Assembly: GCF_900605005.1 (NCBI RefSeq)
Contig: NZ_LR027558.1
Coordinates: forward strand, 1,013,408 to 1,077,407
Source: Acidipropionibacterium timonense
Lineage (GTDB): Bacteria > Actinomycetota > Actinomycetes > Propionibacteriales > Propionibacteriaceae
DNA length: 64,000 nucleotides
Direction: 5' to 3'
A program made the position numbers and the translations under genes. Of this stretch, positions 1-64,000 are shown piece after piece. Numbering within the stretch: the first letter of the stretch is position 1; each line of letters starts with the position of its first letter. The notes under the pieces are model-generated. The model had not been told where the DNA came from and did not search any database. It saw nothing but the letters and a program-made list of their open reading frames with translations.

Positions 1-1
1 C

Positions 2-1135
2 CACAACATCGGCTCCCTGCCGGCGCTGCTCGACCGTGCCCGGGCCCAGGATGAGGCCGCCGTCGAGATCGAGGAGGCGCTCGTCACCTTCCCGTCGAAC
101 CTGCCGACCCACCGCGAGTCGGCCTACTCGGCCTGGGTGTCGATCTCGGTGGGCTGCAACAACACGTGCACCTTCTGCATCGTCCCGCAGCTGCGTGGCA
201 AGGAGACCGATCGGCGCCCCGGCGACATCCTCGCCGAGATCCGCGCCCTCGTCGATGAGGGGGTCCAGGAGATCACCCTGCTCGGACAGAACGTCAACTC
301 CTACGGGGTCGAGTTCGGTGACCGTGGTGCCTTCGCCAAGCTGCTGCGCGCCTGCGGCCGGATCGACGGCCTCGAGCGGGTGCGGTTCACCTCGCCCCAT
401 CCGGCCGCCTTCACCGACGACGTCATCGACGCCATGGCACAGACCCCCAACGTCATGCCGAGCCTGCACATGCCGCTGCAGTCGGGGTCGGACGCCGTCC
501 TGCGCCGGATGCGCCGCTCCTACCGGTCCGAGAAGTTCCTCGGCATCCTCGAGAGGGTCCGCGCCGTCATCCCGGATGCCGCCATCACGACCGACATCAT
601 CGTCGGCTTCCCCGGCGAGACCGACGCCGAGTTCGAGGACACCCTGCGCGTCGTCGAACAGGCGCGATTCTCGGCCGCCTACACCTTCCAGTACTCGATC
701 CGCCCCCACACGCCGGCCGGAGCCATGACCGACCAGGTGCCCAAGCACGTCGTCCAGGAACGCTACGAGCGACTGCTGGCCCTCGTCGACGACACGGCCT
801 GGCAGGAGAACAAGGCCTTGGAGGGACGCACCGTCGAGGTCATGTTCGCCCAGGGCGAGGGACGCAAGGACGAGCGCACCCACCGGGTCACCGGCCGGGC
901 GCGCGACAACCGGCTCGTCCACGTCGGACTGCGCCCCGGCGACGAGGTGCCCCGCCCCGGTGACATCGGCCACGTCGTCATCACCGAGGGTCACCCGCAC
1001 CACCTCACCGCCGACGGCGGCCTGCTCGACCTTCGCCGTACCCGCGGCGGAGACGCCTGGCAGGCCCGCCAGGAGGCACCTGCCGCATCCTCCGGGGTGT
1101 CCCTGGGGATGCCGACCATACGTCCGGGGCGCTGA
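2..1135 (+). CDS. miaB: tRNA-2-methylthio-N6-dimethylallyladenosine synthase MiaB (5' end outside window)
   Basis: Radical-SAM methylthiotransferase that adds a methylthio group to i6A37 of tRNAs, acting after MiaA, encoded just downstream. The reading frame is open from base 2, so the start and most of the N-terminal UPF0004 domain lie upstream. The radical-SAM cluster motif CNNTCTFC (CxxxCxxC) is visible near base 155. It is followed by a TIM-barrel body containing [10 protein letters not shown] and a C-terminal TRAM-like domain from about base 810. About 377 codons are present, compared with a usual length near 450-500. The C-terminal tail after the TRAM domain is polar and probably disordered. 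The assignment is firm; only the start is missing. Confidence 0.95.
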
Positions 1136-1174
1136 CGCCCGAGAGAACGCCGCACCACGGGTACGCGGACATGA

Positions 1175-1210
1175 CGGTGGTGGCGAGCCCCGAAGGGCCC
1201 GCCACCACCG
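1175..1210 (+). terminator. GC-rich hairpin after miaB
   Basis: An 11-bp perfect stem (CGGTGGTGGCG pairing with CGCCACCACCG) closes a 14-base loop, 40 bp past the miaB stop. No clear T-run follows, as is usual in this genome. It probably terminates miaB and also protects the oppositely oriented small gene at 1286-1486. Confidence 0.6.
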
Positions 1211-1285
1211 GTGCGTCAACCTCCCGACGCTCCCATCCGGAGCTCGTCACCGGCTCGCCGGCGGGGGAGGGACGCGGTCAGGACA

Positions 1286-1486
1286 TCAGAGGTTGCCGGT
1301 CTTGTCCTCGATGAAGGACTGAGCCTGGTCGACCTGCCCGGCGAACTTGCCACCGGTCTTGTCGTCGACGACGTCGCCGGCCTTCTCGACACCCTGGTCG
1401 ATCTGATCGGCGTGGCTGTTCACGGCCTCCTTGATGTCGTCCTGATGTGCGTTCACGGCGTCCTTCGCCTGATCGAACAGTCCCAT
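1286..1486 (-). CDS. Small MT0933/Rv0909-type antitoxin-like protein
   Basis: A 66-residue highly acidic, helical protein starting MGLFDQAKDAVNAH and ending with IEDKTGNL. The pattern of D/Q/K helices and a KTGGKFA motif is typical of the actinobacterial MT0933 antitoxin family (Rv0909 of M. tuberculosis, paired there with toxin Rv0910). A strong Shine-Dalgarno sequence (GGAAGGAGCC) lies upstream on the minus strand. No toxin-like partner is adjacent: its neighbours are miaB and miaA. It may therefore be a solitary family member with another role, since such proteins are common as stand-alone stress-type small proteins. Family assignment is good, function is inference. Confidence 0.7.
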   Translation of the reverse strand: MGLFDQAKDAVNAHQDDIKEAVNSHADQIDQGVEKAGDVVDDKTGGKFAGQVDQAQSFIEDKTGNL

Positions 1487-1642
1487 GAGAGGCTCCTTCC
1501 TTCCGATGACCCCGAGTGGGGAGGGCGGTCACCAGTGTGTCAGCGCAGCAGGGCATCGACAAGGGGTCGACCCACGACGTTCACCCAATGGCCACCTTCG
1601 GCCGGTTTGGGGCCGAGGCGACGAGCGGGCAAGGATGAGTGC

Positions 1643-2575
1643 GTGAGCATCCCCGTCATCGCCCTCGTCGGGCCGACCGCCAGTGGCAAGTCGTCGCTGG
1701 CCGTGGCCCTGGCCGAGCGGCTCACCGGTGCGGGCAGGCCGACGCAGATCGTCAACGGCGACTCCATGGTCGTCTACCGCGGCATGGACATCGGCACCGC
1801 AAAGCCGTCGGCCGCGGAGCGGGCCCGGGTGCCGCACCATCTCGTCGACGTCCTCGACGTCACCGACGGCTCCTCGGTCGCCCTCATCCGCGAGCTGGCC
1901 AGGGAGTGCTTCACGACCCTGCGACGACAGGGAGTCGTGCCGCTGCTCGTCGGGGGCTCCGCGCTCTACAGCCGGGCCATCCTCGACGAGCTCGACATCC
2001 CGCCGACCGACCCGGCGGTGCGGGCCCGCCACGAGCGTGCGCTCGCCGAACTCGGCCCCCAGGCCCTCCACGAGCGGCTGGCAGCCCTCGACCCGACCGC
2101 TGCCGCGGCCATCGAGCCGGGCAACGGACGGCGCCTGGTGCGTGCCCTCGAGGTCGTCGAGCTCACCGGCTCGTTCACCGCCACCATGCCGACCGGTCGG
2201 TACGATCCCGCTGTGGCGCCGGTGCTCCAGATCGGCCTGGCCCTGGAGCGTGACGAGCTCGATCGCCGGATCGCCGAGCGGGTCGATCGGATGTGGCGCG
2301 ACGGGCTCGTCGAGGAGGTGCGCGGGCTCACCGATCTGAGGAAGGGGCCGACGGCGTCGCGCGCCCTGGGGTATCGCCAGGTCCTCGAGTTCCTCGACGG
2401 CCGGATCGACGAGGAGGAGGCCCGTCGCCGCACCATCGTCGGGACCCGCCGGTTCGCTCGCAAGCAGCTCATGTGGTACCGGCGCGACGAGCGGATCCAC
2501 TGGGTCGACGCGCTGTCGCCGGATCTTCTCGACACGGTCCTGTCACTGGTCGGTGAGACGATGTCCTCATGTTGA
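1643..2575 (+). CDS. miaA: tRNA dimethylallyltransferase MiaA
   Basis: Transfers a dimethylallyl group from DMAPP to N6 of A37 in tRNAs reading U-starting codons; the product is the substrate of MiaB. The N-terminal P-loop GPTASGKSSLA is followed by NGDSMVVYRGMDIGTAKPS, the family hallmark, and by a C-terminal TRRFARKQLMWYRRD segment. The product is 310 residues, normal for the family. The frame is open far upstream, but homology begins at the GTG at 1643 (SIPVIALVGPTASGKS), so longer starts are rejected. An AAGGAT hexamer lies 6 bp before the GTG and could be a weak -10 of a leaderless transcript or a Shine-Dalgarno sequence. The stop overlaps dapF by 7 bp. Confidence 0.95.
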   Translation: MSIPVIALVGPTASGKSSLAVALAERLTGAGRPTQIVNGDSMVVYRGMDIGTAKPSAAERARVPHHLVDVLDVTDGSSVALIRELARECFTTLRRQGVVPLLVGGSALYSRAILDELDIPPTDPAVRARHERALAELGPQALHERLAALDPTAAAAIEPGNGRRLVRALEVVELTGSFTATMPTGRYDPAVAPVLQIGLALERDELDRRIAERVDRMWRDGLVEEVRGLTDLRKGPTASRALGYRQVLEFLDGRIDEEEARRRTIVGTRRFARKQLMWYRRDERIHWVDALSPDLLDTVLSLVGETMSSC

Positions 2576-3401
2576 CGACGCGATTCACCAAGGGCCACGG
2601 CACCGGCAACGACTTCGTCATCCTCGACGACCCGGACGGCCTCGACCTCACCGAGCAACTCGTGCGCTGGCTGTGCGACCGACGGTTCGGCATCGGGGGA
2701 GACGGACTGTTGCGAGCAGTACGCGCCGGTGACGTCCCCGAGTGGACCGGTGACCCGAACCTGTGGTTCATGGACTATCGCAATGCCGATGGCTCGATCG
2801 CGCAGATGTGCGGCAACGGGCTCCGGGTCTTCGCCCGGTACCTCACGACCCGGGGACTGCTCGAGGGAGCCGAGGCCGACATCGCCACGCGGGCCGGCGT
2901 CAAGCACGTGAGGCTCCTCGACGACGGTCTGGTGCGAGCCGACCTCGGGCCGGTGCGGGTCCTCGACGACGCCGTCGACATCTCGTGCGGCGGGCGGGTG
3001 CGTGCGGCTCGCCCGGCCGACGTCGGCAACCCCCACGCCGTCGTCCTGCTGGACCCGGACGAGCACGTGGCCGACCTCGACCTGACGGTGGCCCCGACGT
3101 GGCAGCCCCGGGGGGTGTTCCCCGAGGGGGTCAATGTCGAGTTCGTCGAGCCGCTGGACGGCGACCGGGTCCGGATGCGGGTCCATGAGCGAGGGGTCGG
3201 CGAGACCCTCTCGTGCGGAACCGGGACGGCCGCCGTCGCTGCCGTCATGGCTGCCACGACCGGTCGCCTCGGGCCGTGGACCGTCGAGGTTCCGGGCGGG
3301 ACGATCACCGTCGACCTCGACGGCGGCGCGGCCCTCATCGGACCAGCGGTTCTCGTGGCCACCGGTGAGGTGACCCTTCCCGACTCCCTAGACTTGGCTC
3401 G

Positions 3402-3405
<4 letters not shown>
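2569..3405 (+). CDS. dapF: Diaminopimelate epimerase DapF
   Basis: Interconverts LL- and meso-diaminopimelate for lysine and peptidoglycan synthesis. It is a cofactor-independent two-base epimerase. Both catalytic cysteines are visible: one in AQMCGNGLRVFARY and the other in GETLSCGTGTAAVAAV. The N-terminus KGHGTGNDFVI is typical. Length is 278 residues, normal. The ATG lies inside the miaA stop region (7-bp overlap), and the stop overlaps the hflX start as ATGA, so miaA-dapF-hflX-dinG are translationally coupled. A TAGACT hexamer near the 3' end (3389-3394) looks like an internal promoter for hflX. Confidence 0.96.
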
Positions 3406-4831
<1,426 letters not shown>

Positions 4832-4835
<4 letters not shown>

Positions 4836-6835
4836 GTGGTCACCGGCAGCACCGCGAGCTGCTCGACGCCGCCATCGGGGTCATCGGTGGGACGCCACGG
4901 TCGGGCCAGGTCCAGATGGCGCAGGCCGTCGATCGGGCCATCGACGAGGGCATCCACCTGCTCGTCCAGGCCGGTACCGGCACCGGGAAGTCGCTGGGGT
5001 ATCTCGCTCCGGCCCTCGCCCACGCCGTCCTCGACGACGAGCTCGTCGTCGTCGCCACCGCCACCCTGGCCCTCCAGGCGCAGCTGGCCCACAAGGACAT
5101 TCCCGCGGCCCTCGACGCCGCCGAGAAGGTCCTGCCGCGCCGGCCCCGCACCGCGGTCCTCAAGGGTCGGCACAATCACGCCTGCCTGCACAAGGTGCGT
5201 GGCGGGTCGACGGTGCGTGGCCAGGACGCCCTCGTCGGGGGATCCGATCTCACCGACGAGGGCCGGGGCTCGGCGTCGAGCCTGGGGGCCGAGGTCGTCA
5301 TGTTGCGTGAGTGGGCCGAGCAACAGGCCAGCGACGGCCAGCTCGGCGACCGTGACGACGCCCCGGCGCACAGCCCGGCGGCGTGGGCCCAGGTGAGCGT
5401 GCCCGCCAACGAGTGCCTCGGTGCCCAGCGCTGCCCGTTCGGGGCCGAGTGCCTGTCCGAGGCCGCCCGGGAGCGAGCCCGCAGTGCCGATCTCGTTGTC
5501 ACCAATCACGCCATGCTCGCCATCGACGCCCTCAACGGGGGCACCGTCCTGCCCGAGCACGACACGGTCATCATCGACGAGGCGCACGAGGTCGTCGACC
5601 GGTTCACCGGCGCGGCGTCCGCCGACCTCTCGCCGGTCGTCGTCAACACCGTGGCTCGGCGAGCCCTCAGCTGGCTCGACGACGACCTCGGGGCCGACCT
5701 GCTCGACCAGGCCGACGTCCTCCACGACGCCCTCGAGGCCACCGAGCCGGGTCGGGTGACCGACGCCGACTCGCAGGTGCTCCTGGCGACGTCGACGCTG
5801 CGCGATCTTGCGCGGCGGGCGGTGAGCGCCATGGCCCCGGCTGACAAGGACGAGTCCGCCGACGGTGATCGGGTGCAGGCCCAGGCCGCCGTCCGCGAGG
5901 TCTTCGAGATCGCCGAGCGGATGAGCGCCCTGCGCGCCGAGGACGTCGTGTGGGTCTCGCAGTCCGAACAGGGCCAGCGGGCCGCACATGTGGCGCCGCT
6001 GAGCGTGTCGGGACTGTTGCGCCAGAAGGTCCTGGCCGAGGCGACGACGATCCTCACCTCGGCGACCCTCACCATCGGTGGGGAGTTCACCTCCGCCGCC
6101 CGAGATGTCGGTCTGAGCCCGGCGGAGCGCGTCGACGGACCGACTCCCGAGGTCCTCGAGACGTCGATGGCCTGGCGCGGGATCGACGTCGGGTCCCCCT
6201 TCGACTACGGCAGGCAGGGCATCCTCTACGTGGGGCGGGGACTGCCCAGGCCGGGCCGCGAGCGGATGAGCACGGAGGTGCTCGAGGACCTGGCCGAGCT
6301 CATCTGGGCGGCTGACGGCCGCACGCTCGGTCTCTTCGCCTCCCAGCGCAATGCCGTGGCGGCCGCCGAACACGTCCGTTCCGCGCTGCCGTCGATCCCG
6401 GTGCTGTGCCAGGGTGAGGGACATCTGGCCGAGCTCACGAGGCGTTTCACGGCCGAACCGCGGACGTGCCTGTTCGGCACCCTGTCGCTGTGGCAGGGAG
6501 TGGACGTCCCCGGGGACACGTGCCGGCTCGTCGTCATCGACAAGATCCCCTTCCCCCGCCCGGACGATCCCCTCGTGCTGGCCCGCAGTCAGGCGGTCAC
6601 CGATGCCGGCGGCAATGGCTTCATGACGGTGTCCGCCGGGCACGCGGCTCTCCTGCTGGCCCAGGGGGCGGGGCGACTCATCCGACGGGCCGACGACCGC
6701 GGAGTCGTCGCCGTCCTCGATCCTCGGTTGGTGACGGCGAGGTACGGGTCGTTCCTGCGCCAGTCGATGCCGAGCTTCTGGACGACGACCGATCGGGAGG
6801 TCGCCGTCCAGGCACTCAAGCGGTTGGCCGGATAG
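4832..6835 (+). CDS. dinG: DinG/XPD-family ATP-dependent DNA helicase
   Basis: Superfamily 2 iron-sulfur helicase, probably 5'-3' and acting on damaged or R-loop DNA. Visible motifs are Walker A GTGTGKSLGYLAP (about residues 50-62) and the DEAH box IIDEAHEVVDRF. Four cysteines between them fit the [4Fe-4S] domain: one in HNHACLHK and three in ECLGAQRCPFGAEC. The C-terminal helicase motif is LLAQGAGRLIRR. Length is 667 residues. The start overlaps the hflX stop as ATGA. Proximity to lexA is suggestive, but I see no SOS box in front of it, so regulation is through the miaA-hflX transcript. The 3' end is followed by 26-bp tandem repeats. Confidence 0.9.
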
Positions 6836-6848
6836 GGCTGGCCGGTCC

Positions 6849-6926
6849 CGCGCGCCAGCGCTCGGAGGCGACCCCGCGCGCCAGCGCTCGGAGGCGACCC
6901 CGCGCGCCAGGGCTCAGAGGCGGCGC
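6849..6926. repeat. Three tandem 26-bp repeats between convergent dinG and lexA
   Basis: Unit starts CGCGCGCCAGCGCTCGGAGG and ends CGACCC. Copies 6849-6874 and 6875-6900 are identical. A third, degenerate copy (6901-6926) runs into the 3' end of lexA. It fills the whole dinG-lexA gap, where a bidirectional terminator would be expected. Confidence 0.85.
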
Positions 6927-7669
6927 AGCACGGCGACGACCTTGCCCATGATCCGCGCGTTGTCGCCGTCGATGGGCGCGTAGGCCGGATTGCGCGGCAG
7001 CAACCAGGTGTGCCCGGACTGTCGCGAGAGCGTCTTGACGGTGGCCTCGTCGTCGAGCAGGGCGGCGACGATCTCCCCGTTCTCCGCCATCGCCTGCTGC
7101 CGGACGACGACCCAGTCCCCGTCGCAGATGGCGGCGTCGACCATCGAGTCACCGTGCACCTCGAGCATGAAGTGGGTGCCGTGGCCCAGGAGCTGGGTCG
7201 GCACGGCGACGGTGTCCTCGACCGACTGTTCGGCGAGGATCGGCGCGCCGGCCGCGATCCGCCCGACCATGGGCACGCTCACCGACGGCGCCTCTCCCTC
7301 CTGGCTGAGGATCGCCGGCTGGGGGGAGATGGCGGCGGGGTGGTTGCGACCGACGATCTCGAGGGCGCGCGGGCGGTTGGGGTCGCGACGCACGAAGCCC
7401 TGACGTTCCAGGACCCGCAACTGGTGCTGGACCGATGAGGTGCTCGACAGCCCCACCCGCCGGGCGATCTCACGGACGCTCGGCGGGTAGCCGTGCTCGT
7501 CGACGCTCTCGACGATGATCTCGTACACCCGGCGCTGTCGCGGGGTGAGGGTCATCGGGTCCGGGGGCGGACTCATGACGCGGGAACCGGCGGCGGGCGC
7601 GGTGCTGGCGCCCGAGGCAGGGCGGGTCGCTGCCCCCGGCGTGGCTTCGTGGTCCAGGCGTTCCGTCAT
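6914..7669 (-). CDS. lexA: SOS repressor LexA
   Basis: Autocleaving transcriptional repressor of the DNA-damage response. The N-terminal winged helix contains [16 protein letters not shown] and [17 protein letters not shown]. The Ala-Gly self-cleavage site sits in GRIAAGAPI. The catalytic serine is in HGDSMVD and the lysine in DEATVKTLS. The protein is 251 residues, with an N-terminal extension of about 40 residues, common in actinobacteria. A TAGCAT hexamer (7676-7681) lies 6 bp before the ATG, so the transcript appears leaderless. An operator half-conserved with the actinobacterial SOS box sits just upstream (7701-7716), consistent with autorepression. Confidence 0.97.
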
Positions 7670-7675
7670 GGGTCC

Positions 7676-7716
7676 ATGCTAGCGGTTCTCCGCACGGAAT
7701 GCACACATCTGTTCGA
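7676..7716 (-). promoter_or_regulatory. lexA promoter with SOS-box operator
   Basis: On the minus strand TCGAACAGATGTGTGC (7716-7701) matches the actinobacterial LexA site TCGAAC-N4-GTTCGA in one full half-site and partly in the other (9 of 12 specified bases). The -10 TAGCAT is at 7681-7676. The operator covers the -35 region. Confidence 0.65.
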
Positions 7717-7833
7717 ATGGCGTCGACGGCGCGTCGCCTGAACTGTCGTCCCCCCTCGGTGGACTCATGGGTGTGCCGGGATGGCCCGACATGGCACGTG
7801 TGCCCGATGTTCGAATGTGTTCGTCGATCATGC

Positions 7834-7862
7834 TTGCGAAGATCGAATGAGTGTTCTACTGT
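7834..7862 (+). promoter_or_regulatory. SOS-regulated promoter of the small gene at 8008
   Basis: The lexA to 8008 gap (338 bp) holds TTGCGA (7834-7839), a 17-bp spacer and TACTGT (7857-7862). The 16-bp box TCGAATGAGTGTTCTA (7843-7858) matches TCGAAC-N4-GTTCGA at 10 of 12 specified positions and overlaps the spacer and -10. LexA bound here would block RNA polymerase. About 145 bp of untranslated leader follow, in which I see no other gene. Confidence 0.75.
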
Positions 7863-8007
7863 TGGTGGCACGGGTGTTCGAGGAGCGCTCGTGGTGGTCC
7901 GTCGGCGGATGGTCGCGGGCCAGTCCGATCGGATCGGTCACGCCGCGAGGAGTGGGTGACCGGGCCAGCCGCACCGAAGGGTGTGGCCGAGATGGAGGAG
8001 TTGTCCG

Positions 8008-8349
8008 ATGAGTGCTGTGGCGTACGAGTGGGGCGAGATCGAGCAGGGTCGTCCCGATGGTGGGGGAGTCCTGCTGCGGGGCCCGTGGTCCCAGGATGAT
8101 GGCCCGCAGGTGCGGTTCGAGCCGGCTGTCGCCATCGATCGCCGTGCCCTCATGGCGGGTCGTCCGAGGTCGACGACGCGCGCAGCCGATGTCGCGTGGG
8201 ATGTCGCCGTCCTCGTGGTCCTCGCGGCGTTGGTGGTGGGGGTGGTGCTGGCGATCACCCGCTTGGTGGCGGTCTCCTCCGGTGACTATCCCGAGCACCA
8301 TGGTCCGCAGCAGGTCGCGGCTGCCGCTGGGGTGGGTGTGTCGTCTTGA
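8008..8349 (+). CDS. Small SOS-regulated membrane protein between lexA and nrdR
   Basis: A 113-residue protein with an N-terminal hydrophilic part of about 65 residues, one strong transmembrane helix (about residues 68-95, DVAVLVVLAALVVGVVLAIT) and a short outside tail. The ATG follows a clear Shine-Dalgarno sequence (GGAGGAG, 7994-8000). The gene sits between lexA and nrdR, exactly where M. tuberculosis has Rv2719c and Corynebacterium has divS, SOS-induced cell-division inhibitors. Those proteins share the single helix, but the LysM or cell-wall-hydrolase part seen in relatives is absent here. The SOS box in its promoter supports the same role. Sequence similarity alone would not identify it, so the division-inhibitor function is inferred from position and regulation. 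Confidence 0.75.
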   Translation: MSAVAYEWGEIEQGRPDGGGVLLRGPWSQDDGPQVRFEPAVAIDRRALMAGRPRSTTRAADVAWDVAVLVVLAALVVGVVLAITRLVAVSSGDYPEHHGPQQVAAAAGVGVSS

Positions 8350-8387
8350 CGGGAGCTTTCCGGGGCGCTAGCGCCGGTTGAGTCCTG

Positions 8388-8438
8388 ACACGACATGTAG
8401 TGGTCGGTCATCCGAGGAATGTCCATAACTTGTGGTGT
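8388..8438 (+). promoter_or_regulatory. Tandem NrdR-box candidates
   Basis: Box 1 ACACGACATGTAGTGG (8388-8403) closely fits the NrdR consensus acaCwAtATaTwGtgt. Box 2 CCATAACTTGTGGTGT (8423-8438) fits less well. They lie immediately upstream of the nrdR promoter. Their 35-bp centre spacing is larger than the 31-32 bp usual for paired NrdR boxes. Confidence 0.5.
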
Positions 8439-8444
8439 CGACTG

Positions 8445-8472
8445 TTGCGTTCGACCCTGGATGGGGTAACGT
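8445..8472 (+). promoter_or_regulatory. nrdR-nrdJ promoter
   Basis: TTGCGT (8445-8450), a 16-bp spacer and TAACGT (8467-8472), 56 bp before the nrdR start and directly downstream of the NrdR boxes. Confidence 0.55.
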
Positions 8473-8528
8473 TCCCGATCGTCGGCGGGCCACTGGGGTC
8501 CGGCGACGAGGCCGGGAGGAGTCAGGCG

Positions 8529-9044
8529 ATGCGGTGTCCGTTCTGCCAGCACGACGACTCCCGAGTTCTCGACTCGCGTGTCTGCGAGGACGGTACTGCC
8601 ATCCGTCGACGCCGTCAGTGCCCGATGTGTGAGCGTCGGTTCACGACGATCGAACGGATGCAGTTGACGGTGCGCAAGCGCAATGGCACCGACGAGCCGT
8701 TCAGTCGTGACAAGGTCATCGCCGGGGTCCGCAAGGCGTGCAAGGGTCGCCCGGTCAGTGACGCCGACCTGGCCCTCCTGGGGCAGCGCGTCGAGGACAG
8801 CCTGCGGGCCAGCGGCGTGGCCGAGATCCCGGCGGACGAGGTGGGAGTGGCCATTCTCGGACCGTTGCGCGAACTCGACCCCATCGCCTACCTGCGGTTC
8901 GCCAGCGTCTACCAGCACTACGAGACGATCGAGGACTTCGCGACCGAGATCGACCGACTCCGCGAGGAGATCGGGACCACCCCCGACCGGGCCGATCCGG
9001 TCGGGCGGCCCCGCAAGGACTCACCGAACCAACCCCTCTTCTGA
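8529..9044 (+). CDS. nrdR: Transcriptional repressor NrdR
   Basis: Nucleotide-sensing repressor of ribonucleotide reductase genes. The N-terminal zinc ribbon is formed by MRCPFC and QCPMC (residues 1-34). It is followed by an ATP-cone domain ([21 protein letters not shown]) that senses ATP/dATP. At 171 residues the length is a little over the usual 150-160 because of a polar C-terminal tail. The ATG at 8529 follows GGGAGGAG at good spacing; the frame is open upstream but homology starts here. It is the first gene of an operon with nrdJ, and its own box-like sites upstream imply autoregulation. Confidence 0.96.
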
Positions 9045-9106
9045 GGGATCCGCCGCGTCAGCGACGCAGCGACACCAGCGCAGGAACACACACATCAGAG
9101 GGAGCC

Positions 9107-11995
<2,889 letters not shown>

Positions 11996-12037
11996 CCGAT
12001 GCCACACGGACTGGGCCCAGGCGCTAGGTTGAGTGAC

Positions 12038-12958
12038 ATGGACGAGACAGGGGACTTCGACTTCGATCTCGACCGGAGCACTGAACAGGCCTGGGCTCAG
12101 TTCGCCGACCGGCTCGCCGAGGTCATCTCGGTCATCGACGACCACGGGGAGCTGACCATCGGCACCTTGTCGTCGCGTGCCGAGCCGGCTCCGTACGTCC
12201 GGTTCACCCAGGTGGACCGGACGGAGCCGGCGAGCCTCGACGATGCCGCGATCGTCGACCACCAGCCGGGAATCCTCGCCGAGGCGTCCGGCAATGCCAG
12301 CTTGGGACAGACCTTCCAACTGTCGGTCTCCCAACTCGACGCCCTGGCCGAGCTCGGCTGGAACGCACCGTCCCTGGCCGGCGTCCACCCCGGTCAGGAC
12401 TTCTGGGTGCTGCATCCCCAGGGAGAGAGCGCCGAGTTGGCGCAGTTGGCGGTCGACACCCTTCGTGACGTCTTCGGGGTCGAGCACCCGGTCTTCCTGG
12501 CCCCCGACCAGCTCGCCGAGATCCTCCAACCCGACAGCCAGCCCGTCCAGGAGGCACCCGACCTGGCCGAACTCGTCGCCGCCGAGCTCACCGCGATGTT
12601 CGGGCATCCGCCCATCCGCGATGCCGAGGGGGACTTCGCCATCCGCGTCGGGTCGACCATGGTCTTCGTCCGGGCCACCGCCGACGGACAGGAACTGCTG
12701 CTCTTCTCGGCGATCGTCCACGACGTCGAGGGCCGCTCGCGAGCCGTCGAGGTGCTCAACGACCTCAACGTCCAGTCCCGGTACGGGCGATTCGCCCTGC
12801 ACCAGGACCGCGTCTTCGTGACGATGTCGCTCATGGCCGAGCCCTTCGTCCCCACCCACCTGCACAAGGCGGTGCGCATCATGTCGCAACTGGCCGACGG
12901 GATCGACGACGAGCTGGCGCGCAAGCTGCGCGGGCGCACCACCTTCGAGGCCGAGTAG
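12038..12958 (+). CDS. YbjN / type III chaperone-like two-domain protein
   Basis: A 306-residue acidic soluble protein of the kind found across Actinobacteria. The N-terminal half (EQAWAQFADRLAEVI to about residue 145) resembles TY-Chap type chaperone-like domains. The C-terminal half has the YbjN-like pattern VEVLNDLNVQSRYGRFALHQDRVFVTM, with a helix pair at the end. No catalytic motif is evident, and related proteins are thought to be binding or chaperone modules. A TAGGTT -10 element (12025-12030) is 7 bp before the ATG, so the mRNA is probably leaderless and the ATG at 12038 is preferred over one at 11999. Family call is moderate; function unknown. Confidence 0.5.
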   Translation: MDETGDFDFDLDRSTEQAWAQFADRLAEVISVIDDHGELTIGTLSSRAEPAPYVRFTQVDRTEPASLDDAAIVDHQPGILAEASGNASLGQTFQLSVSQLDALAELGWNAPSLAGVHPGQDFWVLHPQGESAELAQLAVDTLRDVFGVEHPVFLAPDQLAEILQPDSQPVQEAPDLAELVAAELTAMFGHPPIRDAEGDFAIRVGSTMVFVRATADGQELLLFSAIVHDVEGRSRAVEVLNDLNVQSRYGRFALHQDRVFVTMSLMAEPFVPTHLHKAVRIMSQLADGIDDELARKLRGRTTFEAE

Positions 12959-13064
12959 CGACGATGGGGGCGGACCCGGGACGGTCAGTGCGGGCGGTGG
13001 CCGGGATGAGTCGACGGGCCGACTCCGCTAGCCTGTGCCACGAGGAACGACGTGAGGAGGGCCG

Positions 13065-13526
13065 ATGAACGGAGGTCATCTCATCGCACTCGATGACGAC
13101 GAGTGCCGTGAGCTCCTCGCCACGAGGTCGACCGGGCGACTGGCCTGGCAGGACGCCGACGGCGTCATGATCCTGCCGGTGACCCACGCCGTCGTCGGGA
13201 CCGACCTCGTCATGCGCACCCAGTCCGGATCGACCCTGGCCTCCCTCGAGGTGGGTCAGCGCGTCGCCTTCGAGGTCGACGAGCTCGACGAGGACACCCG
13301 AACCGGATGGAACGTCGTCGCCAAGGGAACGGTGGCGTCGCTGGACACGTATCCTGATGAGGACAGCGCCGTCCGGGCGGGGGCGCCCGGCCTGACCTGG
13401 GCCCCCGGGGATCGACGAAACGTCCTCGTCATCGCCGTCTCGTCCCTGAGTGGGCGGGCCGTCAGCTCTGACGAGCCGGCCGAGATCAGCTCGGCACCAC
13501 TGGAGGAGGAGAGTCATGTCGACTGA
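13065..13526 (+). CDS. Pyridoxamine 5'-phosphate oxidase-fold (flavin-binding) protein
   Basis: A 153-residue split-barrel protein. The pattern LLATRSTGRLAWQDADG, then ILPVTHAVVGTDLVMRTQSGS, then VAFEVDELDEDTRTGWNVV is characteristic of the Pyridox_ox_2/FMN-binding family. Members bind FMN, F420 or heme; the cofactor cannot be told from sequence here. A TAGCCT -10 (13029-13034) and a GAGGAGG Shine-Dalgarno sequence precede it. It overlaps the following universal stress protein gene by 11 bp, so the two form an operon and probably act in the same stress or redox response, as is common for this pair in actinobacteria. Confidence 0.8.
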   Translation: MNGGHLIALDDDECRELLATRSTGRLAWQDADGVMILPVTHAVVGTDLVMRTQSGSTLASLEVGQRVAFEVDELDEDTRTGWNVVAKGTVASLDTYPDEDSAVRAGAPGLTWAPGDRRNVLVIAVSSLSGRAVSSDEPAEISSAPLEEESHVD

Positions 13527-14400
13527 GGGAGCATCCACCACACTGGTCATCGCCGGTGTCGACGGGTCGGAGGACGGCCTGCGCGCCGCCCGATTCGCCG
13601 CCGGACAGGCGAAGGTCCGAGGGGCCGACCTGCTCATCCTCCACGCCGTCGACGACGCCGCCGTCGCCGGTGCCTGGGGAGTCGTCTACGACCCCACCGC
13701 GCTCCAGGAGGCCGGGCAGGTCGTCGTCGACGAGGCCAGGGCCGTCGCCATCGACGGCGGGCTCGACGAGTCCCGGGTCAAGGGCGAGGTCGTCCTCGGC
13801 AATCCGGCCGCGATCCTGGCCGACCGCAGTGCGACGGCAGATCTCATCGTCGTCGGGCGCCGTGCCACCAGCGGTCTGCAGCGGATGTTCGTCGGCTCCA
13901 CCTCGGTGGCCGTCTCGGGCATGGCCACCTGCCCGGTCATGATCATCTCCCAGGCCGCCAACCCCAGCCCGGTCGGTGACAAGCACCGGGTCGCCGTGGC
14001 CGTCGGTCCCCAGTCGACCGGCACGAAGGCCCTGTGCTTCGGGTTCCAGCAGGCCCAGTTGTACGAGTCCGAACTGGTCGTCGTCACCGTCGCCCCGTCG
14101 ATGCCGGCCGGCGCGACCGGCGGCTACAAGCTCACCGACGAGTCGATGAAGCACGTCATCGACGAGGCCGACCGACGCCTGTCCGAGGTCATCGGGCCCC
14201 TCACGGCGCAGTTCCCGACGGTGAGCGTCTCCCAGAAGGTCCTCACCGGCCAGCCCGTCGACGAGTTGGTCAACCTCTCCGCCGAGGTCGACGAACTCGT
14301 CGTCGGCATGAAGAAGCACCCCATCCTCGGGTGGACCCCCGGCGGGGTCACCCGCGGCATCATGGCCCACGCCAGGTGCCCCTTGGCCATCGTCCACTGA
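13516..14400 (+). CDS. Tandem-domain universal stress protein
   Basis: A 294-residue protein with two UspA domains (about residues 8-145 and 157-294). The first carries the nucleotide-binding pattern GRRATSGLQRMFVGSTS, so ATP binding is likely; the second domain has VGMKKHPILGWTPGGVTRGI at the equivalent place. Such proteins respond to stationary phase, hypoxia or energy limitation. The ATG at 13516 sits within the preceding gene and follows GGAGGAGAG. Gene order (flavin-fold protein plus Usp) supports a stress operon. A strong hairpin follows the stop. Confidence 0.88.
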   Translation: MSTEGASTTLVIAGVDGSEDGLRAARFAAGQAKVRGADLLILHAVDDAAVAGAWGVVYDPTALQEAGQVVVDEARAVAIDGGLDESRVKGEVVLGNPAAILADRSATADLIVVGRRATSGLQRMFVGSTSVAVSGMATCPVMIISQAANPSPVGDKHRVAVAVGPQSTGTKALCFGFQQAQLYESELVVVTVAPSMPAGATGGYKLTDESMKHVIDEADRRLSEVIGPLTAQFPTVSVSQKVLTGQPVDELVNLSAEVDELVVGMKKHPILGWTPGGVTRGIMAHARCPLAIVH

Positions 14401-14420
14401 CGGGTCCCGATCGAGGCCCC

Positions 14421-14446
14421 CTACCGGGTCCGGCGCGACCCGGTAG
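14421..14446 (+). terminator. Hairpin after universal stress protein gene, overlapping hrpA promoter
   Basis: A perfect 10-bp stem CTACCGGGTC / GACCCGGTAG with a 6-base loop. The 3' arm overlaps TAGGCT (14444-14449), the probable -10 element for hrpA, so one sequence may end one transcript and start the next. Confidence 0.65.
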
Positions 14447-14458
14447 GCTTGCCCGGTC

Positions 14459-17400
14459 ATGTCATCAGTACTCGAGGGCGACCTGCCCGGCGGCGGCACG
14501 GTCCGGTTCGATCCCGACCTGCCCATCGCCGCCCATGCCGACGAGATCGCCGACCGGGTGCGCGACCACCAGGTCGTCGTCGTCGCGGGCGAGACCGGCT
14601 CGGGCAAGACGACCCAGCTGCCCAAGATCTGCCTGGCCCTGGGACGTTCCCGCATCGCCCACACCCAGCCGCGACGGATCGCCGCGCGCAGCGTCGCCGA
14701 ACGGGTGGCCGAGGAGATGGGCGTCGAGCTGGGTACCCAGGTCGGTTTCCAGGTGAGGTTCACCCGCCGCGCCACGGAACGGACCGCGCTCACGGTGATG
14801 ACCGACGGCGTCCTGCTGGCGCAGATCTCCCACGACCGTGACCTGCGAGCCTGGGACACCGTCATCATCGACGAGGCCCATGAGCGCAGCCTCAACATCG
14901 ACTTCCTCCTGGGCTACCTCAAGCAGCTGCTGCCGCGGCGTCCCGACCTCAAGGTCATCATCACCTCGGCGACGATCGACACCGCTCGTTTCTCGGCGCA
15001 TTTCGACGACGCCCCCGTCATCGAGGTGTCCGGACGCACCTATCCGGTCGAGGTGCGGTACCGTCCGCTGGAGACCGAGTCGGTGCTCGACGAGGACTCC
15101 GACGATCCCGACGACGTCGCGCTGCGGGCCGTCGACCAGACCACCGGCATCTGCGAGGCCGTCGAGGAGTTGCGTCGTGCCGGGCCCGGCGACATCCTCG
15201 TCTTCTTGGCCGGGGAGCGGGAGATCCGCGACACCGCAGACGCCCTGGCCGACCTGTCACTGGCCGACACCGAGGTGCTGCCCCTCTACGCCCGGCTGTC
15301 GGCCGCCGAGCAGCACCGGGTCTTCACCCCGCACCGAGGACGCCGGATCGTCCTGGCCACCAACGTCGCCGAGACCTCCCTCACCGTCCCCGGGATCCGC
15401 TACGTCATCGACCCCGGTACCGCGCGCATCTCGCGCTACTCGTCACGCACCAAGGTGCAGCGTCTGCCCATCGAACCGGTGAGCCGGGCCAGCGCCGACC
15501 AGCGGGCCGGACGCTGTGGCCGCGTCGCCCCGGGCATCTGCATCCGGCTCTACTCGCAGGAGGACTTCGAGTCCCGTCCCGAGTTCACCGAACCCGAGAT
15601 CCTGCGGACCAACCTCGCCTCCGTCATCCTCCAGATGGCCCAGGCCCGGCTCGGCGCCATCGCCGACTTCCCCTTCGTCGAGGCTCCCGACCGGTCCCAG
15701 ATCAACGACGGACTGCGCCTGCTCGAGGAACTGGGAGCTCTCAAGGAGGGTCATCGCGACGCCCCGCGCCTCACCCGGATCGGCCATGAACTCGCCCAGA
15801 TCCCCATCGATCCGCGGATGGGTCGGATGATCGTCGAGGGAGCCAGGCAGAACAGCCTGCGCGAGGTCCTCGTCATCGTCGCCGCCCTGTCCATCCCCGA
15901 CGTCCGCGAGCGGCCCACCGACAGGCGTGAGGAGGCCGACGGCTTCCACCGTCGATTCGCCAGCGACGAGGCGCTGGCATCGACCCTCGCCGCGGCCGAC
16001 GCCGACAGCGCCCACCGCAGCGGGTCATGGTCGACGATCCGCGAGCAGCAGGCCCGCCGGACGACCGGACCGGCCACCGACGCCCACGGCCGGCCACGGC
16101 GTCACACCGTGCACACCGGACCCACCCCCTCGAGGGCGCCGTCGGCCCCCGAGCCGGTCGAGGGCGGCGACCTCATGGCCATCGTCCGGTTGTGGCGATA
16201 CCTGCAGCACCAGCGCAAGGCCATGGGCAGTTCGGCCTTCCGGCGACTGTGTCGCGACGAGTACCTCAACTTCCTGCGCGTGCGCGAGTGGCAGGACCTC
16301 CACGGCCAGCTCAAGCAGATCGCCAAGGGGCTGCGGATGGAGCGCAACGACACCCCTGCTCCGGTCGATCGTGTCCTCGTCGCCGTGCTGTCCGGTCTGC
16401 TGTCCCACATCGGTCTGGCCGAGGTGCGCGAGACCACCACCAGGCGCCGGGGATCGCGGCCCGGACCGCGCGAGTACCTCGGTGCCCGTGGTGCCCGGTT
16501 CGCCATCAACCCCGGATCGCTGCTGGCACGGCGTCCCCCCGACCTCGTCATGGCCGTCGAACTCGTCGAGACGACCCGGTTGTGGGCGCGCACGGTTGCC
16601 CCGATCCGCCCCGAGTGGGTCGAGGAGGTCGGCGGTGACCTGCTCAGGCGCACCTTCTCCGACCCGCACTGGGCGGCGTCGACCGCCAGTGTCGTGGCTA
16701 CCGAACGGGCGACCCTCTTCGGTGTGCCGGTCTGGGCCGACCGGCGCGTCAATTACGGCCGGATCGACCCGGTCGTCAGCCGGGAGATCTTCATCCGGTC
16801 CGCGCTCGTCGAGCGGGACTGGCGCTCGCGGCACCCCTTCCTCACCCACAACGACGCCGTCCTGCGCGAGGCCGAGGACCTCGAGGAGCGCAGTCGTCAG
16901 CGCGGACTGGTGGCCGATGACGCCGTGCTCCAGGAGTTCTACGACCGTCGCCTTCCCGAGGGCATCGTCTCGGGCAGCCACTTCGACGCCTGGTGGCGCC
17001 GGACCCCGGACAAGCATCTGCTCGACCTGTCCCTCGACGATCTCGTGCCCCCCGATGCCGTCGACGCCTCGGACTTCCCCGACACCTGGCAGGTCGGCGA
17101 GATCATCCTGCCGGTGCGATACGTCTTCGACCCGGGTTCGGGCCACGACGGCGTCACGGTGCAGGTGCCGCTGGCACTGCTCAACCAGGTGCCGCCCGAA
17201 CCGTTCAGTTGGCAGGTGCCCGGGCTGCGTCAGGAGCTGGCGACCGAACTCATCCGCTCGCTGCCCAAGACGATCCGCACCCAGCTCGTCCCGGCACCGG
17301 ACCGGGCGCGGCAGGCGCTCACCTGGCTGCAGAACCATGACGCCGACCACTCCCGACCCTTCGCCGAGGAGCTGGGTCGGGCGCTGAGCGCCCTCACCGG

Positions 17401-18496
17401 AGTCCTCGTCCCGGCCGAGGCATGGCATCCCGAGTCGATGCCGGCGCACCTACGGGTCGGCTTCGACGTCGTCGGGGACGACGGGCGGGCCTCGTCCCCG
17501 ACACGGGCCACGGACCGCGGGCGGGCCTCGACCCCGCCGACCCCGGTTGCTCATTCCGAGGACCTGGCCGACCTGCGCGTCGAGCTCGCCCCCAAGGTCT
17601 CCCGGTCGCTCACGAGGGCCGCCGGGACACCCCAGGTCCACGGCGCCACGTCGTGGGTCTTCGGCACCGTCCCCACCCAGGTCGATCTTCCCCGGCAGGG
17701 GGCCGACGCGGTCGGGTACCCGTGCCTCGTCGACGAGGGGGAGGGTGTCGGCACGGCGGTGCGCGACTCCGTGGCGGCCCAGACCCGCAGCCACGGTGCC
17801 GGGATCGTCCGACTGCTCATGCTCACCCTGCCCGACCCGACGAAGTGGGTCGTGGCGCACAACATGTCGAACACGACCAAGCTCGCCCTGGCGACCTCCC
17901 CCTACCCATCCGTGCCGGCCCTCCTGGGCGACTGCCGCCTCAAGGCGGTCGACGCCGTCGCCCGCCAGGTGGCCGGCGACCTGGCCGGGATCCGTACCGA
18001 GGACGCCTTCGACGACCTGGCCCTGGCGGTGCGTCAGGACCAGACCGACCGGATGGCCCAGGTCGTGCGCACCGCCGGGCAGGTGCTCACCGAGGCGACC
18101 CGGGCACGCTCGGCGATCGCGAGCCTTCCGCAGGGCCCGGCTCGCTCCGACATGACCCGTCAGCTCGACGACCTCGTCTTCCTCAACTTCGTCTCGGCCA
18201 CCCCGGACCCCTGGTTCGACGACATGCCGCGGTGGCTCCAGGGGATCCGCGTCCGGGCCGAGTCGCTGCCGCTCCACGCCGCCAGGGACGAGCGGGCCAT
18301 GGACGAGCTCGACCCGCTCCTGGACGAGTACGACGCCCTGTGTGCCGCCCAGCCGGCCGGACCGTTGCCGGCGTCGGTCGTCGAGGTCGGATTCCTCCTC
18401 GAGGAGCTGCGCGTCCAGCTCTTCGCCCAGCGTCTGCGCACTCGGGTGAGCGTCTCGCCCAAGCGCATCCGCAGGGCCATGGCGGAGGTGGGCTGA
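14459..18496 (+). CDS. hrpA: ATP-dependent RNA helicase HrpA (DEAH box)
   Basis: Large DEAH/RHA RNA helicase implicated in mRNA processing and in ribosome rescue by splitting. Visible motifs are Walker A GETGSGKTTQ (about residues 44-53), DEAHERS, SATID and the helicase C motif QRAGRCGR. The HA2/OB region follows, then a C-terminal DUF3418 domain. Length is 1345 residues, normal for full HrpA. The start is 9 bp after TAGGCT with no Shine-Dalgarno sequence, suggesting a near-leaderless mRNA. A hydrophilic linker around residues 540-560 (HTVHTGPTPSRAPSAPEP) looks like a lineage-specific insertion. It stands alone, flanked by a hairpin upstream and a new promoter downstream. Confidence 0.95.
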   Translation: MSSVLEGDLPGGGTVRFDPDLPIAAHADEIADRVRDHQVVVVAGETGSGKTTQLPKICLALGRSRIAHTQPRRIAARSVAERVAEEMGVELGTQVGFQVRFTRRATERTALTVMTDGVLLAQISHDRDLRAWDTVIIDEAHERSLNIDFLLGYLKQLLPRRPDLKVIITSATIDTARFSAHFDDAPVIEVSGRTYPVEVRYRPLETESVLDEDSDDPDDVALRAVDQTTGICEAVEELRRAGPGDILVFLAGEREIRDTADALADLSLADTEVLPLYARLSAAEQHRVFTPHRGRRIVLATNVAETSLTVPGIRYVIDPGTARISRYSSRTKVQRLPIEPVSRASADQRAGRCGRVAPGICIRLYSQEDFESRPEFTEPEILRTNLASVILQMAQARLGAIADFPFVEAPDRSQINDGLRLLEELGALKEGHRDAPRLTRIGHELAQIPIDPRMGRMIVEGARQNSLREVLVIVAALSIPDVRERPTDRREEADGFHRRFASDEALASTLAAADADSAHRSGSWSTIREQQARRTTGPATDAHGRPRRHTVHTGPTPSRAPSAPEPVEGGDLMAIVRLWRYLQHQRKAMGSSAFRRLCRDEYLNFLRVREWQDLHGQLKQIAKGLRMERNDTPAPVDRVLVAVLSGLLSHIGLAEVRETTTRRRGSRPGPREYLGARGARFAINPGSLLARRPPDLVMAVELVETTRLWARTVAPIRPEWVEEVGGDLLRRTFSDPHWAASTASVVATERATLFGVPVWADRRVNYGRIDPVVSREIFIRSALVERDWRSRHPFLTHNDAVLREAEDLEERSRQRGLVADDAVLQEFYDRRLPEGIVSGSHFDAWWRRTPDKHLLDLSLDDLVPPDAVDASDFPDTWQVGEIILPVRYVFDPGSGHDGVTVQVPLALLNQVPPEPFSWQVPGLRQELATELIRSLPKTIRTQLVPAPDRARQALTWLQNHDADHSRPFAEELGRALSALTGVLVPAEAWHPESMPAHLRVGFDVVGDDGRASSPTRATDRGRASTPPTPVAHSEDLADLRVELAPKVSRSLTRAAGTPQVHGATSWVFGTVPTQVDLPRQGADAVGYPCLVDEGEGVGTAVRDSVAAQTRSHGAGIVRLLMLTLPDPTKWVVAHNMSNTTKLALATSPYPSVPALLGDCRLKAVDAVARQVAGDLAGIRTEDAFDDLALAVRQDQTDRMAQVVRTAGQVLTEATRARSAIASLPQGPARSDMTRQLDDLVFLNFVSATPDPWFDDMPRWLQGIRVRAESLPLHAARDERAMDELDPLLDEYDALCAAQPAGPLPASVVEVGFLLEELRVQLFAQRLRTRVSVSPKRIRRAMAEVG

Positions 18497-18525
18497 CTTC
18501 GCGACAGGCCGGCCCGAGGCCCGGT

Positions 18526-18556
18526 TTGACGGAGCGTGTACACGTGTACATACAAT
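18526..18556 (+). promoter_or_regulatory. Phosphorylase promoter with embedded 14-bp operator palindrome
   Basis: TTGACG (18526-18531) and TACAAT (18551-18556) are separated by 19 bp. Most of the spacer is the perfect palindrome TGTACACGTGTACA (18537-18550). A regulator bound there would occlude RNA polymerase. The long spacer also allows a MerR-like twisting mechanism. The leader to the start codon is about 115 bp. Confidence 0.75.
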
Positions 18557-18673
18557 GATGGGGCACGTCCGACGCCGGTCGTGCACCGGCCTCACGGCGC
18601 CCGGGACCGCCCCCCGCCGCCGGGCTCGTACACCGACGGCCCCGACGGGCCCGCACCGCTGGAGGAGAGCACG

Positions 18674-20845
18674 ATGACGACACGAGGACGTGTCACCCTG
18701 CCGGTCGAGGAGGGCATGGACGACGAGCTCGCCGGTATCCTCGCCAGCCTCGGCGCCGACGCCGTGCGCAACTCCGACGGCACCTGGCTGCCGGAGGTCG
18801 TCACCGACCTGGGCGCCAAGGTCTACGCCACTCGGTTCTGCGCCCGCGGCGACGAGGCCTGGGCGCTCGACCACCTCGACGAGCACGTGAGCATGTACCT
18901 GTGCTCCGACCGCGTGCCGGCGCTGGTCGCCGGGCCCCTCGACATCCGGATCATGGACGGGTTCTTCGCCGAGCAGTTGAGCCCCGATCTCGACGTCGAC
19001 ATCGCCCGCTGGTGGCAGGTCCGCGACCGCACGAGCGGACGCGCTCTCGACCCGGCCGAGTGGTCGGTGAGCGGTCAGGGCGCGCAGTGCGTCGTCACCG
19101 TGACCGACGCCGAGCCGGGGCACGTCTACACGGTGGCCTTCCTGGCCGCGCAGCTGTGGGACACCACCCAGATGTACAACTACACGACCAACCACTGGGA
19201 GAACGACCCCACGCGGTCCAAGGAGCATCCCTTCGACGTCGTCCACCCCGCCACGTGGAGTCATGTCCAGGGTTCCCTGGCCCAGTGGCTCGACGCGCAC
19301 CCGGAGGTCGACGTCGTCCGGTTCACGACGTTCTTCTACCACTTCACCCTCTACTTCGACGACCGTGCGCGGGAGAAGTTCGTCGACTGGTTCGGCTACT
19401 CGGCGACCGTCTCGGTGCCCATGATGGAGTCCTTCGAGCGGGCCACCGGGCGGCGGATCGACCCGGAGGAGTTCATCGACGCCGGCTACCACAACTCGTC
19501 GTTCCGGCCGCCCTCGGAGTTCTTCCTGGCCTGGATCGACCACGTCAACCGCTTCGTCACCGACCGGGTGCGCGAGCTCGTCGACATCTGCCACGCCCGG
19601 GGCCGCGAGGCGATGATGTTCCTCGGCGACAACTGGATGGGCACCGAACCCTACCGTGAGCTCTTCGCGACGACCGGGCTCGACGCCGTCGTCGGCTCGG
19701 TGGGGTCGGCCGCGACCTGCCGGATGATCTCGGACATTCCCGGGGTGCGCTACACCGAGGGCCGCTTCCTGCCGTACTTCTTCCCCGACGTCTTCCACGA
19801 CGGCGGTGACCCGGTGGGGGAGGCCGAGCGCAGTTGGGTGCAGGCGCGGCGTGCCATCGTCCGCAAACCCCTCGACCGGATCGGCTACGGCGGTTACCTC
19901 TCCCTGGCCAACCGATACCCGCAGTTCATGGAGCGGATCGCCCAGATCTGCCAGGAGTTCCGTGACATCTGGGACCGCTCGGCCGGGACGACGCCGTCGA
20001 CCGCCCCTTTCCGCGTCGGCATCCTCAACTGCTGGGGGGCCACCCGCACCTGGATGACCCACATGGTCGCCCACGCGCTCTACTACAAGCAGGCCGACCC
20101 CTACCTGGGGGTCGTCGAGTCGCTCGCCGGCCTGCCCTTCGACATCGACTGGCTGAGCTTCGACGACATCCGTGAGGGCGTCCCGGAGGGAGTCGGTGTG
20201 CTCCTCAACGCCGGCGCCGCCCACACGGCATTCTCGGGGGGGCCTGCCTGGGCCGATCCACGGGTGCAGGCCTCGGTGCGTCGGTTCGTGGCGGCCGGTG
20301 GCGGCTTCCTCGGGGTCGGTGAGCCGTCCTTCCATCTGGCTGACGGGGCCGCCCTCCAGCTGTCCGACGTCCTCGGCGTCGACCGTGAGATCGGCTGGGG
20401 TCTGTCGACCGACCGCTATCCGAACCTCGTCGACGCCCACTTCATCACCGCCGACCTCGCGGGGCCGTTCGATCCCGGTCCACTGCGCCTCGACATCGTC
20501 CCGACGAGTGGGGACACCGAGGTGCTGAGCCTGGTCGACGAATCGGTGCGGATCGCGACCCATGCCTACGGTGCTGGGCGCGCGGTGTACCTCGCCGGGT
20601 TGCCCTACACGGTCGACAACGCCCGGCTGCTGCACCGTGCCCTGTGGTGGGCGGCCGGTCGCCAGGCCGAGTTCGCCGACTCGGGTGTGGCGGACGATCC
20701 CCGGGTCGAGGTGACGCGGTACGAGAACGGGACGGTCCTGGCGACCAACGTGGGTTTCGAGCCGGTGCACACGGCGGTCACGCTCGACGGGACACGGTTC
20801 GACGTCGACCTGGCGCCGGCGGGCAGCCACTGGATCCAGGGGTGA
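18674..20845 (+). CDS. gnpA: GH112 1,3-beta-galactosyl-N-acetylhexosamine phosphorylase
   Basis: Cleaves galacto-N-biose and/or lacto-N-biose with phosphate, giving galactose-1-phosphate and GalNAc or GlcNAc. It acts inside the cell on disaccharides from mucin O-glycans or milk oligosaccharides. The 723-residue length and the GRVTLPVEEGMD start match the family. A TIM-barrel core (FGYSATVSVPMMESFERATG; FLGDNWMGTEPYRELF) is followed by a glutaminase-like domain and a beta-domain. Start chosen at 18674 after GGAGGAG; an in-frame ATG at 18536 lies within the promoter and is rejected. No transporter or NahK gene adjoins it, so uptake must be encoded elsewhere. GNB versus LNB preference cannot be decided here. 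Confidence 0.9.
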   Translation: MTTRGRVTLPVEEGMDDELAGILASLGADAVRNSDGTWLPEVVTDLGAKVYATRFCARGDEAWALDHLDEHVSMYLCSDRVPALVAGPLDIRIMDGFFAEQLSPDLDVDIARWWQVRDRTSGRALDPAEWSVSGQGAQCVVTVTDAEPGHVYTVAFLAAQLWDTTQMYNYTTNHWENDPTRSKEHPFDVVHPATWSHVQGSLAQWLDAHPEVDVVRFTTFFYHFTLYFDDRAREKFVDWFGYSATVSVPMMESFERATGRRIDPEEFIDAGYHNSSFRPPSEFFLAWIDHVNRFVTDRVRELVDICHARGREAMMFLGDNWMGTEPYRELFATTGLDAVVGSVGSAATCRMISDIPGVRYTEGRFLPYFFPDVFHDGGDPVGEAERSWVQARRAIVRKPLDRIGYGGYLSLANRYPQFMERIAQICQEFRDIWDRSAGTTPSTAPFRVGILNCWGATRTWMTHMVAHALYYKQADPYLGVVESLAGLPFDIDWLSFDDIREGVPEGVGVLLNAGAAHTAFSGGPAWADPRVQASVRRFVAAGGGFLGVGEPSFHLADGAALQLSDVLGVDREIGWGLSTDRYPNLVDAHFITADLAGPFDPGPLRLDIVPTSGDTEVLSLVDESVRIATHAYGAGRAVYLAGLPYTVDNARLLHRALWWAAGRQAEFADSGVADDPRVEVTRYENGTVLATNVGFEPVHTAVTLDGTRFDVDLAPAGSHWIQG

Positions 20846-20896
20846 GCCGGCGTCGTCCGGTCCCCACGCGGATCGGGATCGTGACAGAGTGGACCC

Positions 20897-21958
20897 ATGC
20901 CAGCGACGACGTCCGAACTGCTTGATCTGCTCGATCTCGAGGTTCTCGAACCGAACCTCTTCCGGGGTGCTCAGCCCGACACGAGGTGGCAGCGCACGTT
21001 CGGTGGCCAGGTGCTCGCGCAGGCTCTCGTGGCGGGGTGCCGCACGGTGGAGGACCGCAAGATCCACTCCCTGCACGCCCTCTTCCTCCACGGCGGACGC
21101 AATGACGCGCCGATCATCTACGACGTCATGAGGTTGCGTGACGGGCGCCACCTGTCCACCCGTCGGGTCGACGCCCGGCAGCACGGCCGGGTCATCTTCA
21201 CCTCCGAGTTGTCGTTCAAGACCTCCGAGGACGGGCTCGACCACTCCGATCGGGTGCCCTCGGGCATCCCCGACCCCGACGAGTGCCCGACCCTGGGCGA
21301 GGCGATGACGACGATCATGGGTCGACCCATGCCCTCGGTCTCCGAGTGGGACGCCCTCGACGTGCGGTTCGCCGGGGACGGCAGCGCCTATCGGCACCCC
21401 AACCATGCGACGCACATGAGGCTGTGGGTGCGCACGAACGCGTCACTGCCCGACGACGCCGTCACCCACCGGGCGATCCTGGCGTACCTGTCGGACATGA
21501 GCCTCATGGTTGCCTCGATCGTGCCCCATCTGGGCGCCCTGCCCCAGGGGGCGGTCGTCAACCCGGCCTCCATCGACCACGCGATGTGGTTCCACCGCAA
21601 GGCCTTCGCCGACCAGTGGATGCTCTACGACCAGGTGTCCCCGAGCGCCTCGGGGTCGCTGGGGTTCTCGGTGGGCCGACTCATGCAGGACGGTCGGCTC
21701 ATCGCCACCTGTGCCCAGGAGGGGGTCATCCGGGTGGTGCCGGCGGGGCAGGCCACGTCGCCCTTCGCGCCGGGCAGGCGCGAGGTCGGTACCGCGCCGG
21801 GCGGGCGCGAGGTCGGTACCGCGCCGGGCGGGCGCGAGGTCGGTGCCGCGCCGGGCGGGCGCGAGGTCGGTACCGCGCCGGGCGGGCGCGAGGTCGGTAC
21901 CGCGCCGGACAGGCGCGAGGTCGGTACCGCGCCGGCGGGAGGGCGCTCAGGCGAGTAG
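20897..21958 (+). CDS. tesB: Acyl-CoA thioesterase II (TesB) with repeat-derived C-terminal tail
   Basis: Double-hotdog thioesterase that hydrolyses medium/long acyl-CoA. The segments FRGAQPDTRWQRTFGGQVLAQAL, split around residues 20-43, and LHALFLHGGR are typical. The conserved end of the fold is RLIATCAQEGVIRVV (about residue 280). The remaining 65-70 residues are not TesB sequence but nine-residue repeats of REVGTAPGG, produced by six 27-bp DNA repeats. Family members are usually about 285-300 residues, so the 353-residue length is due to this tail. A weak CAGAGT -10 lies 6 bp before the ATG. The last 12 bp overlap the convergent lipid-kinase gene. Confidence 0.9.
   Translation: MPATTSELLDLLDLEVLEPNLFRGAQPDTRWQRTFGGQVLAQALVAGCRTVEDRKIHSLHALFLHGGRNDAPIIYDVMRLRDGRHLSTRRVDARQHGRVIFTSELSFKTSEDGLDHSDRVPSGIPDPDECPTLGEAMTTIMGRPMPSVSEWDALDVRFAGDGSAYRHPNHATHMRLWVRTNASLPDDAVTHRAILAYLSDMSLMVASIVPHLGALPQGAVVNPASIDHAMWFHRKAFADQWMLYDQVSPSASGSLGFSVGRLMQDGRLIATCAQEGVIRVVPAGQATSPFAPGRREVGTAPGGREVGTAPGGREVGAAPGGREVGTAPGGREVGTAPDRREVGTAPAGGRSGE
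21778..21939. repeat. Six tandem 27-bp repeats in the 3' end of tesB
   Basis: Unit starts GCGCGAGGTCGGTACCGCGC and ends CGGGCGG. Copies 1, 2 and 4 are near-identical; copy 3 has GGTGCC in place of GGTACC, and copies 5-6 vary at the end. Being a multiple of three it is translated, as REVGTAPGG, without frameshift. There are no spacers, so it is a VNTR, not a CRISPR. Confidence 0.95.
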
Positions 21959-22838
21959 CCGGACGACCTGCCGCTCGATGGCGACGTCGACCGGAAGGTG
22001 GTCGATGGGGTCTCCGTCGGCGTAGACGAGAATCTCGGGGGACCCTCCGATGTGCACCGCCGACACCCGCGAGTGGTGCAGCCACGACGGACGAGTGTGG
22101 TGCCCGCTCACCATGGCCAGGAGGAACCCGACGTAGGGGATCCGCGAGGGCGGGGCCTCGACGACGAGGTCGAGCAGTCCGTCCTCGATGCTGGCATCGG
22201 GCACGAGGACGACGCCGCCGCCGTAGCGACCGGTCTGGCACACCTGGACGCTGAGCGGGGTGGATGGCACCGGGCCGTCGCCGGTGTCCAGGCTGAGGTG
22301 GAGCGGGCGGACGGCGAGGATCGCGCGCAGGGCTCCCCAGATGTACACCGGTCCGCGCTTGAACCGGGAGCGGTTGGCGTACTCGTTGGCCATGGCCTCG
22401 AATCCGAGGCTGGCGACGCCGAGGAAGGGTTTGCCGTTGACGTACCCCAGATCGACACGCCGCTCCCTCGCGGTGCCGAGGTGTCGGGCCGCCTCGACCG
22501 GGTCGAGGGGAAGTCCGAGGGTCCGGACGTAGTCGTTGCCGCGGCCTGCGGGCAGGGGGGGCGAAGAGGGCTCCGCCACGCATCGTCCCGGCGGCGATCC
22601 GACCGTGCAGGCCGTCTCCGCCGAGGGAGACGACGACGTCGTCCGGGCCGCACGCCGCGGCGGCCTCCTCGGCCGCGTCGATGTCGGGGCTGACGTAGAC
22701 CTCGGGCTCGAGGCCGTGGGTCCGCAGTGCCTCGACGACCCCCTCGCAGGCTGCCAGGGCGCGCCCGGCGCCGGCTGTCGGATTGACGACGAGCAGCCAG
22801 CGTCCGGTGGGCAGGGTGGGGTCGTCGGTCAGGTGCAC
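21947..22838 (-). pseudogene. Diacylglycerol/lipid kinase (YegS/DagK family), frameshifted
   Basis: Two overlapping frames together make one DAGK-type lipid kinase of about 297 residues. The N-terminal part, from a GTG at 22838, contains LLVVNPTAGAGRA and VVSLGGDGLHG, then ends wrongly after GGALFAPP. The rest resumes one frame over as LPAGRGNDYVRTLGLPLDP and runs to the stop at 21947. The break is in a run of seven G (22555-22561, C on the coding strand); six would restore FAPLPAGRGNDY. This is either a true or phase-variable frameshift or a homopolymer sequencing error. The GTG start has TAGGGT 6 bp upstream (leaderless). It would phosphorylate diacylglycerol or a related lipid at the membrane. 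It lies downstream of sigB. Confidence 0.85.
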
Positions 22839-22930
22839 GGCAGCACCCTAGTGGCCCGGCGGTGTGAGTTCGACTCGCGCCTGCAGGTCACGGTCCGGGT
22901 GACCGGGGAGAGTGCCGGGGTCAGTTCGGC

Positions 22931-23905
22931 TCAGGCAGCCATCGCCGCGTCGTTGGCCTGACGCATGGTGGCCAGGGCGGCCCGCTCGATCTGGCGGACC
23001 CGCTCGGCGGTGATGCCCCACACCTTGCCGATGTCGGCGAGCTTGGCCTGACGGCCGTCGATGAGTCCGTAGCGCCGACGCACGACGTCGGCCGAGCGCT
23101 CGTCGAGGTCGTCGAGGAGTCCGTCGAGCCGGCCGCGGTCCTCGGCGTCCAGGACGATGTCGTCGGGCCCGGGTGCCGTCTCACGGGCGATGAGGTCGCC
23201 CAGGCTGGTGTCGCCGTCGTCCTCGACCGGGGCGTCGAGGCTCACGTGGTCGCGCCCGAACCGCAGCAGCTCGACGACCTTCTCCTCCTCGATGCCGAGC
23301 TCCTCGGCGATCTCGAAGGTCTCGGGCTCGCGTCCGAGCTGACGTTCGAGGTTGCGTCGGGCGGCCGAGACCTGGTTGACCTGCTCGGCGACGTGGACGG
23401 GCAGGCGCACGATCCGTCCCTGCTGGGCGATGCCGCGGCTGATGGCCTGGCGCACCCACCAGGTGGCGTAGGTGGAGAACTTGAACCCCTTGGTGTAGTC
23501 GAACTTCTCGACGGCCCGGATGAGACCGGTGTTGCCCTCCTGGACCAGATCGAGCAGCGGCATCCGCGAACGACCGTACTTGCGGGCCACCGAGACGACG
23601 AGACGGAGGTTGGCGCGCACGAAGTGGGCCATGGCCTCGTCCCCGTCGCGAGCGATGTCCTCGAGTTCCTCGGCGCTGGCCGCCACCTCGGTCGTCACGG
23701 TTCCGTCGAGAATGGCCCGGGCGTAGACGCCGGCCTCGATGCGGCGCGCCAGGGCGACCTCGTCCGCGGCATTGAGCAGGGGGGTACGGGCGATGGCCTC
23801 CAGATACAGGCCCACGGCATCCTTGCCGTCGATGCCCTCGGTGCTGCGGACGCGAGCCTTGGTGTCCATGAGTTCCGCCTTCCAGCCGGTTGAGTACGCA
23901 TCCAT
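22931..23905 (-). CDS. sigB: RNA polymerase sigma factor SigB-like (group 2 sigma-70)
   Basis: A 324-residue RpoD-type sigma factor without region 1.1. Region 1.2/2.1 begins KDAVGLYLEAIARTPLLNAADE; region 2.3-2.4 has [22 protein letters not shown]; region 4.2 has the helix-turn-helix VWGITAERVRQIERAAL. It is divergently arranged with sigA (24156), as a pair of principal and alternative sigma factors; both occur close together in mycobacteria and corynebacteria. Two start codons are plausible: ATG 23905 (used) and ATG 23869, which has a better Shine-Dalgarno sequence (GGAAGG). By analogy it serves stationary-phase or stress transcription. Confidence 0.93.
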   Translation of the reverse strand: MDAYSTGWKAELMDTKARVRSTEGIDGKDAVGLYLEAIARTPLLNAADEVALARRIEAGVYARAILDGTVTTEVAASAEELEDIARDGDEAMAHFVRANLRLVVSVARKYGRSRMPLLDLVQEGNTGLIRAVEKFDYTKGFKFSTYATWWVRQAISRGIAQQGRIVRLPVHVAEQVNQVSAARRNLERQLGREPETFEIAEELGIEEEKVVELLRFGRDHVSLDAPVEDDGDTSLGDLIARETAPGPDDIVLDAEDRGRLDGLLDDLDERSADVVRRRYGLIDGRQAKLADIGKVWGITAERVRQIERAALATMRQANDAAMAA

Positions 23906-24155
23906 GACAACGCCTCGAGCACCCCGCCGTCATCCCCTGACGAGGCATCGGGGTCCCAGGTATCGCCCTCAGCACAAGGATCAGACCACGGTCGTACCCG
24001 GGTCCTCGTCGGCTATGACCGACGCCGTGGCTTGCGCCGGAGGGGACCCGGTTTGGCCTCCGGGGCTTGCGGTGTCACAATGGTCTGCGCGACACTTGAC
24101 GCCTCCCGGGTGTTCTGTGTCCTGAACAGGTTCGTCCGCCTTCGAGAGGATCCCC

Positions 24156-25589
24156 GTGCCGTCTCGTTCCACGTCCAGCACCAGCAAGCCCGCTGCCGAC
24201 GAGGAGGCGAAAGCCACCAATCCCACGAAGTCGAGTTCCGCCCGCACCTCCACGACGTCGAGGACGACCCGGGCCAGGAAGACCAAGGAGCCGAGCGCAT
24301 CGACCGCCGCCGCGGCCGAGGGGTCGGCCGCCGAGGAGAAGGCCGCTGCCGCCAAGAGCCCGGCCAGGAAGAGGACGACCCGCAAGAAGTCGACCTCGAC
24401 GCGCGGCACCGCTCGCTCCAAGGCATCGTCGACGACGTCCCCGACCATCGCCGAGGCGGCGTCCGGTCAGGTCGACGTCGAGGTCTCCCGGGACGGCGAC
24501 GACGTCGTCCTCACCGTGGGAGGCAAGAAGCGCACCCTCGACGAGGTCGACGACAAGGACTACGACCCGACCGAGGCCGCCAAGGACGAGGCCGAGATCA
24601 ACAAGGAGACCCAGGGGTTCTCCCTCAACGACAACGACGACACCGACGAGCCCGAGCAGCAGGTCATGGTGGCCGGGGCCACCGCCGACCCGGTCAAGGA
24701 CTACCTCAAGCAGATCGGCAAGGTGGCCCTGCTCAACGCGGCCCAGGAGGTCGACCTGGCCAAGCGCATCGAGGCCGGGCTCTTCGCCGGTGAACAGCTG
24801 GCCGACCCCGAGGTCGACGTCCCCGACGCCGACCGTGAGGACTACGAGTGGATCGCCGAGGACGGTCGCAACGCCAAGAATCACCTGCTCGAGGCCAACC
24901 TGCGCCTCGTCGTGTCCCTGGCCAAGCGCTACACCGGCCGCGGCATGCTCTTCCTCGACCTCATCCAGGAGGGCAACCTCGGCCTCATCCGCGCCGTCGA
25001 GAAGTTCGACTACACCAAGGGCTACAAGTTCTCGACCTACGCGACGTGGTGGATCAAGCAGGCCATCACCCGCGCCATGGCCGACCAGGCCCGGACCATC
25101 CGCATCCCGGTGCACATGGTCGAGGTCATCAACAAGCTGGCCCGCGTCCAACGTCAGATGCTCCAGGACCTCGGTCGCGAACCCACCCCCGAGGAGCTCG
25201 CCAAGGAACTCGACATGACCCCCGAGAAGGTCGTCGAGGTCCAGAAGTACGGGCGTGAACCGATCAGCCTGCACACCCCGCTGGGTGAGGACGGGGACAG
25301 CGAGTTCGGCGACCTCATCGAGGACTCGGAGGCCATCGTGCCGGCCGACGCGGTGAACTTCACCCTCCTCCAGGAGCAGTTGCACGACGTCCTCGACACC
25401 CTGTCGGAGCGCGAGGCCGGGGTCGTGAGCATGCGCTTCGGCCTCACCGACGGCCAGCCGAAGACCCTCGACGAGATCGGCAAGGTCTACGGCGTCACCC
25501 GGGAGCGGATCCGTCAGATCGAGTCGAAGACGATGAGCAAGCTGCGTCACCCGTCACGCTCCCAGGTGCTGCGAGACTACCTCGACTGA
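24156..25589 (+). CDS. sigA: Principal RNA polymerase sigma factor SigA (RpoD)
   Basis: Housekeeping sigma factor. The first 170 residues are a Ser/Thr/Lys/Ala-rich low-complexity extension typical of actinobacterial SigA. Region 1.2 begins [21 protein letters not shown], split at about residue 175. Region 2.4 has [20 protein letters not shown], and region 4.2 has [20 protein letters not shown]. The 477-residue product starts with GTG at 24156, 5 bp after GAGAGGA. The terminal codons (LRDYLD, stop) recur as a direct repeat at 26994-27020, bracketing the next two genes. That suggests this 3' end was rebuilt by integration of a foreign element. Confidence 0.97.
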
Positions 25590-25593
25590 TCGG
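25567..25593 (+). repeat. Left direct repeat (putative att site) in the sigA 3' end
   Basis: Covers the last six sigA codons, the stop codon and four following bases. It shares 24 of 27 bases with 26994-27020, in identical runs TGCTGCG, GAC, ACCTCGACTGA and CGG. Similarity ends abruptly on both sides. Confidence 0.7.
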
Positions 25594-25609
25594 CCTCCCG
25601 TCATCGACA

Positions 25610-25720
25610 AGGAATTGTGAACGTGATTCCTCACTGTCTCCATCTGCCGGCGGCAGCGACATGGTGTCCCGCGCGTGTTAATCTAGGCACGTATGTCTTT
25701 GTGTGGTCATGTGGGAGGTG
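25610..25720 (+). promoter_or_regulatory. Probable promoter and operator of the Panacea-GNAT cassette
   Basis: TAATCT (25679-25684) is a good -10; its -35 is poor. It is flanked by CGTG/CACG arms. Further upstream an inverted repeat AGGAAT/ATTCCT (25610-25631, 10-base loop) could be an operator or the sigA terminator. The Shine-Dalgarno sequence GGGAGGTG (25713-25720) fixes the start at 25727. Confidence 0.4.
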
Positions 25721-25726
25721 GACGTC

Positions 25727-26320
25727 ATGACAAGCGTTTTCGATATCGCGGCAGAGTTCATCGACCGCAGTGGCGGTGTGATTGAGACTGTCAAGCTGCA
25801 GAAGCTCTGCTTCTACGCTTTCGGCTGGTACGCCCACCTGACCGGTGAGCCGCTGTTCGGTGAGACTTTCTACGCCATGGAGTACGGGCCCGTCGTGGGG
25901 GAGCTGCTGAGCGCACATGCCAAGCAGAGGACCGTGGGCGCCCGGATGATCCAGGATCAACGCGAGGCTCGTCAGGATGAGCGCGAGGAGTTGGACCCTT
26001 ACAAGAAGGCCGTGCTCGATGCTGTCTGGGCTGTCTACGGTGACAAGGACCGCTGGAAGCTCGTTGACCTGACGCACGAAGAGTCCGTGTGGTGCGAGGC
26101 TTGGGATTCGCGTCGTCCGGGCACCAAGCGCGGTGACCTGGCTCGTGAAGACGTGATCGCGTACTTCCTCGACCGTCAGCCCAGGTCGAGCGAGCAACTG
26201 GATCTCCCGCCGGCGATGATCTCCCGAGCATCGGCCGATGAGTTGACCGCGATTGAGGCGGAGGCCGAGGTGCATCGTCCGTTCGTGGATGCGGTGCGCG
26301 CGTTCCGCTACGCCTCGTGA
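25727..26320 (+). CDS. Panacea-domain (DUF4065, SocA-like) putative antitoxin
   Basis: A 197-residue soluble protein. Residues about 20-60 (VKLQKLCFYAFGWYAHLTGE, then FYAMEYGPVVGEL) are the hallmark of the Panacea/SocA domain, known from phage and prophage genes, the Caulobacter antitoxin SocA and the PanAT toxin-antitoxin systems, where one domain neutralises many unrelated toxins. The rest is helical and charged, with no DNA-binding motif I can recognise. It uses more A/T-rich codons than its neighbours. The ATG at 25727 follows GGGAGGTG; the upstream in-frame ATG at 25703 lacks a ribosome site. Its stop overlaps the next gene start as GTGA, the usual coupling of antitoxin then toxin. Confidence 0.8.
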   Translation: MTSVFDIAAEFIDRSGGVIETVKLQKLCFYAFGWYAHLTGEPLFGETFYAMEYGPVVGELLSAHAKQRTVGARMIQDQREARQDEREELDPYKKAVLDAVWAVYGDKDRWKLVDLTHEESVWCEAWDSRRPGTKRGDLAREDVIAYFLDRQPRSSEQLDLPPAMISRASADELTAIEAEAEVHRPFVDAVRAFRYAS

Positions 26321-26904
26321 CCGAGCAGCTCGCCGCTTTCCTGGCGAATGCCGGGCTACAGCTCCGCAAGATGGACGAAGACCACTACGTGGACTTCTTC
26401 GATTGCGGCCGCGACGAGAAGATGGACAAGTGGTTCAGCCAGACCGCGCTCAAGTGGCAGCAAGAGGACATGTGCGCGGTGTGGGTGCTGTCCCCGGCTG
26501 ACCGCCCGACCGATGCTCTCGGCTTCTTCACCCTCAGCGCGCACCAGATCGTGCCCAGCAACGTGGCGAAGGGCGACAAGGCGGCGGAGCCGTCCAACAA
26601 GGGGTGGGTGAACGGTCTCCTGCAGCCGTTCCCGGCCCAGCTCCTCGGCAAGTTCGCCCTCCACGCGGACGAGCAGGGCAAGGGGCTGGGTCAGGTCTTG
26701 ATGACGTGCGTCTACGCCAAGCACGTGGAGGCGGCTGACGCGGCCGGGGCCAAGTTCCTCGTGGTGGACGTTCGAGAAGACGATCTGGTGGCCTATTACC
26801 GAGACCGCTTCAAGTTCGTGCGCTCAGGCCTGGTTGGCGACATGGCACAGATGTACCGGCCCACGTCGGTGATCCGGAAGGAGTTGGCTGCCATCCTGGC
26901 CTGA
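26317..26904 (+). CDS. TacT/AtaT-type GNAT acetyltransferase, putative toxin
   Basis: A 195-residue GNAT-fold protein with the layout of tRNA-acetylating toxins. Near the N-terminus FDCGRDEKMDKWFSQTAL corresponds to the F-x-C/S-G...LDxWL segment of TacT. LGFFTLSAHQI is the beta-strand equivalent of the family GFYSLA motif. The acetyl-CoA loop is DEQGKGLGQVLM, and the conserved tyrosine lies in LVAYYRDRFKF. Such toxins acetylate aminoacyl-tRNAs and stop translation; the usual partner is a ribbon-helix-helix antitoxin. Here the partner is a Panacea protein overlapping by 4 bp. A C-terminal extension of about 25 residues is unusual. Toxicity is inferred. Confidence 0.78.
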   Translation: MTEQLAAFLANAGLQLRKMDEDHYVDFFDCGRDEKMDKWFSQTALKWQQEDMCAVWVLSPADRPTDALGFFTLSAHQIVPSNVAKGDKAAEPSNKGWVNGLLQPFPAQLLGKFALHADEQGKGLGQVLMTCVYAKHVEAADAAGAKFLVVDVREDDLVAYYRDRFKFVRSGLVGDMAQMYRPTSVIRKELAAILA

Positions 26905-26993
26905 ACCGGGAGTCACCTTCCACCGTATTGATGGCCGAGTGCTACCTCATGGGTTCGCCTGTTCGGTGGCGTTGCACCATGCACAGCCGGTCC

Positions 26994-27020
26994 TGCTGCG
27001 TGACCACCTCGACTGACCGG
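26994..27020 (+). repeat. Right direct repeat (putative att site), remnant of a sigA 3' end
   Basis: Reads as the codons LLRDHLD-stop, versus VLRDYLD-stop in sigA. It differs at three of 27 bases. It lies in the 168-bp gap between the GNAT toxin and the next gene, where no gene would otherwise place it. Confidence 0.7.
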
Positions 27021-27072
27021 AGAACCGGTCCGATCGGCCTTGTCGGCCCCGTCCGGCCGCTAGGCTCTGGAC

Positions 27073-27612
27073 ATGGACACCGCGAGCAGTGCTGCCGGGC
27101 AGGGTCCCGGACGATATGTGGTACGCAGGGCGACCGATGCGGACATCCCCGATGCTGCGTCGGTCCAGGCGGCGTGCCTGCGTGAGATCGGCCACGGGGT
27201 CATCCCCGAGGACGTCCTGGCCGACCTCACCGGGCCCGACACCGTCGCCTCGACGATCGACCAGTGGAGAGGACTCGCCGACGCCGGCGCGGACCTGTGG
27301 GTGCTCGCCCAGCAGTCCGACGGCAAGGTCGTCGGGGTCGCCATGGCTCAACGCAGCCAGGGCACGGACGCCCCGACCCCGCTCGAGCTGGCCACCATCC
27401 ACGTCCTGCCCGGGGCGCGGACGGAGGGAGCGGCGGACCACCTGCTGAGGTCGGCGATCGATGACGAACCGGCCTTCCTCTGGGTCATCAGCGGCAACGA
27501 CCGCGCGGTGAAGTTCTTCGAGAACAACGGCTTCCGGCTCGACGAGTCCGAGGGGTCCCGGGACGACTCCCTCGGCGGGATCCCGCTGCAACGCATGGTG
27601 CGCGGGATCTGA
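27073..27612 (+). CDS. GNAT-family N-acetyltransferase (chromosomal)
   Basis: A 179-residue single GNAT domain: N-terminal RRATDADIPDAASVQAACLRE, central LWVLAQQSDGKVVGVAM, acetyl-CoA region LELATIHVLPGARTEGAADH and C-terminal NDRAVKFFENNGFRLDE, which is the typical beta6-7 motif. The substrate is unknown. It is unlike the TacT-type protein next door and has normal high-GC codon use, so it belongs to the chromosomal backbone rather than the island. TAGGCT (27061-27066) lies 6 bp before the ATG, giving a leaderless transcript. It is convergent with the small gene at 27618, with only 5 bp between. Confidence 0.8.
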   Translation: MDTASSAAGQGPGRYVVRRATDADIPDAASVQAACLREIGHGVIPEDVLADLTGPDTVASTIDQWRGLADAGADLWVLAQQSDGKVVGVAMAQRSQGTDAPTPLELATIHVLPGARTEGAADHLLRSAIDDEPAFLWVISGNDRAVKFFENNGFRLDESEGSRDDSLGGIPLQRMVRGI

Positions 27613-27617
27613 GCCCC

Positions 27618-27815
27618 TCAGGAGATCCGGGCCGTCTCGTCCTGGATGCGCAGGGCGACCTGCTTGAGCCGGTCCTCGTGGGCGCGCGCGTGGTGGGCGC
27701 AGAAGAGCAGCTCCCCACCGTTGTGCAGGGTGACGCGGTAGTAGGCCTGTGCTCCGCAGCGGTCGCAGCGATCCGCGGCGGTGAGCTCGCGGTCCTCGAT
27801 CATCATGGTCTCCAT
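27618..27815 (-). CDS. Small zinc-ribbon-like protein (DUF7455 type)
   Basis: A 65-residue protein with paired metal ligands: DRCDRCGAQAYYRV and LLFCAHHARAHEDRL (CxxC and CxxH). This matches a small conserved actinobacterial family encoded beside type II topoisomerase subunit genes. Function is unknown; a zinc-dependent structural or nucleic-acid-binding role is likely. The ATG at 27815 follows GAGGAGGAAG. It is transcribed away from parE. Confidence 0.75.
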   Translation of the reverse strand: METMMIEDRELTAADRCDRCGAQAYYRVTLHNGGELLFCAHHARAHEDRLKQVALRIQDETARIS

Positions 27816-27930
27816 GGCTTCCTCCTCGATGCCGACGGTACAACGTCGCGCCGACCGTTTCTCTTCCCGGGCCGGAGGGCCGGCCGCGCAGGCCGATTCC
27901 CGGGGGAGTGGACCGTTAGACTGTGCCGCT

Positions 27931-30039
27931 GTGACGACGCATTCGACGACCCCCCAGGCGAGCCGGGACTACGGGGCCCGCAACATCCTCGTCCTGGAGG
28001 GGCTCGAGGCGGTGCGCAAGCGGCCCGCCATGTACATCGGGTCGACCGACACCCGCGGCCTCATGCACTGTCTGTGGGAGATCTTCGACAACGGCGTCGA
28101 CGAGGCCCTGGCCGGGTTCGGTCGTCGCATCGGCGTCACCCTGGAGGCTGACGGATCGATCCGCGTCGCCGACGAGGGCCGAGGCATCCCGGTCGACATC
28201 GAACCGCGTACCGGGCTGGCCGGCGTCGAGGTCGTCTACACCAAGCTCCACGCCGGCGGGAAGTTCGGCGGCGGAGCGTACAACGCCTCCGGTGGCCTCC
28301 ACGGGGTCGGCGCCTCGGTCGTCAACGCCCTGTCCTCGCGCCTGGACGTCGAGGTCGACCGCAAGGGAACGACCTGGGCCATGAGCTTCCGGCGCGGGGT
28401 GCCCGGCGTCTTCGACGGGGAGGGACCGGATGCTCCCTTCGAGCCCCGGTCCGGGGTGCGCAAGGTGGGGCGCGCCGAGCGCGGCACGACCGGGACCCGT
28501 GTACGGTACTGGCCCGATCGCCAGATCTTCCTTCCCGACGCCGCCCTGTCCTGGTCCAAGCTCGTCGACCGCGCCCGCCAGACGGCCTTCCTCGTCCCCG
28601 GGCTGACGATCGAGGTGACCGACCTGCGGGGCGTGCAGACCGACCCGGAGACGGGGGAGCGGCTCGACCAGGTGACCGAGACGATGCGCTTCGACGGCGG
28701 CATCTCCGAGTTCGCCGACTTCCTGGCCGGCGACGAGCCGCTCACCGAGGTGCTACGCCTGCAGGGCTCGGACTCCTTCACCGAGACCGTCCCCATGCTC
28801 GACGAGACTGGCCGGATGACCCCGACCGACGTCGACCGCGACCTCGAGGTCGACATCGCCTTGCGCTGGGGCACGGGCTACGAGACGACGGTGCGGTCCT
28901 TCGTCAACATCATCGCCACCCCCAAGGGTGGCACCCATGTCCAGGGGTTCGAACAGGGCCTGCTCCGGGCCTTCACGGCGTCCCTCGACGGCACCCGGCT
29001 GCTCAAGAACTCCGAGGAGATCGTCAAGGACGACGTCCTCGAGGGACTCACCGCCGTCGTCACCGTCCGGCTGGCCGAGCCGCAGTTCGAGGGCCAGACC
29101 AAGGAGGTCCTCGGCACCCCGCCGGTACGACGTCTGGTGAGCCGGATCGTCGAGACCGAACTGTCGGACTTCCTCACCTCGAGCAAGGCGGCCGTCAAGC
29201 CGGTCGCCCGGGCTCTCCTGGAGAAGGTCGTCAATGCCTCCCGCACCCGGGTGGCGGCCCGTGCGCACAAGGAGAACCAGCGGCGCAAGAATGCCCTCGA
29301 GTCGTCCCACCTGCCGCCCAAGCTCAAGGACTGCCGGTCCTCGGACCCCGACCTCACCGAGCTCTTCATCGTCGAGGGTGACTCGGCCCTGGGCACCGCC
29401 AACGTCGCCCGCGACTCGGAGTACCAGGCCCTGCTGCCGATCCGGGGCAAGATCCTCAACGTCCAGAAGGCCGATCTCGGCGCCATGCTCAAGAACGCCG
29501 AGTGCGCCTCCATCATCCAGGTAGTCGGCGCCGGGTCGGGCAAGTCCTTCGACCTCGACCAGGCCCGCTACGGCAAGGTCATCTTCATGGCCGACGCCGA
29601 CTCCGACGGGGCCCACATCCGCACCCTCCTGGCCACCCTCTTCTTCACCTACATGAGGCCGATGGTCGAGGCCGGCAGGGTCTACTCGGCCGTCCCCCCG
29701 CTGCACCGGTTCGAGCTCGTCAACCCCAAGCGGGGGATGGACAGGTACATCTACACGTACACCGACGCCGAGTACCAGCGCACCCTGGCCCAGCTCACCA
29801 AGAAGGGCGTCCGGTTCAAGGAGCCGCAGCGGTACAAGGGACTGGGCGAGATGGACGCCTCCCAGCTCAAGGAGACGACGATGGACCGCCGTCACCGGAT
29901 GCTGCGGCGGATCACGGTGGACGACGTCACCGAGGCCGAGCAGACCTTCGAGATGCTCATGGGGCACGACGTGGCTCCCCGCAAGGAGTTCCTCGTCCAG
30001 GGGGCGTACCGACTCGACAGCCAGCAGATCGACGCCTGA
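27931..30039 (+). CDS. parE: DNA topoisomerase IV subunit B (ParE)
   Basis: ATPase subunit of the chromosome-decatenating type II topoisomerase. The N-terminal GHKL domain has NILVLEGLEAVRKRPAMYIG and DEGRGIPV; the transducer has KGGTHVQGFE. The Toprim domain has LFIVEGDSALGTANVARDS and FMADADSDGAHIRTL; the C-terminus has RYKGLGEMDASQLKETTMD. EGDSALG instead of the EGDSAGG of GyrB is normal for actinobacterial ParE. Length is 702 residues from GTG 27931. The frame is open upstream to 27781, but homology and a TAGACT -10 (27917-27922) support the GTG. The partner parC lies 3.4 kb away on the opposite strand. Confidence 0.93.
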   Translation: MTTHSTTPQASRDYGARNILVLEGLEAVRKRPAMYIGSTDTRGLMHCLWEIFDNGVDEALAGFGRRIGVTLEADGSIRVADEGRGIPVDIEPRTGLAGVEVVYTKLHAGGKFGGGAYNASGGLHGVGASVVNALSSRLDVEVDRKGTTWAMSFRRGVPGVFDGEGPDAPFEPRSGVRKVGRAERGTTGTRVRYWPDRQIFLPDAALSWSKLVDRARQTAFLVPGLTIEVTDLRGVQTDPETGERLDQVTETMRFDGGISEFADFLAGDEPLTEVLRLQGSDSFTETVPMLDETGRMTPTDVDRDLEVDIALRWGTGYETTVRSFVNIIATPKGGTHVQGFEQGLLRAFTASLDGTRLLKNSEEIVKDDVLEGLTAVVTVRLAEPQFEGQTKEVLGTPPVRRLVSRIVETELSDFLTSSKAAVKPVARALLEKVVNASRTRVAARAHKENQRRKNALESSHLPPKLKDCRSSDPDLTELFIVEGDSALGTANVARDSEYQALLPIRGKILNVQKADLGAMLKNAECASIIQVVGAGSGKSFDLDQARYGKVIFMADADSDGAHIRTLLATLFFTYMRPMVEAGRVYSAVPPLHRFELVNPKRGMDRYIYTYTDAEYQRTLAQLTKKGVRFKEPQRYKGLGEMDASQLKETTMDRRHRMLRRITVDDVTEAEQTFEMLMGHDVAPRKEFLVQGAYRLDSQQIDA

Positions 30040-30074
30040 GACGAAACCTCGCCGGCATGGTCTAGGTTCAGCAC

Positions 30075-31418
30075 ATGAGCACCGCACCGGCGCCCGCGCC
30101 AGAGCTGTCCGACCATCCACGCACCTCCGCCAGTCGGGTCCTCGCCTGGGCCATGTGGGACCCGGGCACCCAGCCCTTCGCCTCCGTCATCACGACCTTC
30201 GTCTTCAGCGTCTACATCGTCGGGTCGGCCTTCGGGCCGAAGGACCACACGAGCACCGCCCTGGCCTGGACGATGTCGGCGGCCGGCTTCGTCATCGCCC
30301 TCCTGGCGCCGGTCACCGGCCAGTGGGCCGATCGCAGTGGACGACGCATCGGCCTGCTCAAATGGCTCACCTGGGCGCTCGCGATCCTCTCGGGGTGCCT
30401 CTTCTTCGTCCAGGCCAAGGCCTCCTACCTCACCCTGGGCCTCGTCCTGCTGGGGATCGGCACGGTCGTCAGTGACGTCGGCAGCGCCCTGTACAACGGC
30501 CTGCTCGACGAGGTCACCGAGCCGCACAACGTCGGGCGGATCTCCGGTCTGGGCTGGGGCCTGGGCTATGTGGGCGGCATCGTCGCCCTGCTCGTCATCT
30601 ACGTCGCCTGGATCAAGCCGAAGGTCGGACTCTTCGGTGTCACCTCGGCCAACGGGATGTCGATCCGCGTCGCCATGCTCTTCTGCGCCGCGTGGATCGT
30701 TCTGCTCACCCTGCCGACCTTCCTCATCCTCAAGGATCCGCCGCAGGACACGGGCCGGGTGGTCCCGCGGCTGGGACTGGCCGGGGCCTACGTCGAGTTG
30801 TGGCACTCGGTCGTGCGGATCTGGCGCTCGAGCCCGAACGTCATCATCTTCCTCGCCGCTTCGGCACTGTTCCGGGACGGTCTCAACGGCATCTTCCAGT
30901 TCGGCGGGGCGCTGGCCACCCAGACCTTCGACTTCACCAGCTCCCAGGTGCTCATCTTCGGCATCGCCGCGAACCTCGTCGCCGGGGTCTCGACGATGCT
31001 CATCGGTCTGCTCGACGACGCCCTGGGACCCAAGCGGGTCATCGTCGGGTCGCTGCTGCTCCTCACGGTCCTCGCTCTGGTCGTCTTCTGGTTGCACGAC
31101 GGTTCGAAGACCGTCTTCTGGGTGGCCGGCCTGGGCATGTGTGCCTTCGTCGGCCCGGCCCAGTCGGCGTCACGCAGCTTCCTCACCCGCGTGACGCCGG
31201 CCGCCGAACAGGGCGAGGTCTTCGGTCTCTACGCCACCACCGGCAAGGCGGTGTCGTTCCTGGCGCCGTTCCTCTTCGGGCTGTTCGTCACCATCGGACA
31301 CGCCGTCAACGGCACGGACGAGAACCAGTACTGGGGCATCCTCGGTATCGTCGTCGTCCTCGTCGCCGGACTCGTGGCCATGATTCCGGTCCGCAACCCC
31401 GATCCCGTGACGAGGTGA
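30075..31418 (+). CDS. MFS transporter, UMF1/Atg22-like
   Basis: A 447-residue integral membrane protein with about 12 hydrophobic segments. The start ASRVLAWAMWDPGTQPFASVITTFVF, read as WDPGTQPF after helix 1, and the loop GQWADRSGRRIGLL (MFS motif A) match the UMF1/Atg22-like branch, whose members export amino acids or unknown solutes. The substrate is undetermined. TAGGTT (30063-30068) lies 6 bp before the ATG, so the mRNA is probably leaderless. It stands alone between parE and a convergent gene. Confidence 0.85.
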   Translation: MSTAPAPAPELSDHPRTSASRVLAWAMWDPGTQPFASVITTFVFSVYIVGSAFGPKDHTSTALAWTMSAAGFVIALLAPVTGQWADRSGRRIGLLKWLTWALAILSGCLFFVQAKASYLTLGLVLLGIGTVVSDVGSALYNGLLDEVTEPHNVGRISGLGWGLGYVGGIVALLVIYVAWIKPKVGLFGVTSANGMSIRVAMLFCAAWIVLLTLPTFLILKDPPQDTGRVVPRLGLAGAYVELWHSVVRIWRSSPNVIIFLAASALFRDGLNGIFQFGGALATQTFDFTSSQVLIFGIAANLVAGVSTMLIGLLDDALGPKRVIVGSLLLLTVLALVVFWLHDGSKTVFWVAGLGMCAFVGPAQSASRSFLTRVTPAAEQGEVFGLYATTGKAVSFLAPFLFGLFVTIGHAVNGTDENQYWGILGIVVVLVAGLVAMIPVRNPDPVTR

Positions 31419-31451
31419 CCGACCGGGACCGGGTCCCCGTGGTTCGGTCGG
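31419..31451. terminator. Weak hairpin between convergent genes
   Basis: CCGACCG and CGGTCGG arms with a 19-base loop directly after the MFS stop codon. No T-run. Plausible bidirectional terminator only. Confidence 0.3.
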
Positions 31452-31485
31452 GTGACCGGCCCGGCCGGGAGCGGCTCGAGGTGGC

Positions 31486-32826
31486 TCAGTTCCAGGTCAC
31501 CGTGGGCTTGTCCTTCGACAGGTCGACGCTCGCCTCGGCCGAGACGTACTTGTAGCCGGTGAGCTTCGACTGCCCCGAGGATCCCTTGGTGCCCATGGCC
31601 GCAATGGTGATCTTCTCGGAGATGTGTCCCTTGACGATGGACGATCCGCTCGACAGGCGCGGGGTCGCGGTGTCGATGGACGTCAGGCCGGACGAGTAGT
31701 GGATGGTTCCATCGGTGACCGTGTAGCCGTCCCGGCTCGTGCCGGTGAGGCTCCACGGACAGTTCGGGGGACTCACCTTCGTCGAGGCCAGGCAGGTCTT
31801 CATGGCGGAACGGACGGCGTCGCGCCAGGCCTGGGTGCCCTTGGTGGTGAGCTTGGCCGACAGCGCGGAGTAGCCCGAGCTGTAGCTCGTGGGCGACTTC
31901 ACCGTGATCTGGTTCTTGCCGTCCCCGTAGGTGACGTAGTCATTGCCGCTGCTCAGGGTGTACACGCCGGGGAAGAGGGTGATGCGGGTGTCCGTCACCT
32001 CGACGCCGCCGACCTTGGCTCCCGAGGCCATCGACGACACGTAGACGTCGGCCGCGGCCTTGTCGAGGTGCCACGGCTCGGACGTGTCGGCGCGACGCAG
32101 CCGGACGCTGTCGGAGACGGACTGTCCGGCCACCCGGTACGACACGTTCGCCGTGGCCCGATAGTCGCTCTGCGACCCCGGGGTCACCTTGAGGTCGGTG
32201 ATGGGGTTCTCCTTCTGGGCCGCCTTGAGCACCTCGGAGGTGAGGAGGGTACGGCTGGGCGGCTCGGCCGCCCCGAACGACAGCGCCTTGTCGGCGTCAC
32301 CGGAGATGACCGCCTGGAAGTACGAGGTGACGGTCGCCACGGGATCGGTGCTCGTCCCGGCGGCCTGACCAGTGGCCTGGCTCGTGGCCTGTCCCGTCGT
32401 CGCGTCGGCCTCCTCGGTCTTGTCGGGCTTGAGAGCGATGACCGCGGCGACGATCGCGATGATGAGGACGAGTGCTCCGCCGCCGATGATGAACGGGAGA
32501 GCCGGCTGCTTCTTCCGGTTGCCCGGGTGGGTCTGCTGAGGCTGCCAGGCGCTGGCCTGGTTCTGCCAGGTCGACCCCTGAGCTCCCCAGGCTGGCTGGT
32601 CGGCGCCCTGCTGGCCGGGTTGACCGGTGGGGTTCCCAGCCCGGTATGGGCTCTGTGGATTCTGCTGGTTCGGGTTCTGCTGCTGGGGGGCCTGTGGGGA
32701 CGAGGCCTGTTGGCCCCACACCTGCTCGGGGGTCGGCTGCTGACCCTGCGGCGTGGAACCACTGGGATTCCAGGACTGACCGTTGTCACGCGACGGGTCG
32801 CGCGGTGCCCATGGGCTGTCGCTCAT
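31486..32826 (-). CDS. Membrane-anchored extracytoplasmic protein with Gln/Pro-rich N-terminus
   Basis: A 446-residue protein of unknown function. Residues 1-105 are a cytoplasmic-type Q/P/N/S-rich low-complexity stretch with tryptophans. A transmembrane helix (LPFIIGGGALVLIIAIVAAVIA) covers about 110-132, followed by a Thr/Ala/Gln linker. The rest is an outside domain resembling DUF4878/NTF2-like repeats (TSYFQAVISGDADKALSFG) and a second beta-rich half. Similar two-part proteins with a disordered cytoplasmic head are widespread in actinobacteria, and some are kinase substrates. The start MSDSPWAPRD at 32826 follows AAGGGA; an ATG five codons upstream is less likely. Confidence 0.6.
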   Translation of the reverse strand: MSDSPWAPRDPSRDNGQSWNPSGSTPQGQQPTPEQVWGQQASSPQAPQQQNPNQQNPQSPYRAGNPTGQPGQQGADQPAWGAQGSTWQNQASAWQPQQTHPGNRKKQPALPFIIGGGALVLIIAIVAAVIALKPDKTEEADATTGQATSQATGQAAGTSTDPVATVTSYFQAVISGDADKALSFGAAEPPSRTLLTSEVLKAAQKENPITDLKVTPGSQSDYRATANVSYRVAGQSVSDSVRLRRADTSEPWHLDKAAADVYVSSMASGAKVGGVEVTDTRITLFPGVYTLSSGNDYVTYGDGKNQITVKSPTSYSSGYSALSAKLTTKGTQAWRDAVRSAMKTCLASTKVSPPNCPWSLTGTSRDGYTVTDGTIHYSSGLTSIDTATPRLSSGSSIVKGHISEKITIAAMGTKGSSGQSKLTGYKYVSAEASVDLSKDKPTVTWN

Positions 32827-32937
32827 GTGTGTTCCCTTCATGCTGGCTCACTCGTGACGGCGAAGATGCGTAGCGAGGATACAGACGTGAGGGTCACCGG
32901 CCGCCCCGACCGGGGGAGTCGTCTCAGGGGAGTCGTC

Positions 32938-33423
32938 TCAGAGGAGGTGCTCGAGCCGTCCGGTCGCGACGTCGTAGCGGAACCCGCCGACCTCGGCGTC
33001 GACGAGGGCGTCCCGCCGCAACAGCTCGACGTCGAACCTCAGGGCGGCGAGCTGGTCGGGGCTCGATCCGATCCGCATCCCGGACAGGTCCGTCCCGTCG
33101 GCCTCGAGCACCTTGGCGACGACGGCGGCGTCATCCCCCGACGCCATGGCACAGCGGGTGTGGGCGATGACGAGGACACGGTCGATGCCCAGCACATGGC
33201 TGCCGACGATGAGCCCGACGTGGGCGTCCGGGGTGACCCGACCCCCCGGGGTGCGCAGCACCTTGGCGTCGCCGAGCTCGAGCCCGAGCATGGCCAGGGG
33301 ATCGAGTCGGCAGTCCATGCAGCACACGACGCCGACCCCCTTGGCGGCCCGTCCGGGCATCTCTGGGGTCGAGAAGGACTGCGCGTACCGGGCGTTGCCC
33401 GCCAGGAGATCATCGAAGGCCAT
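32938..33423 (-). CDS. Beta-class carbonic anhydrase
   Basis: Interconverts CO2 and bicarbonate. The zinc ligands are visible: C and D in CCMDCRLDP, then H and C in AHTRCAMA, with a GGRVTPDAHVGLIVGSHVLG core. At 161 residues it belongs to the short actinobacterial form of the family (Rv1284-like). Ends DVATGRLEHLL, the usual C-terminus. Bicarbonate supply would serve the carboxylation steps of propionate-type metabolism, an inference from the presumed host. It is 28 bp past the parC stop on the same strand, so possibly co-transcribed. Confidence 0.88.
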   Translation of the reverse strand: MAFDDLLAGNARYAQSFSTPEMPGRAAKGVGVVCCMDCRLDPLAMLGLELGDAKVLRTPGGRVTPDAHVGLIVGSHVLGIDRVLVIAHTRCAMASGDDAAVVAKVLEADGTDLSGMRIGSSPDQLAALRFDVELLRRDALVDAEVGGFRYDVATGRLEHLL

Positions 33424-33451
33424 GGCGGCAGGCTACGCCGTCCCGAGCGCC

Positions 33452-36118
33452 TCAGTCGCCGAAGAGATCGGGTTCCTCCTCGACCTGCCGGGCGGTGCGC
33501 CGGCGGCGTCGACGGGGAGCCGGGTCGGGGCCGACGGGGTCCTCCTGTGCCGAGGTGGCCTCCGGTGCGGGCAGCAGCGCGTCCTCGGGCAGGTCCTCGA
33601 GGGTCTCGACCACCGGTTCGGCCGGGGTGACCCGGTCCTCGGGCCCCGGGTCCTCGGGGGAGTCGGGGGTGGCCCCGGCCGCGTTGTCGGTCGTCGACCC
33701 ACCGCGGGAGGAGACGGCGATGATGGGCTGGGACACCTGGTCGCCGGAGCCGTCGCGTCGACCGAGGATCGTCGGCAGGTCGACCGGTTCGCCGGACGCC
33801 GCGCAGGCGATCGCCGGTGCCGATCCGGCCCAGGCCAGGACGAGGGCCGACTCACCCTTGAGGAAGCGATGGCACCGCATGCCGCCGGTGCCGCGTCCCC
33901 TCGCCGGGTAGTCGGCGAAGGAACTCACCTTGACCGATCCGGACTCGGTGCCCAGGGCGTCCCGGCTCGATCCGGCGATCGTCACGAGGACGGCATCGGA
34001 GGCCGGCACGAGCCCGAACCAGATGGCCGGGTCGTCATTGCGGATACCTGTGACGCCCCCGCCGGCCCGTCCTTGGGGACGCACCGAGGACAGCGGGTAG
34101 TGCACCAGTGCCGCCCCCGAGGTGACGAAGCACAGTTCGCCGTCCTGCCCGTCCGTCTGGACGACGCCGACGACCTCGTCGCCCTCCTTGAGCCCGATGA
34201 CCTCCCAGGAGTCCTTGGTGAGCAGCTCGGGGTTGACCCTCTTGACGACGCCGTCGCGGGTACCGATCGCCAGCGCCGGCCCCGCTGCATCGAGGGAGCA
34301 CAGGGCCAGTGCGCGCTCTGCGGGTTCCAGGGCCACGAGCTCCGACAACCGGGTTCCCCCCGACAGACTCGGCGCCGAGGCAGTCGCCGGAAGGCTCACC
34401 AGGTCGATGGCCCGGGCCCGCACGAGGCGACCCCGGCTCGTGAGGACGCCGAACTCCCCGCGAGCGCTCGTCCGGGCACGGGAGACGACGACGTCATGGG
34501 CGGCGCGCGGCCCGGCGTCGGGCAGGTCCTCGGCCGTGTCGATGCGGGCCACCAGGCCGGTGGCCGACAGGAGCACCCAGCACGGGTCGTCGGGTACCTC
34601 GAGCGGGCCGCTGGCCGCGGCGCTCACCCCGGCCGATCCGAGGAGCACCGTTCGCCGCGGGGTGCCGAACTTCCTGGCGACCTCCGCGAGTTCGCGCCCG
34701 ACGACCCGACGCAGCTCGTCGTCGTCGGTGGCGATGCGGGTGAGCTCGGCGATCCGCTCGACGAGCTCGTCGCGCTCGGACTCCAGCTCGATCCGCGAGA
34801 ACTTCGTCAACCGACGCAGCTGCATGTCGAGGATGTAGTTGGCCTGGACCTCATCGAGCTCGAAGGCCTCCATGAGGCGGGTCCGGGCGGTAGCGGCGTC
34901 CTCGGAGGACCGGATGATGGCGATGACATCGTCGATGTCGACGATGGCCAGCAACAGGCCCTCGACGAGGTGCAGCCGATCGGTGGCCTTCTGGAGCTGG
35001 AATCGGGTGCGGCGCAGGGTGACCTCGAGTCGATGGTCGAGGTAGACCTGCAGCAGCTCGAGCAGCCCGAGGGTGCGCGGCTGGCCGTCGACGAGAGCGA
35101 CGGCATTGATGGCGAAGGAGTCCTCGAGCTTGGTGAGGCGGTAGAGCCGCTCGAGCATGGCCTCGGGGTTGATGCCGTTCTTGACCTCGATGACCAGACG
35201 GGTGCCGTTCGTGAGATCGGTGAGGTCCTTGACGTCGGCGATCCCGGTGACCTTCTTGGACTGCACGAGGGTCTTGATCTGGTCGATGATCTTCTCGGGG
35301 CCGATCATGTACGGCAGCTCGGTGACGACGATCCCGCGGCGCCGCGGGCTCACCTGTTCGATGCGGGCGGTGGCGCGGATGCGGAAGGTGCCGCGTCCGG
35401 TGCGGTAGGCGTCGGCAATGCCGTCGAGGCCGATGATCTTGCCCCCGGTGGGCAGATCGGGGCCGGGGACGAACCTCATGACCTGGTCGAGGTCGGCGTC
35501 GGGGTGGGTGAGCAGGTGTCGCAGTGCGGCGACGACCTCGACGAGATTGTGCGGAGGGATGTTCGTCGCCATGCCGACGGCGATCCCCGAGGCGCCGTTG
35601 ACGAGGAGGTTCGGGAAGGCGGCAGGCAGGACGGCGGGCTCGGTCTCCTTGCCGTCGTAATTGGGGACGAAGTCGACGGTGTCCTCGTCGAGCCCCTCGA
35701 CCATGGCCAGGGCGGCCGGGGCCATCCGGCACTCGGTGTATCTCATGGCGGCCGGGCCGGCGTCGAGGGACCCGAAGTTCCCGTGCCCGTCGGCCAGCGG
35801 CAGACGCATCGCCCACGGTTGGGCCAACCGGACGAGGGCGTCGTAGATGGCGGCGTCGCCGTGCGGGTGCAGCTGACCCATGACCTGCCCGACGATGCGG
35901 GCCGACTTGACGTGCGGACGGTCGGGGCGCACCCCCATGTCGTCCATGGTGTAGAGGATGCGCCGCTGGACCGGTTTGAGGCCGTCGCGGGCATCCGGCA
36001 GGGCCCGGGAGTAGATGACGGAGTAGGCGTACTCGAGGAAACTGTTCTCCATCTCGCTGGAGACGTCCACGTCGATGATGTTCTCGGTGAAGTCCTCGTC
36101 AGCCGTGTGCTTGGCCAT
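33452..36118 (-). CDS. parC: DNA topoisomerase IV subunit A (ParC)
   Basis: DNA-cleaving subunit of topoisomerase IV. The QRDR-type region reads [19 protein letters not shown] and the catalytic tyrosine is in [10 protein letters not shown] (about residue 120). The breakage-reunion domain is complete, followed by six-bladed beta-pinwheel repeats and an acidic/basic tail ending [19 protein letters not shown]. Length is 888 residues from ATG 36118, chosen because GGAAGGAGC precedes it; an upstream in-frame start at 36139 lacks that. In the QRDR, A sits at the position often Ser in GyrA, and fluoroquinolone behaviour cannot be judged. Pairs with ParE at 27931. Confidence 0.93.
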
Positions 36119-36207
36119 CGTTGCTCCTTCCCCGCGCACCCGGGTGGGGGCGACGACCCCCTATTGTGGCGGATCGACGCCGAGAATGCTTGCGCGGGCC
36201 AGGCGGG

Positions 36208-37260
36208 TCAGTCGCCGTCGAGGACCTCGGACAGCAGGGGCAGGAGCCGGTCCCCGTCCTCGGCACTCACCATCGGCGAGGCGTCCGGGGTCCACTGGGC
36301 CTTCCCCTTGTCCTCGAGGACGGTCATCGTGCCGTGCGCCAGGACCTGCTCGGTCATCGACAGCTCCCGGATGGCGATGGCTCGCACGTGACCGGGCTGG
36401 AGCTCGTCGAACTCCTGGTAGAGCCCGATGTCGCGCTGGCCGTCGTCGCCGACGAGGACCCACCGGATGGACGGGAAGTCACGGGCCAGCTCACGCAGCG
36501 CCAGCCTCTTGTGGTCGGTCCCGGAGCGGAACCAGCCGGTGTTCGTCGGACCCCAGTCGGTGAGCAGCAGGGGCCCCGCCGGGTAGCCGTGGCGGCGCAG
36601 GAAACGGGTGAGGAAGGGGTACGTCGTCCACGACCCCGTCGAGACGTACATGACGGGGGCGCCGGGGTGGTCGGCGAGCAGCTTCTGGTACATCCGCGCC
36701 ATCCCGGGAATCGACTGCCGGGCCTGTTCGGTGAGGACGAAGGAGTTCCACGCGGCGATGAGCATGCGCGGCAGCGAGGTCGAGATGACCGTGTCGTCGA
36801 TGTCCGAGACGATGCCGAAGGACTCGGCGGGGTCGACGACGAGCACCGGCGCCGTCCACTCCCGGCCGTCCTTGGTCCGCAGCAGGACGTCGTGCCAGCC
36901 GGGACCGAGTCCCTCGTTGCGCACCCGGACGTCGAGGTAGCCGACGCGGTCGGTGCGCAGGGTCATCCGGGATCCGGCCACCTCCAGCTCCACCTCGGTG
37001 TGCGGGGCCGGGACGGTGGCGAAGTTGCGCCACCCGCGGCGTGCCAGCAGGTGGGTCTCGTACCATCCGGCCGGGTCCTCGGCGATGCGTCGGGGTGCCA
37101 TGATGACCCTGGCCAGGACGCGGATGTGGGTGTCGGAGCCGTACCCGCGGAAGGGCATGAGCACGGGGCTCCAGGCCTGCGCGGCGAGGACCTTGGTGAG
37201 ACGCCGATTCATGGCGTCCTCCATCCGGGCGCCGATGAACGGGCGGTTCGACATGGTCAT
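36208..37260 (-). CDS. App1-type phosphatidate phosphatase domain protein (DUF2183)
   Basis: A 350-residue protein with an N-terminal beta-sandwich-like part and a C-terminal HAD-like App1 catalytic domain. The nucleophile motif FGIVSDIDDTVI (DxDxT), then MYVSTGSWTTYPFL, then WVLVGDDGQRDIGLY are typical. Yeast App1 is a phosphatidate phosphatase; bacterial members are thought to dephosphorylate lipids but are untested. The frame stays open far upstream; MTMSNRPFIG at 37260 is the first start consistent with homology. It is divergent from the DUF5998 gene with 67 bp between. Confidence 0.8.
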   Translation of the reverse strand: MTMSNRPFIGARMEDAMNRRLTKVLAAQAWSPVLMPFRGYGSDTHIRVLARVIMAPRRIAEDPAGWYETHLLARRGWRNFATVPAPHTEVELEVAGSRMTLRTDRVGYLDVRVRNEGLGPGWHDVLLRTKDGREWTAPVLVVDPAESFGIVSDIDDTVISTSLPRMLIAAWNSFVLTEQARQSIPGMARMYQKLLADHPGAPVMYVSTGSWTTYPFLTRFLRRHGYPAGPLLLTDWGPTNTGWFRSGTDHKRLALRELARDFPSIRWVLVGDDGQRDIGLYQEFDELQPGHVRAIAIRELSMTEQVLAHGTMTVLEDKGKAQWTPDASPMVSAEDGDRLLPLLSEVLDGD

Positions 37261-37327
37261 GACGATAGTCCACCGACGTCGAGCCCGTGTGTTGGAGCCC
37301 GGACTCCCGCCGTGGGACGATGGCCGG

Positions 37328-37942
37328 GTGAGTGCGCGATCCCTCCCCGGCCGGACGCCGCTGCCCCAGGCGGTCGTCGACGACATCCAGGCCTGCGGGT
37401 ACTTCCCCGAGCTCGTCGTCGACGCCATCGAGTTGGCCTGCCAGGGCGAGGAGGTCCGCGACCACCTCATCCATCACGAGGCGACCTTCGAGGGCGACGA
37501 GATCCACCGACACCTCACCGTGCTCGTGCGGACCGACACCCGGGTGCTCATCAGCCACACCGACGACCAGACACAGCTGGGCCGGCTCCAGGCGGTCACC
37601 TCGACCGAGTCGATCCCGCTGCACCGTATCGGGACCGTCGCCCTCACCCGCGTCGTCTCCAACCCGGCCACCTTCGGCCAGCCGGGGCCCGAGCCCTCCG
37701 TCGACGTCGAGACCTGGCTGCAGATGGGATGGGGAGCCATCGGCCGGATCGAGCTCGAGCCCGCCGGTTGCGAGGACCCCACCTGTACCGCTGACCACGG
37801 CTACACCGGCACCCTGTCGAGCGATGACATCACCATTCGGATGAGCCCGGCCGCGGACGGTCCGGGCCAGGTGGAGCGTCTGGTCGGGTTCGCCACCGGA
37901 CTGCAGGCCGTCACCGCACGCCCGGAGTTCGCGTCCCGGTGA
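37328..37942 (+). CDS. DUF5998 family protein
   Basis: A 204-residue conserved actinobacterial protein of unknown function. It has the start LPQAVVDDIQACGYFPELVVDAI and a body containing HHEATFEGDEIHRHLTVLV and QMGWGAIGRIELEPAGCEDP. No membrane segment or catalytic motif is seen. The GTG at 37328 is chosen because conserved sequence begins just after it. It overlaps the following phosphodiesterase gene by 4 bp (GTGA), and thymidine kinase follows 1 bp after that, forming a tight three-gene operon. Confidence 0.75.
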   Translation: MSARSLPGRTPLPQAVVDDIQACGYFPELVVDAIELACQGEEVRDHLIHHEATFEGDEIHRHLTVLVRTDTRVLISHTDDQTQLGRLQAVTSTESIPLHRIGTVALTRVVSNPATFGQPGPEPSVDVETWLQMGWGAIGRIELEPAGCEDPTCTADHGYTGTLSSDDITIRMSPAADGPGQVERLVGFATGLQAVTARPEFASR

Positions 37943-39093
37943 GCCCCGATCTGCGCGAGCGGGCCGGGTGGCCCGAGGACCTCGTCCTGCCCGACCACGA
38001 CGGACACACCCTGGCCGCCCTCCTGCCCGGTGTCGGTGGGCTGCTCACCGGAGGCGGTGGTCCCCACCTCGACCTGCCACGGGCCGAGCGCTACGTCGTC
38101 GTCCTCGTCGACGGGATGGGACGGCGTCTCCTCGACGACCACGAGTCCCTGGCCCCGCACCTGTCGCGGATGGAACGCAGCGACGTCCTCACCTGCGCCG
38201 TCCCCTCGACGACGGCGACCTCGCTCACCAGCCTGGGGACCGGTCTGGCGCCGGGAAGCCACGGCATCCTCGGGTACACCTTCCGGTCACCCGAGGGGGT
38301 GGTCATGAACGCCCTGAGCTGGGCGAACGGCGGAGTGCCCGAGCAGCTGCAGCCACGCCCGACGGCCTTCCAGGCCCTCGCCGCCGCGGGCATCGAGGTG
38401 ACGAGCGTCGGACCGGCCAGGTTCGAGCGTTCCGGGCTCACCCGGGCCGGGCTGCGCGGACCCCGGTTCGTGCCGGTGCGGGACGAGGAGGACATCGACC
38501 TGCGCACCGACCTCGTCGCGCAGGCGGCGCGGACCGACGGGCCCTCGCTCACCTACGTCTACGAACGGTCCCTCGACCACGTCGGTCACGGACAGGGATG
38601 CCGCTCGGCGGCCTGGCGACGACAGCTGTCCTGGGTCGACGAGCTCGTCGAGGCCCTCGCCGAGTCCCTCGAGCCCGGCACGGCGCTCGTCGTCACCGCC
38701 GACCACGGCATGGTCGACGTCCCCCACGAGCGGTTCATCCTGGCAGAGGACGAGGCGGGACTGCTCGCCGACGTCGACGACCTGGCCGGTGAACCCCGGC
38801 TGCGTCAGGTGTACACCGCCCGGCCCGAGGACGTGGCGCGGCGGTGGCGGGCGACCCTGTCCGACCGCGCCGTCGTCCTCACCGCCGGCGAGGCGCTCGA
38901 CGCCGGCCTGCTGGGGGACTGGGACCCGGCCATGCGGCCGCGCCTCGGCGACGTCCTGGCCCTCATGCGCCAGGACCACGCCGTCATGACCCGCCGGATG
39001 CCCCAGGAACTCGGCCTGGTGGGGATGCACGGGTCGCTCACTGCCGACGAGATGCTCATCCCGCTGAGACACGAGATCGTCGGGAGTCGCTGA
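37939..39093 (+). CDS. Alkaline-phosphatase-fold nucleotide pyrophosphatase/phosphodiesterase
   Basis: A 384-residue metallo-enzyme of the NPP type. Metal and nucleophile positions are visible in VVVLVDGMGRRLL, VPSTTATSLTSLGTGL, YVYERSLDHVGHGQG and VVTADHGMVDVP. The terminal GLVGMHGSLTADEMLIPL supplies the last histidine. It would hydrolyse phosphodiester or pyrophosphate bonds; the actual substrate is unknown. No signal peptide, so cytoplasmic. Coupled to the DUF5998 gene and to tdk, which hints at nucleotide metabolism. Confidence 0.85.
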   Translation: MSPDLRERAGWPEDLVLPDHDGHTLAALLPGVGGLLTGGGGPHLDLPRAERYVVVLVDGMGRRLLDDHESLAPHLSRMERSDVLTCAVPSTTATSLTSLGTGLAPGSHGILGYTFRSPEGVVMNALSWANGGVPEQLQPRPTAFQALAAAGIEVTSVGPARFERSGLTRAGLRGPRFVPVRDEEDIDLRTDLVAQAARTDGPSLTYVYERSLDHVGHGQGCRSAAWRRQLSWVDELVEALAESLEPGTALVVTADHGMVDVPHERFILAEDEAGLLADVDDLAGEPRLRQVYTARPEDVARRWRATLSDRAVVLTAGEALDAGLLGDWDPAMRPRLGDVLALMRQDHAVMTRRMPQELGLVGMHGSLTADEMLIPLRHEIVGSR

Positions 39094-39094
39094 G

Positions 39095-39730
39095 GTGGCC
39101 GAGCTCGTCTTCTACACCGGTCCGATGGACTCGGGGAAGTCCACCTTGGCTCTCCAGATCGACTGGACCCAGTCGGCCCACGACCGTCAAGGGGTGCGCT
39201 ACACCACCCTCGACCGCTCCGGGCACCCTCGGATCACCTCCCGCATCGGGCTGAGTGCCGAGGCTGTCGAGGTGGCTGGGGTCGACCTCTACAAGGACGT
39301 CGTCGCGCGCCTCACCCGCGGCGGCCGGATCGACTACCTCATTTGCGACGAGGCCCAGTTCTACGCGCCCGAGCAGATCGACCAGCTCGCCCGGGTCGTC
39401 GACGAACTCGGGATCGACGTCTTCTGCTTCGGCATCCTTGCCGACTTCCGCACCGAGCTCTTCCCAGGGTCGAAACGTCTGGTCGAGCTGTGCGATCGAC
39501 TCGACCGGCCTCCGGCGACCCCCTTGTGCTGGTGCGGGCGCCCGGCCACCCACAACGCCCGGGTCGTCGACGGGGTCATGGTGACCGAGGGCGACCAGGT
39601 CGTCGTCGGTGACACGGTGGGGGCACAGGTGCACTACGAGGTGCTGTGTCGGCGTCACCACTGGCACCGGGTCACGGTCGAGCAGTCGAGGGCGACCCTG
39701 TCCGAGCAGACGCTGCCCTTCGAGGAGTGA
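39095..39730 (+). CDS. tdk: Thymidine kinase
   Basis: Salvages thymidine to dTMP. P-loop FYTGPMDSGKSTLALQ at the N-terminus, lid arginines, the Walker B-like LICDEAQFYAP, and C-terminal zinc ligands (CWCG, CRRH). Length is 211 residues, as usual. Starts with GTG directly after the previous stop (1 bp gap), with no separate ribosome site, so it is translationally coupled. The 3' end is convergent with sepH across a small GC hairpin. Confidence 0.93.
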   Translation: MAELVFYTGPMDSGKSTLALQIDWTQSAHDRQGVRYTTLDRSGHPRITSRIGLSAEAVEVAGVDLYKDVVARLTRGGRIDYLICDEAQFYAPEQIDQLARVVDELGIDVFCFGILADFRTELFPGSKRLVELCDRLDRPPATPLCWCGRPATHNARVVDGVMVTEGDQVVVGDTVGAQVHYEVLCRRHHWHRVTVEQSRATLSEQTLPFEE

Positions 39731-39750
39731 GGGGCCCTCGGGGGGTGAGG

Positions 39751-39771
39751 CCCGCTCCCGGGCGCAGCGGG
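39751..39771. terminator. Small hairpin between tdk and sepH
   Basis: CCCGCT/AGCGGG arms around CCCGGGCGC, in the 57-bp gap between the convergent tdk and sepH genes. Weak candidate for a bidirectional terminator. Confidence 0.35.
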
Positions 39772-39787
39772 TTGTCCGCGCCGGGGA

Positions 39788-40852
39788 TCAGGCGTGCGGG
39801 GTCGGCCCGCCGAACATGATCTCGTCCCAGCTGGGGATCGACGCGCGCTGCTTGCGGCGACGCTTGCGCGGCTTGGCCGGGGCCTCCTCCTCGGAATCGA
39901 CGAGGGCATCCTGGGTCGGTTCAGTGGGGGAGTCGTCGGAGGGCGTCCCGTCCTGCGCGACGGGCCCCTCCTCCGCGTCATCCCCGCTCGACGCCGGCGT
40001 GTCCTCCCGGGGACCGGGGTCGTCCTGCGCGACGGGAGTCGCCGTGTCGTTGTGCGTGACGGGAGTCGCCGTGTCGTCCTGCGCGACGGGTGTCGCGACG
40101 GGATCCTCGAGCCCCTCGTAGATGTTGACCGAATCCTCCTGGAACCCGGCGAGCATCTCGTAGAGCGCGTCCATCTGCCCCTGGCTCGTCGGGACGAAGT
40201 CGTAGACGCCGTCGGTCGCGGTCATCCCGGGAACCTCGGGCTCGGCGGGTGCGGACGTCGTCGTCGGACGGTCGGACCGCGGCTGCGGGGCGGCTGGACG
40301 TGTCGTCACGGCCCGAACGATGGCGAGCTCGTCATTGAGGTCGATGGTCGGCTCGAGATCCGGATCGGCGGAGGTCCGACGGGACTGCGGACGAGGCTTC
40401 GGGGCAGGCTGGCGGTCGTCGACGAGCCAGCGCGCCCCGGCGTCCTCCGGGCTGACGTGACGCCCGGCCATGTCGAAGCGGAAGGTGGCCTCGTGGTCGT
40501 CCGAGTCGGCGTCACCGGCGGGCCCCTGCGGGCCGCTCCACGTCGCGCACACCTGCCAGCTGCGGTCCTCGAGACGCCGACTGCGCCACCTCAGGGACTC
40601 CTCATCGAGTCCGTGGGCCTGGCAGACGCGCGAGACGAGGGTCGCCAGGGAACGCCTGGACGAGGGGTCCGCCTGGCGACGCACGGTGCTGGCCCTGGCC
40701 ACCTCGACGACATGCTCCAACTCGGCGAGCACCGGGACGGCGAAGGGCTCCACCTGGTCGACGGGCACGCCGGCCTCCGTGGCAACGTCCTCGACCGGGA
40801 CGCCGGCCCGGATCCGCGCCTGGATCTCACGCGGGCTGAGTGCGCTGTCCAT
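39788..40852 (-). CDS. sepH: Cell-division protein SepH
   Basis: Actinobacterial FtsZ-binding protein. The N-terminal DUF3071 domain contains LSPREIQARIRAGVPVEDVA and a helix-turn-helix-like segment; the far C-terminus has the conserved RASIPSWDEIMFG. The linker between (about residues 175-330) is acidic, Pro/Thr-rich and disordered, and includes three nine-residue DNA-encoded repeats with the core ATPV. In Streptomyces SepH promotes FtsZ filament assembly. Length is 354 residues from ATG 40852, which follows GGAGAGGTGG; a longer upstream frame is rejected. It is divergent from the DUF4193 gene. Confidence 0.9.
   Translation of the reverse strand: MDSALSPREIQARIRAGVPVEDVATEAGVPVDQVEPFAVPVLAELEHVVEVARASTVRRQADPSSRRSLATLVSRVCQAHGLDEESLRWRSRRLEDRSWQVCATWSGPQGPAGDADSDDHEATFRFDMAGRHVSPEDAGARWLVDDRQPAPKPRPQSRRTSADPDLEPTIDLNDELAIVRAVTTRPAAPQPRSDRPTTTSAPAEPEVPGMTATDGVYDFVPTSQGQMDALYEMLAGFQEDSVNIYEGLEDPVATPVAQDDTATPVTHNDTATPVAQDDPGPREDTPASSGDDAEEGPVAQDGTPSDDSPTEPTQDALVDSEEEAPAKPRKRRRKQRASIPSWDEIMFGGPTPHA
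40019..40099. repeat. Three tandem 27-bp repeats inside sepH
   Basis: Copies at 40019-40045, 40046-40072 and 40073-40099 of a unit beginning GTCGTCCTGCGCGACGGG. The second copy differs at a few bases and the third near its end. In-frame, they encode nine-residue repeats in the disordered SepH linker. Confidence 0.85.
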
Positions 40853-40979
40853 CGTCCACCTCTCCCTCCCGGAGCAGGGTACCCGGGGCCACCAATCTAG
40901 CGGTACCGGGCGCGTGCCTTCGCGACTTGACAGCCGTGATACACATGGGGCCGAACATCGACCGGTACGGAAGGCAACC

Positions 40980-41276
40980 ATGGCGACTGATTACGACGCC
41001 CCGCGCAAGTCGGACGAGGACGTCACCGAGGACTCCCTCGAGGAGCTCAAGAACCATCGCAACGAGCAGAACTCGGGCAAGGTCGACGAGGACGAGGTCG
41101 AGGCGGCCGAGGCCTTCGAGCTGCCTGGTGCCGACCTGTCGCACGAGGAACTGACGGTGCGGGTCCTGCCTCGTCAGTCCGGCGAGTTCACCTGCGCCTC
41201 GTGCTTCCTCGTCAAGGGACGCTCCCAACTGGCCGAGGAGAGGGACGGCAAGTTCTACTGCGTCGACTGCGTCTGA
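40980..41276 (+). CDS. DUF4193 family protein (zinc-ribbon type)
   Basis: A 98-residue acidic protein, starting MATDYDAPRKSDEDVTEDSL. Two CxxC pairs near the C-terminus (CASC, CVDC) form a probable zinc site. It is nearly universal in Actinobacteria (Rv2699c-like) and of unknown function. The ATG at 40980 is 5 bp after GGAAGG. TTGACA at 40927-40932 is a possible -35, but I see no convincing -10. It ends in a strong hairpin shared with the convergent DUF4235 gene. Confidence 0.88.
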   Translation: MATDYDAPRKSDEDVTEDSLEELKNHRNEQNSGKVDEDEVEAAEAFELPGADLSHEELTVRVLPRQSGEFTCASCFLVKGRSQLAEERDGKFYCVDCV

Positions 41277-41305
41277 GACCGGGTCCTGCCAACTCGACGT
41301 CGAAG

Positions 41306-41337
41306 GGAGCCGTCCATGGTCGACCATGGACGGCTCC
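41306..41337. terminator. Strong bidirectional terminator hairpin
   Basis: A perfect 14-bp stem (GGAGCCGTCCATGG with its complement) and a TCGA loop, between the convergent DUF4193 and DUF4235 genes. It lacks a long T-run but is the most stable simple hairpin I found. Confidence 0.85.
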
Positions 41338-41377
41338 TGTGCTGTCGTCCGGGAGCCGGGCGGGCGGTCGGGCCGGA

Positions 41378-41674
41378 TCAGTCGTCGGCGAGGGCGACCC
41401 TGAGTCCGGTGATGGGGTTGACCGAGCTGTACTTCATCCAGTGTCGGTTCGCCATCCGGTTGACGAGCAACTGCGACCCGGCGATCCCGATCCCACTGGC
41501 GAGGGCCCAGCTCACCGCCTTGACGGTCGAGACCTCGGGATCGTCCGGACGCGGCGGCTCGTCGTCGCCGGTGACGTACCGCCAGGCCCCCTCGACGGCC
41601 TTCTGGGCGACGAGGGTGGTGACCGCGCCGAGCACGCCGGCGTACACCTTCCACAGGATCTTCTCCGGAATCAT
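41378..41674 (-). CDS. DUF4235 family membrane protein
   Basis: A 98-residue protein with two hydrophobic helices (about residues 7-25, KVYAGVLGAVTTLVAQ, and 52-68, VSWALASGIGIAGSQLLV), joined by an acidic loop with PPRPDDPE. This is the DUF4235 pattern of actinobacteria. Function unknown. Divergent from the DUF3093 gene, with 71 bp between. Confidence 0.82.
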   Translation of the reverse strand: MIPEKILWKVYAGVLGAVTTLVAQKAVEGAWRYVTGDDEPPRPDDPEVSTVKAVSWALASGIGIAGSQLLVNRMANRHWMKYSSVNPITGLRVALADD

Positions 41675-41745
41675 GGCGCCAGTCTAGGGGTCGACGGGGT
41701 GCTCGGGGGAGGACTCCGTCGGCCGGCATCGGCTAGGTTGTGGGC

Positions 41746-42201
41746 GTGGAGTACCGGGAACGACTCGTCGTGCCACTGTGGTGGTGGCCGCTCGTGGGGT
41801 TCTTCGCCCTCTCCTTCGCCATCGCGCTCTTCGTCTACCTCCCGGTGGTCGTCGGCTCGACCGTCGCCATCGGTGTCCTCCTCTTCACCGCCGCCGCCCT
41901 CGTCGCCATGGGATCGGTACGGATCGGTGTCGACGAGCAGGCGCTCACCGCCGGCCACAGCCGGATCGAGTGGGCGTGGATCGACCGGGTGCGTGGCTGT
42001 GACGCCGAGACGATGCGGACCATCCTCCACTCCAGTCACCAGGTGGGCTCGTTCCTCGTCACCCGTCCGTGGATCTCGAGCGGTGTCGTCGTCCGCCTGG
42101 CCGACCCGGCCGACCCGCACCCGGCGTGGATCCTCTCCTCGCGCCACCCCGACGAGCTGGCCGCCGCCATCGCCCGTCATCTCGACCAGGAGCGCCCATG
42201 A
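41746..42201 (+). CDS. DUF3093 family membrane protein
   Basis: A 151-residue protein with two transmembrane helices near the N-terminus (about residues 12-30 and 33-54) and a soluble C-terminal domain with [16 protein letters not shown] and [11 protein letters not shown]. It matches DUF3093 (Rv2698-like), always near dut. Start: GTG 41746 lies 6 bp after the -10 TAGGTT (41734-41739), so a leaderless mRNA; a GTG at 41740 would abut the -10 and is rejected. The stop overlaps the dut ATG (ATGA). Confidence 0.82.
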
Positions 42202-42656
42202 GCCTCGACATCCCCGTCGTCCTCGAGGACGACGCCCCGGCCCCGCGCTACGCCCTGCCCGGGGACGCCGGCGCCGATCTCACCACCCGCGTCGACGTCG
42301 ATCTCGCTCCGGGTGAGCGTCGGCTCGTCCCCACCGGGGTGCGGATCGCGCTCCCTGAGGGGTACGTCGGTCTGGTCAACCCCCGCTCGGGCCTGGCCGC
42401 CCGGCTCGGTCTGTCCATCGTCAACGCCCCCGGGACGATCGATTCCGGCTATCGCGGCGAGATCAAGGTGGCCCTCGTCAACACCGACCCGACGACGCCC
42501 ATCCACCTCACCGCCGGCGACCGGATCGCCCAGCTCGTCGTCGTCCCCGTCGTCCGCGCCACCTTCGTGACCGTCGACCACCTCGACGACACCGAGCGTG
42601 GCCAGGGGGGTCACGGGTCCACCGGTGTCGGCGGGGACGACCGCCGGGCCCACTAG
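42198..42656 (+). CDS. dut: dUTP diphosphatase
   Basis: Hydrolyses dUTP to dUMP, keeping uracil out of DNA and feeding dTMP synthesis. The trimeric dUTPase motifs are in order: PGDAGADL (1), [11 protein letters not shown] (2), [15 protein letters not shown] (3), [10 protein letters not shown] (4) and the P-loop-like GQGGHGSTG (5). Length is 152 residues. Coupled to the upstream DUF3093 gene by 4-bp overlap. Thymidine kinase and NrdJ elsewhere in the window act in the same nucleotide pool. Confidence 0.95.
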
Positions 42657-42690
42657 ACTGCCTCACGTTGCCGTAGGAAGGATCGCAGCC

Positions 42691-43446
42691 GTGTTCGGTC
42701 GCAAGAAGAAGAACGACGTGGTCGACGAGGACCCGACGCCCGCCGACAGCACCGCTGTGGACGAGCACGAGGACACCACCGACGAGCCCGACGCGGCCGT
42801 CGACGAGCTTGACGAGGAGGCCGAGGAGGAGGCCGAGGAGGACGTCGTCGACGAGCTCTACCGCTCCAACATCGAGCGGCCCGACGGTCCCTTCGACCTG
42901 TCCGAGGTCGATCTCGACGCCGACGAGATCGAGCGGATGGACTTCGGATCGCTCATCCTCACCCCCTTCCCGAACATGCAGATGCAGATCCAGGTCGATC
43001 AGGAGTCCGGGGCGATCCAGTCGCTGCTCGTCATCCAGGGCAACTCCGCCCTCGAGGTCGCGCTCTTCGCCGCCCCCTCGCGTCAGCTCATGGTCGACGA
43101 GGTGCACCACGACATGATCGAGGGCACCACCTCCGAGGGGGGCGAGGCGAACGTCGGCCCCGGGCCGCTCGGCGCCGAACTGCGTCGTCTCGTACCCGTC
43201 AAGGGGCCGGACGGTCAGGACGGCTACCACGTCTCACGCACCTGGCTGGCCCAGGGGCCGCGCTGGCTGCTGCGCGGCGTCCTCATGGGCGAGTCGGCCC
43301 TCGGTGAGGACCTCGACCCCACCGGTCAGCTGCTCATGGAGTTCTTCTGCAACCTCGTCGTCCGCCGCGACGACTCCCCACGCGTGCCCGGCGACCTCAT
43401 CGCGCTGCAGGTGCCGGCCGAGCTGCGGGCCGAGGAGTCGGAATGA
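42691..43446 (+). CDS. DUF3710 family protein
   Basis: A 251-residue actinobacterial protein. A Lys-rich start (FGRKKKNDVVDED) is followed by a very acidic stretch to about residue 50, then the conserved DUF3710 domain (FGSLILTPFPNMQMQIQVDQ; WLLRGVLMGESAL). Function is unknown; the place beside dut and an OB-fold gene is conserved in mycobacteria (Rv2696c-like). The GTG at 42691 follows GGAAGGA. TAGACT at 42654-42659, inside the dut 3' end, may be its own promoter. Overlaps the next gene as ATGA. Confidence 0.82.
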   Translation: MFGRKKKNDVVDEDPTPADSTAVDEHEDTTDEPDAAVDELDEEAEEEAEEDVVDELYRSNIERPDGPFDLSEVDLDADEIERMDFGSLILTPFPNMQMQIQVDQESGAIQSLLVIQGNSALEVALFAAPSRQLMVDEVHHDMIEGTTSEGGEANVGPGPLGAELRRLVPVKGPDGQDGYHVSRTWLAQGPRWLLRGVLMGESALGEDLDPTGQLLMEFFCNLVVRRDDSPRVPGDLIALQVPAELRAEESE

Positions 43447-43817
43447 GTCGGGAGCGCCCGGGGGTCCTGCGGCGTGTGCTGCACCGGGCGGTGGCCTCCG
43501 ACGAGGCTCTCGAGGACGACGACCTGCGCCAGGGATCCCTCGACGCGGGCGCCACGACGATCGCCGACGCCACCTTGCGCACCCGCGTCCACCTGCGGGG
43601 CAGGGTCGACGTCCTCACCCTCAACCCACGCGGCAGCAACCGGTGGCTCGAGGCCGAACTGCGCGACGGGACGGGCGCCGTCACCTTGGTGTGGATGGGA
43701 CGCCGGCAGATCAGGGGCATCCGGGCTGGCCGGATGCTCGCCGTCGACGGCCTGGTGTGCCTCGACGAGGGGCGTCGGGTCATCTACAACCCGAAGTACC
43801 AGCTGCTGCCGCAGTGA
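43443..43817 (+). CDS. OB-fold nucleic-acid-binding protein
   Basis: A 124-residue protein. After a helical start it has one OB-fold (VHLRGRVDVLTLNPRGSNRW, then LVWMGRRQIRGIRAGRMLAV and YNPKYQLL), as in Rv2694c. Possibly binds DNA or RNA. Translationally coupled to the DUF3710 gene. In M. tuberculosis a DUF3159 membrane protein gene (Rv2693c) follows; here it is absent and the convergent trkA gene comes next. Confidence 0.82.
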   Translation: MSRERPGVLRRVLHRAVASDEALEDDDLRQGSLDAGATTIADATLRTRVHLRGRVDVLTLNPRGSNRWLEAELRDGTGAVTLVWMGRRQIRGIRAGRMLAVDGLVCLDEGRRVIYNPKYQLLPQ

Positions 43818-43865
43818 CCGGCGCCCCCGGTGCGCTCCGTCGGGACGTGCACTCGTCCGGGGCGA

Positions 43866-44525
43866 TCAGCGTGGGGCGAGCACCTCGACGAGGTCGGACT
43901 CGTAGTCCGGCGAGATGATGAAGAGCAACTCGTCACCGGCCTCCAGGGCGGCCTCGCGCTCGGGGGAGCGTCCCTGGCCGTCGCGGATGATGGCGGCCAG
44001 GACGGCGTCACCGGGCAACTGGATGTCGCGGATGCGGTCGCCGACCCGCGGGCTGTCGTCGGGCAGGGTGAGCTCGACGAGATTGGCCCGACCCTTCTGG
44101 AACGTGAAGAGTCGCACGAGTTCGCCGACCGTCACCGCCTCCTCGACGAGGGCCGCCATGAGCCGCGGCGTCGAGACGGCGACGTCGACCCCCCAGGCCT
44201 CGTCGAACATCCACTCGTTGCCCGGGTGATTGACCCGCGCCACCGTCCGCGGCACACCGAACTCCGTCTTGGCCAACAGGCAGTGCACGAGATTGACCTT
44301 GTCGTCGCCGGTGGCGCAGATCGACACGTCGCAGTGGTCGAGCCTGGCCTCCTCGAGGGTGTCGAGCTCACAGGCGTCGGCGCACAGCCACTCCGCCTCG
44401 GGAACGGTGTCGACCTTCATGGCGTGCGGGTTGCGGTCGATGAGGAGGATCTGGTGCCCGTGGGCGATGAGCTCGCGGGCGATGGATCGGCCGACGTTGC
44501 CGGCCCCGATGATGGCGATTCTCAC
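43866..44525 (-). CDS. trkA: TrkA-type potassium-channel regulatory protein (CeoC-like)
   Basis: A 219-residue peripheral subunit with an N-terminal RCK/Rossmann domain (IAIIGAGNVGRSIARELIAHG) and a C-terminal TrkA-C domain (VGDRIRDIQLPGDAVLAAIIRD). It binds NAD(H) or nucleotides and gates K+ uptake. The GTG start at 44525 is the first codon of the Rossmann strand and follows GGAGC. It lies 14 bp after a second TrkA-like gene, the same pair as ceoB-ceoC of mycobacteria. Confidence 0.88.
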   Translation of the reverse strand: MRIAIIGAGNVGRSIARELIAHGHQILLIDRNPHAMKVDTVPEAEWLCADACELDTLEEARLDHCDVSICATGDDKVNLVHCLLAKTEFGVPRTVARVNHPGNEWMFDEAWGVDVAVSTPRLMAALVEEAVTVGELVRLFTFQKGRANLVELTLPDDSPRVGDRIRDIQLPGDAVLAAIIRDGQGRSPEREAALEAGDELLFIISPDYESDLVEVLAPR

Positions 44526-44539
44526 GGATGCTCCTCGAT

Positions 44540-45202
44540 TCAGCGCTTGACGGGCGGGGCGGCCAGGATCGACTCGACCTCGGCGACCCGGTCCACCTCG
44601 ACGGCGGCGTAGACGATGTCGCCCTCCTGCAGCAGCGTGGTGGCGTCGGGGACCATGCCGGTGCCGAACCGCGTGAGGAAGGGCAGGGGAGTGCGCACCC
44701 GCTCCTGGATGGTCGTCACCTTCATGCCGACCCAGCCGGCATGGGTGTTGACGCGGATGAGTCTCGTCCGTCCCGACGGGTCGAGCCAGGCGGGCTCGGA
44801 GCCCTCGGGCATGAGGCTGCGCAACACCTGGTCGGCCGCCCATCGCACCGTCGCCACCGTCGGGATGCCGAGTCGCTCGTACACCTCGGCCCGACCCTGG
44901 TCGTAGATCCGGGCGACGACGTTCTCGATGCCGAACTCCTCGCGGACCACCCGGGCGGCCAGGACGTTCGAGTTGTCGCCGGAGGAGACGGCGGCGAAAC
45001 CGTCGGCCTCCCGGATGCCGGCCTTCTCGAGCACCGACCGGTCGAACCCGACGCCCTTGACCGTCGTCCCCTTGAAATCGGGACCGAGACGGCGGAAGGC
45101 GTCGACGTCGAGGTCGATGACGGCGACGCTGTGACCCCTCTTCTCCAAGGACTTGGCCAGGCTGGCACCGACTCGTCCGCAGCCCATGATGACGATGTGC
45201 AC
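44540..45202 (-). CDS. trkA: TrkA-type potassium-channel regulatory protein (CeoB-like)
   Basis: A 220-residue RCK protein: IVIMGCGRVGASLAKSLEKRG at the N-terminus, the acidic strand end VIDLDVDAFRR, and a TrkA-C domain from about residue 135. Start GTG 45202 is preferred over an ATG ten codons upstream because GGGAGGA lies directly before it. Together with its partner it would form a heteromeric gate. No TrkH-type channel is adjacent; the divergent APC permease is the likely partner. Confidence 0.86.
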   Translation of the reverse strand: MHIVIMGCGRVGASLAKSLEKRGHSVAVIDLDVDAFRRLGPDFKGTTVKGVGFDRSVLEKAGIREADGFAAVSSGDNSNVLAARVVREEFGIENVVARIYDQGRAEVYERLGIPTVATVRWAADQVLRSLMPEGSEPAWLDPSGRTRLIRVNTHAGWVGMKVTTIQERVRTPLPFLTRFGTGMVPDATTLLQEGDIVYAAVEVDRVAEVESILAAPPVKR

Positions 45203-45327
45203 GCGATCCTCCCGTGACGTGTTCGCAGCCATTCTGCCGTGATCCGCCCCCGGATGTCGCGCCGTCGTGGTCGAGGGTCCTCATCGCGAGGTGCCTCGAC
45301 GACCGGAGGGAAGTAGAGTTTGCGCCC

Positions 45328-47355
45328 GTGAAGTTGTCGCAGGCCGTCAAGCGGGTGCTCATCGGGCGCAAGCTGGAGAGCAGCGCCCTGGGCGAGACCC
45401 TGCTGCCCAAGCGGATCGCCCTGCCCGTGTTCGCCTCGGACGCCCTGTCCTCGGTGGCCTACGCCCCCGACGAGGTGCTCATCACCCTGTCACTGGCCGG
45501 GGCCGCCGGGTTCGCCTTCTCGTGGAAGATCGGGATCGCGGTCGCCTGCGTCATGCTCGTCGTCGTCATGAGCTACCGCCAGACGGTGCACGCCTACCCC
45601 TCCGGCGGCGGGGACTACGAGGTGGCCACGCACAACCTCGGGCCGAACGCCGGTCTCGTCGTCGCCAGTGCCCTCCTCGTCGACTACGTCCTCACCGTTG
45701 CCGTGTCGGTGTCCTCGGGAGTCCAGAACGCCGAGGCGATGATCCCGGCCCTGGCCGGGCACGAGGGGATCACGGCGGCCGTCATCATCCTCATCCTCAC
45801 CGGGCTCAATCTGCGGGGCGTCCGCGAGTCCGGGACCCTCTTCGCCATCCCCACCTATGCCTTCATGGTGTCGGTGGGGTGCATGGTCATCTGGGGTCTG
45901 ACAAGGATCCTCATCCTGGGCGACGACCTTCGGGCGGCGACCGCCGACTACAGCGTCGTCGGCAACCCCAAGTACACCGGTCTCGTCGGGTTCGCGATGG
46001 TCGCCCTGCTCGCGCGGACCTTCTCCTCCGGCTGCGCTGCCCTCACCGGGGTCGAGGCCATCTCGAACGGCGTCCCCTCGTTCAAGGAGCCGAAGTCGCG
46101 CAATGCCGCCGCCACGCTGGCGCTCCTCGGCGGGATCGCGGTGTCGATGCTGCTGGGCATCATCGTCCTGTCCCGACTGACCGGGGTGCAGATGGCGGAC
46201 GTGCCCGGCGGCTCGCACATGGTCGACACCGCCGGACACCTCGTCACCTCGCAGACGACCGTCGTCGGGCAGCTGGCTCGGGCGGTCTTCTACGACACCT
46301 TCCGCCCGGGCTTCTACATCATGATCATCTGCACGATGATCATCCTCTTCCTCGCCGCCAACACCGCCTTCAACGGTTTCCCGGTGCTCGGCTCGATCCT
46401 CGCCCGGGACGGCTACCTGCCTCGTCAGCTGCACACCCGCGGTGACCGTCTGGCCTATTCCAACGGCATCGTCACGCTGGCCTTCGGGGCCATCATCCTC
46501 GTCCTGGCGTTCAACGCCTCGGTGACCTCGCTCATCCAGCTCTACGTCGTCGGCGTCTTCATCTCGTTCACGGTGAGTCAGACCGGCATGCTGCGGCACT
46601 GGACCCGACGGCTGCGCACCGAGGTCAACGCGCCGAGCTCCGAGCGTCGGGTGTGGCGTCACTCGAGGATCATCAACGGCGTCGGGCTCGTCATGACCGG
46701 ACTGGTGCTCATCGTCATCCTCGTCTCGAAGTTCATCCACGGGGCCTACCTGGCCCTCATCGCCATGGTGCTCGTCTACGCGCTCATGAGGGCCATCAAG
46801 CATCACTACGAGACGGTGAGCCGGGAGGTGGCCCTCAACGACTCCTCCGACCGTGCCCTGCCGTCGCGGGTGCACGCGGTCGTCATGGTGTCCGACCTCA
46901 ACAAGCCGACGATGCGTGCCCTCCAGTTCGCCAAGGCGACGGTGCCGACGTTCCTCGAGGCCGACGTCGTCGACGTCGACCCCGACGTCACCGACCGGCT
47001 CCTCGCCGCCTGGGACGAGGAGGACATCGACGTCCCGCTCAAGGTCATCGCCTCCCCCTACCGGGAGGTCACCAACCCCTTCATCGAGCACATCCGGCGC
47101 ATCCGCAGCGAGAACCCGCGCGACATGGTCGAGGTGTTCATCCCGGAGTACGTCGTCGGGCACTGGTGGGAGCAGGTCCTGCACAACCAGACCGCCCTCA
47201 TCATCCGCACCCGCCTGCACTTCATGCCCGGCGTGCTCATCTCCTCGGTGCCCTACCAGTTGCGCAGCTCCGAGATCATCGAGGACCGCTGGCGCCGCGA
47301 CGATCCACGATCCTGGCGGGACGCCGCGCGGTTCATCGCGCCACCCAAGAACTGA
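45328..47355 (+). CDS. APC-superfamily permease, possible KimA-type K+ transporter
   Basis: A 675-residue membrane protein with about 12 transmembrane helices in the first 480 residues and a soluble C-terminal domain of about 170 residues (VHAVVMVSDLNKPTMRALQFAK). Helix 1 region ALPVFASDALSSVAYAPDEVL and QTVHAYPSGGGDYEVA are typical of the KimA/YdaO-like branch, whose B. subtilis member is a c-di-AMP-controlled K+ importer. Divergence from two TrkA regulators supports K+ rather than amino acids as substrate, but this is inference. GTG 45328 follows TAGAGT (45314-45319) by 8 bp. Rv2690c-like. Confidence 0.75.
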   Translation: MKLSQAVKRVLIGRKLESSALGETLLPKRIALPVFASDALSSVAYAPDEVLITLSLAGAAGFAFSWKIGIAVACVMLVVVMSYRQTVHAYPSGGGDYEVATHNLGPNAGLVVASALLVDYVLTVAVSVSSGVQNAEAMIPALAGHEGITAAVIILILTGLNLRGVRESGTLFAIPTYAFMVSVGCMVIWGLTRILILGDDLRAATADYSVVGNPKYTGLVGFAMVALLARTFSSGCAALTGVEAISNGVPSFKEPKSRNAAATLALLGGIAVSMLLGIIVLSRLTGVQMADVPGGSHMVDTAGHLVTSQTTVVGQLARAVFYDTFRPGFYIMIICTMIILFLAANTAFNGFPVLGSILARDGYLPRQLHTRGDRLAYSNGIVTLAFGAIILVLAFNASVTSLIQLYVVGVFISFTVSQTGMLRHWTRRLRTEVNAPSSERRVWRHSRIINGVGLVMTGLVLIVILVSKFIHGAYLALIAMVLVYALMRAIKHHYETVSREVALNDSSDRALPSRVHAVVMVSDLNKPTMRALQFAKATVPTFLEADVVDVDPDVTDRLLAAWDEEDIDVPLKVIASPYREVTNPFIEHIRRIRSENPRDMVEVFIPEYVVGHWWEQVLHNQTALIIRTRLHFMPGVLISSVPYQLRSSEIIEDRWRRDDPRSWRDAARFIAPPKN

Positions 47356-47369
47356 CCCGGTCACCGCGC

Positions 47370-48563
47370 GTGACCACCGAGACCGACGAACCGAGACGAA
47401 CGATGCCTGTGACCTTCACGACGACCCTGGGGCCGATCGCGTACGGGGGGTACTGCGTCGCCCGGCCCGGCGGACGGGTCGTCTTCGTCCGGGGCGGCCT
47501 GCCCGACGAGACGGTCCAGGTCGAGGTCACCGACGACACCCACGACTCCCACTGGTTCGGCCGGGTCATCGAGGTCATCGAGCCGAGCGAGCACCGGGTC
47601 GAGCCCCCCTGCCCCGTCGCCGGACGATGCGGCGGGTGCGACTTCCAGCACGTCGAGGTGTCCTTCCAGCGCGAGCTCAAGCGTCGGGTCGTCGCCGAGC
47701 AACTCGACCGGATCGCCGGGATCAGCTGGGACGGCGAGGTCGAGGAGGTGCCCGGCAGCCCCGATGCCCTGGGGTGGCGCACCCGGATGCAGTACCGGGT
47801 CGTCGACGGGACCCCCGCCCTGCGAGCCCACCGGTCCCATGACCTCGTCGTCGTCCCGACCGGGGGATGCCCGCTGGCGCATCCGGCCGGCCGGGCTGCT
47901 GCCGAGGCGGCCAGCCGGGGCGCCGAGGAGGCGGTGCTCGTCACGGTGGCCTCCGCCGCGACGGACGAACCCGAGGTGAGTGTCGTCGCCGACGGCCGAC
48001 TCGTCGCCGGGACGACGCCCGTCACCGAGTCGGTGGGGGACCGCCGGTGGAAGGTCGGGGTCGACGGGTTCTGGCAGGTGCACCCGGCCGCCGCCGACAC
48101 CCTCGGTCGTGCCGTGCTCGAGGGATTGGAGCCCCGGCCCGGCGAGTACGCCCTCGACCTCTACTGCGGGGTCGGGCTCTTCGCCGGGCTCATCGCCGAC
48201 TCCGGTGCCCGGGTCCAAGGGGTCGAGATCTCGCGGCGGGCGGTGGCCCTGGCCCGGCGCAACGTTCCGGGCGCACGGTTCATGGCGGCCAGGGTCGACC
48301 GGGCGCTGACGAGGCTTCCTCGTCGGGCCAACCTCGTCGTCCTCGACCCGCCCCGCAAGGGCGCCGGACGCAAGGTCGTCGAGGCGGTGGTGGAACGGTC
48401 CCCGCGCGCCATCGCCCACGTCGCCTGCGACCCGGCGTCCCTGGCCCGCGACCTGGCCCTCTTCGCTGCCTCCGGATACGAGGCGACATCGATCCGCGCC
48501 TTCGACCTCTTCCCGATGACCCACCACATCGAGGCGGTCGCCCTCCTCGAGAGGACGGTCTGA
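47370..48563 (+). CDS. TRAM-domain class I SAM RNA methyltransferase (TrmA/RumA family)
   Basis: A 397-residue uracil-5-methyltransferase-type enzyme. The TRAM domain (LGPIAYGGYCVARPGGRVVF) is followed by an Fe-S motif CPVAGRCGGC plus a later GGCPLAH cysteine. The SAM site is ALDLYCGVGLFAGLIADSG, the family DPPRKGAG, and the catalytic cysteine in HVACDPASLARDL. The target (23S rRNA or tRNA uridine) cannot be fixed. The start is uncertain: GTG 47370 (used; MTTETDEPRR) or ATG 47403. Follows the permease gene after 14 bp, matching Rv2689c-Rv2690c. Confidence 0.85.
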   Translation: MTTETDEPRRTMPVTFTTTLGPIAYGGYCVARPGGRVVFVRGGLPDETVQVEVTDDTHDSHWFGRVIEVIEPSEHRVEPPCPVAGRCGGCDFQHVEVSFQRELKRRVVAEQLDRIAGISWDGEVEEVPGSPDALGWRTRMQYRVVDGTPALRAHRSHDLVVVPTGGCPLAHPAGRAAAEAASRGAEEAVLVTVASAATDEPEVSVVADGRLVAGTTPVTESVGDRRWKVGVDGFWQVHPAAADTLGRAVLEGLEPRPGEYALDLYCGVGLFAGLIADSGARVQGVEISRRAVALARRNVPGARFMAARVDRALTRLPRRANLVVLDPPRKGAGRKVVEAVVERSPRAIAHVACDPASLARDLALFAASGYEATSIRAFDLFPMTHHIEAVALLERTV

Positions 48564-48568
48564 CAGTC

Positions 48569-48781
48569 GTGGGGCGGCCCCAACCCCAGTGCCCGCTGCG
48601 TCCGGGGGAGCCGTGCACCCTGTGCCAGCTCTTCGTCACCGGTCCCCAGGACTGCGGGTTGGTCTACCTCGTCATGGGCGATGACGACCTGCGTGACGAG
48701 CTCGTGCGCAAGCGGGCCGAGGCCCGGGCCCGGCAGGACGACGAGCTGGGACCGGACCCCCGCGCGGAGGGCCTGGACTGA
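48569..48781 (+). CDS. Small cysteine-containing actinobacterial protein (DUF6767-like)
   Basis: A 70-residue protein beginning at GTG 48569, 5 bp past the methyltransferase stop. CPLRPGEPCTLCQLFVTGPQ, then DCGLVYLVMGDDDLRDEL, is a conserved actinobacterial pattern with four cysteines, possibly a metal site. The tail is charged and helical. Function unknown. Probably the last gene of the permease-methyltransferase transcript. Confidence 0.65.
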   Translation: MGRPQPQCPLRPGEPCTLCQLFVTGPQDCGLVYLVMGDDDLRDELVRKRAEARARQDDELGPDPRAEGLD

Positions 48782-48843
48782 CGCCCGGCCGCCGATCGGC
48801 CCGACTCCGGGACCTTGGCGAGGCTCGCGTCGATGGTCGTCCG

Positions 48844-48942
48844 GGCAGCGGTGTCAGGAAATCCCCCGGAGCGGGACACTGTTCCCCCGGAGGGGAGGAA
48901 AGCCGCTGTGGCGGGATTCTCCTGACACCGTCCGCCGCTGCC
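48844..48942. other. Long imperfect hairpin upstream of acn
   Basis: The 305-bp gap before acn has nested arms: GGCAGCG (48844-48850) with CGCTGCC (48936-48942); GGTGTCAGGA (48850-48859) with TCCTGACACC (48920-48929); and ATCCC with GGGAT inside. The interior holds two CCCCCGGAG blocks. It could be a terminator of the preceding operon, a structured RNA or a small mobile repeat. Confidence 0.55.
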
Positions 48943-48970
48943 ATCGGCGTGGCGCACCTCGATGCTGTGA

Positions 48971-48988
48971 TATCTTGACGTCAAGATA
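48971..48988 (+). promoter_or_regulatory. 18-bp palindromic operator in the acn promoter region
   Basis: TATCTTGACGTCAAGATA is a perfect palindrome containing a TTGACG -35-like hexamer, 98 bp before the acn start. A dimeric repressor is expected; I cannot name it from sequence. Confidence 0.65.
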
Positions 48989-49086
48989 ACTGTTCGGCGA
49001 CATGCCGGCCCGGCTCGGGCCATGATGGGACCGTCCTGCGGCGATCCCGCGACAACAACCCACGACGAGACCTTGGAGTTCAACGC

Positions 49087-51753
<2,667 letters not shown>

Positions 51754-51921
51754 TCTGAGGCACGAACGATTTCCAGGTCGACGGGGCCGCGCTCGGTGAC
51801 GGGCGCGGCCCCGCTGCCATGGTCATGGCGGTGTGATCGCCCCCGACCGGCCGATCCGAGGGTGGGACCCGCCGTTGCTCGTCGGTGCACGGTGCAGGCG
51901 TCCCGCAATAGGATGGCGGGC

Positions 51922-53802
51922 ATGTCCGTGCTCGACCGTGTCCACAGCCCCGCCGACCTGCGGCAGCTGACCCCTCACGAGGTCGAACAGCTCGCCGGCG
52001 AGATCCGCACCTTCCTCATCGAGCACGTGAGCCGCACCGGCGGCCATCTGGGTCCCAACCTCGGTGTCGTCGAACTCACCCTGGCCCTGCACCGCGTCTT
52101 CGACTCGCCGAACGACCCCATCATCTTCGACACGGGCCACCAGAGCTACGTCCACAAGATCATCACCGGCCGGGCCGACGGGTTCGAGCATCTGCGTCAG
52201 TCCGGCGGGCTCTCGGGATATCCCAGCCGTGAGGAGTCCGAGCACGACTGGGTCGAGAACTCCCACGCGTCGACCTCCCTGTCCTGGGCCGAGGGCATGG
52301 CGGAGGGCCACCTGCTCCGTGACGAGCGCGACCGCACCGTCGTGGCCGTCATCGGGGACGGGGCGCTCACCGGTGGGATGGCCTGGGAGGCCCTCGACTC
52401 CATCGCCGACCAGCCCGACCTGCGTCTGGTCATCGTCGTCAACGACAACGGTCGGTCGTACACCCCGACCGTCGGCGGCCTGGCCAACCAGCTCTCGGCG
52501 ATCCGCACCGACCCACACTACGAGGAGGCCCTCGACCGCATGAAGCGGGCGGTCACCGGCGCCCCCCTGGGCAAGCAGGTGTACGGGCTCATGCACGGCG
52601 TCAAGGTCGGCGTCAAGGACGTCCTCGTCGGGCGCCCGGGGATCTTCCCGGACCTGGGCATCAAGTACCTCGGCCCGGTCGACGGACACGACATCGGGGC
52701 CCTGGAGCGAGCCTTCGAGCTGGCCAGGCGGTTCGGCCACCCAGTCATCGTCCATGCGGTGACCGTCAAGGGCAAGGGCTTCGCCGCGGCCGAGCACAAC
52801 GAGGAGGACGCCTTCCACACGGTCGGTCACATCGACCCGACGACGGGGGAGTCCCTCGGCAGCAAGGACGCCCCCACGTGGAGCGACGTCTTCGCCGGCA
52901 CCATCGTCGACATCGCCCGGAAGCGTCCCGAGGTCGTCGGCATCACCGCAGCCATGCTGCACCCGGTCGGTCTGGCACCGATGGCGGAGGCCTTCCCGGA
53001 CCGCGTCCTCGACGTCGGGATCGCCGAACAGCACGCCCTGACGACGGCCGCGGGCATGGCGGCGACCGGACTGCACCCGGTTGTCGCCCTCTACTCGACC
53101 TTCCTCAACCGGGCCTTCGACCAGCTCCTCATGGACGTCGCCCTGCACCGCGAACCGGTGACGATCGTCCTCGACCGGGCCGGCGTCACCGGCACCGACG
53201 GCCCCAGCCACAACGGCATGTGGGACATGGCCATGTGCTCGATGGTCCCGGGTCTCATGCTGGCGGCTCCTCGTGATCGCCGGCACCTCGAGGGGCTGCT
53301 GTGGGAGGCCGTCGACGTCGACGACCGCCCCACCGTCATCCGGTACTCGAAGGACCCCATGCCCGAGGTCATCGAGGTCGTCGAGGAGGTCGACGGCGTC
53401 GACGTCCTGCGGCGGGGAGCCGAGGGAGGCCTCCTCCTCGTCGCCCACGGGCAGCTGTGCGGGACAGCCCTCGAGGCCGCCGATGAGCTCGGCGAGGAGG
53501 TCACGGTCGTCAGCCCCCACTGGGCCCTGCCGGTGTGCGATGCCCTGGTCGCCATGGCCCGTTCGGCCCGGGCCGTCGTCTCACTCGAGGACGGACTGGT
53601 CGTCGGCGGGTTGGGATCGCGCCTGTCGCAGCGGCTGCGCGAGGCCGGGGTGTGGACGCCGGTGCGCGAGCTCGGCATCCCGCAGAGGTTCCTCACCCAT
53701 GCGTCGCGGGCCGAGGTCGTCCACGAGATCGGGTTGGACGCCGAGGGAGTCGTCGCCTCCGTGCGGCACCTCGAGTCCCAGCTGGCGGACCGACTCGACT
53801 GA
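51922..53802 (+). CDS. dxs: 1-deoxy-D-xylulose-5-phosphate synthase
   Basis: First enzyme of the MEP isoprenoid pathway; joins pyruvate and glyceraldehyde-3-phosphate using ThDP. Visible segments are HLGPNLGVVELTLALH, the ThDP motif VIGDGALTGGMAWEALD with VVNDN, the pyrimidine domain GIAEQHALTTAAGMA, and DRAGVTGTDGPSHNG. Length is 626 residues. ATG 51922 has TAGGAT (51909-51914) 7 bp before and no Shine-Dalgarno sequence, so it is probably leaderless. It supplies DMAPP also used by MiaA at 1643. Convergent with the RNase D gene, 3 bp apart. Confidence 0.95.
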   Translation: MSVLDRVHSPADLRQLTPHEVEQLAGEIRTFLIEHVSRTGGHLGPNLGVVELTLALHRVFDSPNDPIIFDTGHQSYVHKIITGRADGFEHLRQSGGLSGYPSREESEHDWVENSHASTSLSWAEGMAEGHLLRDERDRTVVAVIGDGALTGGMAWEALDSIADQPDLRLVIVVNDNGRSYTPTVGGLANQLSAIRTDPHYEEALDRMKRAVTGAPLGKQVYGLMHGVKVGVKDVLVGRPGIFPDLGIKYLGPVDGHDIGALERAFELARRFGHPVIVHAVTVKGKGFAAAEHNEEDAFHTVGHIDPTTGESLGSKDAPTWSDVFAGTIVDIARKRPEVVGITAAMLHPVGLAPMAEAFPDRVLDVGIAEQHALTTAAGMAATGLHPVVALYSTFLNRAFDQLLMDVALHREPVTIVLDRAGVTGTDGPSHNGMWDMAMCSMVPGLMLAAPRDRRHLEGLLWEAVDVDDRPTVIRYSKDPMPEVIEVVEEVDGVDVLRRGAEGGLLLVAHGQLCGTALEAADELGEEVTVVSPHWALPVCDALVAMARSARAVVSLEDGLVVGGLGSRLSQRLREAGVWTPVRELGIPQRFLTHASRAEVVHEIGLDAEGVVASVRHLESQLADRLD

Positions 53803-53805
53803 GTC

Positions 53806-55095
53806 TCAGGCTCGCAGGAGTCGCGACAGTGGCCCGGCCACCGCGTCACGCTGCCAACGCCGGGCCCCCAGGTCGGCCAGGAAAGCGTCCACCCCCAGGG
53901 GGGAGTCGTCGCGCGGCGGCGCCCAGCACAGCTGACGCAGGCACTCGGGCGAGATGAGGTTCTCCGGCGGCAGGTCGAGGGTCTCGGCGAGCGCGTTCAT
54001 CGCCGGCCGGACCCGCTCCCACCGCGCCGCCTCGTCGGGGTGATGGCGCTCCCAGGAGCGTGGCGGGGGAGGCCCGTCGTGACGGACCCGCTTGGGCGGG
54101 TAGTCGGCCGGTCGGGTCGACGCCGACGTCGCCAGCGCAGCACGCCACCGGTCGGCGTACCGGCGGGCCCGTCCCTTCCCCAGGCCCGAGGACCTGGCCA
54201 GATCGTCTGCGGTGAGGGTGACACGATCCCCGCAGTGGGCGGCGAACCCGGTGAGGGCCCGGTCGTTGACGATCCGGCCGGGAGCGATGTCGGTCTCGCG
54301 GGCGATGGCGTCGCGGGCCCACCACAGGTCCTTGACCACCTGGAGTCCGGCGCGGGTGGGGACGTCGTGCAGGCCGGTCGCCCGGCGCCACCGTTGCGGA
54401 TCGGTCGGACCAGGTGTGGCCGGCAGGCCGGCGCCGATGGCGGCCAGGTGCTCGAACTCCTGCTCGGCCCAGGCGAGCTTGCCGGCGGAGCGCAGGTCGT
54501 CGAGCACCCGGGCCCGCAGCTCGTCGAGCAGCTCGACGTCGAGGGCCGCGTAGACGAGCCAGTCGGCCGGCAGCGGACGACGCGACCAGTCAGCGGCCGA
54601 GTGCTCCTTGAGGAGGTGGACGCCCAGGTAGTGCTCGACCATCGCCCCCAGGCCGACCCGGGGCAGGTTGAGCAGTCGTCCGGCCAGCTCCGTGTCGAAG
54701 ACTGCGTGCGGACGCAGCCCCTCCATGGCCAGGCAGGGCATGTCCTGGGTCGCGGCGTGGAGGATCCACTCGGTGCCCGAGAGCGCCTCGGCGAGTGGTC
54801 CCAGGCCCGATCCGAGCCCGTCGACGTCGAGGGCGACCGGGTCGACGAGATGAGTTCCGCTGCCGCGGCGTCGCAGCTGGATGAGGTAGGCCCGCGGCAG
54901 GTAGCGATAGCCGTGGGCGCGCTCGGTGTCGATGGCCACCGGACCGGTCCCGGCGGCGAGGGTGCGTGCTGCGTGCGCCAGGGCCTGCGCGGTGTCGACG
55001 ATCTGCGGGACGCCGTCGGCCGGCATGTCGAGGACGGGCAGCCCGGACTCGGGGTCGATGCGAGCGGACGGGGCGATCGACACGGGCTGGTTCAC
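53806..55095 (-). CDS. rnd: HRDC-domain ribonuclease D
   Basis: A 429-residue DEDD-type 3'-5' exoribonuclease for tRNA/stable RNA maturation. Exo motifs: I in VAIDTERA, II in WILHAATQDMPCL, III in YAALDVELLDELR. An HRDC domain follows around residues 235-310, then a C-terminal actinobacterial extension. The GTG at 55095 is used because it overlaps the DUF3000 stop by 4 bp (GTGA); a longer frame upstream is a shadow. DUF3000 plus RNase D beside dxs is conserved (Rv2680-2682c). Confidence 0.88.
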   Translation of the reverse strand: MNQPVSIAPSARIDPESGLPVLDMPADGVPQIVDTAQALAHAARTLAAGTGPVAIDTERAHGYRYLPRAYLIQLRRRGSGTHLVDPVALDVDGLGSGLGPLAEALSGTEWILHAATQDMPCLAMEGLRPHAVFDTELAGRLLNLPRVGLGAMVEHYLGVHLLKEHSAADWSRRPLPADWLVYAALDVELLDELRARVLDDLRSAGKLAWAEQEFEHLAAIGAGLPATPGPTDPQRWRRATGLHDVPTRAGLQVVKDLWWARDAIARETDIAPGRIVNDRALTGFAAHCGDRVTLTADDLARSSGLGKGRARRYADRWRAALATSASTRPADYPPKRVRHDGPPPPRSWERHHPDEAARWERVRPAMNALAETLDLPPENLISPECLRQLCWAPPRDDSPLGVDAFLADLGARRWQRDAVAGPLSRLLRA

Positions 55096-55676
55096 AGCGC
55101 CCGCCGCGGCGCGATCTGGACGACGCCCTCGGGCATGGGATCCATGCCGCAGGTCCGGCACAGCAGGTCCTGCCAGGCCTCGAGGTGGGGCACGATGTCG
55201 CTCGGGTCGTCGATGACCGGGGTCCACGAGGCGCGCAGCTCGACGTGGTTCTCGTCCGGATCGTCCTCGAGCTGCCCGAAGGGTCGACTGAGCACCGAGG
55301 TCGTCGTCCCGGCCGGGGCCCGGTGCACGGCGTCGTGCTCCTCGAGGGCGTCGATGAGCCAGGACCAGGCCACCTCGCCGAGCAGGGGGTCCACGGCGAT
55401 CTGGGCGTCGACGGCGGCCCGGGCCATCGTCACCAGCCGGTAGTCGCCCTCCCACGACTCGTTGCCCGCCGGTTCGTGGAGGAGGATGAGCCGCCCGGAG
55501 CCGAGCTCGCGGCCCAGGTGGATGACGGTGGCCTCGATGGCCATGGAGTCGCGGGCGATCCGGCCGGGGGCGGGGATCTCGCGAACCGTGAGCTCGGGTC
55601 GCCAGCGGTGGCCCTCGACCTCGGCGCGGACCTGCGCGAAGGGCAGAGCCAGAGGCGTCGGGGACTGCTGGATCAC
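55092..55676 (-). CDS. DUF3000 family protein
   Basis: A 194-residue soluble actinobacterial protein (Rv2680-like): RWRPELTVREIPAPGRIA, LGSGRLILLHEPAGNESWEG and a WSWLIDALEEH segment. Function unknown; always coupled to RNase D. Two GTG starts are possible. The one at 55676 is used because TAGTGT on the minus strand (55689-55684) is 7 bp before it, in the leaderless layout common here. The alternative at 55685 would overlap that hexamer. Confidence 0.8.
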   Translation of the reverse strand: MIQQSPTPLALPFAQVRAEVEGHRWRPELTVREIPAPGRIARDSMAIEATVIHLGRELGSGRLILLHEPAGNESWEGDYRLVTMARAAVDAQIAVDPLLGEVAWSWLIDALEEHDAVHRAPAGTTTSVLSRPFGQLEDDPDENHVELRASWTPVIDDPSDIVPHLEAWQDLLCRTCGMDPMPEGVVQIAPRRAL

Positions 55677-55742
55677 GATGAGCACACTAGTTCGCCCGGA
55701 CGGGCGAGCCGACGGGACGCGCCGCCTCCGGGGAAGTTGGTG

Positions 55743-56171
55743 TCAGCGCCCGTCGCGGGGCTCGAGGGTGAGGCAGATGGAGTTGATGCAGTAGCGCAGG
55801 TCGGTGGGCGTGTCGTACCCCTCACCTGCGAAGACGTGCCCCAGATGGGAGTCGCAGGCCGCGCACCGCACCTCCGTGCGGGGCCGACCCGGTATGGTGT
55901 GGTCCTCGAGGTAGCGGACACGGTCCTCGGCCAGGGGAGCGAAGAAGGACGGCCACCCGCAGTGCGAGGAGAACTTCTCGTCGCTGCGGAAGAGTTCGGC
56001 TCCGCAGGCCCGACAGCGGTAGACGCCGGTGGTCGTCGTGTCGGTGTACTCACCGGTCCACGGGGCCTCCGTGCCGGACTCCCGCAGGACGCGGAACTCC
56101 TGCTCGCTGAGCCGCTCACGCCACTGCTGGGGACTGAGGACGAAGGTCGGCTCGGGTGTCGGCTCGGTCAT
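55743..56171 (-). CDS. msrB: Peptide-methionine (R)-S-oxide reductase MsrB
   Basis: Repairs oxidised methionine (R epimer). Zinc ligands CRAC and CAAC, the HCGWPSFF loop, and the catalytic cysteine in LRYCINSICLTL are all present. Length is 142 residues, normal. The ATG at 56171 follows GAGGAAGGA on the minus strand. Single gene, divergent from ppk2. Confidence 0.94.
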   Translation of the reverse strand: MTEPTPEPTFVLSPQQWRERLSEQEFRVLRESGTEAPWTGEYTDTTTTGVYRCRACGAELFRSDEKFSSHCGWPSFFAPLAEDRVRYLEDHTIPGRPRTEVRCAACDSHLGHVFAGEGYDTPTDLRYCINSICLTLEPRDGR

Positions 56172-56317
56172 GGGTGGTCCTTCCTCAGGAGGTCGTCACT
56201 GGGGACAACGGTAGGGTCCGTCGCCTTGTTCCCGGAACCGACCGCGCTCCGGCCCCGCGGGCCGGGCTTTCGCGCAAGGATGGTCCCACCATTCCGACGA
56301 TCCGACGAAGGACCCCC

Positions 56318-57178
56318 ATGAGCAAGAAGAACGAGGAACTCGACCTGTGCGGCCTGCTGAGGTGCCCCCAGCGCCCGGTCAACCTGGCTGCCGCGGACAC
56401 CGCCGCGACTCCCGGGGCTCCCGGTGACAAGGAGGCCACGGCCCAGGACGTCGCGACGCTGGCCGACGAGCTGTCCGACCTGCAGGAACGTCTCTTCGCC
56501 CGCGGCAAGGACGATCCGGAGCACGCCCGGCGACTGCTCGTCGTGCTCCAGGGGCTCGACACGGCCGGCAAGGGCGGGGTCGTGCGTCACACCCTCGGGC
56601 TCGTGGACCCCCAGGGCATCCACCTCAAGGCCTTCAAGGCTCCCACCCCCGAGGAGCGTGAGCACGACTTCCTGTGGCGGATCCGCAAGGACCTGCCCGA
56701 GGCCGGGATGATCGGCGTCTTCGACCGATCCCACTACGAGGACGTCCTCATCGCCCGGGTCGACCACCTCGTCGAGGACGCCGTCTGGCAGGGACGGTAC
56801 GACATCATCAACGACTTCGAGGCCGAGCTCGCGGCCTCGGGCACCCGGATCATCAAGTGCTTCCTTCACGTGTCCAAGGACGTCCAGAAGGAGCGCCTGG
56901 CGGCTCGTCTGGAGGATCCGGCGAAGTACTGGAAGTACAACCCCTCCGACCTCGACACCCGGTCCAAGTGGGACGACTACACCGCCGCTTACACCGACCT
57001 GCTCGAGCGCTGCAATCCCGACATCGCTCCGTGGTACGTCGTTCCGGCCGACCACAAGTGGTACCGCAACTGGGCCGTCGCCCGGCTCATGCTCGAGACG
57101 ATGAGGTCGATGAACCTCACCTGGCCGCCGGCCGAGTTCGACGTCAAGGCCGAGCAGGAGAAGGTCGCGGCGGCCTGA
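56318..57178 (+). CDS. ppk2: Polyphosphate kinase 2 family protein
   Basis: A 286-residue enzyme transferring phosphate between polyphosphate and nucleotides. The P-loop region LQGLDTAGKGGVVRHTLGLV, the Walker B-like GVFDRSHYEDVLIARV and the arginine/lid segment with WKYNPSDLDTRSKWDDY are typical of class I-III PPK2. Propionibacteria are noted for polyphosphate metabolism. Direction (ADP or AMP phosphorylation) cannot be decided. ATG 56318 is chosen by homology (MSKKNEELDL); only a weak GAAGG (56307-56311) precedes it. Confidence 0.88.
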   Translation: MSKKNEELDLCGLLRCPQRPVNLAAADTAATPGAPGDKEATAQDVATLADELSDLQERLFARGKDDPEHARRLLVVLQGLDTAGKGGVVRHTLGLVDPQGIHLKAFKAPTPEEREHDFLWRIRKDLPEAGMIGVFDRSHYEDVLIARVDHLVEDAVWQGRYDIINDFEAELAASGTRIIKCFLHVSKDVQKERLAARLEDPAKYWKYNPSDLDTRSKWDDYTAAYTDLLERCNPDIAPWYVVPADHKWYRNWAVARLMLETMRSMNLTWPPAEFDVKAEQEKVAAA

Positions 57179-57282
57179 GCGGGACCGGCGGCGGGGCGCT
57201 GCCCGGTGTCGGTGTGCGTCCGCGTCGGTGAGCGTCGGTGTCGGTGAGCGTCGGGGTCGGTGTGCGAGGGTGAGCGGCGCGC

Positions 57283-58101
57283 TCAGGCCCCGGGGGCGGT
57301 GCCGTCCTCGTCGGCGACGACCTTCGGGTCGTCATCCCCGGTGCCCCGATCGGCCCGGGGTTCGTCGTCCGGCTCCGAGACCATGCCCAGGGCCGCCGAG
57401 CAGTAGCGCTCGAAGGCCCAGGCGGCCAGCGTCGGGTCGTCTCCGACGGCGGAGGCGACGACCTCGGCGCCGGCGGCCAGAGCGCGTCGGGCATGGTCGT
57501 TCGCGCTCGAGTCCTGGCACACCCACAGGGAGCCGACGGCGATGTGACGGCGTCCCTCCCGACGCAGGCCGCCGACGACCTCTGCGATGTCCCCGGCTCC
57601 GTTGGTGTTCGTCGCCAGGTGGGCGGGGAGATGATGGTGCTGGGACCACAGCCGTGACATGCGGGAGAGCATGGCCGCGCCACGCTGGTCTCCCGGATCC
57701 GGCGCCGACAGGACCAGGGCGTCCATCTCCTGGCAATGGGCCCGGTGGGCGGCCAGACGCAGCCTCGAGTCGACGAGGTTGAGCAGGGCCGGGGCAGGTC
57801 CGATGGGGCGCGCGACGGTGACCCTGAGCCGCGGGTGGTCGGCACTCATCCGTTCGGCGAGTCGATCGACCTGGCCGGTGGCCGCCAGGAGGTGGGTGAG
57901 GTCGAGCGGGACGAGGACGAGCTCCTCCCACTCGGGGCGCACCTTGGGGGCGGCGAATCGGCCGTCGGGTGCGGCGAAGGCTGCTGCGGTTGTGATGTGG
58001 GGGTGGAGTCTGGAGACCCGCTGACGCATGCGCAGGGCCGTCATCGAGGCCTGGGCGTCGGGAGCGGCCGGCAGGGTGAGCACGAGCACGGGTGCGGTCA
58101 T
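57283..58101 (-). CDS. CbiX/sirohydrochlorin chelatase-like protein, divergent
   Basis: A 272-residue protein with two Rossmann-like halves. The middle (LVLVPLDLTHLLAATGQVDRL, then VTVARPIGPAPALLNLVDSRL) follows the chelatase pattern of a strand, an inserted helix and the PLGPHP-like motif. The N-terminal metal-binding HGS of true CbiX is replaced by LTLPAAPDA, so cobalt/iron chelatase activity is doubtful. Acidic C-terminal tail. The ATG at 58101 follows GGGAGGA. A related activity (cobalamin synthesis) would serve NrdJ, but no cobalamin genes adjoin. Confidence 0.5.
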   Translation of the reverse strand: MTAPVLVLTLPAAPDAQASMTALRMRQRVSRLHPHITTAAAFAAPDGRFAAPKVRPEWEELVLVPLDLTHLLAATGQVDRLAERMSADHPRLRVTVARPIGPAPALLNLVDSRLRLAAHRAHCQEMDALVLSAPDPGDQRGAAMLSRMSRLWSQHHHLPAHLATNTNGAGDIAEVVGGLRREGRRHIAVGSLWVCQDSSANDHARRALAAGAEVVASAVGDDPTLAAWAFERYCSAALGMVSEPDDEPRADRGTGDDDPKVVADEDGTAPGA

Positions 58102-58235
58102 GCGTGGTCCTCCCATCCTGCGGCAGTCACCGTATCCTTTCACGCCCGACCTGTGCACGTGAGGTGGCCCGACGATGTCCGGGGTGTCGGTGTCGCCGGT
58201 GCTCGCCCGGCCGGGGTGAAGCCTGGGGAACGCAG

Positions 58236-58265
58236 CGGGCCGGCCGACTGTCGTCGACCGGCCCG
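58236..58265 (-). terminator. Terminator hairpin of the tRNA operon
   Basis: CGGGCCGG/CCGGCCCG arms plus an inner CGAC/GTCG extension, 7 bp past the last tRNA on the minus strand. Confidence 0.6.
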
Positions 58266-58271
58266 TGCCGC

Positions 58272-58346
58272 TGGTGGGCGATGCCAGGTTTGAACTGGCG
58301 ACCTCTTCCGTGTCAGGGAAGCGCGCTACCGCTGCGCCAACCGCCC
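58272..58346 (-). tRNA. tRNA-Val (GAC), CCA encoded
   Basis: Cloverleaf on the minus strand: acceptor GGGCGGT/ATCGCCC, anticodon stem CTTCC/GGAAG with loop CTGACAC (GAC), T-arm with GTTCAAA. Discriminator A is followed by an encoded CCA (58274-58272). It is the third gene of a Gly-Cys-Val operon. Confidence 0.95.
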
Positions 58347-58347
58347 G

Positions 58348-58418
58348 AGGTGGAGACGGGATTTGAACCCGTGTATACGGATTTGCAGTCCGCTGCCTCG
58401 CCTCTCGGCCACTCCACC
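58348..58418 (-). tRNA. tRNA-Cys (GCA)
   Basis: Acceptor GGTGGAG/CTCCACC, anticodon stem around CTGCAAA (GCA), T-loop GTTCAAAT, discriminator T, CCA not encoded. It lies one base from the Val tRNA. Confidence 0.95.
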
Positions 58419-58470
58419 GCATTGGTGTGAACAACCATGTTGGTGTGGATAGGTCGAAAGACCTTCTCCG

Positions 58471-58543
58471 AGCGGACGACGGGACTCGAACCCGCGACCC
58501 TCACCTTGGCAAGGTGATGCTCTACCAACTGAGCCACGTCCGC
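58471..58543 (-). tRNA. tRNA-Gly (GCC)
   Basis: Acceptor GCGGACG/CGTCCGC, anticodon arm CACCT-TGCCAAG-GTG (GCC), T-arm GCGGGTTCGAGTCCCGT, discriminator T, CCA not encoded. It is the first gene of the operon. Confidence 0.95.
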
Positions 58544-58585
58544 ATGTCGTTTCCTTCGGGGCAACCCGCCGGGCGACGAGAAAGA

Positions 58586-58614
58586 ACAGTACGGCATCCC
58601 GTGGCGGCGTGCAA
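58586..58614 (-). promoter_or_regulatory. Promoter of the tRNA Gly-Cys-Val operon
   Basis: On the minus strand TTGCAC (58614-58609), 17-bp spacer and TACTGT (58591-58586), 43 bp before the tRNA-Gly 5' end. The 311-bp region 58544-58854 otherwise holds only this promoter and the opposite tRNA promoter; I see no gene in it. Confidence 0.7.
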
Positions 58615-58813
58615 ATCGGGGTGGTCGGGACGCCCGCGCGACGGGATGTCCTGCCTTGTCGCCACGGAATGACAAGGGTGTCGTCCGGGGCGTCGCCATG
58701 GGGTGTCGGGGCACCGGGTGGGGGTCGGCGAGGCCGGGTCGCCGGCGTGCCCGGCTGAGCCCTCGTCATCGACGGAGGCGAGGAGTGCCGGTCGGTCCTC
58801 GAACCGTCGTCGT

Positions 58814-58843
58814 ATGGACAGCTCCGAGCGCGCCCGGTTATAG
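58814..58843 (+). promoter_or_regulatory. Promoter of tRNA-Val (CAC)
   Basis: TGGACA (58814-58819), an 18-bp spacer and TATAGT (58838-58843), 11 bp before the tRNA. Confidence 0.7.
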
Positions 58844-58854
58844 TTCTTCCTCGC

Positions 58855-58926
58855 TGGGCGGTTGGCGCAGCGGTAGCGCACTTCGTTCACACCGAAGGGG
58901 TCGCGGGTTCGATCCCCGCATCGCCC
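58855..58926 (+). tRNA. tRNA-Val (CAC)
   Basis: Acceptor GGGCGGT/ATCGCCC, anticodon stem CTTCG/CGAAG with loop TTCACAC (CAC), T-arm GCGGGTTCGATCCCCGC, discriminator A. CCC rather than CCA follows. The body resembles the Val(GAC) tRNA on the other strand, a diverged second Val isoacceptor. Confidence 0.95.
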
Positions 58927-58932
58927 ACCCAC

Positions 58933-58963
58933 GGACGGGACCACGGCTCAGCCGTGGTCCCGT
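58933..58963 (+). terminator. Terminator after tRNA-Val (CAC)
   Basis: A perfect 14-bp stem GACGGGACCACGGC with its complement and a TCA loop, 6 bp after the tRNA. The loop TCA is also the stop codon of the minus-strand VOC fragment. Confidence 0.8.
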
Positions 58964-59115
58964 CGTGACGTCCAGGCTGCGCGGGGATCGGGCTGGTGGA
59001 TCCCGAGGACGTTGTTCTCGGTGTCGTGGAAACCTCCCTGCCAGGCCATGCCGGGCAGGGCGTGCTCGGCCAGGGCGATGGTTCCGCCGGCGGCCGCGGT
59101 GACGAATGGCCGAGC
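58947..59115 (-). pseudogene. C-terminal remnant of a VOC/glyoxalase-family protein
   Basis: On the minus strand, the short open frame after the VWA gene stop reads ARPFVTAAAGG..., then LPGMAWQGGFHDTENNVLGI and HQPDPRAAW, ending at 58947. This is the characteristic last 45-50 residues of a VOC-superfamily protein (PGM...F.DTEGN..G..QPD). The rest of the gene and any start codon are missing, being replaced by the VWA gene. It is in the same frame as that gene, directly behind its stop, so read-through would fuse them; I regard it as a decayed remnant. Confidence 0.55.
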
Positions 59116-61107
59116 TCAGCGGGACCGGCGTCGACGCAGGACGATCGCGCCCACCGTCCCGCCGGTCGCCAGCACGGCGACGACGACTCCGGCGACGACG
59201 AGGCGCGTCGTCGTGAGGAATCCCTGCGGTGACGGGCTCGTGGCGGGGGTGGGGGAGGAGCTGGCCGGGGCCCGGGACGTCGACGCCGCCGGGGTCGTGG
59301 AGGCCGACGAGGAGCCGCTGGGGGCCGGTGCCGGGGTTTGCGGGGTGAACATCGTCTCGTACTGCTCGGCCGTGGTGATGACGGCGTCCTGGGCTGCCAC
59401 CGGGGTACCCCAGACGGTCGGGGTGAGGGTGAACCTTTGCGGTGGGACGCCGTCCTTGCCGTTCCAGGACCGCCCGACGACGAGATAGACCATGCCCGGC
59501 ACACCGAAGACCTGCTCCTGCGGATCGGAGGACGTGAGGCGCTCGGGCGTCACGGGATACCTGAGGGTCGCGTCGGCGACGTCGCCGCCGCCGGATGTGA
59601 CGATCGACAGCGCGTGGGAGCCGTCCCGGTGCTCGGTGCCGCTGAAGGTGAGGCGTTGGCGCAGCGCGTTGTACGGTGACACGGCGACCGCCGACGAGCC
59701 CGGGGACTTCTGGTTGGTGGCCAGGTGCATCCTCACCCGGAGGTTCTGGCCGTACTCGACGGGGACGGCGAAGTAGCGACGTTCCTGGCCGTTGACGTCG
59801 TCGGCGATCGTCTGACCCGGGGCCAGGACGGTCGCGTCGGTGAAGCTCGTGCCCCCGGCGACGGTGCGCGCCGAGGTCTCCTTGGCCGCGGGGGCCTTGC
59901 CGGGGTCGGTCGTCGTGGCGTCCGAGGTGGTGCGTCGGTACGACACGGTGAGTTCGACGTCGAGGTCCTTGTCGGCCCATCCCTCGCCATGACGGGTGAC
60001 GGAGATGACCCGTCGGCCCTGGGCGTCGAGGCAGTGGGTGCCGTCGTCGGGCTTGAGGGTGAGGACGGCCTCGAGGTCCGTGGTGTCGAGATACCCGCTC
60101 TGGAAGCGCCTGTCGACGTTCGAGGTGCAGTACTGGGTGCTGGGGCCGGTCTCGTGCAGGTCGAGGTTCCGCGTCGTCCGGGCCTGGGCGCCGGACGTCA
60201 GTGGCGGTGGGACGAGGGTCGCGGTGACGACGGCCTCCCATCCCTCGTGCTGGGGAACGGCGAAGAAGCGTCGGTTGGGGTGGTCCTGGTCGAGTTCCTT
60301 GCGGTCGAGCTCCGTGCCGGAGGGCAGCTTGACGACGTACTGGCCGGCGACGAGAGGCTCGGCGGCGGTGACGGTCGGTCCTCCCTCGACACGCGTGCCG
60401 CTGCTGGCGTAGCCGGCCAGGGCGCGGGTCGTCTGGAAGGTGAGGGCCTCGTCGAGTCCCTTGGCGTCGTTGACGTCGGTGTACCTGCCGCCGGTCGCCG
60501 CGGCGATGCACTTGAGCGTGCGCTGGGCGGCGGGGTTGTTGCGGATGCGGAGCCCGATGGTGTGGACGGTGAGGTCGACGCCCTGGTGCGACAGCTTGCG
60601 GGCGACCTCGCACGGGTCGGGTGGGGTGCAGTTCGGCTCGCCGTCGGAGACGAGGACGATGGCCTTGGGGCCGGTCACCCCCTTGAGGTCGGCGGCCGCG
60701 TGCTCGAGGGCGGGTCCGATGGGGGTGTTGCCCTTGGCGGCCAGGGAGTCGACCGTGGCGCTGAGCCTGGCGGCGTCGAAGGAGCCGACCGGGTTGAGGG
60801 TCTGGATGTCTGCGCAGGAGTCGTTGCGGGCGCCGTACACCACCAGGCCCAACGAGGCACCCCTGGGGCTCGCGCTGAGAAGATGCTTGACGGCGGCCGT
60901 GGCCGCGGCGATCCGCGTCGTGCCGGCGGAGTCGGCGTCCTTGGTGTTCATCGACCCGGAGAAGTCGGTGACGACGACCACCGGCTGCTGGGCGGTGACG
61001 GGGCCCTCGGCCCGGGCCGTCCCGGCGGTCACCAGGCCCGGTAGGGCTGCGGTCGTGAGGGCGAGCAGGGTGGCGGCGACGGTGGCTGCCGGGACGCGAC
61101 GGGTCAT
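59116..61107 (-). CDS. Secreted, membrane-anchored von Willebrand factor A domain protein
   Basis: A 663-residue exported protein. A signal peptide (VPAATVAATLLALTTAALPG, ending TARAEG) precedes a VWA domain at about residues 43-235 with the MIDAS motif DFSGSMN, a threonine in NTPIGPAL and DGEPNC. The middle part to about residue 560 is beta-rich. A Ser/Pro/Thr/Ala-rich stretch follows, then a C-terminal membrane helix (LVVAGVVVAVLATGGTVGAI) with RRRR on the cytoplasmic side. Typical of actinobacterial surface VWA proteins of unknown role, such as adhesion or metal-dependent binding. Starts at ATG 61107 after GAGAGAGA. Six or more cysteines in the VWA part may form disulfides. Confidence 0.82.
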   Translation of the reverse strand: MTRRVPAATVAATLLALTTAALPGLVTAGTARAEGPVTAQQPVVVVTDFSGSMNTKDADSAGTTRIAAATAAVKHLLSASPRGASLGLVVYGARNDSCADIQTLNPVGSFDAARLSATVDSLAAKGNTPIGPALEHAAADLKGVTGPKAIVLVSDGEPNCTPPDPCEVARKLSHQGVDLTVHTIGLRIRNNPAAQRTLKCIAAATGGRYTDVNDAKGLDEALTFQTTRALAGYASSGTRVEGGPTVTAAEPLVAGQYVVKLPSGTELDRKELDQDHPNRRFFAVPQHEGWEAVVTATLVPPPLTSGAQARTTRNLDLHETGPSTQYCTSNVDRRFQSGYLDTTDLEAVLTLKPDDGTHCLDAQGRRVISVTRHGEGWADKDLDVELTVSYRRTTSDATTTDPGKAPAAKETSARTVAGGTSFTDATVLAPGQTIADDVNGQERRYFAVPVEYGQNLRVRMHLATNQKSPGSSAVAVSPYNALRQRLTFSGTEHRDGSHALSIVTSGGGDVADATLRYPVTPERLTSSDPQEQVFGVPGMVYLVVGRSWNGKDGVPPQRFTLTPTVWGTPVAAQDAVITTAEQYETMFTPQTPAPAPSGSSSASTTPAASTSRAPASSSPTPATSPSPQGFLTTTRLVVAGVVVAVLATGGTVGAIVLRRRRSR

Positions 61108-61319
61108 CGTGGTCTCTCTCGGTGGTCTGACGGGAGTGAGCCTCGGGCTCGAGTGCGTACGTCGAAGTGTCACATGGAAGGGGGCCAATGCCGTCGAACC
61201 GGTCCGTGCGGGTACGTCCTCGATGCTCCGAACCGTCGGTGGGGACGACTAGCGTGGTGCACATCCCTGACCGGGACGTCGTCCTGGCCATGCCCACCAT
61301 TGAACTCAGGGAGAATGAC

Positions 61320-62384
61320 ATGCCCATCACCGTCAAGGCGCTGCAGAAGAGCGCCCCGGACGCCCCGTTCGAGGTCGTCGAGATCGAGCGACGTGACCCG
61401 CGTCCCGACGACGTCGTCATCGACATCAAGGCCGCCGGCATCTGCCACTCCGACATCCACACCATCCGCAACGAGTGGGGCCGGGCCCACTTCCCGCTCG
61501 CCGTCGGTCACGAGATCGCCGGCATCGTCAGCGCCGTCGGTGACCGGGTGACGAAGTTCGCGGTCGGGGACCGTGTCGGCGTCGGGTGCCTCGTCAACTC
61601 CTGCGGCCGGTGCGAGCAGTGCCTGGCCGGCCAGGAGCAGAACTGCCTCAACGGCAACGTCGGCACGTACAACTCCACCGACGTCGACGGCACCATCACC
61701 CAGGGCGGGTACAGCCAGAAGGTCGTCGTCAACGAGAACTTCGTCTGCCGCATCCCCGACTCCCTCCCGCTCGACGTCGCGGCCCCGCTGCTGTGCGCCG
61801 GCATCACCACCTACTCGCCGCTGGCGACTTGGAACGTCGGGGCCGGCAAGAAGGTCGCGATCCTCGGTCTGGGGGGACTGGGCCACATGGGGGTCCAGAT
61901 CGCCGCGGCCAAGGGGGCGGAGGTCACCGTCCTGTCGCGCTCGACCGCCAAGGAGGCGCTGGCCAAGGAGCTCGGCGCCAGCCGACTGCTGGCCACCAGC
62001 GAACCCGGTTTCTTCAAGGACCACCGTGGCGAGTTCGACTTCATCCTCAACACCATCAGTGCCCCCATCGATCTGCACGACTACCTCGGTCTGCTCAAGC
62101 CCGGCGGCGCCATGGTCCTCGTCGGACTTCCCCCGGAGGGCCTCGAGCTGCACGCCGGCGACCTCATCGGAGGCCGCAAGGCCCTGGCCGGGTCGAACAT
62201 CGGTGGGATCGCGCAGACCCAGGAGATGCTCGACTTCTGCGCCGAGCACGGCTTCGGCGCGCGGATCGAGAAGATCGGGGTGCACGACGTCGACGCCGCC
62301 TATGACCGGGTGGTCGCCGGTGACGTGAGGTTCCGCTTCGTCATCGACACCTCGACCTTCGAGGACGCCGCCGTCGAGGCCTGA
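61320..62384 (+). CDS. Zinc-dependent NAD(P)-linked alcohol dehydrogenase (cinnamyl-alcohol/YahK-like)
   Basis: A 354-residue medium-chain dehydrogenase. Catalytic zinc ligands: C in [13 protein letters not shown] in VGHEIAGIV. The structural zinc loop is [15 protein letters not shown]. The Rossmann motif is [13 protein letters not shown], followed by a serine/arginine (LSRS) that favours NADP. It reduces aldehydes or oxidises alcohols of unspecified type. The start MPITVKALQ at 61320 follows AGGGAGA; the frame is open upstream but unconserved. TAGCGT (61250-61255) may be its -10. Confidence 0.88.
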
Positions 62385-62484
62385 GTGGGCCCCGGGCCGA
62401 CCCCACCCGGCGTCCCGCGTGGCGGCGATGGGCCGTCCCACCCGTGGAGCCGACCGGAAGTCCGTCGGCGGTATCGGGCATGAT

Positions 62485-62516
62485 GGTGGGTGGCCCCGTC
62501 ACCGGGGTCACCCACC
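62485..62516 (+). other. Stable hairpin in the thrS leader
   Basis: A 14-bp stem GGTGGGTGGCCCCG with CGGGGTCACCCACC (one G-T pair) and a TCAC loop, 44 bp before the thrS start and 100 bp after the dehydrogenase stop. It could end the dehydrogenase transcript or act as an attenuator; there is no T-run. Confidence 0.5.
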
Positions 62517-62560
62517 CACCGCGGACCAGGTATGCCCGTGGCCAGACGAAGGGAAGCAGC

Positions 62561-64000
62561 GTGTCCATCTCCATCACCGTGCACCAGCAGGACGAACGCC
62601 AGGAACGGACGGTGGACACCGGTACCACCGGGCTCGACCTCTTCGGGGCCGACCGGGACGTCGTCGCCATGAGGGTGGGGGGCCGTCTGCTCGACCTGCA
62701 GCGCGAGCTGTTCGACGGAGACGTCGTCGAGCCCGTCCCGGCCGCCAGCCCCGATGGCCTCGACATCATCCGGCACTCGTGCACCCACGTCATGGCCCAG
62801 GCCGTCCAGGAGCTCAATCCCGAGGTCAACCTCGGTATCGGCCCGTTCATCACCGATGGCTTCTACTACGACTTCGGCAACATCGACGCCGTCACCCCCG
62901 AGGTCGTCAAGGAGCTCGAGAAGCGGATGAAGCGCATCGTCAAGGAGAACCAGCGGTTCGTGCGCCGGGTCGTCTCCGAGGACGAGGCGCGCGCCGAGCT
63001 GTCCGACCAGCCGTACAAGCTCGAGCTCATCGGGTCCAAGGGCGGCCACGGCGCCGAGGGCGCCTCGGTCGAGGTCGGCGGGTCCGAGCTCACCATCTAC
63101 GACAACGTCCGACGTGACGGTGAGGTCGCCTGGAAGGACCTGTGCCGTGGGCCGCACGTGCCCTCGACGAAGTACCTGGGCAACGGCTTCGCCCTCACGA
63201 AGTCGTCGGCGGCGTACTGGAAGGGCGATCAGGCCAACGACCAGCTCCAGCGCATCTACGGCACCGCCTGGGCGTCCAAGGACGACCTCGTCGCGTACCA
63301 GACCCGGATGGCCGAGGCCGCCAAGCGTGACCACCGCAAGCTGGGTGCCGAACTCGACCTCTACTCGTTCCCCGAGGAGATCGGCCCCGGGCTCGTCCTC
63401 TTCCACCCCAGGGGCGGGATCCTGCGCCACCTCATCGAGGAGTACGTCACCTCGCGTCACCTCGAGGCCGGGTTCGACTTCGTCCACACCCCGGAGATCA
63501 CCAAGGGCGGCGTCTTCCACACCTCCGGACACCTCCCGTACTACGCGGACACGATGTTCCCGCCGATGCTCGCCGACGAGGAGCGCGACGCCGAGGGACA
63601 CGTCACCAGGGCCGGCCAGGAGTACTACCTCAAGGCCATGAACTGCCCGATGCACAACCTCATCTTCCGGTCGCGCGGGCGGTCCTACCGTGAGCTGCCG
63701 CTTCGCTTCTTCGAGATGGGTCATGACTACCGTTACGAGAAGTCCGGCGTCGTGCACGGGCTCACCCGGATGCGCGGGTTCACCCAGGACGACTCGCACA
63801 CCTACTGCACCCCCGAGCAGGCCTCCGGCGAGATCCGGATGCTCCTCGACTTCTTCCTGTCGATCCTGCGTGACTTCGGCCTCACCGACTTCTACCTCGA
63901 GCTGTCGACCCGCGACGACGACAAGCACGCCGACAAGTTCATCGGCTCCGACGAGGACTGGGCCGCAGCGACGTCGATCCTCGAGGAGGCCTGCACCTCG
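62561..64000 (+). CDS. thrS: Threonyl-tRNA synthetase (3' end outside window)
   Basis: Charges tRNA-Thr. The frame from GTG 62561 is open for 480 codons to the window edge; the whole enzyme is usually about 650-690 residues. An N-terminal TGS domain (residues 1-70) is followed by the editing domain with [15 protein letters not shown] (HxxxH zinc site) and GFYYDFG. The catalytic core has [20 protein letters not shown] and motif 2 [19 protein letters not shown] precedes the GTG. The anticodon-binding domain lies beyond the window. Confidence 0.95.

Follow-up and report, generated by a model that had tools for sequence, protein, structure and literature searches.

The locus studied here raises the question of whether a Panacea protein serves as the antitoxin of a TacT/AtaT-type GNAT toxin in Acidipropionibacterium timonense. 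The window, meaning the whole stretch of 64,000 nucleotides analysed, carries on its forward strand a putative Panacea (DUF4065/SocA-like) antitoxin gene at 25727..26320 (ATG start, 197 aa), followed on the same strand by a putative TacT/AtaT-type GNAT toxin gene at 26317..26904 (195 aa), of which the GTG start lies within the antitoxin stop. The initial annotation had described two genes overlapping by 4 bp, and the window ORFs agree with it, the antitoxin stop and toxin start sharing the sequence GTGA; the motifs quoted there were all found in the two proteins. A longer antitoxin ORF from 25703 uses an upstream GTG start, and the ATG at 25727 is preceded by a GGGAGG-like site, as judged by eye. 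A terminator-like hairpin was observed at 25673-25692, 5' of the antitoxin gene, with a chance expectation of 0.7 in the region. A promoter scan found none, and PADLOC gave no match for the pair. The association of the two genes is not a matter of chance, because the same pair in the same order recurs at 15 further loci. Judged from sequence, structure prediction and analogy, the pair very likely forms a toxin-antitoxin operon and belongs with the PanA-GNAT systems (VcaA-VcaT, clade C).

The Panacea and GNAT proteins

The product of the upstream gene matched the Pfam model PF13274, SocA_Panacea (E 1.6e-19, 71.3 bits against a cut-off of 25.7), confirming the Panacea/DUF4065 identity first proposed from the letters, and Pfam detected no second domain besides Panacea. 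The motifs KLQKLCFYAFGW and GPVVG are conserved, the GPV motif standing in the context AMEYGPVVGE. The protein is 36-58% identical to the 15 other antitoxins that adjoin GNATs, and it also matched phrog_1281 (E 3.7e-33), two phage families of unknown function being matched in all. An AlphaFold model was obtained with pLDDT 85.4; compared with the PDB, it gave no structural match at E 0.001 or better, and none was found by sequence at E 0.01.

For the GNAT protein, Pfam and NCBIfam gave no match, and phrog_1758, an acetyltransferase family, was matched at E 1.6e-20. Against PDB sequences the best hit was 9ilr_A (E 4.8e-10), followed by 7f37_B (E 3.5e-07) and 7ak7_A (E 3.9e-05), which by their entry names are GmvT, AtaT2 and TacT2, respectively; with a profile made from six GNATs of the Panacea-linked clade described below, 15 sequences of the PDB were matched with E of 0.001 or lower. 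With the predicted fold, toxins came at the top of two comparisons, TacT3, KacT and AtaT clearly outscoring acetyltransferases that are not toxins; of the AlphaFold models of the GNAT, the four lower-ranked ones had mean pLDDT of 68-77. The TacT layout claimed for the second gene is thus upheld by both the PDB matches and the predicted fold. Grouping with non-toxin acetyltransferases had been named as an observation that would speak against a toxin, and the opposite was found, the protein grouping with toxin GNATs. TacAT, AtaRT, KacAT and GmvAT share with the window pair the toxin fold, the motifs and the antitoxin-first operon, but have a DUF1778 antitoxin where the window has a Panacea protein. 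These DUF1778 antitoxins are ribbon-helix-helix DNA binders, of which the C-terminus blocks the toxin, and the entry titles agree with this.

By structure alignment, residues 11-195 of the GNAT model pair with residues 3-174 of TacT3, and residues 12-190 with residues 3-172 of KacT. The suggestion that a C-terminal extension of about 25 residues forms the docking surface for the new antitoxin was therefore not sustained, since TacT3 aligns there too. Compared with the three solved toxins, the window protein has a loop longer by about ten residues around 78-104, plus a short N-terminal helix. This loop is ruled out as an obligatory docking surface, as it is short in five of the 16 clade members (L237, L247, L248, L250 and L252). 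The acetyl-CoA loop QGKGLG, encoded at 26665..26694 on the forward strand and recognized from sequence and alignments, fits Q/RxxGxG/A, which we take to be the acetyl-CoA loop motif of GNATs. Tyr160-Tyr161 is encoded at 26794..26799, also on the forward strand; Tyr161 is invariant or aligned with the TacT-family tyrosine, its equivalent in that family being presumably catalytic.

Distribution of the pair and change of antitoxin

The search for DUF4065-GNAT adjacency that the initial annotation proposed was carried out, and yielded the 15 loci besides the window, all with identical gene order. By scanning genome contigs for the pattern KLQKLCFY, 99 stretches were obtained; among the first 80, 16 had a Panacea match and 5 of these 16 had a GNAT adjoining. 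One more locus, L228, was added by a later scan of all loci. The named hosts are Actinomycetaceae MAGs (L142, L175), Actinotignum sanguinis (L176), Arthrobacter sp. UM1 (L182), Actinomyces naeslundii (L214) and Microbacterium maritypicum (L228), while L237 is an IMG/VR contig of unstated host that carries the pair. In the family of A. sanguinis, the clade profile had a match with E of 1e-10 or lower in 37 of 213 genomes; of the 39 matching places 30 were fetched, and the pair was detected in 12 of these genomes, 4 of them already known from the KLQKLCFY scan and 8 new (L243 and L246-L252). A divergent pair (L256) and a fragment (L257) came to light in addition. L249 is a near-copy of L251. Closest to the window pair is L228, with 64% identity for the GNAT and 58% for the antitoxin.

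Outside these loci the two genes seldom meet. A GNAT match was found in 84 genomes, of which 78 were searched for Panacea (G128, G249, G263, G474, G490 and G557 were dropped); 11 have a Panacea gene, and it adjoins the GNAT only in the window, as judged from positions by eye. Likewise, 29 Panacea loci besides that of the window had no GNAT match within about 1.5 kb on either side. Because an adjoining GNAT was present in only one of the 11 Panacea genomes, the window's own, and at none of these 29 loci, the pair is rare in the phylum at large. The window GNAT matched 547 plasmid and 6 phage records, and the Panacea protein 7 plasmid and 33 phage records, the best place being below 60% identity in all. 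As a single query against genome contigs and viral contigs the window GNAT gave nothing useful, and the same was true for viral contigs searched with the window Panacea protein and with two alignments, one of them that of the clade.

The relationship of these GNATs was then analysed with a quick IQ-TREE of 80 GNATs over 136 columns. From 122 GNAT-like ORFs found, 115 were taken on (scores below 100 bits, fragments and L257 were left out), and the tree included every Panacea-linked GNAT (17), every unlabelled one (8) and 55 of the 90 that had the DUF1778 label. Sixteen Panacea-linked rows formed one group with SH-aLRT 99. By a local profile, a DUF1778-like gene adjoins 90 of the 98 other GNATs and none of the 18 Panacea-linked loci; this profile, grown from a single TacA1 protein over three rounds, is less strict than Pfam. 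Of the 184 neighbour ORFs listed, for the most part two at each locus, 128 were scanned with Pfam, and TacA1 was called in 51 of them. A profile seeded from a TacA1 protein found no DUF1778 match in the six frames of window positions 24001-29000. In most of the nearest GNAT families beyond the clade, an antitoxin gene of the DUF1778-like type is present. With no DUF1778-like neighbour and a GNAT that groups with toxins, the proposal that a Panacea protein has replaced DUF1778 beside a TacT-type GNAT gains support. Furthermore, GNAT and antitoxin distances among the 16 loci are correlated with r of 0.856, a value reached by none of 5000 permutations. The simplest reading of these sequences is that an ancestor of the main clade changed its antitoxin once, toxin and antitoxin having changed together since; a single antitoxin change is likewise proposed for clade C in PMC9177977.

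The divergent pair at L256:765-1977 carries a GNAT resembling the DUF1778-linked ones, and scored 114.6 bits with the general GNAT profile as compared with about 59 for the clade profile. In the quick tree it falls among the DUF1778-linked GNATs; a single clade of 17 that includes it was not rejected (p-AU 0.638) and had a likelihood higher than that of the free tree. From its sequence, L256 is possibly a second, independent Panacea-GNAT pairing.

Within the clade, the tyrosine aligned with that of TacT is Tyr in all 16 members. In contrast, the motif Q/RxxGxG/A is present in 6 of 16 (the window included), as compared with 73 of 90 DUF1778-linked and 5 of 8 unlabelled GNATs; the contrast between 6/16 and 73/90 gives a Fisher p of 0.0007 with the relatedness of the sequences ignored. 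The motif is absent in L176, L214, L228, L237, L243, L246, L249, L250, L251 and L252, some of which have an inserted residue, with the tyrosine kept. Since ten of the 16 are without the loop motif, clade membership alone is no proof of activity, and by their sequences such members need not be active acetyltransferases; the window protein is unaffected by this consideration.

Genomic setting of the pair

The pair is flanked by a principal-sigma-factor-like ORF (24156-25589) on one side and, on the other, by a second GNAT gene (27073-27612; Pfam Acetyltransf_1) and then a gyrB-like ORF, the sigma-factor and gyrB-like names being assigned by eye. The stretch that separates the sigma-factor gene from the second GNAT gene, 25590..27072, was compared with the corresponding region of congeners (L101-L108), and its content varies by species across the genus. 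The distance from the sigma gene to the second GNAT is about 330 bp, without the pair, in L104, as opposed to 1483 bp in the window; six other congeners have 1.8-4.7 kb of other ORFs between the two genes, and for L106, the remaining one, the sigma gene lay outside the 7.1 kb taken. L101 holds at the same site a broken relic of a different, GepA-like Panacea. A match to the GNAT toxin was found in none of the eight other genomes of the genus. Because the GNAT is absent from all eight congeners and the contents of the interval differ, we infer from the sequences that the site is variable and that the window pair is a recent islet or a survivor. Elsewhere in the window, at 21766-21939, a G+C-rich unit of 27 bp is repeated 6.5 times in tandem with 94% matches.

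At L237:1292-6001, the pair has a tyrosine integrase gene (phrog_1, 8.4e-61; PF00589) on one side and, on the other, genes for an M78 metalloprotease, for two regulators of the HTH type and for an anti-repressor (phrog_130, 1.3e-86). These surroundings are a temperate-phage lysogeny module. At L142:4523-7825, about 0.5 kb 3' of the pair, a protein of 1101 aa was found with SNF2/helicase, PLD-like and type III restriction-like (ResIII) parts. The lysogeny module and this SNF2/PLD/ResIII neighbour would fit a possible anti-phage role.

Comparison with known systems and alternative readings

The initial annotation knew of no described example of the pairing. The pairing is a described one: PMC9177977 (2022) reports that "clade C" GNAT toxins adjoin DUF4065 genes and tests one such pair, VcaA-VcaT of Varibaculum cambriense: VcaT arrests growth, VcaA relieves the arrest, and the main acetylation target of VcaT is Gly-tRNA-Gly. 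Its authors name VcaA-VcaT a new family and leave undecided whether it is of type II or type VI. No literature on the PanA-GNAT pairing beyond that paper was found in open-licence PMC. Like VcaA-VcaT, the window pair is actinobacterial and joins a Panacea/DUF4065 gene, with no DUF1778 antitoxin, to a neighbouring TacT-type GNAT gene, the Panacea-linked GNATs forming one clade; the organism is a different one, and toxicity, neutralization and Gly-tRNA-Gly acetylation, demonstrated with VcaT, are predictions for the window GNAT. Membership of the window pair in clade C is very probable, as judged by the kind of antitoxin, the relatives among actinobacteria and the place in the tree rather than by the VcaT sequence. 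Panacea antitoxins are also described in complexes with five unrelated toxins, neutralization needing the GPV motif (PMC8832971). Those PanAT pairs share with the window the Panacea antitoxin with its GPV motif, but their toxins are unrelated, being toxSAS, Fic/Doc, RNase-like and membrane toxins; the words 'GNAT' and 'acetyltransferase' are absent from the main text of PMC8832971.

From these comparisons a mode of action can be proposed. The Panacea protein would be made just before the GNAT protein from the same message, through the overlapping stop and start codons, and would bind the GNAT protein and keep the toxin inactive, as is suggested by the Panacea complexes and by VcaA. When free, the GNAT protein is predicted from VcaT and from its TacT-type fold and motifs to acetylate charged tRNA at its amino group with acetyl-CoA as donor, so that translation would stop. 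Its target would most likely be Gly-tRNA-Gly, an assignment carried over from one protein, VcaT. The trigger that frees the toxin may most plausibly be phage infection, which is a guess.

An arrangement of type VI, in which the SocA-like Panacea protein would go beyond mere blocking and hand the GNAT protein to ClpXP for degradation, is unlikely. It draws on SocA, itself a Panacea protein acting as ClpX adaptor (PMC9177977), and on the NCBIfam SocA model, which matched the window antitoxin with E 9.7e-12; the score, however, reached 44.9 bits, far below the 190 bits required of a SocA equivalog. SocAB of Caulobacter crescentus, a type VI system, likewise has a Panacea-type antitoxin, but SocB is a replication toxin and not a GNAT. 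The amount of VcaT in E. coli is comparable with and without VcaA, as PMC9177977 reports, and the five other PanA pairs make stable complexes (PMC8832971), both of which argue against delivery to a protease.

That the module is decayed or inactive and maintained by drift is quite improbable. Its absence from all eight congeners, the remnant of another Panacea type that L101 has at this site and the loss of the loop motif in several clade members would fit such decay, but neither window ORF is interrupted, the two proteins have retained the GPV motif, the loop motif and the tyrosine, and comparison of the window with L228 gave the codon-position pattern of purifying selection. It is hardly credible that the GNAT serves to acetylate metabolites or proteins and stands behind a Panacea gene by accident. 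The silence of the curated Pfam and NCBIfam toxin models and the ordinary GNAT gene that comes next at 27073-27612 could be taken in this sense; against it stand the first rank of toxin structures in two comparisons, the pairing and order kept in 16 loci of one clade with co-variation, and the DUF1778-like genes beside most of the nearest outside families. The preferred reading is therefore the PanA-GNAT toxin-antitoxin operon. More doubtful, and offered here as a tentative extension, is the idea that PanA-GNAT pairs are defence or superinfection-exclusion devices exchanged by phages among actinobacteria, with Panacea serving, besides its antitoxin role, as a sensor that would release the toxin upon infection, and that the ten loop-less members of the 16 might have changed chemistry or be non-catalytic partners.

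The window pair is a further member of the kind described in 2022 in another actinobacterium, and what is new lies in the details of its occurrence: a copy in a phage lysogeny module, ten of 16 members without the loop motif, and the window pair as an islet absent from congeners. A further actinobacterial lineage confirms that one toxin family can exchange its DUF1778 DNA-binding antitoxin for Panacea, apparently once in the main clade. The 16 loci form a usable set for the question of how Panacea recognizes a GNAT, and the phage-borne copy of L237 is a direct place to probe a role in phage defence. The loss of the loop motif in many members raises the question of whether they acetylate tRNA.
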